NCBI GenBank assembly: GCA_016787725.1
Contig: JAEUTZ010000002.1
Span: 1 to 64,000, forward strand
Reading direction: 5' to 3'
DNA from: Cyclobacteriaceae bacterium
GTDB taxonomy: Bacteria; Bacteroidota; Bacteroidia; Cytophagales; Cyclobacteriaceae
DNA: 64,000 nt
The notes under the pieces are model-generated. The model worked only from the letters and a program-made list of their open reading frames with translations, did not search any database and was not told the DNA's origin. Of this stretch, positions 1-64,000 are shown piece after piece. The stretch's first letter is position 1. Every line of letters starts with the position of its first letter. The position numbers and the translations under genes were made by a program.

Positions 1-1
1 G

Positions 2-115
2 GCTCAGCTAGAGCAGTTCCGGGGCGCTTCAAATGTTACCGGCAGCACAGGTAACCAGCGTCAATCTGACACTAACAATACAGAACAAGGAATGGAAAAC
101 GATATGCCGTTCTGA
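2..115 (+). CDS. C-terminal end of an SSB-like protein (partial, 5' end outside window)
   Basis: The second reading frame is open from the left edge to a TGA at 113-115, giving 37 residues. They are rich in Gln, Asn, Gly, Ser and Thr and end in the acidic tip ENDMPF. Single-stranded DNA-binding proteins have this layout: a flexible polar linker and a terminal D/E-rich PF motif that docks repair and replication partners. The OB-fold part lies outside the window, so the family call rests on the tail alone. The genes that follow look accessory, so this may be a mobile-element SSB copy rather than the housekeeping one. Confidence 0.5.
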   Translation, partial: AQLEQFRGASNVTGSTGNQRQSDTNNTEQGMENDMPF

Positions 116-127
116 ATACTTTTTTAT

Positions 128-255
128 CGTAACAATTGTAACATCTGTAACAGTATTGGAAAATATAATAGAAACGAAGATTCCTTACAGTGCCATGTTA
201 CAAATGCAACATGCAACATTGTTGCATGTTACAAATGTTTGTTACGTTACCGTAA
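128..255. repeat. Cluster of GTAAC/GTTAC motifs with dyad and direct repeats
   Basis: GTAAC occurs at 129-133, 138-142 and 147-151, an exact 9-bp spacing. Further on, the 13-bp sequence CATGTTACAAATG occurs at 194-206 and again at 225-237. A perfect 11-bp inverted repeat AACATGCAACA / TGTTGCATGTT (208-218 and 220-230, one-base spacer) lies between them. GTTAC occurs twice more at 241-250. The block sits between the SSB-like tail and the next open frame. It looks like an iterated protein-binding region (operator or iteron-like); the binding protein is unknown. Confidence 0.5.
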
Positions 256-270
256 AAAAAAAATCCGTGA

Positions 271-612
271 GTGAAAAAGAGAGCCTCAATGTTTAACACT
301 GCCATAATGACTACCGATATGAAACCCCAATTGAACCCATCATCAGAGTATCCCCGGTACTACCGCAAGGCCGGTACCTGCGTACGGCAGGATGGCCCAA
401 CCGAAACTTGGAGCATTACACTGCCGCCTGATAGCAAGGTGCCATGCCGCTGGCACTCAACTCACCCCAGCTCAGAAAGGCTACAGCAGGAACTAAATGG
501 CTTTGAGCCTGCAGATGCCGAGATCTTTAAAGACTTCCTTGTCACCTTTTACCAAGGCGTGGCTGCTGAGCGAGCACAAAGAAATAAAAAACTAGTCGAG
601 GTAGGGGCATAA
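271..612 (+). CDS. Hypothetical protein, 113 aa
   Basis: A family I do not recognise. The frame begins at GTG 271; ATG 289 is an alternative start seven codons in. The product is soluble, with no signal peptide or membrane segment. The N-terminal part has several aromatic and Arg residues (YPRYYRK near residue 27). The C-terminal half (from about residue 68) looks helical and ends in a charged stretch. It follows the motif cluster at 128-255 and may belong to the same accessory element as the SSB-like gene. Composition and length are compatible with a real gene, but without a recognised motif the call rests on frame length and position. Confidence 0.45.
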   Translation: MKKRASMFNTAIMTTDMKPQLNPSSEYPRYYRKAGTCVRQDGPTETWSITLPPDSKVPCRWHSTHPSSERLQQELNGFEPADAEIFKDFLVTFYQGVAAERAQRNKKLVEVGA

Positions 613-753
613 TCCAAGCATTGTGGCTTTACTTCTGAGTCCAAACAACATATCAACAAATTCACATTTTTGATTGTCGATTGATGTCGAATAAGATTTC
701 AAGTTATATGTGGATTTTTGTAGGAGCTAAAGGAGGCAATAGCCAAACAAAAA

Positions 754-1137
754 ATGAATCTGATTTTGAAGAGTACTTTAGATGATTATGGAATTCCTGT
801 ATTAGGAATAGTTATCAACGAAAAAACATTTCCTGCTGCAATAGATACAGGATCAACAGGAAATGTTATGAGACCGGACATGGTAAGTATTTTAGATTTG
901 GGTGCGCCAGATAGATTCACGAAAGCATCAAATCCTATGCACGGTTCTTTTAAACCACCTACTTATTATATTGAATATCGCTTGGAGGGTAGAGATGATG
1001 TCACTTTTCGTGACCCCTTTATTGTCATGTCTACTCAAGATTATCCCTATCCTTTTTTGCTTGGATGTGATTTTCTTATAAAAACCAAATCCTTCACTAT
1101 TTACGGATTGGAAAGGACATTTGAGGTCTTTCTTTAA
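754..1137 (+). CDS. Single-domain retropepsin-like aspartic protease
   Basis: A 127-residue protein with the two hallmarks of a retroviral-type aspartyl protease subunit: the catalytic loop AIDTGSTGNVM at about residues 29-39 (Asp-Thr-Gly-Ser) and a C-terminal FLLGCDFL at about 101-108, matching the hydrophobic-hydrophobic-G-x-D-x-L motif of the family. Retropepsins act as homodimers with one Asp per subunit, and a single domain of this length fits that. There is no signal peptide or membrane anchor, so it should be cytoplasmic. ATG 754 is the first usable start after an in-frame stop at 721-723. Substrate and role are unknown. Confidence 0.75.
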   Translation: MNLILKSTLDDYGIPVLGIVINEKTFPAAIDTGSTGNVMRPDMVSILDLGAPDRFTKASNPMHGSFKPPTYYIEYRLEGRDDVTFRDPFIVMSTQDYPYPFLLGCDFLIKTKSFTIYGLERTFEVFL

Positions 1138-1154
1138 GTCAAGAATCCATTTTC

Positions 1155-1586
1155 CTAAAAGAGCTCACCTGGCGCTCTGTATTTAAAAAAGTGTATGCCC
1201 TGGCTCATTAACAGATCTCTTGCTCTATCATCTGGAGAAACCACCAACCAGGTGGGGCCAGAAAGATAAGTCCTGTAAAATTGAATTTGCCTAATAAGCT
1301 CTCCCACCGATTGGATCTTTGACTTAATCTCTATGGCAATCGAAAATCCACAGCTAAAGACATCGATAAAACCAATTATATGATTGACTTGATGTCCAAT
1401 TATTGGGAATTCTAATCTTAAATCAGGGTCTACAAATTGGTCGAATTTCCTTTCCGGAAAGGCACCTTTAAGCACTTGCGCATAATTATTGTAAACCCAT
1501 ATTTGAATTTCGTCATGCTTTGAGTCGCGCCTGTCAAGATCCTTAAATCCATGGCGCTCAATTATTGTCTTGGCTTTTGGCTTCAT
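1155..1586 (-). CDS. PD-(D/E)XK-type nuclease domain protein
   Basis: The 143-residue product carries a core typical of restriction-endonuclease-like folds. GFIDVF (possible first Asp) is followed about 12 residues later by the E-x-K strand IAIEIKSK. A helix, GELIRQIQFYRTYL, and a strand, WLVVSPDD, come next, the arrangement of many nucleases of this superfamily. The frame stays open upstream to about 1880, but that extension runs into repeat-rich DNA and loses protein-like character, so the ATG at 1584-1586 is preferred. It is convergent with the retropepsin gene, with a 17-bp gap. It could be a small stand-alone nuclease or the surviving C-terminal half of a longer one. Confidence 0.6.
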   Translation of the reverse strand: MKPKAKTIIERHGFKDLDRRDSKHDEIQIWVYNNYAQVLKGAFPERKFDQFVDPDLRLEFPIIGHQVNHIIGFIDVFSCGFSIAIEIKSKIQSVGELIRQIQFYRTYLSGPTWLVVSPDDRARDLLMSQGIHFFKYRAPGELF

Positions 1587-1974
1587 AAGAGGGTTCTTTA
1601 TAGCATTTAATAGGCCAAAATATTTACCAAGGATTGCTCCCACGCGAAAAATCGGCAGCAGCCGGTAAAAATTGAAGTTGCCGCGCAAAGGATTACGTAG
1701 TCCCCCCGCGACCCCATCGGGGTCCCCTTTTTCAATAGACTGTGCAAAAAAATAGCGTTGCGGCAAACCACATAGCCGGTTGCGCCTATCATTGCGCTGC
1801 GCACGCAGCTTCCCACACAAAAAGCCCGGCTTTCCGCAACGAGTCGGCCGGGGCCGTGACATAGCTGCAACTGGCTGCATTTGCCATAACCTGCAAGACT
1901 GCGCTGTACACCTTGCTGCGTAGCTGTTGCCTTGGCTTTACCAGCCCGGCTTTTATCTCGGCCACTTTGCTTTG

Positions 1975-2095
1975 TTGGCGGTTGCTTGCCGGGCATTTGC
2001 CTATGGCATCCGGTGCGCTAATAATTGCGTAATGTGGCAAAACACGCAACTTTGACATTGGCGGTTGCTTGCCGCAATTTCCTATGGCATCCAGT
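1975..2095 (+). repeat. Long direct repeat, copy 1 (partner at 2201-2320)
   Basis: About 120 bp, nearly identical to 2201-2320 (three substitutions and a small indel by eye), offset by exactly 226 bp. Inside it a shorter unit beginning TTGGCGGTTGCTTGCC occurs at 1975 and 2058, 83 bp apart. A stem TTGCGT...ACGCAA lies between the two units. It is too short and too stop-rich to encode a protein. Confidence 0.85.
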
Positions 2096-2200
2096 GCAAG
2101 CGCGGGACATATCGAAAAAATCAGCAACTCCAAACTAAAGTGGCTTAAGCGGCTTAAGGCGCTACCGTGGCATAGTTTGTAACCAATTTTGACAGTGGCA

Positions 2201-2320
2201 TTGGCGGTTGTTTGCCGGGCATTTGCCCATGGCATCCGGTGCGCAAATAATTGCGTAATGTGGCAAAACACGCAACTTTGACATTGGCGGTTGCTTGCCG
2301 CAATTTGCCTATGGCATCAG
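2201..2320 (+). repeat. Long direct repeat, copy 2 (partner at 1975-2095)
   Basis: The second copy of the ~120-bp repeat, again built from two TTGGCGGTTG-type units 83 bp apart (2201 and 2284) around the TTGCGT...ACGCAA stem. The near identity of the copies and the identical internal spacing point to a recent segmental duplication of an already repeated unit. About 105 bp of different sequence separates the copies. Confidence 0.85.
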
Positions 2321-2823
2321 CGTGGGCGCAAAAAAATAGCTTTTTAAAACCCCCCGCAGCTGGTTGCGCTTATTGTGAGGCTATGACACGGCTAGGGCCG
2401 TATCATTGCGGTTTAACCTGCAAGCTGCGCAAAAGCAATTTGAAAGTAGGTAAGCAAGCGATTTGAGCATTGCAGGGCCTTAAGGCCTGGCTTATTGATG
2501 CTCACTCCGGTAGTGTGCTCACGCGCATTTTTGGTGAACTGCGTGGCACACAACACGCAGAAGTGAAGCTACACGCGCTACGCAGTCTGCTCATTGCCTG
2601 CGGCAAAGTTTACGCTTGCAGACTTTTTGCCCTGGCGCAAGAACTTTTTGTTCCAAGTACCAAAAGCATTTTGCTACCGAATCCGTGGGTAGGGGAAAAT
2701 TGGGGGTTGTTGCCGATGTGTTAAGTAAAAGGGCCGGTGCTTTGGTAGTGCCCAGTAAGGTAAACACGCCATTCACAGTGGCTGGCCACCAAGCATCCCG
2801 ACACGCAACAATACTTAATCAAA

Positions 2824-2988
2824 ATGCTAAACGGCCTGGCACAGAAACGTAGCCGCGCCACCATGTGGGATGTGCCCCGCTTTGCCGAATACCACAGTTA
2901 CGAAATTATAATTGTCGAAAACGTAGTGGATGCCCGCTATTGGGTGCAGCGGGGAGCCTGGTTGCTGGCCATGCACCTGCTCGGGTAT
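2824..2988 (+). pseudogene. Fragment of a DNA (cytosine-5) methyltransferase
   Basis: Residues 5-55 of the frame at 2824-3102 (RSRATMWDVPRFAE, then IIIVENVVDA, then AWLLAMHLLGY) match, from memory, the central part of phage- and actinobacterial-type C5-cytosine methyltransferases, including the ENV motif VI. Neither the SAM-binding and PC-motif parts upstream nor the target-recognition domain downstream is present. After LGY the frame becomes a low-complexity Leu/Val/Trp string that matches nothing. It is therefore read as a broken remnant, about 50 codons long, at the edge of the repeat-rich block. The family call is from recognition only. Confidence 0.55.
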
Positions 2989-3203
2989 GCGCAAGCACTT
3001 GCCCTCTCGAGGGCGCTCAATGGATTGGTGGTAGTTGTTGGTAATTGGTTGGTGCTGCTGGCCGGTTGCTGGTTGCTGCTTACCAGTAAAGGGGATAAAT
3101 GATGGTTGTGTCCGCAGCTTGCTAGTTGTTGGGTATATCAATGGGGTAAATAGTACCTTGTAAATCAATTAATTACCCTCATTTCTACATAGTTTAAAGC
3201 GTT

Positions 3204-3245
3204 TTTGGGTTATTTTTCAAATAATATTTGTCACGGATGATCCGT
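3204..3245 (+). promoter_or_regulatory. Candidate promoter and operator of the TAC module
   Basis: AATATTTG at 3223-3230 differs by one base from the Bacteroidota -7 box TAnnTTTG. A TTTG at 3204-3207 could be the -33 element, though the spacing is slightly short. Immediately downstream is a perfect inverted repeat ACGGAT-G-ATCCGT (3233-3245), 27 bp before the GTG start of the toxin gene. Antitoxins of the XRE family commonly bind such dyads and repress their own operon. Confidence 0.4.
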
Positions 3246-3272
3246 TTATCTTATTTTTGACTTAACTTATAA

Positions 3273-3785
3273 GTGAATTTGTACGCAACAATCGTAGAAC
3301 TTTCGCGTTTAGACTTCAATAAGGTCAAATATTTTTCAGTTAAAATTGAAGAAAAAGAACACTCAGAGTTCATGGATTTTCAATTTAGAATGAGGAATTC
3401 CCATCCTACCCAGTTAGGAGAGATGAATGCCTTAATTCGAGAAATAGGCGAAAAATATGGTGCGAACCGAGAGCAATTTAGAGATGAGAGAAAAGCCGAT
3501 GCATTACCACCTGAAACATTCCAGTATTTCGGACTTGATGATCTTGAGCCAGACAACCAATTTGGCTTAAGGCTGTATTGTTTGAGATTATCTGAATCAG
3601 TTGTTATCCTATTTAACGGAGATTTAAAAACTGCACAAAAAGTTGATGACTGCAAAAATTGTAGAGGCCATTTTAAATTAGCCAACCGAATTACATCAAA
3701 AATCGATGATGCTATTGTTCAGAGGCACATCAGGCCTATTTACAAAGATATTATTGGAATTGAAGATTTTGAATTTGAAATATGA
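3273..3785 (+). CDS. HigB/RelE-like toxin of a toxin-antitoxin-chaperone module
   Basis: A 170-residue soluble protein starting at GTG 3273. The segment at about residues 97-124 (LRLYCLRLSESVVILFNG then KTAQK) resembles the strand-strand-Lys core of HigB/RelE/Gp49-type mRNA interferases, where an R-L-Y-x-I/L-R strand precedes V-I-L-F-x-G and K-x-x-Q-K. The N-terminal ~90 residues are an extra domain not typical of the minimal ~100-residue toxins. Its stop overlaps the antitoxin start (ATGA, 4 bp), so the two are translationally coupled. Toxicity is inferred from gene order and the C-terminal pattern; catalytic residues are not certain. Confidence 0.6.
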   Translation: MNLYATIVELSRLDFNKVKYFSVKIEEKEHSEFMDFQFRMRNSHPTQLGEMNALIREIGEKYGANREQFRDERKADALPPETFQYFGLDDLEPDNQFGLRLYCLRLSESVVILFNGDLKTAQKVDDCKNCRGHFKLANRITSKIDDAIVQRHIRPIYKDIIGIEDFEFEI

Positions 3786-4198
3786 AAAAGCGAACAGTTG
3801 AAGATACCTCACTATTCTTTGAGGTATTGAATAACACTCCTCAAGAAAGTAAGAACTATGTCTCCAAGTCATTAGAAATTGTTCATGAAATAATTCTACT
3901 TCTCCGAGAGAAGGATATGAATCAGAAAAAACTTGCCCAGAAATTGGGTAAGACCGAAGCTGAGATTAGTAAATGGTTGAGTGGAACTCATAACTTCACA
4001 ATAAGGACTTTAACATCCATTGAAACTGCTATCAATGAAGAAATAATAGTGACTCCGCATAAAGTACGTAGTAATGCTCTTAAGTATACTACAGCAATCT
4101 ATCGTGCTTCAGTGAATGAGATAAAATCTTGTTTGCATAATGCAGAGAAATATAATATTAAGTCAAAGTCAGAAAGATTAGAACGATCAGCTGCATGA
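3782..4198 (+). CDS. XRE-family HTH antitoxin with C-terminal extension
   Basis: The 138-residue protein has a helix-turn-helix at about residues 47-84 (KKLAQKLGKTEAEISKWLSG, then a recognition and support helix), the HigA/XRE type. A tail of about 48 residues, with KYTTAIYRAS and a basic end, extends past the HTH. In known TAC systems the antitoxin carries a C-terminal chaperone-addiction sequence bound by the SecB-like partner, and this tail is the natural candidate. The gene overlaps both neighbours by 4 bp (ATGA). It should neutralise the upstream toxin and probably autoregulate at the inverted repeat at 3233-3245. Confidence 0.75.
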   Translation: MKKRTVEDTSLFFEVLNNTPQESKNYVSKSLEIVHEIILLLREKDMNQKKLAQKLGKTEAEISKWLSGTHNFTIRTLTSIETAINEEIIVTPHKVRSNALKYTTAIYRASVNEIKSCLHNAEKYNIKSKSERLERSAA

Positions 4199-4698
4199 GT
4201 GAAACTATACAGATAGTCCCTGAAAAAATCAATATACTAGGCATAAAAATTCTTGGCGGGAATATCACATCTGATCCAAATGTTCAAGGTGAGATAATTA
4301 AATCTTACCAAGTTCAATTTGGTGTTACCGATGAGTTGAATTATGATGAGAAAAAATTTAGATTTCTATTTGATGTTAATATTGATGCTTTAGATGAAAG
4401 TGACAATCTAATCGGTGTAAATGGCCAATATAATGTCGAGTTTGTATTCCATATTGAGAATCTTGAATATTATGTTACGAGTGTCGATCATGAGAAAAAA
4501 AATATCATTTTCCATGACATCCTTCCATATACACTTTTAAGTATTGTTTATTCAACATCAAGAGGAATAGTCCTATCCCGCACAACCGGTACAATTCTTG
4601 ACGGTGTTATTTTGCCGGTAATTAATGTGCAAGACCTGATAAAAACACTTGAAGAAGGTAAATCGAAAAAAGCCGAAGCATCAGCCATACAGAAATGA
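4195..4698 (+). CDS. SecB-like chaperone of a toxin-antitoxin-chaperone module
   Basis: A 167-residue acidic protein. Residues about 84-92 (VFHIENLEY) and 106-149 follow the SecB layout: a DILPYTLLSIVYSTSRG helix, as in the SecB YPYAREAISNLVNRG segment, then ILPVINVQDLI, matching the SecB LPPVNF-x-x-L end. Housekeeping SecB is absent from many Bacteroidota, and the placement directly behind a toxin-antitoxin pair, overlapping the antitoxin by 4 bp, fits the TAC chaperones that fold and protect the antitoxin (family known from Mycobacterium Rv1955-1957). The C-terminal 18 residues are a Lys/Glu/Ala tail. Confidence 0.7.
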   Translation: MSETIQIVPEKINILGIKILGGNITSDPNVQGEIIKSYQVQFGVTDELNYDEKKFRFLFDVNIDALDESDNLIGVNGQYNVEFVFHIENLEYYVTSVDHEKKNIIFHDILPYTLLSIVYSTSRGIVLSRTTGTILDGVILPVINVQDLIKTLEEGKSKKAEASAIQK

Positions 4699-4785
4699 AG
4701 GCGGCCCAAGTGAGGAAGCCGAATGAAAAAGGGTTCTAACTGCCGTACCCTATAAAGATAAAGTCGTTCAAGACCCCCCCATGCC

Positions 4786-5061
4786 CTAAACTGGAACCTT
4801 GTGAGGTTTTATGGATTCTCGGTATGGTTCCCCACCCAGGGCCACATTGGTTTGTGATTCAGTTAACAGGGTTTGCTTAAGGATACTACTTAACACCCAA
4901 ACCCCATCCTGGTGATCTTCATAACCTGAGTGATCCCGGTGGCTCCCAAGTACCTCAATACCAAGGATTAACGCCTTCTGGATCCTAAGAAGGTGCTCAC
5001 CTCCCCCGCTGAATTTAATTTCTAACACCCCTTCCCCATCCCTGTTGTTGTATTTGATCAT
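4786..5061 (-). CDS. Hypothetical protein, 91 aa
   Basis: No family recognised. The N-terminal half has a strand-like stretch (VLEIKFSGGGEHLL) followed by a possible helix, and the middle is rich in His, Asp and Gly. There is no signal peptide or membrane segment. It is convergent with the TAC operon (87 bp apart) and isolated from other minus-strand genes. It marks the right end of the accessory region; from 5.2 kb on the genes are core-like. Confidence 0.45.
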   Translation of the reverse strand: MIKYNNRDGEGVLEIKFSGGGEHLLRIQKALILGIEVLGSHRDHSGYEDHQDGVWVLSSILKQTLLTESQTNVALGGEPYRESIKPHKVPV

Positions 5062-5244
5062 GGCTTTAACTTTTTTGGTTGTTGAACTTCATTTGTACCT
5101 CGCACCATTGAAAACCTCCCTATCCGGTCAAAAAATTAGTTTCTTACTTTTTGCATAGGAAAGTAAACAGTAATTACATTTACATAAAGAGCGTGTCAAC
5201 GAACTCTGACTTAATAACAACCAAAAAAAATTAACCCAAGTCCC

Positions 5245-5562
5245 ATGGCAAAGAAAGCAAAGAAAGCTGCTAAAAAGGGGAAGGCGAAACCCAAAAAAGC
5301 AGCAAAGAAGTCGGCTAAAAAAACAGCCAGAAAAGCGGTAAAGAAGGCTGCGAAAAAGGCTAAGAAAGCCGTTAAAAAAGCGAAGCGAGTTATAGCCAAA
5401 GCGATTAAAAAAATCACCAGGAAGAAAGTTGTAAGGAAGCCAGCCCCTAAAAAGGTGATCGCAGCAACCCCTGCACCAGCTCCTGCCCCAACGCCAACTC
5501 CAGTTCCTACTACTCCTGAATCTACTTCAGGGTCTGGCGAAGGTTCCGGAATGGCGATGTAA
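5245..5562 (+). CDS. Histone-H1-like Lys/Ala-rich DNA-binding protein
   Basis: Of 105 residues, the first ~75 are almost entirely Lys and Ala in AKK/KKA repeats with a few Arg, and the remainder is a Pro/Ala/Thr-rich spacer ending in Ser/Gly/Glu and GMAM. This is the composition of bacterial histone-H1-like proteins, which bind DNA through charge. There is no globular domain. It has its own terminator directly downstream. Three other small basic AK-rich or H1-like proteins occur in the window (12455, 46281, 46682), so the organism keeps a set of them. Confidence 0.8.
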   Translation: MAKKAKKAAKKGKAKPKKAAKKSAKKTARKAVKKAAKKAKKAVKKAKRVIAKAIKKITRKKVVRKPAPKKVIAATPAPAPAPTPTPVPTTPESTSGSGEGSGMAM

Positions 5563-5584
5563 ATAAGAATTGTAGATTTGATTC

Positions 5585-5616
5585 AAAGAGCGATCTAAAA
5601 GGTCGCTCTTTTCTTT
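5585..5616 (+). terminator. Rho-independent terminator
   Basis: Stem AAAGAGCGA / TCGCTCTTT with a short loop, followed by a T-rich tail (TTTCTTTTTT), 22 bp after the H1-like gene. Confidence 0.85.
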
Positions 5617-5741
5617 TTTAGGTTTGAACAAAAGGCCGACTTCGGGCATTATTCCCCTGTGGATAAGATTCCGTGGTATTGGTATTTGTGGTAACTTGCC
5701 TGACTCACCAGAACTATCTGTTGCACTAAACATAACCCAGT

Positions 5742-6557
5742 ATGAATAACCGTAGATTACCGATCATCATCCTCACCATCATTGCTTTCATTGTGGTATT
5801 GGCATTGTCATCAAGTCTGTTTTATACCATTAGCGCTACCGAGCGGGCCGTACTTTTTTATCCATTTGGAAAAGGATTAGACAAAGACAATATCGAAGGC
5901 CCGGGCACGCATTTGAAAGCGCCCTGGAACGATGTTTATGTGTACAAGGTGAATGAAATGTCCTCCGAAGAGAACATGGATGTATTGGACAAAAATGGAC
6001 TGTCCATCCACATCGATATCACAGTGCGCTACTACCCCATACCTGATAAAATCGGATACATTCATGAACAATTTACCCGCGACTATGAGTCTGTGCTTGT
6101 CATTCCGGAAGTCCGGTCAACGGTGCGTCAGGTAATGGGCCGGTATACCGCTGAGGAAATCTACTCCACCAAACGAGCGGAAGTTGAAACAGCCATTAAA
6201 AGCGAAACGGAAAAGATCCTAAACCAAAATAACGTTCATGCAACGGCTGTCTTAATACGTTCCATCATGTTGCCCGAACAAATAAAAGTTGCCATTGAAA
6301 ACAAACTACAACAAGAGCAGGAAGCATTGGCGTATCAGTTCAGGTTGGATAAAGAAAAGAGCGAAGCGGAACGCAAGCGAATTGCTGCCGAAGGTGAATC
6401 CCGGGCGAATAATATCATCAACAACAGTTTAACAGATAAGCTATTGAAAATGAGAGGCATAGAGGCAACCCTGGAGTTATCCAAATCACCTAATTCTAAA
6501 ATCATTGTAGTAGGGTCTGGTAAAGATGGAATGCCGTTGATCTTGGGAAACAACTAA
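5742..6557 (+). CDS. Prohibitin-family (SPFH/band 7) membrane protein
   Basis: 271 residues: an N-terminal membrane segment at about 6-30, then a band-7 domain (SATERAVLFYPFGKGL, PGTHLKAPW, ITVRYYPIPD) and a helical, charged coiled-coil region around 190-220 (QQEQEALAYQFRLDKEKSEAERKRIAAEGE) with the family's Ala/Glu-rich heptads. SPFH proteins form membrane-anchored rings or caps around membrane proteases and mark membrane microdomains. Length and layout match bacterial prohibitin homologues. It stands alone between the H1-like gene and gltA, so its partner is not evident here. Confidence 0.88.
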   Translation: MNNRRLPIIILTIIAFIVVLALSSSLFYTISATERAVLFYPFGKGLDKDNIEGPGTHLKAPWNDVYVYKVNEMSSEENMDVLDKNGLSIHIDITVRYYPIPDKIGYIHEQFTRDYESVLVIPEVRSTVRQVMGRYTAEEIYSTKRAEVETAIKSETEKILNQNNVHATAVLIRSIMLPEQIKVAIENKLQQEQEALAYQFRLDKEKSEAERKRIAAEGESRANNIINNSLTDKLLKMRGIEATLELSKSPNSKIIVVGSGKDGMPLILGNN

Positions 6558-6627
6558 ATCTTCAAAAGTCCTTTTTTTCTGAAAACCGAACCGTCTATCT
6601 TTAAAACCAAAGTTAAATTCTTCACTC

Positions 6628-7914
6628 ATGGCCAAGACCGCTGAATTAATCATTGATGGTAAATCCTACAAATTCCCAATCGTGGAAGGCACGGAAGGGG
6701 AATTGGGTATTGATATAAGTAATCTATTGGAAGAGACAGGAGCTGTTACGCTTGACTTTGGTTATAAGAATACAGGGGCCACAAAAAGTGCCATTACATT
6801 TCTGGATGGCGATAAGGGGATATTAAGGTATCGGGGGTATTCGATCGAAGATCTGGCCGCCAAATCGTCTTTTCTGGAAGTTTCTTACTTATTGATTTTT
6901 GGTGAACTACCCACCCAGGATCAATTGGATAAGTTCTCAAATGACATTAAGAACCACACCATGGTTCATGAAGACATCAAAAAAATATTGGATGGCTTCC
7001 CTTCCACTTCACACCCGATGGGTGTATTAGCCAGTTTGTTTTGCGCCCAAACTGCATTCTATCCGGAATCGCTTGACCCAAATCGTTCCTCGGAAGGAGT
7101 TTATCTGAGCATTGTTCGTTCCCTTGCCAAAATGCCAACCTTTGCCGCGTGGGCGTATAAGAATGAAGTTGGACATCCGGTGAATTATCCCGACAACTCC
7201 CTCGACTATTGTTCCCGCTTCCTGAAAATGATGTTTGCATTGCCTGCTGAAAATTACTCCGTTGACCCGGTGGTAGCGAATGCACTTGATAAGTTATTGA
7301 TTCTCCATGCAGATCACGAACAAAATTGTTCCACTTCCACGGTGAGAATCGTGGGTTCGTCAAAAGCGAGTATCTATTCCTCCATCTCCGCGGGCATCAA
7401 TGCCTTGTGGGGACCTTTGCATGGAGGTGCCAATCAGGAAGTGATTTTGATGTTGGAGCAAATCAAAAAAGACGGTGGTGATACCGACAAATGGATTGCC
7501 AAAGCAAAAGACAAGAACGATCCGTTCCGGTTGATGGGCTTTGGCCATCGCGTTTACAAAAATTTCGATCCAAGAGCCAAGATCATCAAGAAGGCTGCTG
7601 ACGATGTACTGGAGAAATTGGGCGTGAATGACCCCACACTTGAAATCGCCATGAAATTGGAGGAAGTAGCCTTACGGGATCCTTATTTCATTGAACGCAA
7701 GTTGTATCCAAACGTAGATTTTTATTCCGGCATCATTTACCGGGCGCTGGGTATCCCGGTTGATATGTTTACTGTTATGTTCGCGATTGGTCGCTTGCCG
7801 GGTTGGATATCCCAGTGGAAAGAACTTCGTGAAAATAAAGAACCGATTGGCCGGCCCAGACAAATCTATACCGGCCAAAATCATCGTCAGTACATTGCAA
7901 TCGCAAAGCGGTGA
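6628..7914 (+). CDS. gltA: Citrate synthase (type II)
   Basis: Condenses oxaloacetate and acetyl-CoA to citrate at the entry of the TCA cycle. The 428-residue length and an N-terminal beta domain (ELIIDGKSYKFPIVEGTEG) match the hexameric type II enzyme. The catalytic triad is visible: His265 in WGPLHGGANQE, His307 in GFGHRVYKNFDPRA and Asp364 in NVDFYSG. The start at ATG 6628 gives the usual N-terminus. It is monocistronic, with a terminator at 7938-7963. Confidence 0.97.
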   Translation: MAKTAELIIDGKSYKFPIVEGTEGELGIDISNLLEETGAVTLDFGYKNTGATKSAITFLDGDKGILRYRGYSIEDLAAKSSFLEVSYLLIFGELPTQDQLDKFSNDIKNHTMVHEDIKKILDGFPSTSHPMGVLASLFCAQTAFYPESLDPNRSSEGVYLSIVRSLAKMPTFAAWAYKNEVGHPVNYPDNSLDYCSRFLKMMFALPAENYSVDPVVANALDKLLILHADHEQNCSTSTVRIVGSSKASIYSSISAGINALWGPLHGGANQEVILMLEQIKKDGGDTDKWIAKAKDKNDPFRLMGFGHRVYKNFDPRAKIIKKAADDVLEKLGVNDPTLEIAMKLEEVALRDPYFIERKLYPNVDFYSGIIYRALGIPVDMFTVMFAIGRLPGWISQWKELRENKEPIGRPRQIYTGQNHRQYIAIAKR

Positions 7915-7937
7915 TGAGTTTCTGATTCCCTATCTTT

Positions 7938-7963
7938 AAGGCCGGATTTTTCTGGCCTTTTTA
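7938..7963 (+). terminator. Rho-independent terminator after gltA
   Basis: Stem AAGGCC / GGCCTT around a 10-base loop, followed by TTTAATTATTT. It lies 24 bp downstream of the gltA stop and separates it from the acyl-CoA-binding-protein gene. Confidence 0.7.
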
Positions 7964-7982
7964 ATTATTTAATTAATAACCA

Positions 7983-8246
7983 ATGTCACTGATTGACGAT
8001 TTCAATACAGCAGTTATACGTTCAAAGGAATTAACCAAAAGACCTTCTAACGAAGAACTGCTGGACTTGTATGCGCTCTTTAAACAAGCCACCGATGGCG
8101 ATGTTCAGGGAGATCGACCCGGGGGATTTGATTTTAAAGCCATTGCAAAATATGATGCCTGGGCAACCAAGCGAGGTACTGCCAAGGAACAAGCAATGCG
8201 GGACTATGTCTCGCTGGTGAACAAACTGCATCAAACGTACACCTGA
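7983..8246 (+). CDS. Acyl-CoA-binding protein
   Basis: 87 residues, the full length of the ACBP family. Conserved elements are the N-terminal helix FNTAV, the LLDLYALFKQATDGDV motif, PGGFDFKAIAKYDAW and a C-terminal helix with YVSLVNKL. ACBPs bind long-chain acyl-CoA esters in the cytosol and buffer or deliver them. The family is common in eukaryotes and scattered in bacteria, including Bacteroidota. rsmE starts 2 bp downstream, so the two are probably co-transcribed. Confidence 0.93.
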   Translation: MSLIDDFNTAVIRSKELTKRPSNEELLDLYALFKQATDGDVQGDRPGGFDFKAIAKYDAWATKRGTAKEQAMRDYVSLVNKLHQTYT

Positions 8247-8248
8247 GG

Positions 8249-10970
<2,722 letters not shown>

Positions 10971-11024
10971 TGCCGAAGCAAAAATTACCACTGAACATTG
11001 AACATACTTTAGTAGCTTTCGGTC

Positions 11025-11534
11025 ATGTTTAGATTGAATTTTCTCAAGATGCGGACGGACTCGGCCCTTAAAAAAAACAAGAGTCCCAGAGTGAGCAAAC
11101 CGTACAAGCAAGCCAAACAAATGGGTATCATTTTTAGTGTTGAAGACAAGCAGAAACACCTGGATATAAAAGAATTCATTCACCAACTTGAGCAGGATGG
11201 GAAACTGGTTCAGGTGCTGGAATACCTTCCCCCGAAAAAGGAAAACTACGAATTCAAGTTCGACTTTTTTACGATGAAGGACGTTACCTTCTGGGGAAAT
11301 TTAGACTCACCGCTAACTGTCAAGTTCATCGAAACTTCGTTCGATTATTTGTATTACCTAGATAAAGAACCCAACCCCCTGATTTTAAATTTACTGGCCC
11401 GCAGCAAAGCGCAATGCCGGGTAGGTCGGTATAGCGAACCGCTCAGTCCATTTTTTGAATTAATGATCGAGCAAAATGGAACCAATAAGGGTCTGATCGA
11501 AACCATGTACAACTATACACGTCAACTACGATGA
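11025..11534 (+). CDS. DUF6913 family protein
   Basis: 169-residue soluble protein of a Bacteroidota-restricted family that commonly precedes dapA. The N-terminus is basic (KMRTDSALKKNK), the middle holds GIIFSVED and a FDFFTMKDV stretch, and the C-terminal half has DYLYYLDKEPNPLILNLLA and RVGRYSEP. The function is unknown. It overlaps dapA by 4 bp (ATGA at 11531-11534), implying coupled translation. The family name is assigned from memory of the sequence pattern. Confidence 0.7.
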   Translation: MFRLNFLKMRTDSALKKNKSPRVSKPYKQAKQMGIIFSVEDKQKHLDIKEFIHQLEQDGKLVQVLEYLPPKKENYEFKFDFFTMKDVTFWGNLDSPLTVKFIETSFDYLYYLDKEPNPLILNLLARSKAQCRVGRYSEPLSPFFELMIEQNGTNKGLIETMYNYTRQLR

Positions 11535-12400
11535 AGAAATTGCATGGAACCGGAGTCGCCTTGGTTACTCCCATGAACGAACAAGGGGAAATTGATTTTA
11601 AAAGCTTGAAAAAAGTTTTAACTCATACGGGAAAGGGAGTGGACTATTATGTGGTAATGGGCACCACTGGAGAATCTGCAACCCTCAGTAAGGATGAGAA
11701 AAAAGAAGTGTTGCGATTTGTACTTCAGCAAAACCCCAAAAAACTACCCGTGGTGTATGGCATTGGAGGAAATAATACCCACCAGGTGCTGGATGAAATC
11801 AAAACTACCAACCTGAAAGGAGTAACTGCGCTTCTTTCCGTGAGCCCATATTATAACAAACCATCACAGGAGGGTATCTACCAACATTTTAAGTGGGTAG
11901 CAGAGGCTTCGCCCATTCCGGTTATCCTTTATAATGTGCCGGGTCGTACAGCTTCGAACCTGACTGCGGAAACAACCCTCCGCCTGGCCCGTGTTAAAAA
12001 CATCATTGGAATAAAAGAGGCTTCCGGCAACCTGGAACAATGCATGCGTATTGCCAGGGACAAACCTAAACAGTTCATGTTGATCTCAGGGGATGACATG
12101 CTTACCCTCCCCTTCTATTGCATAGGGGGTGTAGGCGTGATCTCCGTGCTGGCAAATGCGGTTCCATCCGTGTTTCGAAAAATTAAAGCCCATGTCAATG
12201 CCAACGCGCTTGATCGGGCCCAACAGGAGCAATTCAGGTTATTGGATATCAACGGGCCGATGTATGAAGAGGGTAATCCGGTTGGGGTAAAGTACCTGAT
12301 GAGTTTAATGGGCCTTTGCCAGCCTTATGTACGACTGCCCCTGGCCCTGCCATCCGACAAGCTGAAACAGAAAATTAGCCGACTTTCGAAGATTGAATAA
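11531..12400 (+). CDS. dapA: 4-hydroxy-tetrahydrodipicolinate synthase
   Basis: Condenses pyruvate and aspartate semialdehyde in the first committed step of lysine/diaminopimelate synthesis. The 289-residue TIM barrel has the GTTGES pyruvate loop (44-49), Tyr134 in ILYNVPGRT, the Schiff-base Lys162 in GIKEASGN and the GDD motif near 188. Length and all catalytic residues are normal. It is coupled to the DUF6913 gene upstream and ends at the shared terminator 12409-12432. Confidence 0.97.
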   Translation: MKKLHGTGVALVTPMNEQGEIDFKSLKKVLTHTGKGVDYYVVMGTTGESATLSKDEKKEVLRFVLQQNPKKLPVVYGIGGNNTHQVLDEIKTTNLKGVTALLSVSPYYNKPSQEGIYQHFKWVAEASPIPVILYNVPGRTASNLTAETTLRLARVKNIIGIKEASGNLEQCMRIARDKPKQFMLISGDDMLTLPFYCIGGVGVISVLANAVPSVFRKIKAHVNANALDRAQQEQFRLLDINGPMYEEGNPVGVKYLMSLMGLCQPYVRLPLALPSDKLKQKISRLSKIE

Positions 12401-12408
12401 AATAAAAA

Positions 12409-12432
12409 AGGCTGAATCCGTACGATCCAGCC
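12409..12432. terminator. Bidirectional terminator between dapA and the Hc1-like gene
   Basis: The hairpin AGGCTGAATC / GATCCAGCCT has one mismatch and a 4-base loop. It is preceded by an A-run (AAAATAAAAAA) that serves as a U-tract for the minus-strand gene; the plus-strand side ends in TGATTATAAAT, a weaker tail. It lies between two convergent genes. Confidence 0.65.
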
Positions 12433-12454
12433 TGATTATAAATACCTCTTGGGA

Positions 12455-12634
12455 TTACTTATCCTTATTCTTTAATTCCTGTACTTCCTGGCGGATTGCC
12501 TGAGCTGCATTTTTCAGGTCTTGCATGCCCTTGCGAATACGGGTACCAGCAGCGCTATTTCCTTTGTTGTAGAACTTATCAGCATCACCTTCAAGTGATG
12601 CAATCAGAGTCTTTAGTTCTTCAAATTTTTTCAT
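12455..12634 (-). CDS. Hc1-type histone-H1-like protein, 59 aa
   Basis: A short minus-strand gene beginning MKKFEELKTLIASLEGDA and containing DKFYNKGNSAAGTRIRKGM and QEVQELKNKDK. This matches the small globular H1-like proteins (Hc1 family) found across Bacteroidota, often 57-60 residues. It is a charged, helical, probably nucleoid-associated protein. ATG at 12632-12634; TAA at 12455-12457. It is followed by the terminator at 12409-12432. Confidence 0.88.
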   Translation of the reverse strand: MKKFEELKTLIASLEGDADKFYNKGNSAAGTRIRKGMQDLKNAAQAIRQEVQELKNKDK

Positions 12635-12720
12635 TTTTCACGGATGTTTAAGATTTAAAAATAATTTCCTAATGCCAATTTAAAGAAAAACCTTTAAAAA
12701 AAACCCAAAAACACACTTTT

Positions 12721-13977
12721 TTAGACCTTGGTCACCGCAACAAGCTCTTCTTTCCGATAAAAACCGCTATCCAACTTCGTTTTTAGGGCAGAAAACGCAT
12801 TTAGGGTCTCTTCCACATCCGACATGGTATGGGCGGCAGTTGGGATGATTCTAAACATAATTACATCTTTTGGCACTACCGGATAGATTACCACCGAACA
12901 GAAAATGCCACTGTTCTCCCGTAAATCCATCGACATATTTGCTGCCTCGCCTACGCCACCTTTAAATAATACCGGTGTAGGTGGGGTTTGGGTGGGATTA
13001 ATCGTAAAGCCCCGATCCTTCAGGCCGTTCTTTATTGCCGCCATGATTTTCTTTAAATCTGCACGCAATTCAGGATGTTTTTTCACTAATTCCAGGCGCT
13101 TCAGCGCTCCGATCACCAACGGCATGGGCAACGACTTGGCATAAATCTGAGAACGAACAGTATAGCGTAAATACTTCAGGATATTCTTATCCCCGGCAAC
13201 AAAGGCACCAATACTGGCCATCGATTTGGCGAAGGTTGAGAAATATAGATCAATCTGATCCTGTACGCCTTGCTCCTCGCCTACACCTGCCCCGGTAGCC
13301 CCCATGGTACCAAAACCATGGGCATCGTCAACAAACAACCTGAAGTTGTATTTCTTCTTTAATTCAACAATTCCTTTCAGATCGCCCATGTTGCCCGACA
13401 TCCCGAATACACCCTCGGTGATAACCAGAATTCCACCTCCGGTTTCGTTGGCAAGTTTGGTAGCCCGTTGAAGTTGCTTTTCCAGATTCTCCATGTTGTT
13501 GTGCGGGTAAACAAAGCGCTTTCCCATATGCAACCGTACTCCGTCAATGATGCACGCATGCGATTCGGAATCGTAAACTATTACATCCTTGCGGTCAACA
13601 ATGGCATCAATAATGGAAACTACTCCCTGATACCCATAGTTCAGCAACATGGCATCTTCCTTCTGAACAAATGCAGCCAATTGCTTTTCCAATTCGATGT
13701 GATAAACGGAATTACCAGACATCATACGGGCGCCCATGGGTGACGCCAATCCGAATTGAGCAGCCGCATCCGCATCGGCTTTTCTTACTTCCGGATGGTT
13801 GGCCAGGCCCAAATAATTATTCAAACTCCAATTCAAAACCTCTTTACCATTGAACTTCATGCGCGGCCCGATCTCGCCTTCCAGTTTCGGAAAGAAAAAA
13901 TAGTCATCCGGTAAATGAGAGTACTTTGCCAGGGGGCCGGCCTCCATGCGCAGTTTAGAAAATAGGTCAACCATCAT
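12721..13977 (-). CDS. Alpha-oxoamine synthase family PLP enzyme (KBL/serine palmitoyltransferase-like)
   Basis: 418 residues, fold-type I PLP enzyme. PLP-binding Lys251 lies in STFAKSMASIGAF, preceded by the FVDDAHGFG loop (about 216-224) and SESHACIIDG (about 137-146). The family joins an amino acid to an acyl-CoA: serine palmitoyltransferase, 2-amino-3-ketobutyrate-CoA ligase or AONS. The sequence does not settle which, but sphingolipid synthesis is common in the phylum, so an SPT-like role is plausible. Asn/Tyr-rich NNYLGLANHP near residue 53 is typical. It is transcribed away from accC. Confidence 0.8.
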   Translation of the reverse strand: MMVDLFSKLRMEAGPLAKYSHLPDDYFFFPKLEGEIGPRMKFNGKEVLNWSLNNYLGLANHPEVRKADADAAAQFGLASPMGARMMSGNSVYHIELEKQLAAFVQKEDAMLLNYGYQGVVSIIDAIVDRKDVIVYDSESHACIIDGVRLHMGKRFVYPHNNMENLEKQLQRATKLANETGGGILVITEGVFGMSGNMGDLKGIVELKKKYNFRLFVDDAHGFGTMGATGAGVGEEQGVQDQIDLYFSTFAKSMASIGAFVAGDKNILKYLRYTVRSQIYAKSLPMPLVIGALKRLELVKKHPELRADLKKIMAAIKNGLKDRGFTINPTQTPPTPVLFKGGVGEAANMSMDLRENSGIFCSVVIYPVVPKDVIMFRIIPTAAHTMSDVEETLNAFSALKTKLDSGFYRKEELVAVTKV

Positions 13978-14148
13978 GTTGTTTGTGCTTAAAATTTTAG
14001 GTGAAGTGCTTGTTCGTTCTTAATAACTGAATATCAATAAAATCGCGGCAAAAATAGAAAAATTAGCCCAGAGTGCCTAAGCCTTCAAAACGTGACCCAT
14101 TTTTTAGGTAGGCTGATAATCATTAGCATTGCAATCGATATAAATCCA

Positions 14149-15642
14149 ATGAAAAAAATCAAAAAGCTCTTAGTCGCCAATCGGGGTGAAATTGCTTTGC
14201 GGGTCATGCGCAGTGCTCGCGAACTGGGCATTAAAACAGTCGCGGTTTATAGCGAAGCCGACCGGCAGGCATTGCATGTGCGGTTTGCTGATGAGGCCGT
14301 CTGCATTGGTCCAGCCCCCTCAGCGCAATCCTACTTGGTGATGGATAAAATCCTGGAAGTCGCCTTACAGACAAAGTCAGATGCCATCCATCCCGGATAT
14401 GGTTTCTTATCTGAGAATGAAGACTTTGCTGCGAAAGTCCGGCAAAAGGGATTAATCTTTATCGGACCTTCGCCAGAATCGATTGAATTGATGGGGAGCA
14501 AATTAGCCGCTAAAGCAGCTGTGGCCAAATTTGACGTACCGTTGGTACCGGGTACCTCTGAGCCTATTTCCGACATTCCGGCCGCGAAGAAGTTGGCTCG
14601 AGAAATCGGATATCCGATCCTGATTAAAGCCAGTGCCGGAGGTGGCGGAAAAGGGATGCGCATCGTGAATGCTGAAAGTGATTTTGAAAATCAAATGGAG
14701 CGTGCAGTAAGCGAAGCCAAATCTGCTTTCGGAGATGGTTCGGTCTTTATTGAAAAATATGTTACGCAACCACGGCACATCGAATTCCAGATTTTTGGCG
14801 ATCAGCATGGCAATGTCGTTCATCTTTTTGAACGGGAATGCTCGATTCAACGCAGGCACCAAAAAGTGATTGAGGAGGCGCCCTCTTCAATTTTAACACC
14901 GGAATTGCGTGCAAAAATGGGGGCAGCTGCAGTGAATGTTGCGCGGGCTGCCAACTACTACAATGCGGGAACGGTGGAATTCATTGTGGACGAAAATCTT
15001 AATTTCTACTTTTTAGAGATGAACACCCGTCTTCAGGTGGAGCATCCGGTCACGGAGCAAATCACCGGGTTGGATTTAGTCAAACTCCAGATAAAAATAG
15101 CGGAGGGAGAAAAGTTACCCTTTACACAAGACCAACTTGCCATTCATGGACATGCCATCGAGGTTAGGGTATATGCCGAAGATCCTGCCAATAACTTCTT
15201 GCCAGACATTGGTACCTTAACTACGTATAAACGTCCGCAAGGTCATGGTATCCGCGTAGACGATGGTTTTGAGCAAGGCATGTCGGTACCTTTTTACTAC
15301 GATCCGATGATTGCCAAAATGATTTGCCACGATGAAACCCGCGAGCGGGCTATTGAAAAAACGATCCGGGCCATTGATGAATATGAAATCACAGGATTGG
15401 AAACCACCCTGGGATTTTGCCGGTTTGTAATGAACCACCAAGCGTTTCGAACCGGAAATTTCGATACCAAGTTTGTTGAAAACTATTTCAAACCTGAATT
15501 ATTAAAGCAGGCTCCGATTCCGGATGAAGAGATGCTGACAGCCATGCTGGCCATCGAATTGAAGGAAAAGTCGAGAAAGACATCTATGGAACCGGCAAAT
15601 GGCACCACCCAAAAAAGTAACTGGAAGAAAAACCGGGTGTAA
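14149..15642 (+). CDS. accC: Biotin carboxylase subunit (acetyl/propionyl-CoA carboxylase)
   Basis: ATP-dependent carboxylation of the biotin on a carrier protein. The N-terminus KKLLVANRGEIALRVMRSA, the ATP-grasp loop KASAGGGGKGMRI, the ERECSIQRRHQKVIEEAPS motif and EMNTRLQVEHPVTE are all present. The ATG at 14149 starts the family's N-terminus; the frame is open further up to 14092, but that is not conserved. At 497 residues it is the carboxylase alone, with no biotinyl domain, so it needs a separate carrier protein, not seen in this window. The symbol is by function only. Confidence 0.93.
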   Translation: MKKIKKLLVANRGEIALRVMRSARELGIKTVAVYSEADRQALHVRFADEAVCIGPAPSAQSYLVMDKILEVALQTKSDAIHPGYGFLSENEDFAAKVRQKGLIFIGPSPESIELMGSKLAAKAAVAKFDVPLVPGTSEPISDIPAAKKLAREIGYPILIKASAGGGGKGMRIVNAESDFENQMERAVSEAKSAFGDGSVFIEKYVTQPRHIEFQIFGDQHGNVVHLFERECSIQRRHQKVIEEAPSSILTPELRAKMGAAAVNVARAANYYNAGTVEFIVDENLNFYFLEMNTRLQVEHPVTEQITGLDLVKLQIKIAEGEKLPFTQDQLAIHGHAIEVRVYAEDPANNFLPDIGTLTTYKRPQGHGIRVDDGFEQGMSVPFYYDPMIAKMICHDETRERAIEKTIRAIDEYEITGLETTLGFCRFVMNHQAFRTGNFDTKFVENYFKPELLKQAPIPDEEMLTAMLAIELKEKSRKTSMEPANGTTQKSNWKKNRV

Positions 15643-16943
15643 TGGCTGAGATTAAACCGATTCGCGCCTGGCGATACAATTCGTTGTTGGCAAAAAAAAT
15701 GGATGACCTGACCTCACCCCTTTTTGACGTGGTCTCAGAAAAACAGCGAAAAACACTCTATCAAAATCCCCTTAATTCAATTCACTTGTCAGTTCCACAA
15801 GGGCCGGATGCCGCCATTCGTGCGCTTCATCTTTTACAACAGTGGAAACAAGACGGAATTCTAAAGCAGGATAAATTGCCAGGGATCTACGTCTATTATC
15901 AATATTTTAAATTGGCAGGATCCCCACGCGATTATTGTCGCAAAGGATTCATTTGTCATATCCGGACGTATGAGTGGGATGAAAACGTAATTCTCCGACA
16001 TGAGAATACAATTCCAAAAGCTGTAAATGACCGGGTAGAATTATTAGAGAAAACAGAACTTCATGTAAGTCCCACGCATGGATTATATACCGATCCGGAT
16101 TTTCGATTGGAAAAGTATATGGATGAAGCCATTGCAAGTCCGTTGTACGAGAGCGAAGATTACCAAGGTGTACGTGATGTGCTAGCGATCATCCAGGATG
16201 CCAACATCATTCAGCAATTTATTGATACGATTCAACCCCGGTCTATTATTCTAGCGGATGGGCATCACCGGTATGAAGGTTCATTGCTTTACAAACAAAA
16301 GCGAGCCCGTGAAAATCCGGATCATACCGGCAATGAAGGTTATAATTTTCATTTGATGTATCTCACCAACACCGAAGCCGATGATTTACGGATTCTGCCA
16401 ACCCATCGGTTAATACAGGGTTTGTCCAACTTTGATGAGTCGCGCATCGTGAAAAACCTGGAACAGGATTTTATCATTAAGGAAATTGATGATGCCGACA
16501 CTCTTCACGAAATCATTCTGGGAAAAAAATGGGCCTTCGGGATTCTGTTAAAGGACAAGACATTAAAGGTCAGGTTAAAGCCGGAGTCATTCCAAAAGAT
16601 GACATGGCACTTTCCGGATGAAATAAAGGCGCTTGATCTCACGGTCCTGCACTACTTTATCATCGAAAAGATTCTGGGCATCCCTGGAAAAGATCAACGC
16701 AAATCTGAAAACATCACCTTCGACCGCAGCTATTCGGATTGTCTTGCTAAAGTTATTCGGGGCGAAGTACAAATGGCCATCATTACCCAGGATATCTCAA
16801 TTGAAGATGTAAAACGCGTGTGTGCCAGCGGCTACACCATGCCTCAAAAATCAACCTACTTTTATCCGAAAGTGATTTGTGGATTTTTATTCAGTTCAAT
16901 CAAGGAAGATGAATTTCAGTCGCCCGCTTATTCTCGCTTCTAG
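15642..16943 (+). CDS. DUF1015 family protein
   Basis: 433-residue cytoplasmic protein of the DUF1015 family. The N-terminal IRAWRYN...LTSPLFDVVSEKQRKTLYQNPLNSIHL region, ILADGHHRYE at about residues 203-212, LPTHRLI and the C-terminal MPQKSTYFYPKV segment are diagnostic. The function is not established; the conserved DGHHR motif suggests an enzyme. It overlaps accC by one base (TAATG) and is overlapped by the Maf gene, so these form one operon. Confidence 0.88.
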   Translation: MAEIKPIRAWRYNSLLAKKMDDLTSPLFDVVSEKQRKTLYQNPLNSIHLSVPQGPDAAIRALHLLQQWKQDGILKQDKLPGIYVYYQYFKLAGSPRDYCRKGFICHIRTYEWDENVILRHENTIPKAVNDRVELLEKTELHVSPTHGLYTDPDFRLEKYMDEAIASPLYESEDYQGVRDVLAIIQDANIIQQFIDTIQPRSIILADGHHRYEGSLLYKQKRARENPDHTGNEGYNFHLMYLTNTEADDLRILPTHRLIQGLSNFDESRIVKNLEQDFIIKEIDDADTLHEIILGKKWAFGILLKDKTLKVRLKPESFQKMTWHFPDEIKALDLTVLHYFIIEKILGIPGKDQRKSENITFDRSYSDCLAKVIRGEVQMAIITQDISIEDVKRVCASGYTMPQKSTYFYPKVICGFLFSSIKEDEFQSPAYSRF

Positions 16944-17475
16944 TTCCCCCCGCAGGCAGTACCTGATGCGGGAGGCCGGTTTTCAGTTTGAAGTTCGGGT
17001 TCCGGATATAGACGAATCGTTTCCACCGGAGATGCCCATTACCAAAGTACCCAACTACCTGGCCGAAAAAAAAGCCCGGGTTTTCGAAACGGAATTGCAA
17101 GATGAAATAGTTGTCACATCCGATACGGTTGTTATCCTGAATAATAAAATCCTCAATAAACCCCTGGATCGCACCGAAGCCATTGAAATGCTGAGCCAGT
17201 TGAGTGGACATACCCATACGGTGATTACCGCAGTGTGCTTACTAAGCCGCGAAAAGGTTGATTGTTTCGATGATCGAACAGATGTCACCTTTAAAAAACT
17301 CACGCTCGAGGAAATTGAATTTTATGTTGACAACTACAAGCCTTTTGATAAAGCAGGGGCGTATGGTGCGCAGGACTGGATCGGATTGGTGGCTATTCAA
17401 AAAATTAATGGCTCTTATTTCACCGTGATGGGTATGCCTATGCATTTAGTGTATTTGCACCTCAAAGATTTTTGA
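16909..17475 (+). CDS. maf: Maf-family nucleoside triphosphate pyrophosphatase
   Basis: 188 residues with the family signature ILASSSPRRQYLMREAGF at the N-terminus, then VVTSDTVVILN and LDRTEAIEMLSQLSGHTHTVITAV, and the C-terminal KAGAYGAQDWIG stretch. Maf proteins hydrolyse non-canonical or modified NTPs and have been linked to septum control. The ATG at 16909 gives the conserved start and overlaps the DUF1015 gene by 35 bp. The downstream membrane protease overlaps its stop. Confidence 0.92.
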   Translation: MNFSRPLILASSSPRRQYLMREAGFQFEVRVPDIDESFPPEMPITKVPNYLAEKKARVFETELQDEIVVTSDTVVILNNKILNKPLDRTEAIEMLSQLSGHTHTVITAVCLLSREKVDCFDDRTDVTFKKLTLEEIEFYVDNYKPFDKAGAYGAQDWIGLVAIQKINGSYFTVMGMPMHLVYLHLKDF

Positions 17476-18410
17476 GCGTGAGTAAATTCCGGATACGTAT
17501 TAAAGAACACGTTCGGGAAGATTATCAACCCCAGTATTACTTAAGTTTAATTATCCTGATTTCAGCTGCCCTCCTGCTGAATTTCAGCATCAGCCTTGAA
17601 AACAAAGTAATTGACCAATACAATGGAACTCCAGTCCGAATTTTTCTGTACTTGGCGCTCTATTCCATCCTCTACTACCTAAGTTGTCTATTCATTTCTA
17701 TTTTCAAACACGAATGGAATTTCTGGAACTCAAAAAAATACTGGCTTCTTTCTCTTTTTGGATTATTCATCATGTCGCTTGATCGGGGGTTTCCCTATTT
17801 GCATCAGCTTGCCAATGCATTTGATCAGCCTTTTGAAGTATACCGGTGGATTTACCGGGTTTGTAATCATGCCCTCGCCTTTTTCCTTGTATGCTTGCCC
17901 TTATTTCTGTTTTATAAGTTCATCGATAAGAGTCCCTCTTACTTTTATGGATTGACACGAAGTAGTGAAGTCAAACCGTATTTGATTCTTTTAGTGATTG
18001 CCTTACCCCTACTGGTGCTGGCTTCCTTGTTCCCAAGTTTTACTTCTTACTACCCTATTTATAAATCAAACGATGTTTCTACATTACTCGATTGGCCATC
18101 CATACTGCCTATGATTATTTTCGAATTCTTTTATGGAGCTGATTTTCTTAATGTGGAATTGCTCTTCCGCGGATTTTTTGTAATCGGATTGAGCCAAGTA
18201 CTCGGCCGAAATTCAATTATGCCGATGGTGGTTATTTACTGTGCACTCCATTTCGGTAAACCCGTGGGTGAAGCCATCAGTTCGATCTTCGGGGGTTATA
18301 TTTTAGGAATCATAGCCTATTCAACTCGTTCCATCTGGGGTGGTATTTTGATCCACATGGGCATCGCCTGGCTGATGGAATTGACTGCTTATGTATCCAA
18401 ACAACTCTGA
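17472..18410 (+). CDS. CPBP-family intramembrane metalloprotease-like protein
   Basis: 312 residues with about eight hydrophobic segments. The CPBP (CAAX protease and bacteriocin-processing/Abi) motifs are visible: NVELLFRGF around residue 226 (usual form EExxFRG, here with Asn-Val before Glu), CALHFG and a C-terminal GILIHMGIAWLMEL. The first conserved Glu is replaced, so catalytic competence is uncertain. It starts at TTG 17472, overlapping the Maf stop, with GTG 17478 as alternative. It converges on the GT9 gene with a 22-bp overlap. Confidence 0.75.
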   Translation: MSVSKFRIRIKEHVREDYQPQYYLSLIILISAALLLNFSISLENKVIDQYNGTPVRIFLYLALYSILYYLSCLFISIFKHEWNFWNSKKYWLLSLFGLFIMSLDRGFPYLHQLANAFDQPFEVYRWIYRVCNHALAFFLVCLPLFLFYKFIDKSPSYFYGLTRSSEVKPYLILLVIALPLLVLASLFPSFTSYYPIYKSNDVSTLLDWPSILPMIIFEFFYGADFLNVELLFRGFFVIGLSQVLGRNSIMPMVVIYCALHFGKPVGEAISSIFGGYILGIIAYSTRSIWGGILIHMGIAWLMELTAYVSKQL

Positions 18411-19390
18411 AGGGCAGCTGTTGTAATGGTTGTGGCACAACGAAAATGTCCTTCCGGGCAAGCCTTATAGCCATGAGAGCCACAGGGGCGGCATGGCAAC
18501 TTTTCAGTAGATTCAATGATGAAAGAGCGTGCCGAGAGCGGGCCAAATCCAAACGCAGGAACTGTTGAGCAATAGACCGCGGCTACCGGAGCATTCATGG
18601 CAGAAGCAATGTGCATCGGGGCAGAGTCGTTGACGAAATTCATGATAGCACCTTTCATCAGGGCGGCTGATTGCAAAAAACTCAATTGACCAGCCAGATT
18701 GATAACCTTTGTGGACTGACTTTGTGCCTGGATGCTATCACAAAGAGTTTGATCACCAGGAGCTCCTAACAAATAGACAAAATCAAACCGGTTTATAACG
18801 GCTTTAATGAAATCAATCCATTGATTGGTTGGGAATTGTTTTGTAAACCATACGGATGCCGGTGCGAGGCAGATGTACGTTCCTGTTTGAAATTGCTTTA
18901 CTGCTTTGAAATCGCCATCGGTTGGGTATAATCTGGGCAGTTGCCGCATATCGTCTGTAATGAACTCAATCAGTTTCTGATTTCGATCAATCTCATGCAA
19001 AGAATTAGAAAAATTGTGCCTGATCTTGTGTGTAAACGTGAATGACCAGGGATTCTTATCAAATCCAAGGGTATGCCGGGCTCGTGAAAAAGCTGTTATC
19101 AGGCCTGTGCTTGCATACCGGTGCAGGTTGATGACATAGTCATACTTTCTGGAGCGCACCGCAAACACCATCTTAAAAAGATTTTTGATCTTACCTGCCT
19201 CCTTATCCCAGACTAACACTTCGCGTAGCAAAGGATGATTTGTAAATAAGGATTCATTTCCCTTTCGCAGCAAGAAATCGATAGCGGCATCCGGGTACTT
19301 CTGATGCAATTTCTCAATTACGGCAGAAGCTAAAATGACATCACCAATAAAGGCTGTTTGAATAACCAGGAACTTTTGTGCTGCACTCAC
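18389..19390 (-). CDS. Glycosyltransferase family 9 (heptosyltransferase-like)
   Basis: 333 residues. The N-terminus KFLVIQTAFIGDVILASAVIEKL is the GT9 nucleotide-sugar entry motif, followed by YDYVINLHRYASTGLI, and the C-terminal half has APASVWFTKQFP, NFVNDSAPMHIASAMNAPVAAVYCSTVPAFGFGP. GT9 enzymes add heptose or related sugars to lipopolysaccharide core at the inner membrane face. It starts at GTG 19390, overlapping the pyrophosphatase stop by 3-4 bp, so the two are translated from one mRNA. Confidence 0.9.
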   Translation of the reverse strand: MSAAQKFLVIQTAFIGDVILASAVIEKLHQKYPDAAIDFLLRKGNESLFTNHPLLREVLVWDKEAGKIKNLFKMVFAVRSRKYDYVINLHRYASTGLITAFSRARHTLGFDKNPWSFTFTHKIRHNFSNSLHEIDRNQKLIEFITDDMRQLPRLYPTDGDFKAVKQFQTGTYICLAPASVWFTKQFPTNQWIDFIKAVINRFDFVYLLGAPGDQTLCDSIQAQSQSTKVINLAGQLSFLQSAALMKGAIMNFVNDSAPMHIASAMNAPVAAVYCSTVPAFGFGPLSARSFIIESTEKLPCRPCGSHGYKACPEGHFRCATTITTAALQSCLDT

Positions 19391-19926
19391 CTACCTCCGT
19401 ATGTTGATGTATAGAACTTCAAAGCCGTATCAATGATTTTCATCGCTACTTCCTTTCCCTGAAAATCAGGAACGGTTACGGTCTTGTTTTCCAATTTCTT
19501 ATAGCTTTCAAAAAATTCTTTGAGTTCCAATTTAAAATGAGTGGCCAACTCACTGATGTCATTCACATGTCTGGTATTGGCATCATTCTCAGCCACGGCC
19601 AGAATCTTGTCATCGGCCAAGCCCTGATCCACCATCCGCATGACGCCAATAACCCGTGAAGGAACCAAACACAAAGGCCGGATGGGTTCGCGGCACAAAA
19701 TCATAATGTCGAGGGGGTCCATATCATCGCCTAAGGACTGTGGAATAAACCCATAGTTGGCTGGATAAAACACAGCCGAGTATAAGATCCGGTCCAGTTT
19801 CAGTAATCCGGTCTCCTTATCAACCTCATACTTCGTTCGCATGCCGGTTGAGATTTCAATGATTCCATTGACAAACTCGGGGGGATTTAATCCTGCAGGT
19901 GCTTCGTGCCAGGGATGTTTAATCAT
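19387..19926 (-). CDS. ppa: Inorganic pyrophosphatase (class A)
   Basis: Hydrolyses pyrophosphate in the cytosol. The ATG at 19926 starts IKHPWHEAPAG and gives 179 residues, close to the 175 of E. coli. Conserved parts are IEISTGMRTKYEVDKETG, AVFYPANYGFIPQSLGDDMDPLDIMIL (metal-binding Asp cluster) and CLVPSRVIGVMRMVDQG. It is the first gene of a two-gene unit with the GT9 gene. The frame is also open 6 codons further upstream, to 19944. Confidence 0.95.
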   Translation of the reverse strand: MIKHPWHEAPAGLNPPEFVNGIIEISTGMRTKYEVDKETGLLKLDRILYSAVFYPANYGFIPQSLGDDMDPLDIMILCREPIRPLCLVPSRVIGVMRMVDQGLADDKILAVAENDANTRHVNDISELATHFKLELKEFFESYKKLENKTVTVPDFQGKEVAMKIIDTALKFYTSTYGGR

Positions 19927-19958
19927 TGAGCCAAGATACAACAATCAGATAACCGCAA

Positions 19959-19987
19959 CAAAAAGCCCATCCGATGCCGGATGGGCT
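19959..19987 (-). terminator. Rho-independent terminator after the adaptor gene
   Basis: A perfect 9-bp stem AGCCCATCC / GGATGGGCT with a 6-base loop, followed on the minus strand by TTTTTG. It lies 26 bp beyond the adaptor gene stop and separates it from ppa. Confidence 0.85.
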
Positions 19988-20012
19988 CTAAAGCGCGTAT
20001 GAAATTCCATGT

Positions 20013-21401
20013 TTAGTTACTCTCTTCCGTCTTGTCTTTGCTCTCTTCTTTCTTCACACTGATCTTATCCCCGTCTTTCAGGCGTTTTGAAACAACTAAG
20101 AACGGTCCGGTGATGACTTCCACCGAATCGGATAATCCTGAAATAATTTCTATGTTATCATAATCACTAATACCCGTCTTCACTTCTACCATTTTAGCGA
20201 CTCCTGCTTCGTTGATAAAGACAACAACTTTATCCTCTTTCTTTTCGGTTTTGGGTTTACTGCTATCGGTTACCTGAGGGCGATCATTATCATCATCGTT
20301 ATCCGTAGGGGTGAATCCTTTATCATCCGGGTTTCGGGTAGTCACGGCCGATAATGGAACAGATAGTACGTTATCCTTGCTGGTGGTAATGATGTCCACG
20401 CTGGCGGTCATTCCTGGTCTAAAGGGATATTGGTTGCCTGCTTTAATCAAATCCTGGTAGGACGACTGAAGGATTAAAATGCGAACCTCAAACTCTGTAA
20501 TGGCATCTGCCGATTGTTTATCCCTGGCCGTATTGGCGATATTGGTTACAACACCTTTAAACTGTTTTCCCGTGTTGCTGTAGGCATCAACATCGATGAT
20601 AACAGAGTCATTCAAATGAACCCGCACGATATCATTTTCATTTACATTTACCCGAACCTCCATCTTGTTTAAATCAGCAATCCTCATCATTTCTGTTCCC
20701 GCCATTTGTGCCGTACCCACAACGCGTTCACCTTGTTTCACATTCAATTTGGAAACCACACCCCGCATGGGTGCATTCACCGTAGTTCTCCGCACATTTT
20801 CACGCGATTCCCGAACGCTGGCTTCGGTACTCTTAACAATGTATTGGGCTGCTTCTACAGATTGCTCCGCTGACTTCAAATCGTTGGAAGCAATCTTGAA
20901 ATTCTGCTGGGCGAGCTGCCAATCCGCCTCAGAAATGACTTTTTCATTCCATAACTTTTCTTGCCGCTTGTAGTCCTGCTCCGAGCGGATGAACGTTGCT
21001 TGTGCTCTGGAATATGCTGCCTTCGATGATTCCAGGTTTGCCTTCTGCTGATTCAAGGATGCCTCTGACCGTTCCAACTGGCTTATCCAAACATCCGGTC
21101 GGATCTTAACAAGAACCTGGCCTAATTCAACCGGATCTCCATCTTCCACATTCAAGTCCGTGATTTCACCAGAAACTTCCGGAGCCAACTTCACCTCGAT
21201 CACCGGCTGTACTGTTCCCGAAGCGCTGACTTTCTCAGTAATAGAAACCTTCTTGGCCTTCGACAATTCAACTTCCAGCGTCTTGGGTTTGCCGATCCAA
21301 CCTGCCGAACGGCCGATGATTAATAACAGAATGAGAAATACAACTGCCCCGATTCCGATGTAAAGGACTTTATTCGATTTTTTCTTCGTTTGCTTTGCCA
21401 T
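20013..21401 (-). CDS. Periplasmic adaptor (HlyD/MacA-type membrane fusion protein)
   Basis: 462 residues: an inner-membrane anchor at about 10-30, an N-terminal lipoyl-like half (SASGTVQPVIEVKLAPEVSGEI), a long helical hairpin (about 95-190), a second lipoyl half (TVNAPMRGVVSKLNVKQGERV) and a beta-barrel domain with RPGMTASVDI. Adaptors bridge an inner-membrane pump and a TolC channel. Near residue 365-405 is an Asp/Asn/Lys-rich low-complexity insertion (TDNDDDNDRP, then KPKTEKKEDK). The partner pump gene is not next to it. It is 27 bp after the TolC gene. Confidence 0.9.
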   Translation of the reverse strand: MAKQTKKKSNKVLYIGIGAVVFLILLLIIGRSAGWIGKPKTLEVELSKAKKVSITEKVSASGTVQPVIEVKLAPEVSGEITDLNVEDGDPVELGQVLVKIRPDVWISQLERSEASLNQQKANLESSKAAYSRAQATFIRSEQDYKRQEKLWNEKVISEADWQLAQQNFKIASNDLKSAEQSVEAAQYIVKSTEASVRESRENVRRTTVNAPMRGVVSKLNVKQGERVVGTAQMAGTEMMRIADLNKMEVRVNVNENDIVRVHLNDSVIIDVDAYSNTGKQFKGVVTNIANTARDKQSADAITEFEVRILILQSSYQDLIKAGNQYPFRPGMTASVDIITTSKDNVLSVPLSAVTTRNPDDKGFTPTDNDDDNDRPQVTDSSKPKTEKKEDKVVVFINEAGVAKMVEVKTGISDYDNIEIISGLSDSVEVITGPFLVVSKRLKDGDKISVKKEESKDKTEESN

Positions 21402-21428
21402 GTGCGTTTTATGAGTGAAAGTTGGAAA

Positions 21429-22868
21429 TTAGAATTCTAACGGTAAGCCCTGGTAAAAGTCCAGCACTTTTGTTCGGAAGATGAAATCATACTTGGCCCG
21501 TAACAAATCTGACTGTGCCTGGAACAAATTGTTTTCGGCTACCTGGTAATCAACAAAATTGACTGCGCCCAGATTATAGCGCTGTTGCGTCATGCGAAAT
21601 GCTTCGTCCCGGGCTTTCACTTGCTTATCGGTAGACTGATAGGTTTTGATGGCCGCAATCGCATTGTTATAGGCGGTTTCAACAGTCTGTCGCAACGTAT
21701 TTTTTGTCTCCGTTAAGGTGATGTTGGCTAATTCGCGGTTGATGGCAGCCCGCTGCATATTTGACCGGGCAGAAAGTCCGTTAAAAATGGGTATTTGAAT
21801 ACTTAATCCCAGGCTGCGACCCCGGTTATCTCTGTATTGATCCATGATGTTGGGCACCATGAATTGGCCTGTAGGCGAAGTGACATCCGTAAAGACCGGT
21901 GTTAATGAACCCTGCACATAACCGATTTGACGAGTCGTGGTGGCAGCTCCTCCATCCGCAAAAAACTGCTGACGCTGATCAGAATATACGGTACTGTATG
22001 ATCCATTGACACTGATTCGAGGATATAAATTACCGCGGGATGAACGGAACCCATAATCGGCACTTAGTTTCCGTAACTCCGCACCTTTAATCTCGGGCAT
22101 GGCGGTCATGGCAATGTCAAAGATTTCTTCAACCGATTTATTCAATATTGAAACGTTATCGACATTGATTTGAGGGATCTCTACATCCATAGGATTAGAG
22201 GCTGGCAATTGTAATGCTTGTTTCAATTGAAGCAGGGAAAGATTCAAGGCGTTTTCACGTTGAATCACATTCAATTCATTCGTTGCCAATTGGGCGTCCA
22301 GATTCAGAACATCGCCAATGGGCACCGATCCGGCATCCGATAGTTTTTTGGTGCGGTCTAACTGCTCTTGCGTTGATTTTACCTGAAATTGCGCCACTGC
22401 CAAAAGCTCCTTATTAAAAACAACATTCAAATAAAGCGTTATCACATTCAGAATAACATCATTTCTGGCTTTAATTAAATCTTCGTTAGCCGCATCCAGA
22501 TCGGTATTGCTTTGTTTTAAATTATAAAACAACCGAAACCCATTCCAAAGCAACAACGAACTGCTTGTGCTCAGGTTTGAATTCTCAATTTTATTTTCTG
22601 TAAAAATGTTGGTGGTCGGGTCAATGGTACGGCCCCAGTTGAGACCGTAGTTGCCATTGGCATTGAGGCTGGGCAGCATGGTCATTTTGGATTGCAGCAA
22701 ATTGACCTGACTGGTCTCCACCCCATAGGTGCTGCGTTTCACAGTCAGGTTATTGGCAATGGCCTGGTCAATTAATTCGCGCAAGGTCCATACCTTGGTG
22801 GTCGCCTCCTGGCTGAAGGATATGTGCGACAAAAACAACAGACTGATAGCTAAAATTCTCTTCATCAT
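21429..22868 (-). CDS. TolC-family outer-membrane efflux protein
   Basis: 479 residues with a signal peptide (about 1-20, AISLLFLSHISFSQ) and duplicated outer-membrane-efflux repeats: LRELIDQAIANNLTVKRS, SLNANGNYGLNWGRTIDPTTN, LDRTKKLSDAGSVPIGDVLNLDAQLATNELNVI, and the second half AFRMTQQRYNLGAVNFVDYQVAENNLFQAQSDL. It should form the trimeric outer-membrane channel of a tripartite exporter with the adaptor downstream. Its start lies 3 bp after the serine dehydratase gene, so it is co-transcribed with that gene. Confidence 0.92.
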   Translation of the reverse strand: MMKRILAISLLFLSHISFSQEATTKVWTLRELIDQAIANNLTVKRSTYGVETSQVNLLQSKMTMLPSLNANGNYGLNWGRTIDPTTNIFTENKIENSNLSTSSSLLLWNGFRLFYNLKQSNTDLDAANEDLIKARNDVILNVITLYLNVVFNKELLAVAQFQVKSTQEQLDRTKKLSDAGSVPIGDVLNLDAQLATNELNVIQRENALNLSLLQLKQALQLPASNPMDVEIPQINVDNVSILNKSVEEIFDIAMTAMPEIKGAELRKLSADYGFRSSRGNLYPRISVNGSYSTVYSDQRQQFFADGGAATTTRQIGYVQGSLTPVFTDVTSPTGQFMVPNIMDQYRDNRGRSLGLSIQIPIFNGLSARSNMQRAAINRELANITLTETKNTLRQTVETAYNNAIAAIKTYQSTDKQVKARDEAFRMTQQRYNLGAVNFVDYQVAENNLFQAQSDLLRAKYDFIFRTKVLDFYQGLPLEF

Positions 22869-22871
22869 AGG

Positions 22872-23549
22872 TTATAATACAATATCCGGTATATAAATCA
22901 CTTCTTTTACCCAGCTAAGACTCTTCAGGTAATCAAATGTTACAGGTTTTATACCTGAGTCCATTTCAATTACCTGGCAGGCCAAATCATTCTTTCCCTT
23001 CCGGGAAACAGACATGGTGGCAATGTTACAATCATCATGCGCCAGAACGTTCGCAATAAAGGCAATGCTACCTTTGGTATCATCGGCAAAAATAATCAGC
23101 GTGTGCAGGCTGGCTGAAAAATCTGCTTTAAATCCATTGACCTCTGCGATGTTAATTACACCACCCCCTTTGCTTTCACCCAACACTTCTACGGTTTTCT
23201 CCCCTTTTGCCAGCTTGAGACGAATCGAGTTAGGATGCAAAGCCGAGGCGTTACCGACAGACTTAAATTTAAAATCAAGACCCCGTTCGTGAGCAATCTC
23301 AAGCGATTCACGAATCCGTTTATCATCAGTTTTAAAATCCATCAGGCCGGCAATAATAGCCCGGTCGCTTCCATGGCCTTCATAGGTACGTGCAAAAGAG
23401 TTGTAAAAGGTCACTTCAGCATGATCCGGAACATCCCCAAGAATTTTAATGGCTGCGCGCGCAATCCGCACCACACCTGCGGTATGGGAGCTGGAAGGGC
23501 CGATCATAACGGGACCGATCATATCAAAAATGCTACTCTTCTCAGCCAT
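22872..23549 (-). CDS. sdaAB: L-serine dehydratase (iron-sulfur type), beta domain
   Basis: Part of the [4Fe-4S] enzyme that deaminates L-serine to pyruvate. The 225-residue product has the beta-domain signature SIFDMIGPVMIGPSSSHTAGVVRIA, YNSFARTYEGHGSDRAI and a C-terminal ACT-like domain (HTLIIFADDTKGSIAFIANVLAHDDCNIATMSVSRKGK). The alpha subunit, which carries the cluster ligands, is not in the window. It is followed within 3 bp by the TolC gene, a surprising neighbour. Confidence 0.9.
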   Translation of the reverse strand: MAEKSSIFDMIGPVMIGPSSSHTAGVVRIARAAIKILGDVPDHAEVTFYNSFARTYEGHGSDRAIIAGLMDFKTDDKRIRESLEIAHERGLDFKFKSVGNASALHPNSIRLKLAKGEKTVEVLGESKGGGVINIAEVNGFKADFSASLHTLIIFADDTKGSIAFIANVLAHDDCNIATMSVSRKGKNDLACQVIEMDSGIKPVTFDYLKSLSWVKEVIYIPDIVL

Positions 23550-23697
23550 ACGCGGTTTCTAACGGAATCTTGCCCAAAAGGATTGGCCTAATTGGCATTT
23601 TATCAACCTTTTGGGGGTATTTTTAAATAAGCGGCAAAAATAGCGGATTTACTGCGGATTGTTGTAAAAACCGGTATCAACTAGATGCAAAGCTCCA

Positions 23698-24492
23698 TTA
23701 AACAGCAATGGGAGCCTTGATCGCTGGGTGAGACTGATAATTGGCAATCTCAAAATCCTCGAATTCGTACTCAAACAGGGTGGCTGGCTTTTTCTTTATT
23801 GTAAGTGTGGGTAATGGATAAGGTTGACGGGTAAGTTGCAATCGGGCTTGCTCCAGATGGTTGGTATATAAATGAACGTCCCCGCCTGTCCATACAAATT
23901 CTCCTGGCGTGAGATCACATTGATGGGCTACCATCTCTGTTAGCAGAGCATAACTGGCGATGTTAAAGGGTACTCCAAGAAAATAATCCGCACTCCGCTG
24001 GTAAAGCTGGCAAGACAATTGACCATCGGCCACATAAAATTGAAAGAGCGCATGGCAAGGCGGTAAGGCCATTTTATCAACCTCCGCGGGATTCCATGCT
24101 GAGACGATGTGTCTACGGGAATCGGGCTTTGTTTTAATTTGTTGAAGGACCTGACTGATCTGATCAATCTTTCGACCATCGGGTGCCGGCCAACTGCGCC
24201 ACTGACTTCCATAGACTGGGCCTAAGTCTCCGTTCGCATCTGCCCACTCATCCCAAATTGTAACGCCATTGTCCTTCAGATACTTGATGTTGGTATCACC
24301 CCGCAGGAACCAGAGAAGTTCATAAATGATCGAACGAAGGTGAAGCTTCTTGGTAGTCACCAGAGGAAATCCCTCTGAAAGATCGAACCGAAGCTGACGG
24401 CCAAAAACAGAATAGGTTCCGGTTCCGGTTCGATCCGTTTTTAGCGTTCCGGTTTCTAAGATATCGCGCAAAAGATCAAGGTATTGACGCAT
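23698..24492 (-). CDS. thyA: Thymidylate synthase
   Basis: Methylates dUMP to dTMP with methylene-tetrahydrofolate. With the ATG at 24492 the product is 264 residues, the E. coli length. Conserved are [20 protein letters not shown], the catalytic Cys in [12 protein letters not shown] (about residue 146), [18 protein letters not shown] and GDVHLYTNH. The open frame upstream to 24510 adds residues that are not conserved. Confidence 0.97.
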
Positions 24493-24530
24493 AGTAAGAT
24501 TTACATGCAATTACGTGCTTCCCCGAAATA

Positions 24531-24562
24531 AAAAAAAGCCCCTGCCGTGAGCAGAAGGCTTT
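24531..24562 (-). terminator. Rho-independent terminator after the lipoprotein gene
   Basis: On the minus strand the stem AAGCC-CTGC / GCAG-GGCTT, with an internal mismatch and a 4-base loop, is followed by a run of eight T. It lies about 20 bp after the lipoprotein stop and upstream of thyA. Confidence 0.75.
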
Positions 24563-24582
24563 TCGTTGCAAACCCATTATCC

Positions 24583-25488
24583 CTATCCTTCCCCTCTAAC
24601 CGTTATCGTTTTCGACTGGCCATCAATCGTTACCGTAATGATCCGATCGCATTCGCCAGTTCCATAATCAATCGTAATCGTTCTGCCGGTTCCTACCGTT
24701 AACACTTTTACACCCTCCACGGCCATGAATACCCGGTTCGTTATTGCGCACTCGCGCTTGTAAACCAAAGGGGTAGTAATTTCAACCTGGTATACATTTC
24801 CATTGCGATTGGTTCCAGAAGCTGTGCCATCAACAATCCACTCATCCATCAACGGATTGGAACCCCGGATCCATTCGCGGGTACGGTTTACTTCGCGCGT
24901 GGCGAAGGTACCATCGGGCCAGGTTGCTTTTCCGTCTTCCAATACGATAGAGAACTTAGGGTTGGCCTCTGTACTTCCGGTAATGTTCGTAACCGTACGG
25001 GTTCCTTCAATCTCTACCCCGTTAATAAAATACTCCTCAAACGTGGTGATGATTTTAGAGCCGGCAAAAAAGCGCTTCCCAATAAATTCAATTTTGATTT
25101 TTCCTTTTCTCACGTTTCCCCGGGCATCTTCACAACCCGTTCCAAAATCAATGGTGATATATCCGTGGGGTGTGGTATTGGTATTATCTGCAGCCAGTTC
25201 CAGTGTAACTGTAACACACTCGCTGAAGCGAAGATCGGCCGGCTTTACACCTGCGCGGCCCGATGAGGATTCCCGGGAGCCATTTAATGTTGCCCCATCG
25301 GCCGATACGGCAAGGGTAGCCATATCATCCGCATCTTCAAAATAGCCATCGGTGGCAGCTTCATTTTCGACATTTTGTGAATCATTGGCACTGAAATCAA
25401 CATCCTCGTTACAGGAAGCGAGAAACAGCAAGGCTACCAAGACCAACCCGGAAAGACCTTTCAAGAATAAGTGTTTAGTTGTTTTCAT
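24583..25488 (-). CDS. Putative lipoprotein, function unknown
   Basis: 301 residues with a lipoprotein signal peptide ending LLFLASC (Cys26), followed by an acidic, low-complexity linker (NEDVDFSANDSQNVENEAATDG). The body is beta-rich and contains repeated ITIDFGTGCED / ITIDYGTGECD motifs near residues 106 and 273, which suggests a duplicated domain, and TREVNRTREW. It should be anchored in the outer membrane. I do not recognise a named family. It has its own terminator and is divergent from the DUF4159 gene. Confidence 0.8.
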   Translation of the reverse strand: MKTTKHLFLKGLSGLVLVALLFLASCNEDVDFSANDSQNVENEAATDGYFEDADDMATLAVSADGATLNGSRESSSGRAGVKPADLRFSECVTVTLELAADNTNTTPHGYITIDFGTGCEDARGNVRKGKIKIEFIGKRFFAGSKIITTFEEYFINGVEIEGTRTVTNITGSTEANPKFSIVLEDGKATWPDGTFATREVNRTREWIRGSNPLMDEWIVDGTASGTNRNGNVYQVEITTPLVYKRECAITNRVFMAVEGVKVLTVGTGRTITIDYGTGECDRIITVTIDGQSKTITVRGEG

Positions 25489-25616
25489 AGAGAATTTAAG
25501 TTTATAACGTCCCTTAGAGCGTGATTCAGAGGTAAGGTTTAACCGGTCTTAAAAAATATTTATTCAAATTGAATTGCCATGAATACTGACCATACTCATT
25601 TAGTAACTTTACGGCT

Positions 25617-26270
25617 ATGCGGATTTTCTCAGCTTTATTCCTGGTTCTGATCTCTCTGAGTAGTCAGGCCCAGAACACGTTAAAGATTGCCAAACTTAAA
25701 TACAATGGGGGTGGCGATTGGTATGCGAACAAGACTGCTTTGCCAAACCTAATTGAGTTTTGTAACAAAGAATTAGGAACCGCTATTCAACCTGAGGAAG
25801 AGGTTGCGGAAGTAAGCAGCCCGGACCTCTTTGACTATCCGTATGTCTATATGACGGGCCACGGCAACGTGGTGTTTTCAAGTGAAGAAGCGTTGAACTT
25901 ACGGAATTACCTCATAGCCGGTGGGTTTTTGCATATTGATGATAACTATGGGCTGGATAAATTCATCCGGTTGGAATTGAAAAAGGTATTTCCGGAATTG
26001 GAACTGGTTGAAGTGCCCTTCAACCACCCGATCTACCATCAGAAATTTGATTTCCCAAACGGGCTACCGAAGATTCATGAACATGACGGCAAACCAGCCC
26101 AGGGTTTGGGTTTGTTTTATGAAGGAAGACTGGTGGTTTATTACAGTTTTGAAAGCGACCTTGGCAATGGGTGGGAGGACAGACGCATTCACAATGATCC
26201 GGAAGAGAAGCGCCAATTGGCTTTAAAAATGGGGGCAAATATTCTCGCCTATTGCTTTACAACCTATTAA
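25617..26270 (+). CDS. DUF4159 domain protein (secreted)
   Basis: 217 residues: signal peptide at about 1-18 (cleavage after SSQAQ), then the DUF4159 domain with LKYNGGGDWYANKTALPNLIEFC, YPYVYMTGHGNVVFSSEEALNLRNYL and GGFLHIDDNYGLD. The family is glutamine-amidotransferase-like in fold and is found in Bacteroidota genomes, often with MoxR/gliding-type genes. Here it stands alone. The function is unknown. Confidence 0.88.
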   Translation: MRIFSALFLVLISLSSQAQNTLKIAKLKYNGGGDWYANKTALPNLIEFCNKELGTAIQPEEEVAEVSSPDLFDYPYVYMTGHGNVVFSSEEALNLRNYLIAGGFLHIDDNYGLDKFIRLELKKVFPELELVEVPFNHPIYHQKFDFPNGLPKIHEHDGKPAQGLGLFYEGRLVVYYSFESDLGNGWEDRRIHNDPEEKRQLALKMGANILAYCFTTY

Positions 26271-26304
26271 TTATCTGATACTTAAATTATTCTTATTAGT
26301 CCTC

Positions 26305-26352
26305 TTTGGATTTTATAACTAATTCTTTAGTTTTACAACGTAATAACTAGTT
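26305..26352 (+). promoter_or_regulatory. Promoter with BlaI-type operator dyads
   Basis: TTTG (26305-26308) and TAGTTTTA (26328-26335), 19 bp apart, resemble the Bacteroidota -33/-7 elements. The inverted repeat AACTAA-TTCT-TTAGTT (26317-26332) overlaps the -7 box, and a palindrome AACTAGTT (26345-26352) lies just before the BlaI start. Both share AACTA/TAGTT half-sites, so they could be the autoregulatory operator of the downstream BlaI-family gene. Confidence 0.5.
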
Positions 26353-26355
26353 CAC

Positions 26356-26727
26356 ATGAAGGAACTCACCAAAGCCGAAGATCAGATCATGCAAATTCTG
26401 TGGATGTTGGAGAAAGGATTTGTAAAGGATATCATGGATCACTTACCCGAACCCAAGCCTGCCTACAATACCGTTTCCACCATCGTCAGGATTTTGGAAA
26501 AGAAGGGATTTGTGGGCTACAAGGCTTATGGAAAAACGCATGAGTATTATCCTCTTATCGCAAAAGAAAAGTACACCCGCTTTTACCTCAATAACCTGGT
26601 GAAAGGCTACTTCAATGGATCCTTTCAGAATCTGGTCTCCTTTTTTGCCAAAGAAAATGACTTGGCGGTGGGTGATATTGATCGCTTAATGAAAGAACTC
26701 GAGAATCTGAAACAACAAAAACCATGA
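26356..26727 (+). CDS. BlaI/MecI/CopY-family transcriptional regulator
   Basis: 123 residues: a winged-helix DNA-binding domain (LTKAEDQIMQILWMLEKGFVKDI, then AYNTVSTIVRILEKKGFVGY) followed by a helical dimerisation tail. BlaI repressors are inactivated by proteolysis triggered by a membrane metallopeptidase partner. The downstream M56 gene overlaps it by 4 bp, the classical repressor/sensor pair. The likely operators lie at 26317-26352. Targets other than this operon are not visible. Confidence 0.93.
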   Translation: MKELTKAEDQIMQILWMLEKGFVKDIMDHLPEPKPAYNTVSTIVRILEKKGFVGYKAYGKTHEYYPLIAKEKYTRFYLNNLVKGYFNGSFQNLVSFFAKENDLAVGDIDRLMKELENLKQQKP

Positions 26728-28292
26728 ACAGCATCATCAACTATCTGATTGAAGTAAACCTGGGGCTGGTTTTTCTTTACGGAATTTATTGGGCACTTCT
26801 TAAGAATGAAACAGCCTTTCAGGTAAAGCGATTCTACTTACTGGCTAGTATTCTTTTCTCGTTGGTATTCCCATTAATTTCAATTTCTGTTGATCGTAAT
26901 TCGATCATTCCCTCGCTCAGTAATTCTATCCCTACCTACTGGTTGCCGGAAATAGTCATTACGGCTGAAGGTACTGCCGTTTCGCAACCTGCACCGTTCG
27001 TCTATTGGACCTGGGTTACCGCCCTTTACCTGGGCGTAGCAACGCTGCTCGTTCTACTTTTATTCGTGCGAATCGGTACTATGATTCGGCTCTTTCAAAA
27101 ATCCAGGCATTACACCTGGAAAAAGTATACGATTGCTGAATCGGAGAAAGTGACCGGTGTCTTTTCTTTCTTTCAATTCATCTTTTTGCCCCCCGTGAAT
27201 GCACTGGATACCGAGGAACGTCAGGAAATCTTGCAGCACGAAGAGATACACATTCAGCAGTTTCATTCTTTCGATATTTTGCTGATCCATTACCTGGAAA
27301 TCATTTGCTGGTTTAACCCCATCATTAAGGCCTATAAAATTTCCCTGGTTCAGGTCCATGAATTTGAAGCCGATGCGCGCTCGGTGGAAGGCAAGGATGT
27401 GAATCGGTATTGCAGCTTGCTGGCGAAGGTTGCTCTACAACAAAACGGATATGTGCTCGCCAATCATTTTACCAATTCCTTCACCTTAAAACGAATTACA
27501 ATGATGAAAACAGTCCGAAAGAAAATACGTCAATGGAAGCTGGCCGCCAGTATACTTACCGGCTTGGTCTTCTTTATCGTGGTTGCCTGCCAGGACCAAT
27601 TTGTGTCTGAAATTAAAAACATAGGTAAGAACTCGAGTATGGCCCTTGAGTATCCGGTTGAAGTGCAGAAAAAAGTGAACGAAATTAAATCTAAACATCC
27701 CCAAGACGAACTTATTGTGATAGAATTAAATGAAGAAGGAAAAAAACAAGTTGAAGCTCTCAACTACGATAAAGATTTTTTTGAGAAGGTCAGTGAAATG
27801 GCTATAGTTAGTCTGCCTGAAATTGAATCTGCTTATGTGGTTATTGCTAAAGGTGATAAGGTGAGTATGCTTTCAAAAATCACAAAATCGGAAGGTGACA
27901 TATTCATTATAGTAGAAGAATCTGCTCATCCAAAAGGTGGCATGGAAGAATTTTACCGTCATCTTGCCACGGTAATAAATTATCCTGCGGAGGCACGCCA
28001 AAAGGGCATTGAAGGCCGGGTATTTGTTGAGTTTGTTGTTAACACCAATGGCTCCATTTCAGATGTGGTAGTGATTAAAGGAATTGGCAGCGGTTGTGAT
28101 GAAGAGGCGGCACGGGTGGTAGCGCTTGCGAATCCCTGGAATCCTGGAATGGTAAAGGGACAGGTGGTTCGTCAACGAATGGTAGTCCCGATCATTTTCA
28201 AACTCTCAAACAGTGATACAAAAATTGAAGGCGGACAAGCATCCGGTGAAACGCTGAATGACCTTGTCGTGGTGGGTCACAACAACAATTAA
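26724..28292 (+). CDS. M56-family membrane metallopeptidase with C-terminal TonB-like domain
   Basis: 522 residues: about three N-terminal membrane helices, then the BlaR1-type zinc-protease core with HEEIH at 172-176 and EFEADARSVE as the third-ligand region, a fourth membrane helix near 275-295 (LAASILTGLVFFIVVACQ), an extracytoplasmic region and a C-terminal TonB-like domain (YPAEARQKGIEGRVFVEFVVNTNGSISDVVV, around 410-450). It replaces the penicillin-binding sensor of classical BlaR1. It is probably the sensor/protease that relieves BlaI repression. Confidence 0.88.
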   Translation: MNSIINYLIEVNLGLVFLYGIYWALLKNETAFQVKRFYLLASILFSLVFPLISISVDRNSIIPSLSNSIPTYWLPEIVITAEGTAVSQPAPFVYWTWVTALYLGVATLLVLLLFVRIGTMIRLFQKSRHYTWKKYTIAESEKVTGVFSFFQFIFLPPVNALDTEERQEILQHEEIHIQQFHSFDILLIHYLEIICWFNPIIKAYKISLVQVHEFEADARSVEGKDVNRYCSLLAKVALQQNGYVLANHFTNSFTLKRITMMKTVRKKIRQWKLAASILTGLVFFIVVACQDQFVSEIKNIGKNSSMALEYPVEVQKKVNEIKSKHPQDELIVIELNEEGKKQVEALNYDKDFFEKVSEMAIVSLPEIESAYVVIAKGDKVSMLSKITKSEGDIFIIVEESAHPKGGMEEFYRHLATVINYPAEARQKGIEGRVFVEFVVNTNGSISDVVVIKGIGSGCDEEAARVVALANPWNPGMVKGQVVRQRMVVPIIFKLSNSDTKIEGGQASGETLNDLVVVGHNNN

Positions 28293-28304
28293 TTTAACTA
28301 AAGT

Positions 28305-28335
28305 AGAAGGCTCCGGATTTGGAGCCTTCTTTATT
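28305..28335. terminator. Terminator between convergent genes
   Basis: A perfect 10-bp stem AGAAGGCTCC / GGAGCCTTCT with a 6-base loop, followed by TTATTAAATAG. It ends at the stop codon region of the TlpA-like gene. The U-tract is short, so strength is uncertain. Confidence 0.7.
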
Positions 28336-29464
28336 AAATAGCACCCAATACCTCTTCCAGCTTTTTATCCAAAGCCGGGCCCCGCAGGTTTTTGGCGATG
28401 ATCTTTCCCTCCGGATCAACCAAAATTGAAAAGGGAATGGCATTGATATTATAATCTTTGGCCGCTTGTGATTCGAAATACTTCAGATCGGATACATGGG
28501 TCCAGACCAGACCATCTTCTGCAATAGCCTGTACCCAGTCATCTTTTGTACGGTCCAATGAAACTCCAAAAACGTCAAACCCTTTGTCTTTAAATTTATG
28601 ATATGCCTTCACCACGTTTGGATTTTCCCTTCTGCACGGTCCGCACCACTTTGCCCAGAAATCGATCAGTACATACTTACCGCGTAAAGACGATAGTTTG
28701 ATAACGGTTCCTTCCGGATTAGGCAATTCAATTTCAGGAGCCAGCTGCCCAATGGCTGTTACCTTCATCTTCTCTACCATGTCAACAAACTCTTTTGTAT
28801 AGCGCGAATCAGGCCATTCCTGTTTGAACTTTTCAGCTGTAGAAAGGTAAAGATGAAAGTACCGGTCTTTATCTAGCGCATTTTGTTGTAACAAGTTCAA
28901 CAAACCTAACGAAGGCGGTTCGTCTTTGAGAATAGACGCTACTTGATCAAAGCCTTTATTCATCAAATTATTGTAGTCAAGTTGCAGTTGTTCTACACGG
29001 GCCTGATCCTTTTGTGAAGCCGCCTGGGCAAATTCTGTCTCCAATTGCATGATGTAGGGTGAATTCTGCAGGTTGGCCATCAATTGTTGTACCTTCATCA
29101 GTAGGTCCTGATCCGGTGATCCCTTCACTTCAAAGAAGCCATTCATATCATTCCCATCCACGTTGACTTCCACATCACTTTTGTCCAGGATCAATGTTAA
29201 AAATTGCTTCTTATAAAAGTTTATCTGATAATATCCGGGCTCCGTCAACCACAACTTTTTGGTAAAAGTGTAATCACTCTTCAACGTAATTGTATCCGCT
29301 ATACCTGAATTATCGGGGCGCATTTCTTTGATCGAAATCTCCCCGGCTTGCGGATAGCCAACTTTGCCACGAATGGTAATCTCCCACCCTGGTTTAACCT
29401 CCTTACAGCCCCATCCCACAACCAGCAATAAGATCAACCCTACCATTCCCTGTACTCTTTTCAT
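28334..29464 (-). CDS. TlpA-like thioredoxin-fold lipoprotein
   Basis: 376 residues from the ATG at 29464: lipoprotein signal ending GWGC (Cys20), a DUF4369-type N-terminal beta domain (ITIRGKVGYPQAGEISIKEM), a helical middle (about 125-230) and a C-terminal thioredoxin-like domain (APEIELPNPEGTVIKLSSLRGKYVLIDFWAKWCGPCRREN). The CGPC motif indicates thiol-disulfide exchange activity in the periplasm. It is a common Bacteroidota architecture. It lies 12 bp from the gatB stop and may be co-transcribed with it. Confidence 0.9.
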   Translation of the reverse strand: MKRVQGMVGLILLLVVGWGCKEVKPGWEITIRGKVGYPQAGEISIKEMRPDNSGIADTITLKSDYTFTKKLWLTEPGYYQINFYKKQFLTLILDKSDVEVNVDGNDMNGFFEVKGSPDQDLLMKVQQLMANLQNSPYIMQLETEFAQAASQKDQARVEQLQLDYNNLMNKGFDQVASILKDEPPSLGLLNLLQQNALDKDRYFHLYLSTAEKFKQEWPDSRYTKEFVDMVEKMKVTAIGQLAPEIELPNPEGTVIKLSSLRGKYVLIDFWAKWCGPCRRENPNVVKAYHKFKDKGFDVFGVSLDRTKDDWVQAIAEDGLVWTHVSDLKYFESQAAKDYNINAIPFSILVDPEGKIIAKNLRGPALDKKLEEVLGAI

Positions 29465-29476
29465 ATGAATCAAAAT

Positions 29477-30931
29477 TTATTTTGTCAAATTTTTAAGAAT
29501 TAATTCGGTAGCCAGTTTGGGGTCAGCCTTGCCCTTAGTACGTTTCATCACTTCCCCCATAAACATAGTCAAAATCGCTTTCTTCCCGTTTTTGTATTCC
29601 TCCACCTTTAACGGAAACTCACGGATAATTTGTTCCACTATCGGTTGGATCGATCCAATGTCACTGTCTTGCATGAGATTCATCGTCAACGCCAAGGTTT
29701 CAGGAGACCGGGATGGATCATTTATTAATGCCGGAAATAGTTGTTGCGAAGCGACTGCAAAGTTCAATTTATTCGCATCAATTAACCCGATCAGTTGCGC
29801 CAATGCGGTAGGGGTTACTGGAAATTGATCAGCCTCTAGATGATGTTCATTGAGGTAGGATTTTACCGGCCCCATAAGCCAATTGGAAACTGCCTTATAG
29901 TTGTCAGTGTGCTGGCAAATTTCTTCGAAGTATACCGCCATCGGCTTCGAATCCGTAAGCACCTGGGCATCGTACGCGGGCAACTTATAAACTGAAATTA
30001 ACTTTTCCCGCCACTCCCAGGGCAATGCCGGCATTGATTCTTTTATCTGCGCTAACCAGGCATCAGAAACTTCCAGCGGACTCAAATCCGGGTCTGGAAA
30101 GTAACGATAGTCATTCAACTCTTCCTTCGTGCGCATGCCGTACGTTTGGCCGGTGTTCGCATCATAGGTTCGGGTTTCAGAGACAACTGCCTCGCCTCGC
30201 TCCAACAAAACAGCTTGACGCTCCACTTCATAGTCGATGGCCCGTTGAACATGACGAATGGAGTTCATGTTCTTGATTTCCACTTTCTTGCCGTACTCCT
30301 TTGCCCCTTTTAGCATGAGCGAAACGTTGGCATCACACCGCAAGGATCCCTCTTCCATGTTTCCATCGCAAATCTCTAGGTACCGGACTAGTTTGCGTAT
30401 CTCGGTCATAAAGGCAGAGGCTTCTTCCGAACTTCGAAGTGCCGGTTCCGTAACAATCTCAATCAAGGGTACACCCGCCCGGTTAAAATCAAGTAATGTA
30501 TCCGCCTCATCCTGCAGGTGAATGGATTTGCCGGCATCTTCTTCCATATGGATTCGGTTGAGTGGAATCTTTCGTTCGCCTGTTTTAGTGGAAATCAGTA
30601 GGTATCCACCTTTACAAATGGGGGTACGGTCCTGGGTTAACTGATAGCCCTTGGGAAGATCGGGATAGAAATAATTCTTGCGATCAAAAATCTGATATCT
30701 CGAAATCTCACTTCGGCAAGCCAACCCCATCTTAATCGCCAACTCGGCTGCCTTACGGTTGAGTTTCGGAAGGGTACCCGGGTGAGCGAGGGTAATGACA
30801 CTTACATGGGTGTTGGGAAGACTGCCGTACGCGGCAGCATCAGCATTATAGATTTTACTCTTGGTTAGAAGTTGCGCATGAACCTCCAAACCGATTACTA
30901 CAGTATATCTATCCAACGCAGTTGTAGCCAT
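29477..30931 (-). CDS. gatB: Asp-tRNA(Asn)/Glu-tRNA(Gln) amidotransferase subunit B
   Basis: 484 residues. GatB activates mischarged Glu-tRNA(Gln) or Asp-tRNA(Asn) for amidation. Conserved parts: VIGLEVHAQLLTKSKIY, NRKNYFYPDLPKGYQ, HMEEDAGKS, NRAGVPLIEIVTEP and DANVSLM; the C-terminal YqeY-like tail ends GKADPKLATELILKNL. The other subunits (GatA and GatC) are not in the window. It lies between alaS and the TlpA-like gene on one strand. Confidence 0.97.
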   Translation of the reverse strand: MATTALDRYTVVIGLEVHAQLLTKSKIYNADAAAYGSLPNTHVSVITLAHPGTLPKLNRKAAELAIKMGLACRSEISRYQIFDRKNYFYPDLPKGYQLTQDRTPICKGGYLLISTKTGERKIPLNRIHMEEDAGKSIHLQDEADTLLDFNRAGVPLIEIVTEPALRSSEEASAFMTEIRKLVRYLEICDGNMEEGSLRCDANVSLMLKGAKEYGKKVEIKNMNSIRHVQRAIDYEVERQAVLLERGEAVVSETRTYDANTGQTYGMRTKEELNDYRYFPDPDLSPLEVSDAWLAQIKESMPALPWEWREKLISVYKLPAYDAQVLTDSKPMAVYFEEICQHTDNYKAVSNWLMGPVKSYLNEHHLEADQFPVTPTALAQLIGLIDANKLNFAVASQQLFPALINDPSRSPETLALTMNLMQDSDIGSIQPIVEQIIREFPLKVEEYKNGKKAILTMFMGEVMKRTKGKADPKLATELILKNLTK

Positions 30932-30980
30932 GAATTAAAATATCATCCTATGGGCAGTGGATCCTTTTCGATCTTAAACG

Positions 30981-33605
30981 TTAGTGAATCAACTCCCGCA
31001 TTTTCCCCAACACCCGATCAAGCCCCGCCAGGTTCTTACCACCGGCTGTAGCAAAGAACGGCTGCCCACCACCCCCTCCATCAATTTCCTTTGCCAATTC
31101 CTTTACCAGGTTTCCGGCATGAAATTTTTTTGTGGCTTCGAGTTTTTCACCCAGCATCACGGTTACTTGTGGCTTTCCATCCACATCCGCAGCCAGCACG
31201 AGTAACAAATCATCAAACTGGTTACGCAAGGCATAGGCGATATTCTTTAGTGTATCGGCATTGGGAACACTTACCTTTTCGGCTATTAAGGTATGACCAT
31301 TCGATTTTGAGGCTTTTTTAACCAGGTCATCTTTGAGCAGATTGGCTTGTTGCTGATAGAGCGCCTCCAGTTTTTTCTCCAAGGCGTGTTTTTCTTCTAT
31401 CAGCGATTTGGCAGCGGTAATAATATCCTTGGGGTTTTTCATTACCGACTTCACTTCATCCAGCAGATTCAAATGCTCCGCAATGTATTGCTCGGCACCC
31501 TCCGCAGTCACCGCTTCAATTCTTCGCACACCGGCCGCAACAGAACTTTCAGCAATAATTTTAAACAACCCGATATTGCCCGTAAAGGGTACATGTGTAC
31601 CTCCGCAAAGTTCAACTGAAAATTTGGGATCAAATGTTATGACCCGAACAAACTCGCCATACTTTTCACCGAACAAGGCAATGGCACCCATCCCCTTTGC
31701 CTTTTCAATGGGTACGTTGCGTTGTTCATTCAATCCAATGTTTTCGCGTACTTTCTTATTGACAATATTCTCTACTCGTCTGAGCTCTTCATCCGTCATG
31801 GCTGCGAAATGAGAAAAGTCGAAACGCAGAATTTTTTCGTTCACGAGCGAACCCTTCTGTTCAACATGTTTTCCCAAAACCTGGCGCAAGGCAGCGTGCA
31901 ACAAATGGGTGGCCGAATGGTTATTCATGGTTAGTCTGCGCTTACTTTCATCCACCGACACAAAAAAGGTACCGGTCAAAGTAGTCGGAATTGATTCGGT
32001 AGAATGAACAATCAGTTCATTCTCCTTTTTCGTATCGATTACCCGTACTTTTTCATTGGCCGACTCAATCACTCCGGTATCACCAACTTGTCCTCCACTC
32101 TCGGCATAGAAGGGTGTCTTGTCCAATACGAGTTGATAAGACTCCTTATTTTTTTGTTTTACTTTTCTGTATTTCACTATTCGGGCTTCGGCATTCAAAT
32201 GTTCATAGCCAACAAATTCAGTCTTCGCATCGTCTCCCACTAAAATCCAATCTCCGGTTTCTTTAGTGGCATCGGCTTTTGATCTGGATTTTTGTTTTTC
32301 CATCTCCTCCAAAAAGCCCCGCTCATCAACCGTAAAGCCCCGTTCGCGTGCAATTAATGAGGTAAGGTCAAATGGAAATCCAAACGTATCGTATAATTCG
32401 AAAGCCTGCTGACCTGTGATGAGCTTATCCAGATGCTCCATTCGCTTTAACCCTTTTTCCAGCGTTCTCAAAAAAGCGACTTCCTCTTCATGAATCACTC
32501 GTCCTACGTAATCGGCTTGCTGATGCAATTCCGGGAAGACCTCTCTTAATTGAGCTGCGAGAATGGGTACCAATCTGTAGAGGAAGGGCTCCTTGAAATT
32601 CAAATAAGAAAATCCGTAGCGAACGGCACGTCTTAAAATTCTTCGAATCACATACCCCGCACCCGTATTCGATGGCAACTGACCATCGGCTATGGTAAAG
32701 GCAACCGCCCGAATGTGATCGGCCATTACGCGTATTGCAATGTCCTGCTTCTCATGTTCAGATCCTCTTCCGGGAGTCGATCCGCTATAGGATACCCCCG
32801 CTTCATTCGCAATAAAATCCATTAGTGGACGAAAGACATCGGTATCGTAGTTGGAAATCTTTCCCTGAATCGCCATGCACAACCGCTCAAACCCCATTCC
32901 CGTATCCACATGTTTATCGGGCAACGGCTCGAGCGCTCCGGATGCCAACCGGTTAAACTGAATGAATACCAAATTCCAGATCTCCACCACTTGAGGATGA
33001 TCGCTGTTTACCAATTCCCGTCCGGCCTTCTGCTTTACCTCTTCTGAGGAGCGCAAATCAATATGGATTTCAGAACAAGGACCACAAGGACCTTGCTCGC
33101 CCATTTCCCAAAAGTTATCCTTCTTGCTGCCGTGCAGGATTCGGTCTTCCGCTACATATTGCTTCCACAATTCTTTAGCCTCAACATCTACAGGAAGAGA
33201 ATCGCCCTGGTCGCCACCAAATACGGTTACATAAAGCCGATCTTTTGGCAATTGATATACTTCGGTGAGGAGTTCCCAGGCCCAGGCGATTGCCTCCTTT
33301 TTAAAGTAGTCGCCAAAACTCCAGTTACCCAACATCTCGAACAGGGTATGATGGTAGGTGTCGAGGCCAACATCTTCCAGGTCATTATGCTTACCGCTTA
33401 CACGTAAGCACTTTTGGGTATCGGCAATGCGCTTGCTTGATGGGGCATTGTTTCCTAAAAAGTAGTCTTTGAACTGGACCATGCCCGAATTGGTAAAGAG
33501 TAATGTGGGATCGTTTTTAAGTACCAATGGAGCCGAGGGGACAATCTTATGGCCCTTATTTTCAAAAAAATCGAGGAATTTGCGTCTTATTGTTGCTGAA
33601 TCCAT
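30981..33605 (-). CDS. alaS: Alanyl-tRNA synthetase
   Basis: 874 residues, standard length. The aminoacylation core has FLDFFENKGHKIVPSAPLVLKNDPTLLFTNSGMVQFKDYFLG, CLRVSGKHNDLEDVG and HHTLFEMLGNWSFGDYFKKEAI. The editing domain has HSATHLLHAALRQVLG and CGGTHVPFTG; the C-terminal domain ends DGGGGGQPFFATAGG. It attaches alanine to tRNA(Ala) and edits Ser/Gly mischarging. The start at 33605 is the first conserved Met; it is divergent from the M23 genes. Confidence 0.98.
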   Translation of the reverse strand: MDSATIRRKFLDFFENKGHKIVPSAPLVLKNDPTLLFTNSGMVQFKDYFLGNNAPSSKRIADTQKCLRVSGKHNDLEDVGLDTYHHTLFEMLGNWSFGDYFKKEAIAWAWELLTEVYQLPKDRLYVTVFGGDQGDSLPVDVEAKELWKQYVAEDRILHGSKKDNFWEMGEQGPCGPCSEIHIDLRSSEEVKQKAGRELVNSDHPQVVEIWNLVFIQFNRLASGALEPLPDKHVDTGMGFERLCMAIQGKISNYDTDVFRPLMDFIANEAGVSYSGSTPGRGSEHEKQDIAIRVMADHIRAVAFTIADGQLPSNTGAGYVIRRILRRAVRYGFSYLNFKEPFLYRLVPILAAQLREVFPELHQQADYVGRVIHEEEVAFLRTLEKGLKRMEHLDKLITGQQAFELYDTFGFPFDLTSLIARERGFTVDERGFLEEMEKQKSRSKADATKETGDWILVGDDAKTEFVGYEHLNAEARIVKYRKVKQKNKESYQLVLDKTPFYAESGGQVGDTGVIESANEKVRVIDTKKENELIVHSTESIPTTLTGTFFVSVDESKRRLTMNNHSATHLLHAALRQVLGKHVEQKGSLVNEKILRFDFSHFAAMTDEELRRVENIVNKKVRENIGLNEQRNVPIEKAKGMGAIALFGEKYGEFVRVITFDPKFSVELCGGTHVPFTGNIGLFKIIAESSVAAGVRRIEAVTAEGAEQYIAEHLNLLDEVKSVMKNPKDIITAAKSLIEEKHALEKKLEALYQQQANLLKDDLVKKASKSNGHTLIAEKVSVPNADTLKNIAYALRNQFDDLLLVLAADVDGKPQVTVMLGEKLEATKKFHAGNLVKELAKEIDGGGGGQPFFATAGGKNLAGLDRVLGKMRELIH

Positions 33606-33783
33606 TAAATCTAAGCCCGTTTTAACTTTTCACACTGAGGTTTTTCTCTATATTTATGGGTTCTAAACCCTGATAACGAGCAAAATTAATCCCCTTGGCA
33701 TCAATATGAAAGGAAACCCGGAATTTCGGTTGGAGACGCATGCTGAGTATAATTGGGCTAAATGCTTGTAATTGAACGAGCGG

Positions 33784-34755
33784 ATGGCGGCTACCAAATT
33801 TCATTACAATCCTAAAACACTGCGGTATGAACGCGTGAAAATTTCGATCGTGAATGTCACGATCTCCACGTTCAGCTATCTGGCCTTTGGGTTTTTGTTT
33901 TTTGTGGGGATTGTATTGTTGCAGAACTTTATCATTAATACCCCAACCGAGAAAAAACTACGTGCCGAAAACAAATCGCTGGATCAACACAAAGTATTAC
34001 TAACAGCCCAACTGCAAGAATCGAATCAACGATTGGCCGAGCTAAAGAAACAAGACCTGGCACTTTATCATAAACTATTTGAAACTACACTGCCGCAGGA
34101 ATCAGCTCCGGTTTATCCGGATCGGGAAGAACTGCTGCTTGCCAGGTCGAGCGATTTTGAAGAGTCTGTAAGCCAACTGAGTCAGCGATTCTCTGAATTA
34201 AATTCCGCTGCCCGAATCAGTAATTCCGAATACCGGCACGGCATGAGCATCCGCAAAGATGACCTGAAAGAATTAACAGCGTTGCCCACCATTGCTCCCA
34301 TTCAAAATTTTGAAGTCGAAAAACTAGTGTCGGGCTTTGGCACCCGGATCAATCCCTTTCATAAAGGCAAGTACCAGCATGACGGTGTGGATATTGCATC
34401 TCCACGGGGCACGCCCGTAATCGCCACCGGACCAGGCCGGGTTATTCTTACGAAACGGAGTGACCTGGTAGCTGGATATGGCAACTTTGTGGAAGTTGAT
34501 CATGGAAATGGATACATCACCCGGTACAGTCACCTCGAAGATATAGTCGTTCGTCAAGGTCAATCCATTGTAAAAGGTCAGGCACTGGGTACGGTGGGAT
34601 CCAGCGGTGGATCCATCGCACCCCATGTTCATTATGAAGTGATTAAGGACGGTGAAAATTTAAATCCGGTAAAATTTTTAATGGCTGGAATTAATGCCGA
34701 TCAGTATGAAGCGCTGGTAAATATTAGTAAAAAACAAAACCAATCACTTGACTGA
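33784..34755 (+). CDS. M23-family metallopeptidase (membrane-anchored), paralogue 1
   Basis: 323 residues starting at ATG 33784 (an upstream TTG at 33772 is in frame). An N-terminal segment near 30-50 is a membrane anchor, followed by a coiled-coil region (about 55-110) and a C-terminal LytM/M23 domain with the zinc ligands in HDGVDIASP and HVHYEV. These enzymes cut peptidoglycan cross-links. The N-terminal motif YNPKTLRYE recurs in the neighbour. It overlaps the next gene by one base, so they are translated together. Confidence 0.9.
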   Translation: MAATKFHYNPKTLRYERVKISIVNVTISTFSYLAFGFLFFVGIVLLQNFIINTPTEKKLRAENKSLDQHKVLLTAQLQESNQRLAELKKQDLALYHKLFETTLPQESAPVYPDREELLLARSSDFEESVSQLSQRFSELNSAARISNSEYRHGMSIRKDDLKELTALPTIAPIQNFEVEKLVSGFGTRINPFHKGKYQHDGVDIASPRGTPVIATGPGRVILTKRSDLVAGYGNFVEVDHGNGYITRYSHLEDIVVRQGQSIVKGQALGTVGSSGGSIAPHVHYEVIKDGENLNPVKFLMAGINADQYEALVNISKKQNQSLD

Positions 34756-35714
34756 TGGCCCAGATGCGCTACACATATAATCCGGATACCTGTAAATACG
34801 AGCCGGTCGTTGTGTCGCCAAAAGTGGCCGGTCGCAAAATCCTCAACTTCCTGGGCATCTCTTTCCTGATCGGATTGACAGGAGCCTTCTACTTCAACTA
34901 CCGCTTTCCGTTGGTAGACGAAACCTTGCAAGCGGAGCGAAATCAAAAACTAAAAACCGAATGGCGGGTTCTATACAAGCAACTGCAACGCACGTCCAAC
35001 CAGTTAAGCGCGCTGGAGCACAACGATGACCAGAACTATCGTGTGATTCTGGATTTGGAACCGCTCGATCAATCACAGCGGGAAGCCGGGGTCGGTGGTC
35101 GCGAAAGGGAGAGTGAATCGATTCCCTATCCGATCATTCGCACAGCCTACGAACAAGCTGAGAAAATTAAAAACCGATTGGATATAGAAGCGCAGTCGCT
35201 GCAACAATTGATGAACGAACTATTGAAGAAGGAGAAAATGTGGGCCTCGCGGCCTGCCATTCAACCCGTCAGCAACAAAGACCTGAAACATCTGCATACC
35301 ATTTTCGGACTTCGCATGCACCCCCTATTAGGCTATGTGCGTCCACACAATGGACTTGATTTTACGGCACCACAAGGCAGCCCTGTGTATGCTACGGGTG
35401 ACGGAAAAGTAAGTTATGCTCAATATTCAACCTCCTATGGTAACGTAGTTTTCATTAATCATGGTTATGATTTTGAAACTCGGTATGCCCACCTCACCAA
35501 TTTTATTGTTGCCAGTGGACAATTTGTAAAACGCGGTCAGGTTATTGGTTATGTAGGAAATACGGGGCTTTCAGTGTCAGCCCATTTGCATTACGAAGTG
35601 CTATATAAAAATTCACCCATCAACCCCATCAATTTCTTTCAACGCGACCTAAACAACAAAGAGTATGAAAAGTTGGTGGAGATTGGCAGTCAGGCCACCA
35701 GTTCGCTGGATTAG
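34755..35714 (+). CDS. M23-family metallopeptidase (membrane-anchored), paralogue 2
   Basis: 319 residues; an N-terminal YNPDTCKYE motif and a membrane segment (ILNFLGISFLIGLTGAFYFN, about 29-48) parallel paralogue 1, followed by a coiled coil and an M23 domain with HNGLDFTAP and HLHYEV. Both catalytic His motifs are intact. Adjacent twin genes with one-base overlap suggest a duplication whose products may act as a pair. The role in cell-wall remodelling is inferred from the family. Confidence 0.9.
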   Translation: MAQMRYTYNPDTCKYEPVVVSPKVAGRKILNFLGISFLIGLTGAFYFNYRFPLVDETLQAERNQKLKTEWRVLYKQLQRTSNQLSALEHNDDQNYRVILDLEPLDQSQREAGVGGRERESESIPYPIIRTAYEQAEKIKNRLDIEAQSLQQLMNELLKKEKMWASRPAIQPVSNKDLKHLHTIFGLRMHPLLGYVRPHNGLDFTAPQGSPVYATGDGKVSYAQYSTSYGNVVFINHGYDFETRYAHLTNFIVASGQFVKRGQVIGYVGNTGLSVSAHLHYEVLYKNSPINPINFFQRDLNNKEYEKLVEIGSQATSSLD

Positions 35715-35774
35715 TTCTCTCATCATTTCTTACATTTCTCATCTTCTCTTTTATTTGCAGCTCAATTTCGACTT

Positions 35775-36818
35775 ATGTTTAAATCAATAGGGATTATCGG
35801 ATTGATGCTGTTCACTGAGCTAACGTATGGGCAAAGAAAGGATACGGTCAGCATCATTGGGGTGGGTGATATCATGATGGGGAGTAACTATCCCAATGGC
35901 GGGGTGCTGCCGCCCGATCAGGGAAAGGAGTTGATGGCTGATGTGGCTCCGCTCCTAACCAGTGCAGACGTTGCGATTGGCAATCTCGAAGGTGTTCTGT
36001 TGGACGAGGGAGGTACTGCCAAAACCTGCCGTGACCCCAAAGTGTGTTACGTCTTTCGAAGTCCGGTCAGTTATGTACACAACCTTGTCATGGCAGGTTT
36101 TGATATCTTGAGTTTGGCGAATAACCATGCCGGTGATTTTGGAGAAGTTGGGCGTAAAAGCAGTATGAAAACCCTCGAAGCGGCAGGGATAATGTATGCC
36201 GGACTGACCTCTGCTCCCTACACGATCCTGGAAAAGGAAGGCGTTAAATATGGCTTCACGGCTTTTGCTCCAAACAGCGGTTGTCTTGATATTAATGACC
36301 TGGCAACTGCCCGCAACATCGTCACTACGCTGGATTCTTTAACGGATATCGTGATTGTATCCTTTCATGGCGGGGCCGAAGGTCCACAACACCAACATGT
36401 ACCCCGAAAAAATGAAATTTTCTATGGGGAAAACCGGGGCAATGTATATGAATTCGCACATTCGTTGATTGATGCCGGTGCCGATATTCTTTTCGGACAT
36501 GGACCTCATGTAACCCGGGCCATTGAAGTTTACCAGGATCGCTTTATTGCCTATAGTTTGGGTAACTTTTGCACGTATGGCGGCATTAACGTGTCGGGGG
36601 TAAACGGGTTGGCACCTATTATTAAGGTGTACACCACATCCGATGGCACGTTTATTAAGGCGAAGATCACCTCCACGTACCAGACTCCGCGCTCCAGTGT
36701 GAAAATCGATTCACAAAACCAAGTATTAAACCGGATTCAACAGCTTACGAAACAAGATTTTCCTGAATGTGCTATTGAAATTGATGATTCGGGGTGGGTT
36801 TTGAAATCCACAAACTGA
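35775..36818 (+). CDS. CapA-family protein (poly-gamma-glutamate synthesis-like)
   Basis: 347 residues with a signal peptide (about 1-19). It has GVGDIMMGSNYP, AIGNLEGVLL, DILSLANNHAGDFGE and FGHGPHVTRAIEVYQDRFIAYSLGNFCTYG, the metallophosphatase-like CapA fold. CapA family proteins take part in polyglutamate capsule export or unrelated metallophosphatase roles. No capB or capC is nearby, so the capsule role is doubtful. It follows the M23 pair. Confidence 0.87.
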   Translation: MFKSIGIIGLMLFTELTYGQRKDTVSIIGVGDIMMGSNYPNGGVLPPDQGKELMADVAPLLTSADVAIGNLEGVLLDEGGTAKTCRDPKVCYVFRSPVSYVHNLVMAGFDILSLANNHAGDFGEVGRKSSMKTLEAAGIMYAGLTSAPYTILEKEGVKYGFTAFAPNSGCLDINDLATARNIVTTLDSLTDIVIVSFHGGAEGPQHQHVPRKNEIFYGENRGNVYEFAHSLIDAGADILFGHGPHVTRAIEVYQDRFIAYSLGNFCTYGGINVSGVNGLAPIIKVYTTSDGTFIKAKITSTYQTPRSSVKIDSQNQVLNRIQQLTKQDFPECAIEIDDSGWVLKSTN

Positions 36819-36853
36819 TGTGAATAGGTTGTCGATAAAAAAAAATCGTCCCG

Positions 36854-36883
36854 TTGTTTCAAGATTAAAGAATTGTTACTTTG
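36854..36883 (+). promoter_or_regulatory. Candidate promoter of the MerR gene
   Basis: TTG (36854-36856) and TTACTTTG (36876-36883), 19 bp apart, resemble the Bacteroidota -33/-7 consensus TTTG...TAnnTTTG with one mismatch in the -7. The transcript would begin about 45 bp before the MerR start codon. Confidence 0.45.
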
Positions 36884-36933
36884 CATGAAGATCGTTCATC
36901 CATTTGGATTCGATCCAGGCCCCATAGTCCCTC

Positions 36934-37269
36934 ATGGCGTATAAAGAAAAAGAAATTGAGAAGATATATTACTCTATCGGTGAAGTAGCCGAGATGTTTA
37001 ATGTAGCCCCCTCCCTTATCCGCTTCTGGGAATCCGAGTTCGACCTCATCCAACCAAAAAAGAACCGCAAGGGCAACCGGCAGTTTACAAGAGAAGACAT
37101 TGATCATGTTCGCACCATCTACCACCTGGTAAAAGAAAAAGGATTTACACTTCAAGGAGCGAAGGAAATGCTCAAAAATGACAGCCAATCTGTTCGCGAT
37201 AAGATGGAACTACTCGATTCTCTAAAAAAAGTCCGTCAGTTTCTGGTTCAAATCCGGGAGAAGCTCTAA
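36934..37269 (+). CDS. MerR-family transcriptional regulator
   Basis: 111 residues: an N-terminal winged helix-turn-helix (YYSIGEVAEMFNVAPSLIRFWESEFDLIQPKKNRKGNRQFTREDIDHV) and a helical tail (about 80-111). No C-terminal ligand domain or metal-binding Cys pair is present, so the inducer is unknown. The family type is the short MerR seen near DprA and cell-envelope genes in Bacteroidota. dprA follows after 101 bp. Confidence 0.9.
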   Translation: MAYKEKEIEKIYYSIGEVAEMFNVAPSLIRFWESEFDLIQPKKNRKGNRQFTREDIDHVRTIYHLVKEKGFTLQGAKEMLKNDSQSVRDKMELLDSLKKVRQFLVQIREKL

Positions 37270-37370
37270 CTCTATCCTTCGGAATGAGAGGCGCATCCTC
37301 AGTAAAAAGGTTGTTGCGGTTCATTCTAGATTCAATCCGGATTTTTTAATTTCCAACATCCAACCAAAGT

Positions 37371-38471
37371 ATGGAACAAGAACGCCTAGCCTTTGTTGCC
37401 TTGCATTTTACACCGGGTATCGGAGATTTTTTGCTAAAACAGCTGGTTAGTTATTGTGGGTCAGCCGAGCAGGTCTTTAAAACTCCAAAAGGAAAGCTGC
37501 TGAAAATTCCCGGAGTAGGTGAATTTTCAGCGGATGCGATTAAGAATAGTCATTCCTTCTCGGAAGCTGAAAAAGAGTTAAAGAAAGCCGAGCGAGATGA
37601 CGTTGAAATTCTGTTGTACACCGATAAAAAATACCCCCATCGGTTAAAGTCAATTGAAGACGCACCCGCGTTACTCTATTATAAAGGCAATCAAAACCTG
37701 AACTCTCAAAAAGCTGTAGGCATCGTGGGCACACGACAGGCTACTGAATACGGGAAGAGAATGGTAGAACAGATTTGCCAGGAACTGGTCCCGCATCAGG
37801 CCCTCATTATTAGCGGCCTGGCTTATGGTATTGACATTCATGCCCACAAGTTTGCATTGAAAAGTGGATTGCCTACCGTTGGGGTGATGGGCAGCGGCAT
37901 GGACATCATCTACCCGGCCGTTCATAAGGAAGTTGCAAAGAAAATGCTCAGCCATGGGGCCCTGCTCACCGAGAATCGCTTCGGCACGAAGCCCGATGCC
38001 CATAATTTTCCCGCCCGTAACCGGATTATAGCCGGCATGTGCGATGCGTTGATTGTCGTTGAAGCTGCTGAAAAAGGTGGTGCCTTGATTACTGCAGACA
38101 TTGCCAACAGTTATAACAAAGATGTGTTTGCCGTACCCGGCAACCTGGGGCAAACGTACTCGGAAGGGTGTAATAAGCTCATTAAAACCAACCGCGCCAA
38201 TTTATTCACCTCCGTAAAAGACCTGGAGTACCTGATGAATTGGTCTGCCGCGAGTACATCACCAACACAAGCCGTACTCGACTTCACCACCTTCGAACCC
38301 GATGAACAAACGGTGATCCGGATTCTGAAGGAACGCAATGCCCCGGTGATGATCGATGAATTGAGCTTCAAATGTTCCTTACCCCCCAGCCAATTGGCCT
38401 CTCTCCTGCTAACGCTTGAGTTTAAGAATGCGGTGAAGTCGTTGCCTGGAAAAATGTTTGCATTGAAGTAA
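37371..38471 (+). CDS. dprA: DNA-processing protein DprA
   Basis: 366 residues. DprA loads RecA on incoming single-stranded DNA during natural transformation. The N-terminal helix-hairpin-helix (LLKIPGVGEFSADAIKNS, about 43-60) precedes the Rossmann-like domain with AVGIVGTRQATEYGKRM, ISGLAYGIDIHAHKFAL, GVMGSGMDIIYPAVH and FPARNRIIAGMCDALIVVEAAEKGGALITA. The C-terminal winged-helix domain is also present. It implies at least part of a competence system. Confidence 0.96.
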   Translation: MEQERLAFVALHFTPGIGDFLLKQLVSYCGSAEQVFKTPKGKLLKIPGVGEFSADAIKNSHSFSEAEKELKKAERDDVEILLYTDKKYPHRLKSIEDAPALLYYKGNQNLNSQKAVGIVGTRQATEYGKRMVEQICQELVPHQALIISGLAYGIDIHAHKFALKSGLPTVGVMGSGMDIIYPAVHKEVAKKMLSHGALLTENRFGTKPDAHNFPARNRIIAGMCDALIVVEAAEKGGALITADIANSYNKDVFAVPGNLGQTYSEGCNKLIKTNRANLFTSVKDLEYLMNWSAASTSPTQAVLDFTTFEPDEQTVIRILKERNAPVMIDELSFKCSLPPSQLASLLLTLEFKNAVKSLPGKMFALK

Positions 38472-38505
38472 TCAAGACCCGTTGGAAAAAGTGTGTACAC
38501 TCAAA

Positions 38506-39357
38506 CTAATGTGGAAATACCCGCTCCGCCAATTCCATGGCCTTGATAAACTCGGTCCGGTTTAATACGGGTGCTGCTTGCTTCGAATCGAGGAAGGCCA
38601 GAATGGTTTCCGTTGCCATGTTACCTACCAGTTCATCCTTCGCCATGGGGCAACCCCCATACCCTTTTATGGCACCATCAAATCGTTGGCAACCCGCTTG
38701 GTAGGCTGCGGCAATTTTTTCCAAGCTGGTTGTTGGCGTTGAATGCAAGTGAGCTCCGAATTCAACATTCGGGAAGGATTTAATCAGGGAAGTAAATAGT
38801 GATTCGATCTGTGTTGGCTGCGAAACACCAATGGTGTCGGCCAGGGAGATAATAGGAACCTGTAAAGTGGTCAGAATATCGGTAAACTTTGCCACAATCT
38901 CCAAATCGTAAGGATCACCGTACGGATTTCCAAATCCCATACTGATGTACACCACCTGTTTTTTATTATGCCGGGTGCAAAGTTCTTGAATTTCATTTAC
39001 CGTATTCAGCGCTTCCGCAATAGACTTATTGGTATTCCGCTGTTGAAAAGTCTCTGAGATAGAAAGTGGGAAACCCAGAAAATGTATTCGATCAAACTGA
39101 CAGGCGGTTTCTGCTCCGCGAACATTGGCTATGATGGCCAACAACCTGGTTTTGGAATTGCTGATTTCCAGTTGATCCAATACTTCGGCCGTATCGCGCA
39201 TTTGCGGTATAGCTTTGGGTGAAACAAAACTCCCAAAGTCGAGGGTGTCAAATCCAACTTTTAATAACTGATTGAGGTAAGTCACTTTTACATCCGTTGG
39301 AATGAATTCTTCCAATCCTTGCATAGCATCCCGCGGACATTCAATGAGTTTCATCAA
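38506..39357 (-). CDS. Hydroxymethylglutaryl-CoA lyase-like protein
   Basis: 283 residues, HMGL-like TIM barrel. IECPRDAMQGLEEFIPT at the N-terminus, DTLDFGSFVSPKAIPQM, ADTIGVSQPTQ, FGAHLHSTP and the GYGGCPMAKDELVGN segment (variant of the GxGGCP signature) fit HMG-CoA lyase, which splits HMG-CoA to acetyl-CoA and acetoacetate in leucine degradation. The N-terminal E-x-P-R-D motif is the usual one. Other leucine-pathway genes are not in view. It is divergent from the DUF1800 gene. Confidence 0.88.
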   Translation of the reverse strand: MMKLIECPRDAMQGLEEFIPTDVKVTYLNQLLKVGFDTLDFGSFVSPKAIPQMRDTAEVLDQLEISNSKTRLLAIIANVRGAETACQFDRIHFLGFPLSISETFQQRNTNKSIAEALNTVNEIQELCTRHNKKQVVYISMGFGNPYGDPYDLEIVAKFTDILTTLQVPIISLADTIGVSQPTQIESLFTSLIKSFPNVEFGAHLHSTPTTSLEKIAAAYQAGCQRFDGAIKGYGGCPMAKDELVGNMATETILAFLDSKQAAPVLNRTEFIKAMELAERVFPH

Positions 39358-39499
39358 TTAATAAAAGTTATACAAAATTAGGGTAACTCAAAGTGATGGA
39401 AAAATACCGACAATAGTCGGAGTAAAATGCCATTTAACTGAAAAACTACCTAAATCTTCGCAAGAGAAGGATTAATTTAACGATTGATTAAATTTTACC

Positions 39500-41281
39500 A
39501 TGCCTTTACCTTCCTTTGGCGGCTCATTAGGGTATAAACGAGCCGCACATTTATTGCACCGGGCTACGTTCGGTCCCACTCAATTGCAAATTGATTCGTT
39601 TGCAACCCTCACTGCCGGTCAGGCGGTAACCCAACTTTTTCAACAACCCTTGCCTGATCCTGTTTTACCAATCGATCCGGAAACCGGTACAGAATGGGTA
39701 CTTACAGGAACCACCGATTCCAACAGCGGTGATCGTGATCTTCAGGAATTCCTTAAAGGCTGGTTTCTGGGTCAGATGATTGGCGTAGGTGTGTCTGCCT
39801 CCAACTATCTGTCTTATTCCACAAGGGAGAAGATAGTTTTCTTTTTACATACAGTACTCACCACCATCCAGTCAAAAGTTGATAATAGTCGTTCACTTTA
39901 CTTCCAAAACCAATTGTTTCGGAAGTTTGCATTCGATAAAACCCTGCCGGCTGAATACAACTTTAAAGCACTCACTAAAAAGATCAGTGTCGACAATGCC
40001 ATGCTCCGGCTGCTGGACGGAAACCTAAATGTGAATGGCAGCGTGAATGAAAATTATGGTCGTGAACTGCTGGAATTATATTCCATTGGGCGTGGATTAG
40101 AAGGTACCCTGCCACCGGCAACGATTCCTGGCGACTACTTTAACTACAAGGAGCAAGATGTGCGTGCTGCCGCCCAGGTCTTGTCGGGCTGGGAATTGGA
40201 TACCACCTTCACCTCGGTGGATGAAACCGTAGAGTTATTTTCAACGGGTACACAAAAATTGCCCCGCGGCAAAGTGCGAGGGAGCCCAAGCAATGCCAGC
40301 GCTCACGATAACACAGTGAAACAGTTTAGTGAACGGTTCGGCAATGCCACGATTCAGCCGGATCCGCTCTTGCTGAATGGTAGCAGCGCAACCGAAGCCA
40401 GTGCGATGGATGAAATCAGTCAATTGATTGAATTAATCTACGCCCAACCGGAAACAGCGCGTCATTTCTGCAGACGGATATATCGGTTCTTTGTTTACCA
40501 TGAAATCACGCAAGCCATTGATGATACCATCATTGCCGAAATGGCCAATACTTTTGTTGCTCATGGATATAAAATTCAGCCTGTGTTGGAAGACTTGTTT
40601 CAAAGCCAACATTTTTACGATGCGGCAGCAGGTTTGAATGATGATGCTTTTGGTGGAATCATCAAATCACCGTTGGACTTGATGATCGGCACATTTCGTT
40701 TCTTCAACATTCAACTGCCGGATCCGGTAGTCAATGCCGAAGCCTATTATGAACAAACCGGTGAACTGATTCGCTCGCTGGAAAGTATGGGTATGCATTT
40801 TTACGAACCCTTTGATGTGGCCGGATACGATGCCTATCACCAATATCCCATTTACCACCGCAGTTGGATCTCCACCAATTACCTGACACGCAGGTACGAG
40901 TTTATCAGAACCCTGGTATCGGATAGTCAAATGACTATGCCGGGGATGTTAAAGATTGACCCGGTGGCCTTTGTCCAAAACAATATCAGCAATGCCATCG
41001 CCTCGGATGCACGGCAACTGATCATTGAACTGACCAAATACTTATTACCGTTGGCGGATAACCTGACCTTTGACCCCGCGTTGGATGATACTGCAGGCCT
41101 TACAGCCGAACGGATGAATTACTTCCTGACTGCCTTTCTGAAATCGCCCCAGCTGGATGCCGACCCGGAGGGTGCCTGGACCTTCCGATGGAATAATCCG
41201 GTGGATATGGAAGTGGTGAGGCGGCAATTGGAAAATCTTTTCAACGCCATGATGCAATCGCCCGAGTACCAACTTTACTAA
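39500..41281 (+). CDS. DUF1800 domain protein
   Basis: 593 residues. Conserved blocks: HLLHRATFGPTQLQIDSFATL at the N-terminus, REKIVFFLHTVLTT, NENYGRELLELYSIGRG, AAAQVLSGW and RHFCRRIYRFFVYHEIT. No signal peptide is clear. DUF1800 genes nearly always sit beside a DUF1501 gene, as here, 6 bp downstream; the pair's function is not established. The start at 39500 is preceded by AT-rich sequence. Confidence 0.92.
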   Translation: MPLPSFGGSLGYKRAAHLLHRATFGPTQLQIDSFATLTAGQAVTQLFQQPLPDPVLPIDPETGTEWVLTGTTDSNSGDRDLQEFLKGWFLGQMIGVGVSASNYLSYSTREKIVFFLHTVLTTIQSKVDNSRSLYFQNQLFRKFAFDKTLPAEYNFKALTKKISVDNAMLRLLDGNLNVNGSVNENYGRELLELYSIGRGLEGTLPPATIPGDYFNYKEQDVRAAAQVLSGWELDTTFTSVDETVELFSTGTQKLPRGKVRGSPSNASAHDNTVKQFSERFGNATIQPDPLLLNGSSATEASAMDEISQLIELIYAQPETARHFCRRIYRFFVYHEITQAIDDTIIAEMANTFVAHGYKIQPVLEDLFQSQHFYDAAAGLNDDAFGGIIKSPLDLMIGTFRFFNIQLPDPVVNAEAYYEQTGELIRSLESMGMHFYEPFDVAGYDAYHQYPIYHRSWISTNYLTRRYEFIRTLVSDSQMTMPGMLKIDPVAFVQNNISNAIASDARQLIIELTKYLLPLADNLTFDPALDDTAGLTAERMNYFLTAFLKSPQLDADPEGAWTFRWNNPVDMEVVRRQLENLFNAMMQSPEYQLY

Positions 41282-41287
41282 TTGTGC

Positions 41288-43006
41288 ATGAAACGTAGAA
41301 ACTTTATAAAGAAACTCTCATTGGCCACCATCCCCTTTACCCTGGGGGGCATACCCATCCGCCTTATGGCAGAGAATTCTCTTACCCGGATGGCCGGTCA
41401 AAGTACAAACGACCGGGTGTTGATCATCCTGCAATTGCATGGAGGGAATGACGGGCTTAATAGCATTATTCCCGTGGAGGCCTATGATTTATACTATCAA
41501 TGGCGGGCTAACATCGCTATACCTACTAAGAATAGCTTACGCAAAATGATTCCCCTGGATAGTACCCTTCCGTCCGCTGTTCAGGTAGGCTTGCATCCGG
41601 ATATGATTGCAATGAAAGATCTCTACGATCGCGGGCGTATGGCCGTTGTACAAGGGGTATCGTACAAAAATAATAATGGATCCCATTTTCGGGGCCGCGA
41701 TATCTCCTTTATGGGCGGTGGATTTGACGATTACTTTTCTTCGGGTTGGGTGGGTCGGTACCTGCAACAGGAATTTGCCCCACAAATCTATCCCAACGAT
41801 TTCCCGAATGCTGAAATGAAAGACCCATTGGCCATTGAAATGGGCAGTGATGTGTCGCTGATTTTTCATCAGGAAGGAAACATTCCTACCTCCATCTCCC
41901 TGAATGACCCTCAAAGTTTTGCGCAACTGGTGGAAGACCTGGAAGGATTTAATGATGAAGGTATTGACCCCCGCGGCAAACCACCGCTGGCGTTGAATGA
42001 CTCACCTTATGGGAAAGAGCTGAACTGGATTCTCGGTTTGGAAGACAAGTCAGAAGATTATGCAGAACGGTTATACGAAGTATTCCAAAATGCACCGGCT
42101 ACTTCCATCACCTATCCCGAACGGTATCCCTTCAATGCCCCACGCGGAAGCATGCGCAATGGTTTAACTCCGCAATTGCAGTTAATCGCCCGCTTGCTGG
42201 ATGGTGGCGGACCAGGACTGGGAGTGAAAACAAAAGTATTTCTGGTAAAGATGGGTGGTTTTGATACCCATGCTGAACAAGTGGAGAGTTATGATCCCAC
42301 GATGGGGCAACATGCGGCCTTAATGTACCACATCGCATCGGCTATGAAAGCCTTTCAGGACGACTTGAAAGCGCGGGGTCTTGAAGACCGGGTGCTTACC
42401 GTAACCACCTCTGAGTTTGGAAGACGTGTTCGCGCCAATGGAAGTTATGGCACTGACCATGGCACCGGAGCTCCCGTCATGATTTTCGGCAAAGGAGTAC
42501 AACCCGGTGTGGTGGGCACCGTGCCGGATCTGAATAAAGAAAATGTGGAAATGCAATTTGATTACCGGCAGGTGTATGCCAACCTGCTGCGCGACTGGAT
42601 GCTGGTCGATGAAAATAAAATCAACACCGATATCTTCTTTAAGGATTTCCTGAATGGGCCGAAAGAAGATGGTTCCGGTAATTATGAGCCATTACCGCTT
42701 GCCACCCAGATCATCTCTGGTGTACAGGAAAACTTCATCAATAACAGGTTCAATTTGGAAGACTGCTACCCGAACCCGGCCACCGAATTCACCACCATCA
42801 AATTCAAAATCAATACCACCCATCACGTAACGCTTTCATTAAGCGATAATCAGGGGCGTTTGATACAAACTCTTTTGCAGGAAGAGCGGAACGAAGGCGA
42901 GCATGAAATACGTGTCCATGTACAGGATTTGCCGGTAGGTATTTATTTTTATGAATTAAAAACCGGATTCTTCCAGGAAACAAAAAAACTAATCGTTGTA
43001 CGATGA
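41288..43006 (+). CDS. DUF1501 protein with Tat-like signal and T9SS C-terminal domain
   Basis: 572 residues. An N-terminal MKRRNFIKKLSLATIPFTLGG is a twin-arginine-like signal. The DUF1501 core includes LQLHGGNDGLNSIIPV, MGGFDTHAEQV and EFGRRVRANGSYGTDHGTGAPVMIFG. The C-terminal 70 residues (ENFINNRFNLEDCYPNPATEFTTI, ... PVGIYFYELKTGFFQETKKLIVV) form a type IX secretion sorting domain, so the protein is likely exported to the surface. The start is ATG 41288, a few bp after the DUF1800 stop. Confidence 0.9.
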   Translation: MKRRNFIKKLSLATIPFTLGGIPIRLMAENSLTRMAGQSTNDRVLIILQLHGGNDGLNSIIPVEAYDLYYQWRANIAIPTKNSLRKMIPLDSTLPSAVQVGLHPDMIAMKDLYDRGRMAVVQGVSYKNNNGSHFRGRDISFMGGGFDDYFSSGWVGRYLQQEFAPQIYPNDFPNAEMKDPLAIEMGSDVSLIFHQEGNIPTSISLNDPQSFAQLVEDLEGFNDEGIDPRGKPPLALNDSPYGKELNWILGLEDKSEDYAERLYEVFQNAPATSITYPERYPFNAPRGSMRNGLTPQLQLIARLLDGGGPGLGVKTKVFLVKMGGFDTHAEQVESYDPTMGQHAALMYHIASAMKAFQDDLKARGLEDRVLTVTTSEFGRRVRANGSYGTDHGTGAPVMIFGKGVQPGVVGTVPDLNKENVEMQFDYRQVYANLLRDWMLVDENKINTDIFFKDFLNGPKEDGSGNYEPLPLATQIISGVQENFINNRFNLEDCYPNPATEFTTIKFKINTTHHVTLSLSDNQGRLIQTLLQEERNEGEHEIRVHVQDLPVGIYFYELKTGFFQETKKLIVVR

Positions 43007-43881
43007 TGTATCTGAAGCGAATGCTCCCTGTGCTGTTACTCTTGCTCGTGTGTGCAACGGTTCTGGCACAACCGAAAAAGAAGGGCGGCCTGATCAACAA
43101 GCCGAACCAACAGAATAAGTTTCTTGAAAAGCAGTGGTGGTTGGGGATCAAGGCCGGTACCAACCTGGCGCAGGCCATCCCAACAAAACGGTATACGGTG
43201 GTCACTCCTACGAATTATGCCCAGGCCTTGAATGACAAGGAGTACGATTCCTTTAACAATACCGGCAGCCAGGCTACGCTGGAGGCTACCTTCTATTATA
43301 AAGGCTTCTCCTTTAGTGCCCAACCGACTTACCGCCATAGCCGCTTCACCTATTCGAATCAATTTCAATGGGACAACCCCGAAAATGTAGAGGAGCGTCT
43401 GGTGTTGCAATACGATCAGGAACAAAAACTGGATTATGCCGATTTCCCGTTTATTATCAAGTACGACATCCTACGCGATAAATTCCGGCCGTATGCGCAA
43501 GTTGGGATATTCTATTCGCTGTTGATTAATGCCAACAAGGCCGTGGCGGTTTCAGGAACCGATTATGCCTCCGGTGGCACCAATCAGTTTTCAAATGACC
43601 CGATCATTGTGGGTGCTAAAGATCTCTTCGATAATAATTGGGGGTTGATGGCCGGAGCCGGACTGGAATACAACCTAGGAAATATCCGGGTTGTATTGGA
43701 TGCCTCCTATTGGAAAGGCATGAGCAACATCAGCAACGTTGAAAGCCGGTATGGAAGCGATCGCCTGGCGGGCATTGGCGATGCCCAGGACGACATGAAG
43801 CTGAATAACTTCGTCATTTCAGCCGGGGTACTCTTTCCGATGCGTTTCCTTAGCAGCAGTTTTAAAACTCTAGATCGCTAG
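43003..43881 (+). CDS. PorT-like outer-membrane beta-barrel protein
   Basis: 292 residues with a signal peptide (about 1-22, VLLLLLVCATVLAQ) and alternating hydrophobic strands typical of the Bacteroidota outer-membrane barrel family (GIKAGTNLAQA, YYKGFSFSAQPTYRHSRF, FRPYAQVGIFYSLLI, LMAGAGLEYNLGNIRVVLDASYW). It overlaps the DUF1501 gene by 4 bp, so the operon continues. It may assist export or assembly of the DUF1501 protein; this is inferred from context. Confidence 0.8.
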   Translation: MMYLKRMLPVLLLLLVCATVLAQPKKKGGLINKPNQQNKFLEKQWWLGIKAGTNLAQAIPTKRYTVVTPTNYAQALNDKEYDSFNNTGSQATLEATFYYKGFSFSAQPTYRHSRFTYSNQFQWDNPENVEERLVLQYDQEQKLDYADFPFIIKYDILRDKFRPYAQVGIFYSLLINANKAVAVSGTDYASGGTNQFSNDPIIVGAKDLFDNNWGLMAGAGLEYNLGNIRVVLDASYWKGMSNISNVESRYGSDRLAGIGDAQDDMKLNNFVISAGVLFPMRFLSSSFKTLDR

Positions 43882-43884
43882 ACC

Positions 43885-45066
43885 ATGCGTTTACCAGTTC
43901 TACTTTTAGCAATCGGGTTCCTAACTTCCTGTTCGAATGAAGCCGATCCATCTGCGGACAAGGCCAGTTTTACCCGGATTTACGATACCGACAACTTCAA
44001 TGCCTCCTTCTATCCGATCGATATGAAGCAAACGCCCGATGGGGGCTTTCTGATATTAGGGGGCCGCAGAATTAACGACTCCAATTTCAGCGGAATTTAC
44101 ATTATGAAAGTGGATGAATATGGTGGATTTGTTTCCGAACTGGAAGTAGATCCGGCTTTTGTCAATCCGGTTGGCCCCTTGCTAGAATCGGGAGGTAATT
44201 ACTATTTTTTTGCGATGAATGCCGTGGGTTTACAAACCCAACTATTTCAGCTGGATGCGAGTGGTACCCTTTCCGATCCAATCAATGTAGGCGCAGCCTA
44301 TCCGGCTGCGGCAGCCCAAGATGGCACCAACTTCATATTACTCAGTTATGACAATCTGAATAAACAATCCGTTGTTTCATTGATAACACCCACCGGCTCC
44401 ATCAGTCAGTCCCAGGGTTTCACCATTGGCGCAGGAGATGCCGTAGAGGAACCCATCATCGAACATTTTCTTCGCACCGGCAGGCAATTACCATTCCTGG
44501 TAGGGAAAGCGGGCGGGCAATACTATTTCAATGGATTCTATAACTACACGCTTTCCTTGGTGTTTACCAACCTGACTGATAACGAACCTGAAGGTGTTGT
44601 TCAGGGCCAACAAGATGATGGCGGGATAAGTCAAGCAGTTCCGTTAGACGGTGGTACCTTTGCGCTGGCACGATTCAACTTTGGTGATAACTACATTCTC
44701 CCAAAAAGCACACTGAATACAAATGGGGTTAGCGCTAGCGTAGACCTAGGCGGAAATTCCTTTCCGGAATTAATTGCCAACGCACCGGTCAAGATTCTAC
44801 GAATTACCCTGGGAACTACGAAACGGGTTCTGTATGGAAGCAATACCAAAAGTAGTCAGATCGGGTTGTTTGGATATGACGAAACCACCGGAGACTTTAC
44901 CGGAAGCAAGTACCTGGGTTTCTCCAATCCGTTTGAACTATCGTCCTTCCTTGCTACCACGGATGGTGGTTTGGCTGTGTGTGGAACAACCTATATGGCC
45001 GGTCGCTTTCCACGAGTTTGCATTTTCAAGTTGTCAGCAGACGAAGTAAGCCAGTCATTCCAGTAA
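43885..45066 (+). CDS. Putative surface lipoprotein, function unknown
   Basis: 393 residues with a lipoprotein signal ending LTSC (Cys16) and a beta-rich body (repeat-like blades such as KQTPDGGFLILGGRRINDSNF, near residue 51, and ATTDGGLAVCGTTY near 354). This hints at a beta-propeller-like fold. Gene order makes it the fourth member of the DUF1800-DUF1501-barrel operon, starting 3 bp after the barrel gene. No named family recognised. Confidence 0.8.
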   Translation: MRLPVLLLAIGFLTSCSNEADPSADKASFTRIYDTDNFNASFYPIDMKQTPDGGFLILGGRRINDSNFSGIYIMKVDEYGGFVSELEVDPAFVNPVGPLLESGGNYYFFAMNAVGLQTQLFQLDASGTLSDPINVGAAYPAAAAQDGTNFILLSYDNLNKQSVVSLITPTGSISQSQGFTIGAGDAVEEPIIEHFLRTGRQLPFLVGKAGGQYYFNGFYNYTLSLVFTNLTDNEPEGVVQGQQDDGGISQAVPLDGGTFALARFNFGDNYILPKSTLNTNGVSASVDLGGNSFPELIANAPVKILRITLGTTKRVLYGSNTKSSQIGLFGYDETTGDFTGSKYLGFSNPFELSSFLATTDGGLAVCGTTYMAGRFPRVCIFKLSADEVSQSFQ

Positions 45067-45114
45067 GCATTTCGTTATTTCATCCGTTTTTTCTTCCTTG
45101 GGGTTCCTTTTAGC

Positions 45115-46140
45115 ATGATCCACATCGAAGAAAATGTAAGTCTGCGTGATTATAATACGTTTGGCATTCAAGCCCATGCCCGTTACTTCTGCAGCATCAC
45201 CTCCGAGCATGATTTATTGGCATTAATGCGCCAGGAGGTTTTCAAACGCAATACGCACCTCATCCTGGGTGGGGGTAGCAACCTGCTCTTTACAAAAGAT
45301 TTCGATGGTCTGGTGATTAAAGCCAACCTGAAAGGCATTGATCTGAAAGAACAAAGTGAGGATCGGGTGACCTTGCAAGTCATGTCGGGCGAAGTCTGGC
45401 ATGAATTTGTATTGTATTGTGTACACCACGGCTATGGTGGAATTGAAAATCTTTCGCTGATCCCTGGTACGGTAGGTGCTGCACCCATTCAAAACATAGG
45501 AGCGTATGGTGTTGAGGTAAACGAAGTGATCGAACGCGTGCATGGCATCGATCTTTTAAATGGAGAACAGAAGTCGTTTACGAACGAACAATGTCTGTTT
45601 GGATACCGCGAAAGCATCTTTAAGCATACACTGAAGGAAAAATTTTTTATTTCAAGTGTTACTTTAACATTGACCCGAATAAATCATCGCTTTAATGTTC
45701 AGTATGGTGCACTTGCCGATACATTGAATGCACTGAATCAACCACCTTCCTTGCAATCGATCAGTGATGCTGTTATTCAAATTCGTAAAAGTAAATTGCC
45801 TGATCCATCCGTGATTGGAAATGCCGGCAGCTTCTTTAAGAATCCTACCATCAGTAAAACACATTATGAATTGCTACAAAAAGAGCATTCAAAAATTCCT
45901 GGATATCCATCTGTAAATCAAGATATTAAGGTGCCAGCAGGTTGGTTGATTGAACAATGCGGTTGGAAAGGAAAACGATTTCATCACGTGGGTGTTCATG
46001 CGCAACAAGCGTTGGTATTAGTGAATTATGGTGGCGGAACCGGTGAAGAAATTTTTCAACTGGCCACGCGTATTTCAAAATCCGTTCAAGAAAAATTCAA
46101 CATCACATTAACACCCGAAGTGAATATCATCGGGGAATAA
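45115..46140 (+). CDS. murB: UDP-N-acetylmuramate dehydrogenase
   Basis: 341 residues. MurB reduces UDP-GlcNAc-enolpyruvate with NADPH, using FAD. The FAD-binding region has ILGGGSNLLFTKDFDGLVIKANLKGI, and GIENLSLIPGTVGAAPIQNIGAYGVEV plus FGYRESIFK follow. The catalytic-serine loop PDPSVIGNAGSFFKNPTI and the C-terminal PAGWLIEQCGWKGKRF are intact. The length fits the type I E. coli-like enzyme (342). It is not in a mur cluster here. Confidence 0.97.
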   Translation: MIHIEENVSLRDYNTFGIQAHARYFCSITSEHDLLALMRQEVFKRNTHLILGGGSNLLFTKDFDGLVIKANLKGIDLKEQSEDRVTLQVMSGEVWHEFVLYCVHHGYGGIENLSLIPGTVGAAPIQNIGAYGVEVNEVIERVHGIDLLNGEQKSFTNEQCLFGYRESIFKHTLKEKFFISSVTLTLTRINHRFNVQYGALADTLNALNQPPSLQSISDAVIQIRKSKLPDPSVIGNAGSFFKNPTISKTHYELLQKEHSKIPGYPSVNQDIKVPAGWLIEQCGWKGKRFHHVGVHAQQALVLVNYGGGTGEEIFQLATRISKSVQEKFNITLTPEVNIIGE

Positions 46141-46220
46141 TTCATATGAAGTTATGTTGATAAATCAGGTTATAGCAACCTGAATAATTTTTGGTATTGA
46201 AAAATTTTTTGTGCAAAATT

Positions 46221-46250
46221 TTTGTGAATTAATTTTTTATTATACCTTTC
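46221..46250 (+). promoter_or_regulatory. Candidate promoter of the 22-residue peptide gene
   Basis: TTTG (46221-46224) and TACCTTTC (46243-46250), 18 bp apart, resemble the -33/-7 elements of Bacteroidota promoters (TAnnTTTG with the last base changed). It lies 30 bp before the ATG at 46281. Confidence 0.4.
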
Positions 46251-46280
46251 GTACAGTTTTAACTAAAATATTAAAACGTT

Positions 46281-46349
46281 ATGGCAAAAAAACCCGCTAA
46301 GAAAGCAGCTAAGAAGAAAGCTAAGAAGGCTGCTAAGAAGAAGAAGTAA
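46281..46349 (+). CDS. 22-residue Lys/Ala-rich H1-like peptide
   Basis: ATG 46281 to TAA 46349, preceded by a promoter-like sequence and followed by a strong terminator (46374-46406). The peptide is almost only Lys and Ala: MAKK, PAKKAAKKK, AKKAAKKKK. The bounded transcription unit argues that it is real. It resembles the tail of the H1-like proteins at 5245 and 46682 and could bind DNA or RNA by charge. The function is unknown; at 22 codons a spurious frame cannot be excluded. Confidence 0.6.
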   Translation: MAKKPAKKAAKKKAKKAAKKKK

Positions 46350-46373
46350 TCAAGCAAGTCTTGATGCTTTAGC

Positions 46374-46406
46374 AAAGAGAAGTGATCCAGGATCACTTCT
46401 CTTTTT
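46374..46406 (+). terminator. Rho-independent terminator of the short peptide gene
   Basis: A perfect stem of about 15 bp, AAAGAGAAGTGATCC / GGATCACTTCTCTTT, with a one-base formal loop (in practice a few base pairs open at the tip), followed by TTGTTTT. Confidence 0.88.
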
Positions 46407-46681
46407 GTTTTATGTCCATCCTTAAATGACATCAACAACCCACCGTCCCATCCATCAACATCCGATCACCACCCAAGGATGTAGCATGTAAGTGGATCTT
46501 TCCAACCGAATTCAATAGCCCGAATCTTCCTTAAATACATTGAAAGCAGCGCGATCAACAGCTTGCAATCCTTTGAAATTCATTTCTTTAATCATTCGAT
46601 TGCGGAAATTTAATTCGTTTCCGGCTTGTTTGCCGCGATAGAAGGAGTTTAACTTTGTAGCATCAAGTAACCCATAATTGC
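46407..46681. other. Intergenic region before the AK-tailed protein, no gene seen
   Basis: A 275-bp stretch with only short, unsupported frames (for example a minus-strand frame at 46512-46694 without family signature). It probably holds the promoter of the 46682 gene, but no strong -33/-7 pair was picked out by eye. Confidence 0.5.
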
Positions 46682-46993
46682 ATGGCAAAGACAACGACCA
46701 AACCGGCTGCTGAAAAGAAAGCCCCTGCTAAGAAAGCAGCGGCAAAGCCGAAGACCCTATCGATCGAGAAAGTATCCGAAGATATTCTGGCTAAACTGAA
46801 GTCGCTTAATATTGAACAACAACTTCAGGCCGATATTGAGTGGTGCCTCGGAAGCTATCGCTATGATCAAAATCCGGTAGGGCTTTATGACATAGCTTCA
46901 AGAGCATTGACGGTTTTCAAGCAAGAACAGGAAAAGAAAACCAAAGGTGTTACCGCAGCCTTTATCAGTGGTATCGAAAAAGCATTGAAGTAA
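46682..46993 (+). CDS. AK-tailed small protein with a globular domain
   Basis: 103 residues: an N-terminal tail of about 27 residues of the H1-like type (TTTKPAAEKKAPAKKAAAK) fused to a helical globular part (IEKVSEDILAKLKSLNIEQQLQADIEWCLGSYRYDQNPVGLYDIASRALTVF). The order is the reverse of typical tail-after-domain proteins. It may be nucleoid-associated. The globular half is a Bacteroidota protein of unknown function. Its terminator is at 47015-47045. Confidence 0.8.
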   Translation: MAKTTTKPAAEKKAPAKKAAAKPKTLSIEKVSEDILAKLKSLNIEQQLQADIEWCLGSYRYDQNPVGLYDIASRALTVFKQEQEKKTKGVTAAFISGIEKALK

Positions 46994-47014
46994 GCTCAAC
47001 GTGCTTGCACGATC

Positions 47015-47045
47015 AAAGACCCCGCTTCCAATCGGGGTCTTTTTT
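47015..47045. terminator. Bidirectional terminator
   Basis: Stem AAAGACCCC / GGGGTCTTT with a 10-base loop, followed by T6 on the plus strand; it also ends the convergent dCMP deaminase gene, whose stop is within the T-tract. Confidence 0.85.
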
Positions 47046-47526
47046 ATATCATGTGGGTTACGTTTGTGAGCGTGCCGGCATAGCGAATGCACTCCACTCC
47101 GAACTTATTCAGAAAATCCACCCCTTCGTCCGAAGCGAGCCCTTTAAATTCGGCATACGAATTGAGATAGATAACGCGGCTGATGTTCATACTGAAAATG
47201 ATGCGGGCACAAGCCAGGCAGGGCGACAAGGTTACATATAATGTGGCCCCTGCCACGGAAGTCTTGTTCTTAACTGCATAAAGGATTGCATTTTGTTCGG
47301 CATGGATCGCCAGGGAACAACTTCCTTTGGAATCGCGGGGGCAACCCACTTCGGGCCACTCTTCATCGCAATTGTGCGTACCAGAAGGGGGTCCGTTGTA
47401 TCCTATGGAGATGATGCGGGTGTCTTTTGTTAAGACAGCACCTACGTGTCGCTTAATGCAATGAGAGCGTTTCGCCAGGTTAACGGCTAGCTCCATATAG
47501 ATATCATCAAAGGCAGGGCGGTTCAT
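47044..47526 (-). CDS. dCMP/deoxycytidylate deaminase-family protein
   Basis: 160 residues. The zinc-site motif HAEQNAIL is followed by TLSPCLACARIIF (PCxxC). IISIGYNGPPSGTHNCDEEW is the family's substrate loop region. These enzymes convert dCMP to dUMP for thymidylate synthesis, feeding ThyA. The family also includes ComEB-like proteins. It is convergent with the AK-tailed gene. Confidence 0.92.
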   Translation of the reverse strand: MNRPAFDDIYMELAVNLAKRSHCIKRHVGAVLTKDTRIISIGYNGPPSGTHNCDEEWPEVGCPRDSKGSCSLAIHAEQNAILYAVKNKTSVAGATLYVTLSPCLACARIIFSMNISRVIYLNSYAEFKGLASDEGVDFLNKFGVECIRYAGTLTNVTHMI

Positions 47527-47583
47527 CAGGATCAGAATAAAGGCTCAAAATAGTATATTCGCGTTTAAAATTGACTGTACGTG

Positions 47584-48126
47584 ATGACCCGAACTCTTTT
47601 TTTATTGCTCCTGCTTCTTTTTACAGTTGTGAGTGAGGCGCAGGAGGCGATTAAACCAAGGCCAAGTCCGGTAGCCCTTGTTACGGCCCGCTACAAAGAT
47701 ACCTACCTTAAGATCACCTATAGTCAACCGCACAAGAAAGGCCGCTCGATCTTCGGCAACCTGGTGCCCTACGGAGAGGTTTGGCGCACCGGTGCTAATG
47801 AAGCTACCGAAATCACAATCACCCGTGATATTTTGCTCAATAATACCTTACTGAAAGCCGGCACCTATTCGTTGTTTACCATCCCCGAGAAAGATTCCTG
47901 GACCATCATCATCAATAAAGATCTGGGGCTCTGGGGCTCCTATAATTATAATCCCAGGATGGACGAACTTCGTTTCACGGTCCCCACCCACACGATTCAA
48001 GGAGCCGTTTACGAACCGTTTACCATATTGGTAGATCAGCGAAATAACAAAGCCGAACTGGTATTGTTGTGGGACACTGTTCGTGTTGTTATCCCTATTC
48101 AGTTTAATGAACCCTCGCCCTCATGA
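47584..48126 (+). CDS. DUF2911 domain protein (secreted)
   Basis: 180 residues from the ATG at 47584 (a GTG at 47581 is one codon upstream): signal peptide (about 1-19, LLLLLFTVVSEAQ) and the DUF2911 core RPSPVALVTARYKDTYLKITYSQPHKKGR, GNLVPYGEVWRTGANEATEI, AGTYSLFTIP and IINKDLGLWGSYNYN. The function is not known; the fold is beta-rich and periplasmic or outer membrane. It overlaps the next gene by 4 bp. Confidence 0.9.
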   Translation: MTRTLFLLLLLLFTVVSEAQEAIKPRPSPVALVTARYKDTYLKITYSQPHKKGRSIFGNLVPYGEVWRTGANEATEITITRDILLNNTLLKAGTYSLFTIPEKDSWTIIINKDLGLWGSYNYNPRMDELRFTVPTHTIQGAVYEPFTILVDQRNNKAELVLLWDTVRVVIPIQFNEPSPS

Positions 48127-48629
48127 AGTTTGCCTTACTATTTCTTCTCTTTTTAATTCCTGCCTCCCTCCCTGCGCAAGACCTTTCCGAACTGGAACGC
48201 AGAAATGGCTTTAAGGAAATCAAGTTAGGGTTGCCGATTGACAGCATCAAAGCCGCTGCGTTTAAGAAAGACATTATCGAGCGCAAAGAGTTCCCGGCCA
48301 AGGTGTATGAAACTGAACATCCGGACTACATGACCATTGGCGATGTACCCGTGAAGAAGATTGAATTAAAAACTTACCAGGGATTGATTTACGAAATAGA
48401 TGTGATCACACCCAAAGACCCCAAAGTGATGCGCGGTTTGGAAAAGTCGTACGGGAAAGCAACCTACAGCATCCGCACCGAAAGCTACTACTGGAAGGGC
48501 ACGACCATAAGTCTGGTATACAAAGGCCATCGAAAAGACATCCGGCTCACGTACCGCTCGGGTCCTGTTATTAGCAAGATGTACCAAGACAAAGGCAAGC
48601 AGATTGAAGAGGTGGCCGAAGATTTCTAA
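48123..48629 (+). CDS. Small secreted protein, unknown
   Basis: 168 residues with a signal peptide (about 1-19, LLFLLFLIPASLPAQ). The mature part begins DLSELERRNGFKEIKLGLPIDSIK and later has YEIDVITPKD and KSYGKATYSIRT. No named family. It overlaps the DUF2911 gene by ATGA (48123-48126), so it is co-expressed and probably functionally linked. Confidence 0.78.
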   Translation: MKFALLFLLFLIPASLPAQDLSELERRNGFKEIKLGLPIDSIKAAAFKKDIIERKEFPAKVYETEHPDYMTIGDVPVKKIELKTYQGLIYEIDVITPKDPKVMRGLEKSYGKATYSIRTESYYWKGTTISLVYKGHRKDIRLTYRSGPVISKMYQDKGKQIEEVAEDF

Positions 48630-48645
48630 TCGCAGCCTGCGGGTG

Positions 48646-48686
48646 AAAAAAAAATCAGGGCTGCCATCGCATGTGATCGGCAGCCC
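48646..48686 (-). terminator. Rho-independent terminator after the sugar dehydrogenase
   Basis: On the minus strand GGGCTGCCGATC / GATGGCAGCCC with a short loop is followed by a run of nine T. It also lies after the plus-strand gene that ends at 48629 and may act on both strands. Confidence 0.8.
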
Positions 48687-48702
48687 CGACTTTCTGAATT
48701 CG

Positions 48703-49818
48703 TTATCCTTTGAATATAATCCGGTAAATCTTTCCGGCCTGATCATCCGACACAAGCAACGATCCATCGGGTAACTGCAATACATCCACTGGTCGGCCGG
48801 TAACTTCCTGCGAAGTTTCGTTTAGCCAGCCACTGGCAAATGGTTCGTAGCTGACGGCCTTACCCTCCTGAAGCTTTACCAAACTTAATTTGTACCCACT
48901 CTTCTTCGACCGATTCCAGGAACCGTGCTCCGCCAATATGATTTGATTTTTATACTCCGCAGGAAACATGTCACCGGTGTAAAACTTCAATCCCAGGGGT
49001 GCAACATGTGCGCCCAGGTTTTGAATGGGTTGTACAAACTCAGTGCAGGCGCGTTTGCTGCCAAATTCCGGATCGGAGACCGTTCCCCCATGACAATAAG
49101 GATAACCAAAGTGCATGCCTGCCTGAGGAGCAGCATTTAATTCACACGGAGGCACATCATCGCCCAGCATATCGCGGCCATTGTCGGTGAACCAAAGATC
49201 ATTTGTCTCAGGGTGCCAGGTAAAACCAACGGTGTTGCGCACACCGCGGGCATATATTTCCAAACCGGTTCCATCGGGGTTCATCCGGTGAATGCCAGCA
49301 TAGATTGAATCGGTGGGTTCACAAATATTACACGGTGCACCTACCGGTACATACAACTTTCCATCCGGACCGAATGCGATGTACTTCCAGCCGTGATGTG
49401 TTTCGGTAGGGAATTGATCATAGATCACTTCGGGTTCACCCGGTTGATCCAACTTATTTTCAATATCACTAAATTTGAGAATCCGGCTTACTTCAGCCAC
49501 ATATAGATCGCCATTATGAAAGGCCACACCATTGGGCATATTTAATCCCGAATCCAACACCCATTTTTTATCGGCCACAAAATCACCATCGGTGTCCTTC
49601 ACCGCATAGACTTTATCACCATCTTTGTTACCAATAAAGAGTGTACCTGACTGAGACAGCGCCATAGAACGGGCATCCTCAACTTCGGCATAAATGCTGA
49701 TCGAGAACCCTGGTGGCAATTGAATGGAACTCAGTGAAACTTCTTCAGGAGGTGCGCTGCAAGCCATCATGGCCACGCCCAATACCCCTCCCATTATCTT
49801 GCTTATTTTCATACTCAT
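48703..49818 (-). CDS. PQQ-dependent sugar dehydrogenase-like lipoprotein
   Basis: 371 residues with a lipoprotein signal ending AMMAC (Cys20, counting from the ATG at 49818; ATG 49812 is an alternative). The soluble aldose/glucose-sorbosone dehydrogenase-type six-bladed propeller is shown by PPGFSISIYAEVEDARSMAL, NMPNGVAFHNGDLYVAEVSRI, HHGWKYIAFGPDGKLYVPVGAPCN, GVRNTVGFTWHPETNDLWFTDNGRD and ILAEHGSWNRSKKSGYK. Members use PQQ to oxidise sugars; here the substrate is unknown. It is anchored in the outer membrane or periplasm. Confidence 0.9.
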   Translation of the reverse strand: MSMKISKIMGGVLGVAMMACSAPPEEVSLSSIQLPPGFSISIYAEVEDARSMALSQSGTLFIGNKDGDKVYAVKDTDGDFVADKKWVLDSGLNMPNGVAFHNGDLYVAEVSRILKFSDIENKLDQPGEPEVIYDQFPTETHHGWKYIAFGPDGKLYVPVGAPCNICEPTDSIYAGIHRMNPDGTGLEIYARGVRNTVGFTWHPETNDLWFTDNGRDMLGDDVPPCELNAAPQAGMHFGYPYCHGGTVSDPEFGSKRACTEFVQPIQNLGAHVAPLGLKFYTGDMFPAEYKNQIILAEHGSWNRSKKSGYKLSLVKLQEGKAVSYEPFASGWLNETSQEVTGRPVDVLQLPDGSLLVSDDQAGKIYRIIFKG

Positions 49819-49904
49819 TAGATTAACAATTCAAAAACAAATATCTGCCGCTAAAGGTTAGAAGTCCTTAACTTTTACACAGAAATTTTCAATCCTGTCA
49901 TTTT

Positions 49905-49937
49905 TTTGGGCGAACCCCTGTCAAACGGTTACCTTTG
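49905..49937 (+). promoter_or_regulatory. Promoter of the ABC-F gene
   Basis: TACCTTTG (49930-49937) is an exact match to TAnnTTTG, with TTTG at 49905-49908 and a 21-bp gap. The ATG at 49955 is 17 bp downstream, giving a short leader. Confidence 0.55.
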
Positions 49938-49954
49938 CAGGAATTTGACCCGTC

Positions 49955-51862
49955 ATGATTTCCATTTCTAACATTTCCTACTACATCGGTGGCAGACCGC
50001 TTTATGAAAATGCCTCGATGTTTATCAAACCCAATGACAAAATCGGGTTAATCGGGCTCAATGGCCGGGGTAAATCTACCTTATTAAAAATTATCCATGG
50101 CGAACTAAGTATCAACAGCGGGTCAATCAGCAAAGCCAAAGAGTGCACCCTCGGTTTTCTCAATCAGGATCTGCTCTCCTACCAAACCGATGATGCGATA
50201 CTCACCGTGGCTATGGAAGCCTTTAAAGAGGCGGTGGATACCCAACGCCAGATTGAGAAAGTCTTACACCAACTGGAAAGAGAATATTCAGACGACCTGG
50301 TGGATAAGCTGACCAAACTGCAGGAGAAATTTGAACACCTCGATGGCTATACCATGCAAGCCAAAGCCGAAGAGGTATTGGAGGGCATTGGCTTTTCCAC
50401 CAAAGATTTACATCGGCCGTTGCGTGAGTTTTCCGGGGGCTGGCGCATGCGTGTGATGTTGGCCAAGTTGCTGTTGGAAAAACCCTCCTGCCTGATGCTG
50501 GATGAGCCCACCAACCACCTCGATCTTCCCTCTATTGAATGGGTGGAGAATTACCTCCGCAACTATGATGGAGCCGTCATCATTGTATCGCACGACCGTA
50601 CCTTTCTTAATAATGTGATTACTAAAACGGTAGAAGTAACCAATCAACAGTTGGTAACCTACGAAGGCAATTACTCCTATTACTTGCGTGAGAAGGAAAT
50701 GCGGGAGGAAATCCAACAGAATGCCTACGACAATCAACAAGCGAAAATCCGGCAAACAGAACGGTTCATTGAGCGGTTCAGGGCCAAGGCTACCAAATCG
50801 CGGCAAGTGCAATCGCGGGTGAAGGCCCTTGAGCGTATGGATATAGTGGAAGAAGTGGTAAGCGATGTGGCTGCGGTAAACTTCAAGTTCACCTTCAGTC
50901 AACCTTCGGGCCGGCACGTGGTAACCTTGAAGGATATTTCAAAATCATACGGTGATCTGACGATCCTGAAGCATGCCCATGCTGCCATCGAACGGGGAGA
51001 TAAGATTGCGTTGATTGGTGCGAATGGAAAAGGAAAGTCAACGCTGTTACGCATCCTGGCCCGCACCGAACCGGTAGAAGGCGAACGCATCATTGGTTAC
51101 AATGTGATCTACGGCTTTTATGCCCAGCATCAACTGGAGGCCTTGCATGTTGACAATGAAATTTTGGATGAACTGAAGCAAGCAGGAAGCAAAAAAACCG
51201 AACAGGAACTCCGCAATGTATTGGGATGCTTCCTGTTTTCGGACGAAGATGTGTTTAAAAAGATTAAGGTGCTATCCGGTGGTGAGAAATCGCGCGTGGC
51301 GTTGGCCAAAACCTTGATTTCGGAAGCGAACTTCCTATTGCTGGATGAACCTACCAACCACCTCGATTTCATTTCAGAGAATATCCTAATTCAGGCCATG
51401 CAGCAATATCAGGGAAGTTTCGTGGTAGTCTCCCACAACCGCCACTTCGTAAGCCAGGTGGCCAATAAAATCTGGTACATCGAAAATCAGGAAATCAAGG
51501 AGTACCCAGGCACGTATGATGAATATGAGTATTGGAGAAAGCAAAATGCGGTAGCAGAAACTCCGGTCGCCCCCGTTAAAAAAGCAGTTCTTCCGAAAGA
51601 GCAACCGAAGGCCGGCAATCCCAACGAGAAGCGGATCAAATCGCTGAATCAGGAAATGAAGAAAGTAGAAGACCTGATTCAACAATTGGAAGTTGAAAAG
51701 AAACGCGTTGAAGAAGAAATGGCCAAACCGGAAGTCTATGGCAACTTTAACAAACTTTCGCAGTGCCAGCAGCAGTTTGAATCCCTGCACACCCGCTTGC
51801 ATGCCGAAAATCAAAAATGGGAAAAGATCATGTTGGAAGTGGATGAACTCGAAGCCTCCTGA
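49955..51862 (+). CDS. ABC-F family ATPase
   Basis: 635 residues with two ATP-binding cassettes in one chain: Walker A GLNGRGKSTLLK (about 34-45) with signature FSGGWRMR, and Walker A GANGKGKSTLL (second) with LSGGEKSRVALAKTL; both are followed by LMLDEPTNHLD or LLLDEPTNHLD. There is no membrane domain. A C-terminal coiled-coil extension (about 545-630, KSLNQEMKKVEDLIQQLEVEKKRVEEEM) resembles Uup-type proteins. ABC-F proteins act on ribosomes in translation or antibiotic protection; which class cannot be told. Confidence 0.93.
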   Translation: MISISNISYYIGGRPLYENASMFIKPNDKIGLIGLNGRGKSTLLKIIHGELSINSGSISKAKECTLGFLNQDLLSYQTDDAILTVAMEAFKEAVDTQRQIEKVLHQLEREYSDDLVDKLTKLQEKFEHLDGYTMQAKAEEVLEGIGFSTKDLHRPLREFSGGWRMRVMLAKLLLEKPSCLMLDEPTNHLDLPSIEWVENYLRNYDGAVIIVSHDRTFLNNVITKTVEVTNQQLVTYEGNYSYYLREKEMREEIQQNAYDNQQAKIRQTERFIERFRAKATKSRQVQSRVKALERMDIVEEVVSDVAAVNFKFTFSQPSGRHVVTLKDISKSYGDLTILKHAHAAIERGDKIALIGANGKGKSTLLRILARTEPVEGERIIGYNVIYGFYAQHQLEALHVDNEILDELKQAGSKKTEQELRNVLGCFLFSDEDVFKKIKVLSGGEKSRVALAKTLISEANFLLLDEPTNHLDFISENILIQAMQQYQGSFVVVSHNRHFVSQVANKIWYIENQEIKEYPGTYDEYEYWRKQNAVAETPVAPVKKAVLPKEQPKAGNPNEKRIKSLNQEMKKVEDLIQQLEVEKKRVEEEMAKPEVYGNFNKLSQCQQQFESLHTRLHAENQKWEKIMLEVDELEAS

Positions 51863-51863
51863 G

Positions 51864-52493
51864 CTACTTCCACCCTATTGAAAGGGATACCATCAAACGA
51901 TTCAAGGTCTGATCCTGCGTGATAGAATTGTTATCCCCAATCAATTGTCCCTGGATTGGATGCCAGTAATAGGTGGGATACTCATAATACGAGGACATCA
52001 TTTGCAGTTTGTACCCCACCAGCAAAGCCATGCTGGCATCGTGGTAGCGGATGCGATACCCGACAGCAGGATTGATCATCACGCGCCCTTGGCTGGATTG
52101 AAGTCCGTATTCTTCGTATGGAACCTGCTTCCACGATTTGAGGCTGGTGCCATAATTCAGTTGCAGAAAGAACGCATCCTTTCGGGAAAACAGATCCCAA
52201 CTGGCATTCGCAAATATTGGTACCACGTTCCATCCGGAATAAGCATCAAAGCCGAGTCCGCCCCCTACCCGTAAACGCTTTCCGATTTTTACACCGTGTA
52301 CAGTGGCCGCAGAAAAGGTTGCTTCCTTCACCGGGTTGCAATCGGTGCATCCGGATGGATACTTGCTCAACAGCATCCCCGACTGAATGTAGAAGAAGTA
52401 CGCAGCCTTCTTAACCCGCATAACGGTAGTTGAGTCTGGCTGAGCCGAGGCAAGGCCGGAAATAAATAAAAGGCTGATGAATACACTTTTCAT
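51864..52493 (-). CDS. Putative outer-membrane barrel protein
   Basis: 209 residues with a signal peptide (about 1-17, ISLLFISGLASAQ) and alternating strands (YFFYIQSGMLLSKY, RLRVGGGLGFDAYSGWNVVP, FLQLNYGTSLKSW, SMALLVGYKLQMMSSYYEYPTYY). It begins by overlapping the LVIVD lipoprotein gene by 4 bp, so it is its downstream partner. No named family. It is convergent with the ABC-F gene, one base apart. Confidence 0.75.
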   Translation of the reverse strand: MKSVFISLLFISGLASAQPDSTTVMRVKKAAYFFYIQSGMLLSKYPSGCTDCNPVKEATFSAATVHGVKIGKRLRVGGGLGFDAYSGWNVVPIFANASWDLFSRKDAFFLQLNYGTSLKSWKQVPYEEYGLQSSQGRVMINPAVGYRIRYHDASMALLVGYKLQMMSSYYEYPTYYWHPIQGQLIGDNNSITQDQTLNRLMVSLSIGWK

Positions 52494-53791
52494 TCTTCAA
52501 CAATGGGAAGTTGGCTCAGTAACTTAATATTCGTAATGTCGCTGTAATCATATTGGTACAACCCATCGTTTCCAATCACCATGGCCACCTGTTGCCAGGG
52601 GATTACATCAAAGGCATGGATATTCTTATAATGCGCTAACTGTTTATTGCTAATCTTGTTAACATCCGTAGCATCATAAGCCTTCAGTCCGTCCGAACCA
52701 TCGCAGATAAACAAGGTACCCTGATCGATGCCAAGGCCGTGTGGATTGGTCATGGGATAAACTGCCACCAGGTTGGGCTTAGTAAGATCTTTGATATCAA
52801 TCACCTCCAGTTGGTTGGTAAATCCTTCGCACGCAGTACCGCTGCGCAAGGTAACGAAGGCATAATCCCCTTCCACCACCACCGGATCGCAGCTGCGCAC
52901 GTGTTGGTAGTGACTCATGATGGAAGGCTCTTCCGGCAGTTTCAAATCCACGATGTACATGCCGGTGCGCGAGCCCACAAATAATTTATCGGCATGCGGA
53001 AATAAGGTTTCGACATCCCACGATAATGGAAATTCCTTTTTCGCCACAGGTTGTGTTGGTTGTGTCACATCCACGATATCCAGGTTAGCACCGTCCAGTG
53101 CATACAGGTGGTTGCCTGAAATCGTAAACCGCGCCATCGACCCACCGATACCTGCTGTTGAAGTTGTTGGTGAAAACGCTGCCTTTGAACTAAAAGATTG
53201 CGCTGATCCAGCTGTCAGTCCAATACCATCCATCACACTATACCCACCCCACGGTTGAAAAATACCGCGGCAATCGGATTCATACACTTGCACGCTCTCT
53301 ACTTTCTTCCAGTCTGTGAGAATTCCCTTATCCGAACCTACCAGATACCCCATGGACATATAATTATTAAACAACCGCTCCACCCGGTTGATCTCCTTAA
53401 TGGATGAAAGATTTGAAATGTCGAAAGCCACTAAATCAATGTAACTATCGGCATAGAGTGTTGTGCCGCGAATCGCCAGATCATAATTGCCAGGAATCTT
53501 CAAAAACGATTGCTTGACGGGAGCAGAAGGGATCCGGTTGTCAATGATGTGAATCCCTTCGCCCACCTCATTAATAAAGAGGTAGCCATCTTTAAAATAG
53601 ATCTTGCCAATCTGGACCATATCCTTCGGAGCCTGTAGGGCCACCGCTGCTTTCACCTCGGCCGAAGTAGAATAGACCGGTTCATAATAGATAAGCTTCT
53701 GCGTTTGCTGACAGGCATCGGTACAACTGTTAAGGATACCCGTCACCCACAGGAAAAGGAGGAGCAACGGAAATTTGAGGAGCCGGTTCAT
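52490..53791 (-). CDS. LVIVD-repeat lipoprotein (beta-propeller-like)
   Basis: 433 residues: lipoprotein signal ending ILNSC (Cys23), then repeated LVIVD-type blades (GEGIHIIDNRIPSAPVKQSFLKIPGNYDLA, HLYALDGANLDIVDVTQPTQP, GMYIVDLKLPEEPS, NQLEVIDIKDLTKP, YAFVTLRSGTAC). LVIVD proteins form surface-exposed beta-propellers; their ligands are unknown. It is in an operon-like minus-strand series with the barrel gene downstream and the sigma-factor locus upstream. Confidence 0.85.
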   Translation of the reverse strand: MNRLLKFPLLLLFLWVTGILNSCTDACQQTQKLIYYEPVYSTSAEVKAAVALQAPKDMVQIGKIYFKDGYLFINEVGEGIHIIDNRIPSAPVKQSFLKIPGNYDLAIRGTTLYADSYIDLVAFDISNLSSIKEINRVERLFNNYMSMGYLVGSDKGILTDWKKVESVQVYESDCRGIFQPWGGYSVMDGIGLTAGSAQSFSSKAAFSPTTSTAGIGGSMARFTISGNHLYALDGANLDIVDVTQPTQPVAKKEFPLSWDVETLFPHADKLFVGSRTGMYIVDLKLPEEPSIMSHYQHVRSCDPVVVEGDYAFVTLRSGTACEGFTNQLEVIDIKDLTKPNLVAVYPMTNPHGLGIDQGTLFICDGSDGLKAYDATDVNKISNKQLAHYKNIHAFDVIPWQQVAMVIGNDGLYQYDYSDITNIKLLSQLPIVEE

Positions 53792-53867
53792 ACGCGTTGG
53801 GTTTTGGTCTACCGGAGGTTTGACCCGCCCAACCGCCTTAAGGTTGGAATGATGTAAATTTTTTTAA

Positions 53868-53987
53868 CTAAAAGTAGATGTGCCTGCGCTCCACAAAAAT
53901 GCTGACAAGTAAAAGGGCCGTGACAAATAACATGGCCAGCAAGCCGGGCATCACTTTTTTAATCAGGAATTCTTTCACACGCTTCAT
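53868..53987 (-). CDS. 39-residue single-pass membrane peptide
   Basis: ATG at 53985-53987, TAG at 53868-53870. The peptide has a basic start (MKRVKEFLIKK), one hydrophobic segment (about 13-31, LLAMLFVTALLLVSIFV) and ends ERRHIYF. It lies between the LVIVD lipoprotein gene and the membrane-anchored barrel gene, all on the minus strand. It is too short for confident assignment, but the composition and position support a small membrane protein. Confidence 0.5.
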   Translation of the reverse strand: MKRVKEFLIKKVMPGLLAMLFVTALLLVSIFVERRHIYF

Positions 53988-54038
53988 AACAAGGCTAGTT
54001 TCACCTTAGACACAGGCAAGAAGCATACCGTTTAAATC

Positions 54039-55388
54039 CTATTTAAAAATATATCGAAAACGGAAGCCAAGATCCCACACCAGGGGCGTGCTGGCCGCAT
54101 CTGACTTCAGTACGGGGCTCAATGAATATCGCAACCCGGGTACGAGTGCCACCCGGTATTGACTGCCCAGTCTATAACTTAGCTCCGTGCCCATGAGGGC
54201 AGACCAACTCACGGTTCGATACGGAGAGTCATTCCCGGCCCCTTCGGAATAAGAATCCAATTGACCACTTTTATCGGTTAAGGTATTTCGTAAAAAGATG
54301 TCGGTCGCTAATCCTGAATTGATTTGAACACCGGCTTTGCGATTGACCACCAGGTAGCCCGCTTGCACCGGGATGGACACATATTCGTTCACGCTGTTAA
54401 TCTCATATGGATTGGTGACCGTGTAGCGGTAATTGTTTTGCGATTTCACTGCATAATCGGCTACCGTTGCAAAAGATTGATTGCTCGTGTTCATCGAAGC
54501 GATGTTGGAAGTATAGCCGATGGCCTGGTTCAGATAGGAAAATCCACCTTGCAACACCCAACGATCGGAAAGCTTTGCACCCATATTAAATCCCAGGGAA
54601 TAGGCACTCCCCTTGTTGGATGCATCGCTGGTAACTTGATTCGACAGCAAGCCGGTTGCGGCCTGCGCTTGCGTATTGCTGCTCATTTGAGGGGAATAAC
54701 TTCCGGCAGCAGCTCCCACGGCCGCCCAGATATTCTCACCCGCCTGATTCTTTTTTCGGGTTTCCGCCATGAATGAAGCCGGCATGGCTGGAAGTTTCCG
54801 TACAATGGTTACCGGCCGCAACTTGTTGTGCACCGTTGCATCAGCCGATTCTATTTCTGACAAGGAAAGCCACGTAATCTCTCCAGATCTCAAAATGGAT
54901 TTCTTCCCAGCAGAATGGTCTTCCTGATCAGGAGTGGACTCATCTTCATCATCCCATGCAGCCAGCAACGGTGTGCTTTGTTCAATCGTTCTATGCTCAC
55001 TCCGGTTTCCGGAATCAATGCCCTTTCCCGATGGTTGGATTGTCTCCGGATGTTGATCATTCGCATCCGCAACCGGGTTGGGTGAACTGACGGGAGGATT
55101 GACGGGTTGTGTACCGGATAATGTCCCGGTTGTCTCAGAGGATTGTGTGCCTAGATAATAATATGTGGTGATGGTCCCTAAGGCAAGGGCAAACAACACG
55201 GCCGCTGCGGCAAGCCGTTGATAGAAAACCACTCTGCGCTTCATCACACCGCCTTCGGTTACAGCCAGCGTACGCTCAATGCTCATCCACACCCCTTCCG
55301 AAGGTGTTTGCTCAGCCCCTGCTAGGGCCTCCTGCCAGGTCTGTTCAAACTTGTGCCTCTCCGTATTTTCCATATACCTTTCCAACAT
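54039..55388 (-). CDS. Membrane-anchored protein with C-terminal barrel-like domain (putative anti-sigma)
   Basis: 449 residues (start ATG 55388, or 55373 for a 444-residue form). The N-terminal ~55 residues are soluble and helical (HKFEQTWQEALAGAEQTPSEGVW), followed by one membrane helix (about 60-80, AAAAVLFALALGTITTYYYL), a Ser/Thr/Pro/Glu-rich linker, and a C-terminal beta-rich part with strands like YSLGFNMGAKLSDRWVLQGGFSYL and YRVALVPGLRYSL. The pairing with an ECF sigma factor, overlapping by 44 bp, fits an anti-sigma role for the N-terminal part. The barrel-like end is typical of Bacteroidota porin-type proteins, so the call is tentative. Confidence 0.7.
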   Translation of the reverse strand: MLERYMENTERHKFEQTWQEALAGAEQTPSEGVWMSIERTLAVTEGGVMKRRVVFYQRLAAAAVLFALALGTITTYYYLGTQSSETTGTLSGTQPVNPPVSSPNPVADANDQHPETIQPSGKGIDSGNRSEHRTIEQSTPLLAAWDDEDESTPDQEDHSAGKKSILRSGEITWLSLSEIESADATVHNKLRPVTIVRKLPAMPASFMAETRKKNQAGENIWAAVGAAAGSYSPQMSSNTQAQAATGLLSNQVTSDASNKGSAYSLGFNMGAKLSDRWVLQGGFSYLNQAIGYTSNIASMNTSNQSFATVADYAVKSQNNYRYTVTNPYEINSVNEYVSIPVQAGYLVVNRKAGVQINSGLATDIFLRNTLTDKSGQLDSYSEGAGNDSPYRTVSWSALMGTELSYRLGSQYRVALVPGLRYSLSPVLKSDAASTPLVWDLGFRFRYIFK

Positions 55389-55905
55389 GATGCAATTTCT
55401 GTTTCAATAAACTTTTCGCACGGCTGTATTGCGACTTCGAGGTTCCTTCACTGATCCCCAACATGGCAGCAATCTCTTTATGGTTATAGCCCTCTACAGC
55501 AAAGAGGTTGAACACCACCCGGCAGCCATCGGGCAGCGATTGTACCATCCTGATCAACTCATCCAGGTTCAATGATGATAAACTGATCTCCGCATCATCC
55601 GGCAAATGAATCTCTGTAACATCCACCATCGGCAACAAATACAGTTTTTGTCGCTGATGATTTAAGGCAGTATTGATCATGATGCGGGTGATCCAGGTTT
55701 CCAGGCGGGCTTCTTCTCGGAACGAGGAAAGCGAGTTAAATACCTTCATGAATCCCTCCTGTAGTATGTCTTCGGCTTCTTGCGTGGATTTTGAATATCG
55801 TTGACAAACCACCATCATTTTTCGGCAATAGCGTTCGTACAAAGCCTTTTGCATGGCCCTGTCTCCTTTCACACAGCCTTTAATCAGATCTTGTTCGCTT
55901 AGCAT
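55345..55905 (-). CDS. ECF-type RNA polymerase sigma factor
   Basis: 186 residues. Region 2 (ALYERYCRKMMVVCQRYSKSTQEAEDILQEGFMKVF, then LETWITRIMINTALNHQRQ) and region 4 (LPDGCRVVFNLFAVEGYNHKEIAAMLGISEGTSKSQYSRAK) are clear, the sigma-70 ECF type. It would direct RNA polymerase to envelope or stress genes. It is first in a minus-strand series reading into the membrane-anchored protein, the 39-residue peptide, the LVIVD lipoprotein and a barrel, which may all be under it. Confidence 0.93.
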   Translation of the reverse strand: MLSEQDLIKGCVKGDRAMQKALYERYCRKMMVVCQRYSKSTQEAEDILQEGFMKVFNSLSSFREEARLETWITRIMINTALNHQRQKLYLLPMVDVTEIHLPDDAEISLSSLNLDELIRMVQSLPDGCRVVFNLFAVEGYNHKEIAAMLGISEGTSKSQYSRAKSLLKQKLHHVGKVYGKYGEAQV

Positions 55906-55987
55906 GCCCCGTCAATCCTATAGACCCACGTTTTTAATGCAAAGTTGGAATGCAAATTGATTTAATTTATTCGTTTAGTTTTGAAAG

Positions 55988-57241
55988 ATGAGGGTACCCC
56001 TGCTGATTTTACTCCTGTTTCAGTCCTTTTGGGCCATTGGCCAGAAAAAACTCATCTTTTCCGATCATTCCTACGAAGAAGAAATCCGTACGGTTATGCT
56101 GCATCCCCGCTTTCAGGGTACCCGCGATAACCTACGACCGGCCGTGGTGCCGCTGCAAAAGCAGAACCTGTTGCTGCAATTTGATGACCTGCGGGGGCAA
56201 CGCGACAGCTACTATGTGAAACTGATTCACTGCAATTACGACTGGACCAAATCGCGCCTGATGGACCTCGACTTTCTTATGGACTATAATGAATATCCCA
56301 TCAATGAATTTGAATTCTCTTTCAACACCTCCATACCTTACGTGCACTACTTCTTTGAGGTACCCCCCGTTAAGTTGCCGGGCAATTACCTGCTGGTAGC
56401 CTACCGCAACAGTGACGATGACCTGATTCTCACCAAACGGTTTATGGTGTATGATAACCAGGTGAGCCTGATGGCGGAAGATCAAAGCCAGGGAATTGGG
56501 AACCTGCGGGCCAACAATCAACAACTTAATTTTAAAATCAATTATGGCCGCACCCCCATTGTGGACCCCTACCAATCGGTAAAAGCCATGGTGCGCCAGA
56601 ACCAGCGGTGGGATAATGTGCGCACTAATATTACCCCGAGTTTTCTACGCGAAGATATCCATGAACTCGAATACCGCTTCTTTGACCAAAGCAATGAATA
56701 CAAGGCCGGCAACGAATTCAGGTTTGTTGATTTCCGGTCGTTGAATTCACCCGGTCGCAATACCGGCCGGCTCGATCGCAGCAAACGGCCCTTTCACCTC
56801 ACCGTACAACCCGACAAAAGCCGGGGCGATGATGTCTACTCCCAATACCCGGATCTCAATGGCGGATATGTGATCGAAAACCTTGATAACCGCGATGCCT
56901 ACATTTCCGGGGATTATGTCTTTGTTACCTTCACCTTGCAAAGTCAACCGGTGAACACTGACGTGTACATCATGGGTGCGCTTACTAATTGGGAGCGAAC
57001 GGCTGAGACCAGGATGGAATATGTTGCTTCGCGCAAAGTCTATGAAAAGACATTGTTTCTGAAACAGGGGTGGTACGACTATCAGTATTGGGTGGAATCT
57101 CCCCGTCAGGATGCTTATCAGTTGGAAGGGAGTTTCTTCGAAACTGAAAATCTGTATGAAGTATTTATTTATTACCGGCCTTTCCGGCCCGATGCTGATC
57201 TGTTGATCGGATACTTTCCCATACCGGTCAATCCGCGTTAA
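55988..57241 (+). CDS. Type IX secretion system Plug-like protein (DUF5103)
   Basis: 417 residues with a signal peptide (about 1-19, LLILLLFQSFWAIGQ). The DUF5103 family, identified as the T9SS plug that seals the SprA translocon, is recognised by IRTVMLHPRFQGTRDNLRPAVVPLQKQNLLLQFDDLRGQRDSYYVKLIHCNYDW and YNEYPINEFEFSFNTSIPYVHYFFEVP. The C-terminal half has a carbohydrate-binding-like GALTNWER. It supports the T9SS tail seen on the DUF1501 protein. Its stop overlaps the cas6-like stop by 3 bp. Confidence 0.9.
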   Translation: MRVPLLILLLFQSFWAIGQKKLIFSDHSYEEEIRTVMLHPRFQGTRDNLRPAVVPLQKQNLLLQFDDLRGQRDSYYVKLIHCNYDWTKSRLMDLDFLMDYNEYPINEFEFSFNTSIPYVHYFFEVPPVKLPGNYLLVAYRNSDDDLILTKRFMVYDNQVSLMAEDQSQGIGNLRANNQQLNFKINYGRTPIVDPYQSVKAMVRQNQRWDNVRTNITPSFLREDIHELEYRFFDQSNEYKAGNEFRFVDFRSLNSPGRNTGRLDRSKRPFHLTVQPDKSRGDDVYSQYPDLNGGYVIENLDNRDAYISGDYVFVTFTLQSQPVNTDVYIMGALTNWERTAETRMEYVASRKVYEKTLFLKQGWYDYQYWVESPRQDAYQLEGSFFETENLYEVFIYYRPFRPDADLLIGYFPIPVNPR

Positions 57242-58038
57242 GCGTAGTTCACTTCGAGGTCCGCTTCGTTGCGGATGGAACTTGCATTGGCTACATCCAG
57301 CATGCCGAAGCCTTTGTGTGAGAAATGACCGAGTCCGTTTTCATACACAAACTGCTGCACAGGTTGAGGTGCGTATAGGGTGAAGGGGAAGGTGTACCCA
57401 CGCACCTCATACTTTACATCCAGATCGTAGAGCGGGTAGATGCGAGCAAACTTTTTATGGGAAGCCTGAATGCGGTTGATATATTCTTTATCCGCCACCA
57501 ACTGAAACTTGTAGAAGTCGGCCAGTTGTTCGGCAGTGAACTTGCCGCTGGCTTCCATCCGGGCAATGGTGCTGTCGTACAACAAATCTGAAAACTCATC
57601 CAACTCCGGATTGATAAACCGCTTGCCGCTCTCATCGTTAAACGATGCCGGTACCAGCACAATGGGTGAAATGCAAAGAAACTTCACCGAATCGGTGATG
57701 GATACCGGCTCTTCTGGCTCCATGGATTCGGGCACCAATTGCATGTTGCCGATCAACAATTCCTTTTGCTGAAATAATACACTTTTGAAATAGTCTATGA
57801 ACTCCTTGTCGGAAGAAGAGAACACCAGCGTGACTTTAGAGGAATAAAAATGAAGACCTTTGCGGCTGATTTTGATCTGCCCTTTCAGGCCCGAGAAGTT
57901 GTATTGGGTGAAGGAAAAGTACTTCTCATTTTTTCCCAGCATGACCAGTCCTTTGATGGTTTGCGCCAGCAAAAACTGATGATGGAAGGGAACATACGCT
58001 CCTCTGTTCTTCAGCGCAAAGACAATCCGTATTCTCAA
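57238..58038 (-). CDS. cas6: Cas6-like endoribonuclease (orphan)
   Basis: 266 residues. The N-terminus IRIVFALKNRGAYVPFHHQFLLAQTIKGLV (two His at 19-20), FSGLKGQIKISRKGLHFYSSKVTLVFSS, FLCISPIVLVPAS and the C-terminal glycine-rich loop NGLGHFSHKGFGMLDV (about 234-249) follow the two-ferredoxin-fold layout of Cas6, which cuts CRISPR precursor RNA at repeats. No other cas gene, array or repeat was seen within 6 kb either side, so it is an orphan. Such orphans recur in Bacteroidota and may act on other RNAs. The symbol is by homology only. Confidence 0.7.
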   Translation of the reverse strand: MRIRIVFALKNRGAYVPFHHQFLLAQTIKGLVMLGKNEKYFSFTQYNFSGLKGQIKISRKGLHFYSSKVTLVFSSSDKEFIDYFKSVLFQQKELLIGNMQLVPESMEPEEPVSITDSVKFLCISPIVLVPASFNDESGKRFINPELDEFSDLLYDSTIARMEASGKFTAEQLADFYKFQLVADKEYINRIQASHKKFARIYPLYDLDVKYEVRGYTFPFTLYAPQPVQQFVYENGLGHFSHKGFGMLDVANASSIRNEADLEVNYA

Positions 58039-58177
58039 GAGACTAACCTGTTAAGGGGTAAAAAATGAACTCTAAAAACCCCGCCTTTACAAAAAATTGC
58101 GGATAGCTAAGGTACTACAAATCAGTATAATATAAGATGGCGATACAGGAAAAGTTTAAGTAAAATCTTAAAAAAGC

Positions 58178-59275
58178 TTACACGTTGAACCGGAAATGCA
58201 TGACATCGCCATCCTGAACCACATAATCCTTGCCTTCTACGGCCATTTTACCGGCTTCCCGGCACCCGGCCTCCGTCTTATACTTCTGATAATCAGGTAT
58301 TTTAATTACCTCGGCCCGAATAAATCCTTTCTCAAAGTCGGTATGGATAACTCCGGCTGCCTGGGGGGCCTTCCAGCCCCGGTGTATCGTCCAGGCGCGG
58401 ACCTCCTTTTCACCGGCTGTGAAGTAGGTGATCAGGTTTAGCAAATGATAGGCTGCGTGAATCAACCGGTTCAGGCCCGACTCCTTCAACCCGTATTCTT
58501 CCAGAAAAACTTTCCGGTCTTCTTCACTTTCCAACTCCGCAATCTGGGCTTCAATGGCTGCGCACACCATCACCACTTCAGCCCCCTCCTCTTTCACCAG
58601 TTCCTTCAGGGCATTCACATGTTTATTGCCGGTGTGAATCGAAGCCTCATCCACGTTGGCCACGTAGATCACCGGCTTGTCGGTGAGTAATTGCAAATCT
58701 TCAATGGCCTTTTTGTCTTCTGCATCCACCACTAGGCTGCGGGCATTTTTACCGGCCAATAAGGTATCGCGGTAGGCAATAAGAGTAGCCAGTTCTTTCT
58801 TGGCCTTCACGTCTCCGCTTTTCGCGGTGCGCTCCACCTTGCTGACTTTCTTCTCTACGGATTCCAGGTCTTTGAGTTGTAACTCGATATCAATAACACC
58901 CTTATCGCCCACCGGATCTACTTTGCCAGCTACGTGGATGATGTTATCATTTTCAAAGCAGCGGATCACGTGCGCGATGGCATCCACTTCGCGGATGTTG
59001 GCCAGAAACTGGTTGCCCAGCCCCTCGCCCTTGCTGGCGCCTTTCACCAGCCCGGCAATATCTACAAACTCAAACGAGGTTGGCAACACCTTTTGCGGGT
59101 TCACCAAGCCCTCCAGAATTTTGAGTCGCTCGTCAGGAACGGAGATGACCCCTACGTTAGGTTCTATGGTACAAAACGGAAAGTTGGCCGCCTCGGCCTT
59201 GTTATTGGAAATAGCATTAAAGAGGGTCGATTTTCCTACGTTGGGTAGCCCTACAATGCCGCACTTCAGTCCCAT
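58178..59275 (-). CDS. ychF: Redox-regulated ribosome-associated ATPase YchF
   Basis: 365 residues. The P-loop [14 protein letters not shown], the [12 protein letters not shown] and [24 protein letters not shown] switch motifs and YVANVDEAS place it in the Obg/YchF family, and the C-terminal TGS domain ([31 protein letters not shown]) is complete. YchF prefers ATP and binds ribosomes. It is monocistronic as far as seen. Confidence 0.97.
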
Positions 59276-59425
59276 GAAAACTCAGTATTTAAAATCAGGG
59301 CGCAAATATAAGGAAAGTTGTTGGACGGAAGATGCTGCCTTGGAACCGCAGACCCAAGCAGCAAGATCGAAAGCCTTACCGTATCTTGAACATGTCGAAA
59401 ATTCAAAAAAGAGCCGCCCCTACCT

Positions 59426-59611
59426 TCACGTAAATATTCGATAAAGTGTGTACGGGACGATCATTAGCACGAATATTCCCGTCAGAAAATTTCTGTGGTA
59501 TTTAAAATCATGTTCACCGGGCCTGCTCATTTCTTCATCAAATGTATTTTTTCCTCTATGTAATAACCACCAAACAGCTGCTCCCAGGATAATAAAAACA
59601 ACGCTATGCAT
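59426..59611 (-). CDS. Small two-helix membrane protein
   Basis: 61 residues with hydrophobic segments at about 2-16 (SVVFIILGAAVWWLL) and 43-57 (FLTGIFVLMIVPYTLY) separated by a charged, His-rich loop (EEMSRPGEHDFKYHRN). No family recognised. It lies 14 bp after the TlpA-like gene's end, in the same direction, and may belong to its operon. Confidence 0.55.
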   Translation of the reverse strand: MHSVVFIILGAAVWWLLHRGKNTFDEEMSRPGEHDFKYHRNFLTGIFVLMIVPYTLYRIFT

Positions 59612-59624
59612 CGGAGTTTTATTT

Positions 59625-60206
59625 TTACTTTAATAAGTATTCCTCAATTACCGGTTTTATTTGATTGTAGGCTTCAATCTTTGCACGTTCGTCTAAATAA
59701 CCCCCACTGAATATTTTCCGGAGGATGCCTTCTTTGTCCAGCACCATATTGGTGGGCCAGCCGGCAAGGATGCAATATTCTTGAGTGATGTCGTAGTCCG
59801 AAGAAACCTGGAGGTATTTGAAGTCCATGCGTTTCAGAAAGTCTTTGAGGGTTTGGGAATCGTCTTTGCCAAAAGCAATAAATACTACGTCTTTGGACTT
59901 GTATTCTTCCCTCAACCGGTTTAATGCTGGCAATTCCGCAATGCATGGAGCGCACGACTCGAACCAGAAATTAATAACGATTACCTTTCCCTGTAATTGC
60001 TCCAGCGACAGGGTCTCTCCATCAATCGTCTTCACGGTGAAATCCGGGGCCTTGCAGCCGACAAGTCCTTGAAGTATTTGTTTGTTCCTTTCCAAAACGG
60101 GAAGTGTTGATTGCCCCAGATTCTCCAGGCAATTTCCGAAACAAGTATCCTGGCCATTCGCTGTGAAGGTATACAATAGACAAATTATGATTAATACACG
60201 TCTCAT
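59625..60206 (-). CDS. TlpA-family thiol-disulfide oxidoreductase
   Basis: 193 residues from the ATG at 60206: signal peptide (about 1-19, LIIICLLYTFTANGQ), a short Cys-rich segment (DTCFGNCLENLG), then a thioredoxin fold with APDFTVKTIDGETLSLEQLQGKVIVINFWFESCAPCIAELP. The CAPC active site is present. It is secreted to the periplasm or outer surface. It follows the carboxypeptidase-regulatory-domain gene closely (60216), same strand. Confidence 0.9.
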   Translation of the reverse strand: MRRVLIIICLLYTFTANGQDTCFGNCLENLGQSTLPVLERNKQILQGLVGCKAPDFTVKTIDGETLSLEQLQGKVIVINFWFESCAPCIAELPALNRLREEYKSKDVVFIAFGKDDSQTLKDFLKRMDFKYLQVSSDYDITQEYCILAGWPTNMVLDKEGILRKIFSGGYLDERAKIEAYNQIKPVIEEYLLK

Positions 60207-60215
60207 GCTTAACAA

Positions 60216-61088
60216 TTAGTCACTGATCACAACACATGTCAAATAAATACTCGGTGTAAATTCAGAAGTCGTCAATTGCAGCGGCTCCTCCGGTGTTTGG
60301 CGAAGATAATGGGAACCCTGGGCTTTTGACAGTGACAAGGTAAACATGTAGCTGCCACCTTCTTCCTGGGTTCGGGGCTTCGCCCAGGCATCGACCCATT
60401 CAATGGCCACAAATACCTGTTCCTTTCGGAACACAAGCTCCTCCTGCAAGGGAACTTCTATCCAACCCTTTCTTTTGACTATTGTTAGAAAAATGTTTTG
60501 CTGTTGGCTGGCGACAGGTTTCAAGGTTCCGGCTTCCAGCTTCAGGAAGTTGATGCGCACGCGGGCACTATCGAACTCACAGGCATCCACATGAAAAGAC
60601 AACGTATTGACTTTTACGGATTGCGCAGGTGTGTTGATCAGGATTCCGATGGCCCGACCGCGCGAACTGGTAAAATCTCCCCAGCCTGTATGCTTGCTGC
60701 TCTTACTCTTATTGCCCAGTATAATTACCTCGGGGTTGCTCCGGATAACAACTTCTTTCAATACCCTGGCGGTTGGGGTAAGATCGATAACATGTTGCTG
60801 GCTCAGGTCTAATGAAGAAATGGAAATCGTATACGGTACGTAGCCGATATAGCTGATCACCAAGGTATCCGTTCCGGAAGCGTGGGAAAGATCCACGTGA
60901 AAGGTGCCAGTGTAATCTGTAATTCCACCGATACTCTTGCTTCGAACCCCAATGTTCGCGTAAGGAAGTGGTTCCTTCGTTGATTGGTCGCGAATGATGC
61001 CGTGAAACGATTGGCTAAACCCGGTTACTGATAAAAGGGTAAACCAATAAATAACTGATCTTCGGGCAGTATGCAGGACAAGATTCAA
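60216..61088 (-). CDS. Carboxypeptidase-regulatory-like domain protein
   Basis: 290 residues: signal peptide (about 1-26, IYWFTLLSVTGFSQ) followed by a CarboxypepD_reg-like domain (FHGIIRDQSTKEPLPYANIGVRSKSIGGITDYTGTFHVDL...GTDTLVISYIGY) and a second, C-terminal beta domain. Such proteins are N-terminal parts of SusC-like receptors or free-standing envelope proteins; there is no barrel here. The start is TTG 61088, for lack of a nearby ATG that keeps the signal peptide. It probably forms an operon with the TlpA-like gene. Confidence 0.8.
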   Translation of the reverse strand: MNLVLHTARRSVIYWFTLLSVTGFSQSFHGIIRDQSTKEPLPYANIGVRSKSIGGITDYTGTFHVDLSHASGTDTLVISYIGYVPYTISISSLDLSQQHVIDLTPTARVLKEVVIRSNPEVIILGNKSKSSKHTGWGDFTSSRGRAIGILINTPAQSVKVNTLSFHVDACEFDSARVRINFLKLEAGTLKPVASQQQNIFLTIVKRKGWIEVPLQEELVFRKEQVFVAIEWVDAWAKPRTQEEGGSYMFTLSLSKAQGSHYLRQTPEEPLQLTTSEFTPSIYLTCVVISD

Positions 61089-61169
61089 AGTTGAAAGTTC
61101 AAAGTAAAAAGTTTACGATTCAGCTAGTAAGGAAAGTCTTTCCATGACCAGGGTTATTTTCCGCATACC

Positions 61170-61535
61170 CTACCCTCCCCGCAGAATCTTCTCCAGCTTC
61201 CTGCCCTTTGCAAGCTCATCCACCAGCTTATCCAGATACCGCACCTGTTGTGTTAATGGATTCTTGATTTCCTCTACGCGATACCCGCAGATGACCCCGG
61301 TGATAAGACGCGCATTCGGATTTAGAAAAGCTTGCTTGAAAAAGGTTTCGAACGTCACCTTCTCCTTTATCAACTCCTGCAGTTTTTTATTATTGAACCC
61401 CGTTAACCAGGTAATAACCTCGTGCAGCTCTTCCTTGGTTCTGCCCTTCTTCTCCACTTTGGCAACGTACATCGGGTACACCGAAGCAAAGGTCATGGTT
61501 GCAATACGCTGATGGTGGGTGTCAGAAATGTTCAT
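61170..61535 (-). CDS. DUF2200 family protein
   Basis: 121 residues with the family blocks [41 protein letters not shown] and [43 protein letters not shown]. The function is unknown. It is 12 bp from the downstream end of the TonB-plug-like small gene (61548) and may be co-transcribed with it. Confidence 0.92.
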
Positions 61536-61547
61536 TAGTTCCGGCTG

Positions 61548-61907
61548 CTATTTCTTCGAATCTGTAAACTTTGTTTGCAGTTCTTTCGAAAGAAAATGGA
61601 AGTCCTTGAAGGTGATGATTACCACTCCGTGCTGACCTTTTGCGCCAACACAAGCCTTTGCCTCATCGCCTTTAAATACCTGAATGGACTCGATGGTATT
61701 GGGATCGACAAGATTCCAGTCAAACTTCGCATCCGCGTTAGGATCCAGTTCCAACGAATTGTCACCTGCCTTTAATAGATAGTAGGGTGCTTGGCCGGAG
61801 GTGATCGGGAGTTGTTCTGGCACTTTTGCAGCCGGTTCGGTTTGGCCGGCACACAGCGCATAAGTAAACGTAAGGGCGGCTGCAAAGATGAGTGGCTTAA
61901 TTTTCAT
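61548..61907 (-). CDS. Small secreted protein with TonB-plug-like motif
   Basis: 119 residues with a signal peptide (about 1-20, FAAALTFTYALCAGQ). The C-terminal part NTIESIQVFKGDEAKACVGAKGQHGVVIITFK resembles the IESIEVLKG...GKNGVVIITLK motif of TonB-dependent-receptor plug domains, but the barrel is absent. Stand-alone versions of this motif occur in Bacteroidota and are of unknown function. It is not a truncated barrel: stop and start are clean and the protein ends in a charged tail. Confidence 0.75.
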   Translation of the reverse strand: MKIKPLIFAAALTFTYALCAGQTEPAAKVPEQLPITSGQAPYYLLKAGDNSLELDPNADAKFDWNLVDPNTIESIQVFKGDEAKACVGAKGQHGVVIITFKDFHFLSKELQTKFTDSKK

Positions 61908-62065
61908 AGAGTGATAAGTTAAATGCCAAATCCAATTTAATCACCTTTCATTGATCCACCAAGCGGTCAGCCACCGTTGCAAGTTTCCATCGCAGCAAGA
62001 AATAACCCGCGTTTTTTTATATTGGGATAGATTCCGAAAAGTCATCATCATCAATCCCCGGCACC

Positions 62066-63184
62066 ATGAAAACCCGCAGAGATTTTTTACAGCACCTCAC
62101 AACCGCAGCGCTGGCCCTTCCAATCGCCTCGGTCTATGGATTGGAAAACCCATTGCCTCCCGTTGAAGTTCCCTACCAGGGACCGGTGTTGCGGGTCGCC
62201 CTCCTGGGGTTGGGCAGCTATGCCACCCGCGTGGCCGAGGCGATGAAAGCCTGTACGAAAGCAAAACTGGTGGGGGCCATCAGCGGCACGCCTTCCAAAC
62301 TGAAAGACTGGCAACGGAAGTACAATATCCCTGAAAAGAATTGTTACAACTACGAAAATTTTGACGCTATTAAGAATAACCCGGACATCGATGCCGTGTA
62401 CATCATCACCCCCAATGCCTTGCACAAGCCGCAATGCTTGCGCGTGGCGCAGGCCGGCAAACATGTGATTACCGAAAAGCCCATGGCCATCAATGTCACC
62501 GAAGCGCAACAGATGGTAGACGCTTGCAAGCAGGCAAACGTGAAATTACTGGTAGGCTACCGCATGCACTTTGAAGCCAAGACCCTTGAAGTAATCCGCA
62601 TGCGCAAGGCAGGGGACTTCGGCAAGGTGCTGTTCTTCCAGGGCCTATCCGGTTTTATTATTGGCGATCCCACACAATGGCGTCTAAATCCAGCCCTCTC
62701 AGGCGGAGGTGCCATGATGGACATTGGTATCTATTCGGTGAACGGAGCCCGTTACATGATTGGCGAAGAACCGGTGTGGGTAACGGCCCAGGAAACCAAG
62801 ACCGACCCGGTGAAATTCAAAGCCGGCATTGATGAGACCATTCAGTTTCAGTTTGGCTTCCCCAGCGGGGCTGTGGCTTCGTGCTTATCTACGTACAGCC
62901 TCAACAACCTCGACAAGTTCTTTCTCGATGGCACCAAAGGTTTTGCTGAGTTACAACCCTCTACCGGCTATGGCCCTATAGAAGGTCGCACCCACAAAGG
63001 CGTATTGAAGTATCCCCACGTTACCCATCAAACTACGCAGATGGATGAGATGGCGGACATCCTTCTCAACAACAGACAACCCGAAGTGCCGGTAGATGGC
63101 GAAGAGGGTCTCAAAGACATGAAGCTCATCGATGCGATTTATGCGGCCGTGAAATCAGGGCAACGGGTGGAGTTGAAGGGGTAG
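62066..63184 (+). CDS. Gfo/Idh/MocA-family oxidoreductase (Tat-exported)
   Basis: 372 residues. An N-terminal twin-arginine signal (KTRRDFLQHLTTAALALPIASVYG) precedes the Rossmann fold (LRVALLGLGSYATRVAEAMKAC), NALHKPQCLRVAQAGKHVITEKPMAINV and the C-terminal alpha/beta domain with SGFIIGDPTQWRLNPALSGGGAMMDIGIYSVNGARY. These enzymes oxidise sugars or related polyols with NAD(P) in the periplasm after Tat export. The substrate is not indicated by neighbours. Confidence 0.92.
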   Translation: MKTRRDFLQHLTTAALALPIASVYGLENPLPPVEVPYQGPVLRVALLGLGSYATRVAEAMKACTKAKLVGAISGTPSKLKDWQRKYNIPEKNCYNYENFDAIKNNPDIDAVYIITPNALHKPQCLRVAQAGKHVITEKPMAINVTEAQQMVDACKQANVKLLVGYRMHFEAKTLEVIRMRKAGDFGKVLFFQGLSGFIIGDPTQWRLNPALSGGGAMMDIGIYSVNGARYMIGEEPVWVTAQETKTDPVKFKAGIDETIQFQFGFPSGAVASCLSTYSLNNLDKFFLDGTKGFAELQPSTGYGPIEGRTHKGVLKYPHVTHQTTQMDEMADILLNNRQPEVPVDGEEGLKDMKLIDAIYAAVKSGQRVELKG

Positions 63185-63539
63185 ATGTGTTGATAATGGA
63201 CAATGGACAATTTGCCAATGAGTTCAATTGCTGCATCACTCACCACTCTCCGAAGTTCAACGCCAAATCAAAATAAATTAATAATAATCCAGAGCGGATT
63301 GCTGGTCTACATGTGATTGAAAAAACAATTCTTTGGTTTAGACTGACTTCACAGAAAAGAACTTGCTGAGCGAAGGATCCCCTCTTTCCAACCGCCAGCT
63401 TCCTGAGGCGGTGACTCTGTGGAGAATTAGGAAATATACCTCAATTTCCTTCATCAAATCCTCTTTTAAGGGTAATCTGAGCATGCACTCATATCACTCA
63501 ACGTTTCCAAAGCGCGAGGCCCTGCAGGGAAGTTGATCG
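63185..63539. other. Intergenic region between convergent genes, no gene seen
   Basis: A 355-bp stretch with no convincing frame on either strand; a 6-bp inverted repeat ACCGCC / GGCGGT (63391-63412) is the only visible structure and lacks a U-tract. It should hold the 3' ends of the transcripts of the oxidoreductase and the MFS gene. Confidence 0.5.
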
Positions 63540-64000
63540 TTAATGCAGTTTCTGTTTTCCATACAATCGGTAGTAATACCAGGCTGCTATTCCCCCAATA
63601 AAAGAAAATAAAGCCAACAGCCAAAATACATGTTGATGCCCTTTTGCCCCTGGCGAATTTTCCAGGAGATACCCCATCGCGGGTCCAGCGAATATATCGG
63701 GTGTGTAGCCAATCAGGGAAATAAGCCCCACCGTGGTTCCTGTAAGAATCAACGGTATTTGCCCATTTTCCATCACCGCAAAGTATAGCGAGCGAGCTGC
63801 ATAGACCCCCGTTGCCACAATGAAGATGGAAGCAAAGAACAAAACAGGTGCAGACGAGGTAATAATTTCCGTGGCAAACAATACTGCGCCTAAGAATGAA
63901 ACAATAAAACCCACGACCAACCAAAAAGTAGCTTGCGATCGATCTGCCAATACACCAATTACCACACCCACAAGAGGTCGGATAAATAACAAGAATGTGC
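63540..64000 (-). CDS. MFS transporter, C-terminal part (partial, 5' end outside window)
   Basis: The frame is open from the right edge to a stop at 63540. The visible ~152 residues have four hydrophobic helices, with VGVVIGVLADRSQATFWLVVGF as a cytoplasmic-loop-type motif (GxLADR-like) and GTTVGLISLIGYTPDIFAGPAMGYLLE, which is major-facilitator-like. The N-terminal half lies beyond the window. Substrate unknown. Confidence 0.75.
   Translation of the reverse strand, partial: TFLLFIRPLVGVVIGVLADRSQATFWLVVGFIVSFLGAVLFATEIITSSAPVLFFASIFIVATGVYAARSLYFAVMENGQIPLILTGTTVGLISLIGYTPDIFAGPAMGYLLENSPGAKGHQHVFWLLALFSFIGGIAAWYYYRLYGKQKLH

Follow-up and report, generated by a model that had tools for sequence, protein, structure and literature searches.

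PDC-M64 as a Probable Toxin-Antitoxin-Chaperone System of Bacteroidota with a Degron-like Antitoxin Tail

Three overlapping genes of a Cyclobacteriaceae bacterium constitute, in structure and organization, a toxin-antitoxin-chaperone (TAC) system, and all three products match the profiles of PDC-M64, an entry held in the PADLOC library as a phage defence candidate without description. Considered as a whole, the module is very probably a type II TAC, comprising a RelE-fold toxin, a helix-turn-helix (HTH) antitoxin whose degron-tipped tail would depend on a chaperone, and a SecB-like chaperone, with phages as the probable trigger of toxin release. The computed evidence consists of the gene anatomy, two predicted folds, synteny, the covariation of the antitoxin tail with the chaperone, a degron-like ending, a palindrome, and the defence neighbours of relatives. 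TACs are known as a kind of system, and PDC-M64 had already been catalogued without explanation; new in this analysis are the reading of PDC-M64 as a TAC, the candidate degron, the putative operator, and the pattern of chaperone gain and loss. No paper using the name PDC-M64 was found, and the literature searched by title and beginning of abstract yielded no Bacteroidota TAC resembling it.

Gene Organization and Family Assignment

Within the window (the whole 64,000-nt stretch of DNA analysed), the plus strand carries open reading frames at 3273-3785, 3782-4198, and 4195-4698, which encode, in this order, a 170-aa toxin of the PDC-M64 toxin family (RelE/ParE (BECR) fold of the HigB/Gp49 type), a 138-aa HTH (XRE/HigA-type) antitoxin, and a 167-aa SecB-like chaperone. 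Neighbouring genes overlap by 4 bp at both junctions (ATGA at 3782-3785 and 4195-4198), and these coordinates agree with the trio of toxin, XRE antitoxin, and SecB-like genes proposed in the first-pass annotation. The start at 3233 given there did not hold: the toxin frame begins at 3273 with a GTG codon, the first start codon of the open frame and 40 bases downstream of 3233, and a TGA at 3258-3260 closes the frame ahead of it. The stretch 3233-3272 is leader/operator sequence and not toxin coding; translation of the toxin might instead begin at an in-frame TTG, at 3279.

The best E-values of the PDC-M64 profiles are 2e-45 for the toxin, 1e-27 for the antitoxin (PDC-M64C), and 1e-27 for the chaperone. 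Above its cut-offs, Pfam recognizes only the HTH of the antitoxin among the three window proteins (HTH_3, residues 41-86, E 4.4e-8), and NCBIfam gives no match above cut-off for any of them; weak Pfam matches to a zinc ribbon in the toxin and to ATP-grasp in the chaperone fell under the cut-offs and were rejected. As all three proteins match PDC-M64 profiles and many genomes repeat the same gene order, the trio is more than a chance arrangement. In PADLOC, the label 'B' is given to models of the toxin and of the antitoxin alike, and the antitoxin models form two size sets (93-100 and 123-135 positions), which presumably represent versions without and with the chaperone.

The RelE-fold Toxin

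A profile search of PDB sequences with the toxin and chaperone alignments returned nothing relevant, and fold comparisons were therefore needed. The AlphaFold model of the toxin (mean pLDDT 95.4) has the BECR fold with a long C-terminal helix of the RelE/ParE superfamily, HigB/Gp49 type, and residues 17-151 of the model align to HigB 6af4 in structure comparison; Foldseek by itself gave an E of only 8e-3. Above cut-off, the window toxin matches no Pfam family, and 54 toxins searched at E<=0.1 yielded no match to Gp49, HigB_toxin, or any other RelE-family profile. What the model has beyond HigB 6af4 is an N-terminal strand at residues 4-14, a loop spanning about residues 80-98, and small strands at the C-terminus. 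With one added N-terminal strand and no separate domain in the model and its alignment, the extra N-terminal domain that had been attributed to the toxin was rejected. The related suggestion of an unusual or new TAC subtype survives in part: although the toxin family is without a Pfam name, it has a HigB-like fold, bears no extra domain, and already stands in PADLOC as PDC-M64.

Residues E72, R100, and K119, which may form the toxin active site, are invariant in 54/54 aligned toxins. K119 lies directly after strand beta4 of the model and, judging from strand order, would correspond to K95 of M. tuberculosis HigB1 and K92 of S. pneumoniae HigB (named in an excerpt of PMC9098466); the conserved residues are at most suggestive of ribosome-dependent mRNA cleavage. 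A reading in which the RelE-fold toxin lacks catalytic activity and the three genes form only a regulatory operon is highly improbable: HigB2 and HigB3 of M. tuberculosis are reportedly non-toxic though related to HigB (PMC9098466, partial text), which lends that reading some credence, but the invariance of the three residues, if their presumed active-site role is correct, argues against it.

The SecB-like Chaperone and Its Association with the Toxin

The predicted structure of the third product folds like both SecB and Rv1957, a comparison that bears out the SecB-like assignment made from sequence in the first-pass annotation. The window chaperone does not match Pfam SecB (PF02556); among 40 aligned relatives, this profile matches two (best 1.6e-9), two CmdC profiles (PD-T4-9_C) match three and two, respectively, and PDLC04763 matches 38. 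Since the host genome gives no match to Pfam SecB, the window chaperone is probably dedicated to its operon.

Across 395 Bacteroidota genomes (including 14 that supplied seed sequences), the toxin profile matched 63 times in 58 genomes, with two pieces of one gene (G036) counted separately, and the chaperone profile 89 times in 79. For 40 of the 63 toxin matches, a chaperone is encoded no more than 2 kb away on the same strand, downstream of the toxin in 40/40, leaving 23/63 toxin and 49/89 chaperone matches unpaired; pairing required the same strand, and no opposite-strand toxin-chaperone pair within 2 kb occurs among the unpaired matches. Together with the SecB-like fold of the third product, this co-occurrence in other genomes supports the initial call of a probable TAC module.

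The unpaired matches bear on a different account, according to which an ordinary two-gene HigBA-like pair happens to adjoin a SecB-like protein-export chaperone that is generic or unrelated to it. It draws on the 38 of 79 distinct toxin loci that have no chaperone, where toxin and antitoxin can evidently occur alone, and on the 49 SecB-like matches that lack a toxin-family match on their strand at distances up to 2 kb; it is opposed by the 4-bp overlaps, by the position of the toxin upstream of the chaperone in every adjacent pair, and by the presence of a tail in 41/41 antitoxins with a chaperone and of a short end in 34/38 without. It is further opposed by seven inspected loci from the 49 (L110, L113, L117, L118, L123, L125, and L126), four of which have an HTH gene immediately followed by the chaperone and preceded by a small gene. 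In two of these four, L113 and L123, the same SecB-like family comes after a HigB_toxin (PF09907) gene and an HTH antitoxin gene of a different kind, suggesting toxin exchange among Bacteroidota TACs; at L117 and L118, another small gene and then an HTH gene precede the chaperone. Among the remainder, an 85-aa ORF at L110 does match the toxin profile, L125 is a locus cut by the contig end, and no antitoxin was found at the L126 chaperone. Several toxins are thus found in combination with this chaperone family. A HigBA-like pair merely adjoining an export chaperone is very unlikely.

The Antitoxin Tail and Its Covariation with the Chaperone

Antitoxin residues 91-138 (4052..4195, plus strand) form a C-terminal tail past the HTH, which the alignment places at 48 residues, matching the earlier estimate; it is a putative chaperone-addiction (ChAD) region. 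Among the 79 distinct toxin loci, tails measure 29-75 residues (median 43) in 41/41 chaperone-bearing loci, whereas they are shorter than 30 residues in 34/38 chaperone-less loci and 38-54 residues in the other four (Fisher p 9e-17 at a 30-residue cut, a value inflated by relatedness). The underlying table went from 88 rows to 79 after exclusions, nine near-identical toxins being included in those removed. It omits L016, L021, and L043 (same genomes as L003, L004, and L006), L054, L063, L071, and L096 (toxins broken or truncated), L057 (genome and sequence pattern equal to those of L056), and L085 and L087 (contig end close behind the antitoxin); L055, the toxin frame of which is broken, was kept as a 120-residue piece, and the antitoxins of L010, L011, L020, and L022, missed by the search pattern, were assigned by hand.

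On the toxin tree, eight switches of chaperone state are required, at least five of them on well-supported branches; in the five well-supported contrasts, the tail follows the chaperone in three to four and opposes it in none or one (median sign-test p 0.25). So few independent contrasts fall short of significance, and phylogeny therefore weakens the tail-chaperone statistic. The chaperone-addiction role that had been ascribed to the tail is accordingly backed by covariation, of which few contrasts are independent: as far as these sequences indicate, chaperone-linked antitoxins carry a putative ChAD extension that is mostly missing from two-component relatives. The toxins that the tree places nearest to that of the window come from L003 (Runella) and L017 (a Cytophagia MAG, with a toxin 49% identical to that of the window over 161 columns), loci devoid of both chaperone and tail.

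The motif Y[VIT]x[LFVIY] occurs in 25/41 chaperone-linked tails (7.0 expected in shuffles) and in 0/38 chaperone-less tails. Because the window tail does not match it, KYTTAIYRA (4082-4108, plus strand) was placed by eye, at the position where relatives have YVYLG-type strand-like motifs. The four chaperone-less antitoxins with 38-54-residue tails are those of L010, L025, L045, and L051; the first three have lysine-rich ends. Such tails may be left over from a chaperone dependence since lost, or may serve another function.

The Degron-like Ending

The antitoxin terminates in Ala-Ala (4190..4195, plus strand), a putative ClpX-type degron of the form [AV][AVSIMLGC]. Endings of this form are found in 34/41 chaperone-linked antitoxins versus 7/38 chaperone-less ones (p 7e-9, kinship ignored), with 2.1/41 expected from shuffled tails; in controls, they are found in 1/41 toxins, 0/40 chaperones, and 6% of 279 other long ORFs. 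Both this motif and that of the operator were derived from the same 79-locus set, and 14 loci from the chaperone search served as a check (L108 and L109 are identical in sequence, and the chaperone match of L122 has an internal stop). The ending recurs in 11/14 of these further toxin-family loci, which were not used to define the motif, and in 1/5 antitoxins beside the chaperone family at loci without the toxin family. It is absent from 7/41 chaperone-linked antitoxins, and the Runella-type antitoxins L003 and L017 are chaperone-less yet end in LAA. In the TAC of M. tuberculosis, HigA1 ends in a reported ClpX degron, Val-Ala, which lies within the chaperone-binding ChAD (PMC8165232, excerpt), and CmdA of the CmdTAC system is degraded by ClpP once the chaperone leaves (PMC11618068, excerpt); the host of the window module encodes both ClpX and ClpP.

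The Operator-like Palindrome and Upstream Sequence

A 16-bp palindrome at 3262..3277, TTAACTTATAAGTGAA (family consensus TTMACTTWWAAGTKAA), overlaps the GTG start codon and is a putative operator, at which the HTH antitoxin may repress the operon. The exact consensus occurs near the toxin start in 28/41 chaperone-bearing versus 2/38 chaperone-less loci, the consensus having been drawn from the same loci; with at most one mismatch, the counts are 35/41 and 11/38, and dinucleotide shuffles lead one to expect 0.0 exact occurrences and 0.03 or less overall. Outside the derivation set, 9/14 loci contain it exactly; at five loci where the toxin is a different one or is missing, the closest sequence in the 900 nt ahead of the antitoxin departs from the consensus at 3-5 positions.

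Also upstream of the toxin, a perfect 13-nt palindrome, ACGGATGATCCGT, lies at 3233-3245 and adjoins CAAATAATATTTG; neither is present in any relative among the three best upstream palindromes, for which reason they are not claimed as operators. Farther upstream of the module, window 1975-2306 contains a 106-nt direct repeat whose two copies are 97% identical at a spacing of 226, in sequence that is GC-rich and shows no convincing genes, and window 754-1137 encodes a small single-domain aspartyl-protease-like protein (gag-asp_proteas 1.1e-4, under the family cut-off).

Proposed Mechanism and Defence Context

By analogy with characterized TACs, the module would combine RNase activity, chaperone binding, ClpXP degradation, autoregulation, and a phage trigger. 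Its HigB/Gp49-type RelE-fold toxin would most likely cut mRNA on the ribosome; the antitoxin would most likely bind the toxin and repress the operon at the palindrome 3262-3277, and its C-terminal tail would make it dependent on the SecB-like chaperone for folding. With the chaperone on the tail, the antitoxin would be folded, the degron hidden from ClpXP, and the toxin neutralised. Titration of the chaperone would leave the antitoxin to degradation by ClpXP; the titrating agents would probably be freshly synthesized phage proteins, following the example of CmdTAC (a capsid protein; excerpt of PMC11618068) and HigBAC (a lambda tail protein; excerpt of PMC11980606). The freed RNase toxin would stop translation (abortive infection).

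The module is probably accessory, given that its genes have 33-35% GC (versus 46 +- 2.6% for 36 window ORFs of >=250 aa) and that other genes occupy the corresponding place in a same-genus genome. Both features would also fit a mobile addiction module, in line with a TAC serving mainly stress response or self-maintenance and not phage defence, and the two window ORFs tested beside the module, which lies near a contig end, have no PADLOC match. Set against such a role are the cataloguing of the family as a defence candidate by PADLOC and the upstream neighbours tested in relatives, which are often defence genes (BREX, type I/IIG restriction, DRT, AbiZ, and others). The neighbour was taken to be the longest among ORFs of >=150 aa whose end lies no more than 1.2 kb upstream; PADLOC was run on 26 of the 34 such proteins at chaperone-bearing loci and on 20 of the 34 at chaperone-less loci. 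Matches at 1e-10 were obtained at 17/26 chaperone-bearing versus 5/20 chaperone-less loci (p 0.009), or at 16/26 versus 3/20 (p 0.002) once generic helicases (L034 and L068) and GlgB (L095) are removed, fractions that may be too high, as neighbours were picked after many starts had been seen, with close same-strand and large ones first, and that are confounded by selection and by taxonomy, the chaperone-less neighbour group being mostly gut Bacteroidales. The matches at chaperone-bearing loci include BrxC, BrxL, HsdR, HsdS, type IIG, and type II restriction, as well as DRT, AbiZ, HEC-05/06-type, and one UvrD helicase. The upstream neighbour so defined lies on the same strand and within 250 nt at 20/40 chaperone-bearing loci (window omitted) versus 6/38 chaperone-less loci. 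A TAC devoted chiefly to stress response or self-maintenance is a possibility of some substance, albeit an unlikely one, and a phage-triggered TAC is the preferred reading.

Relation to Known Systems and Implications

HigBAC of M. tuberculosis (Rv1955-1956-1957) and E. coli differs from the window system in several respects: the window toxin and chaperone are only 9-14% identical to their counterparts in structural alignments and lack Pfam matches, and the window operon has its own 16-bp operator-like palindrome. CmdTAC (PD-T4-9), an anti-phage TAC of E. coli, likewise has three genes with a SecB-like chaperone, and its chaperone profile provides a weak link (0.0072 for the window chaperone, 2.2e-11 for the best relative). 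However, CmdT is an ADP-ribosyltransferase and CmdA is described as having a pair of helices at its N-terminus and a long unstructured stretch at its C-terminus (PMC11618068, partial text), whereas the window toxin model has a RelE fold and the window antitoxin an HTH_3 domain. The two-component relatives of Runella and gut Bacteroidales share the toxin family and HTH antitoxins (the Runella toxin is 49-51% identical to that of the window, and the host belongs to the same order as Runella), but no SecB-like gene was found in them, and their tails have 10 residues (Runella) or 1-29 (L056-L099 set).

If the proposed reading is true, PDC-M64 gains a testable mechanism as a hitherto unexplained defence candidate, and TACs with HigB-like toxins extend across Bacteroidota. 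The comparison of relatives suggests how chaperone dependence comes and goes, and related pairs with and without a chaperone, such as the window and Runella systems, open the origin of chaperone addiction to direct test. In this regard, it may be asked whether gain or loss of tail and chaperone is sufficient for addiction, and whether the last dipeptide is a protease signal.

Phage-associated and Broken Relatives

Searches of phage records by tblastn with the chaperone, of plasmid records by tblastn with the toxin, and of IMG/VR with a three-sequence chaperone alignment gave no match; IMG/VR queried with a five-sequence toxin alignment gave four loci (L096-L099), in none of which was a chaperone detected. 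On the IMG/VR phage contig of L096, a toxin-family ORF (L096:3501-3905) covers only the first 121 residues, starts at an operator-like palindrome, and lies within a run of large ORFs that by eye resemble phage structural genes; antitoxin and chaperone were not detected. The truncated toxin may be a decoy, a remnant, or an assembly artefact.

A broader and distinctly doubtful synthesis would cast PDC-M64 systems as guardian TACs of Bacteroidota, situated directly behind BREX, restriction-modification, or reverse-transcriptase genes and firing when phage proteins, or an attack on the neighbouring defence, titrate the chaperone off the degron-tipped antitoxin; chaperone dependence would have been repeatedly gained and lost within one toxin family as tail, degron, and chaperone together, and phages would counter with decoys, of which the truncated toxin and operator of L096 would be an example. 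A broken toxin also occurs at L054:3367-4709, where the toxin frame is interrupted and the antitoxin and chaperone beside it are intact.
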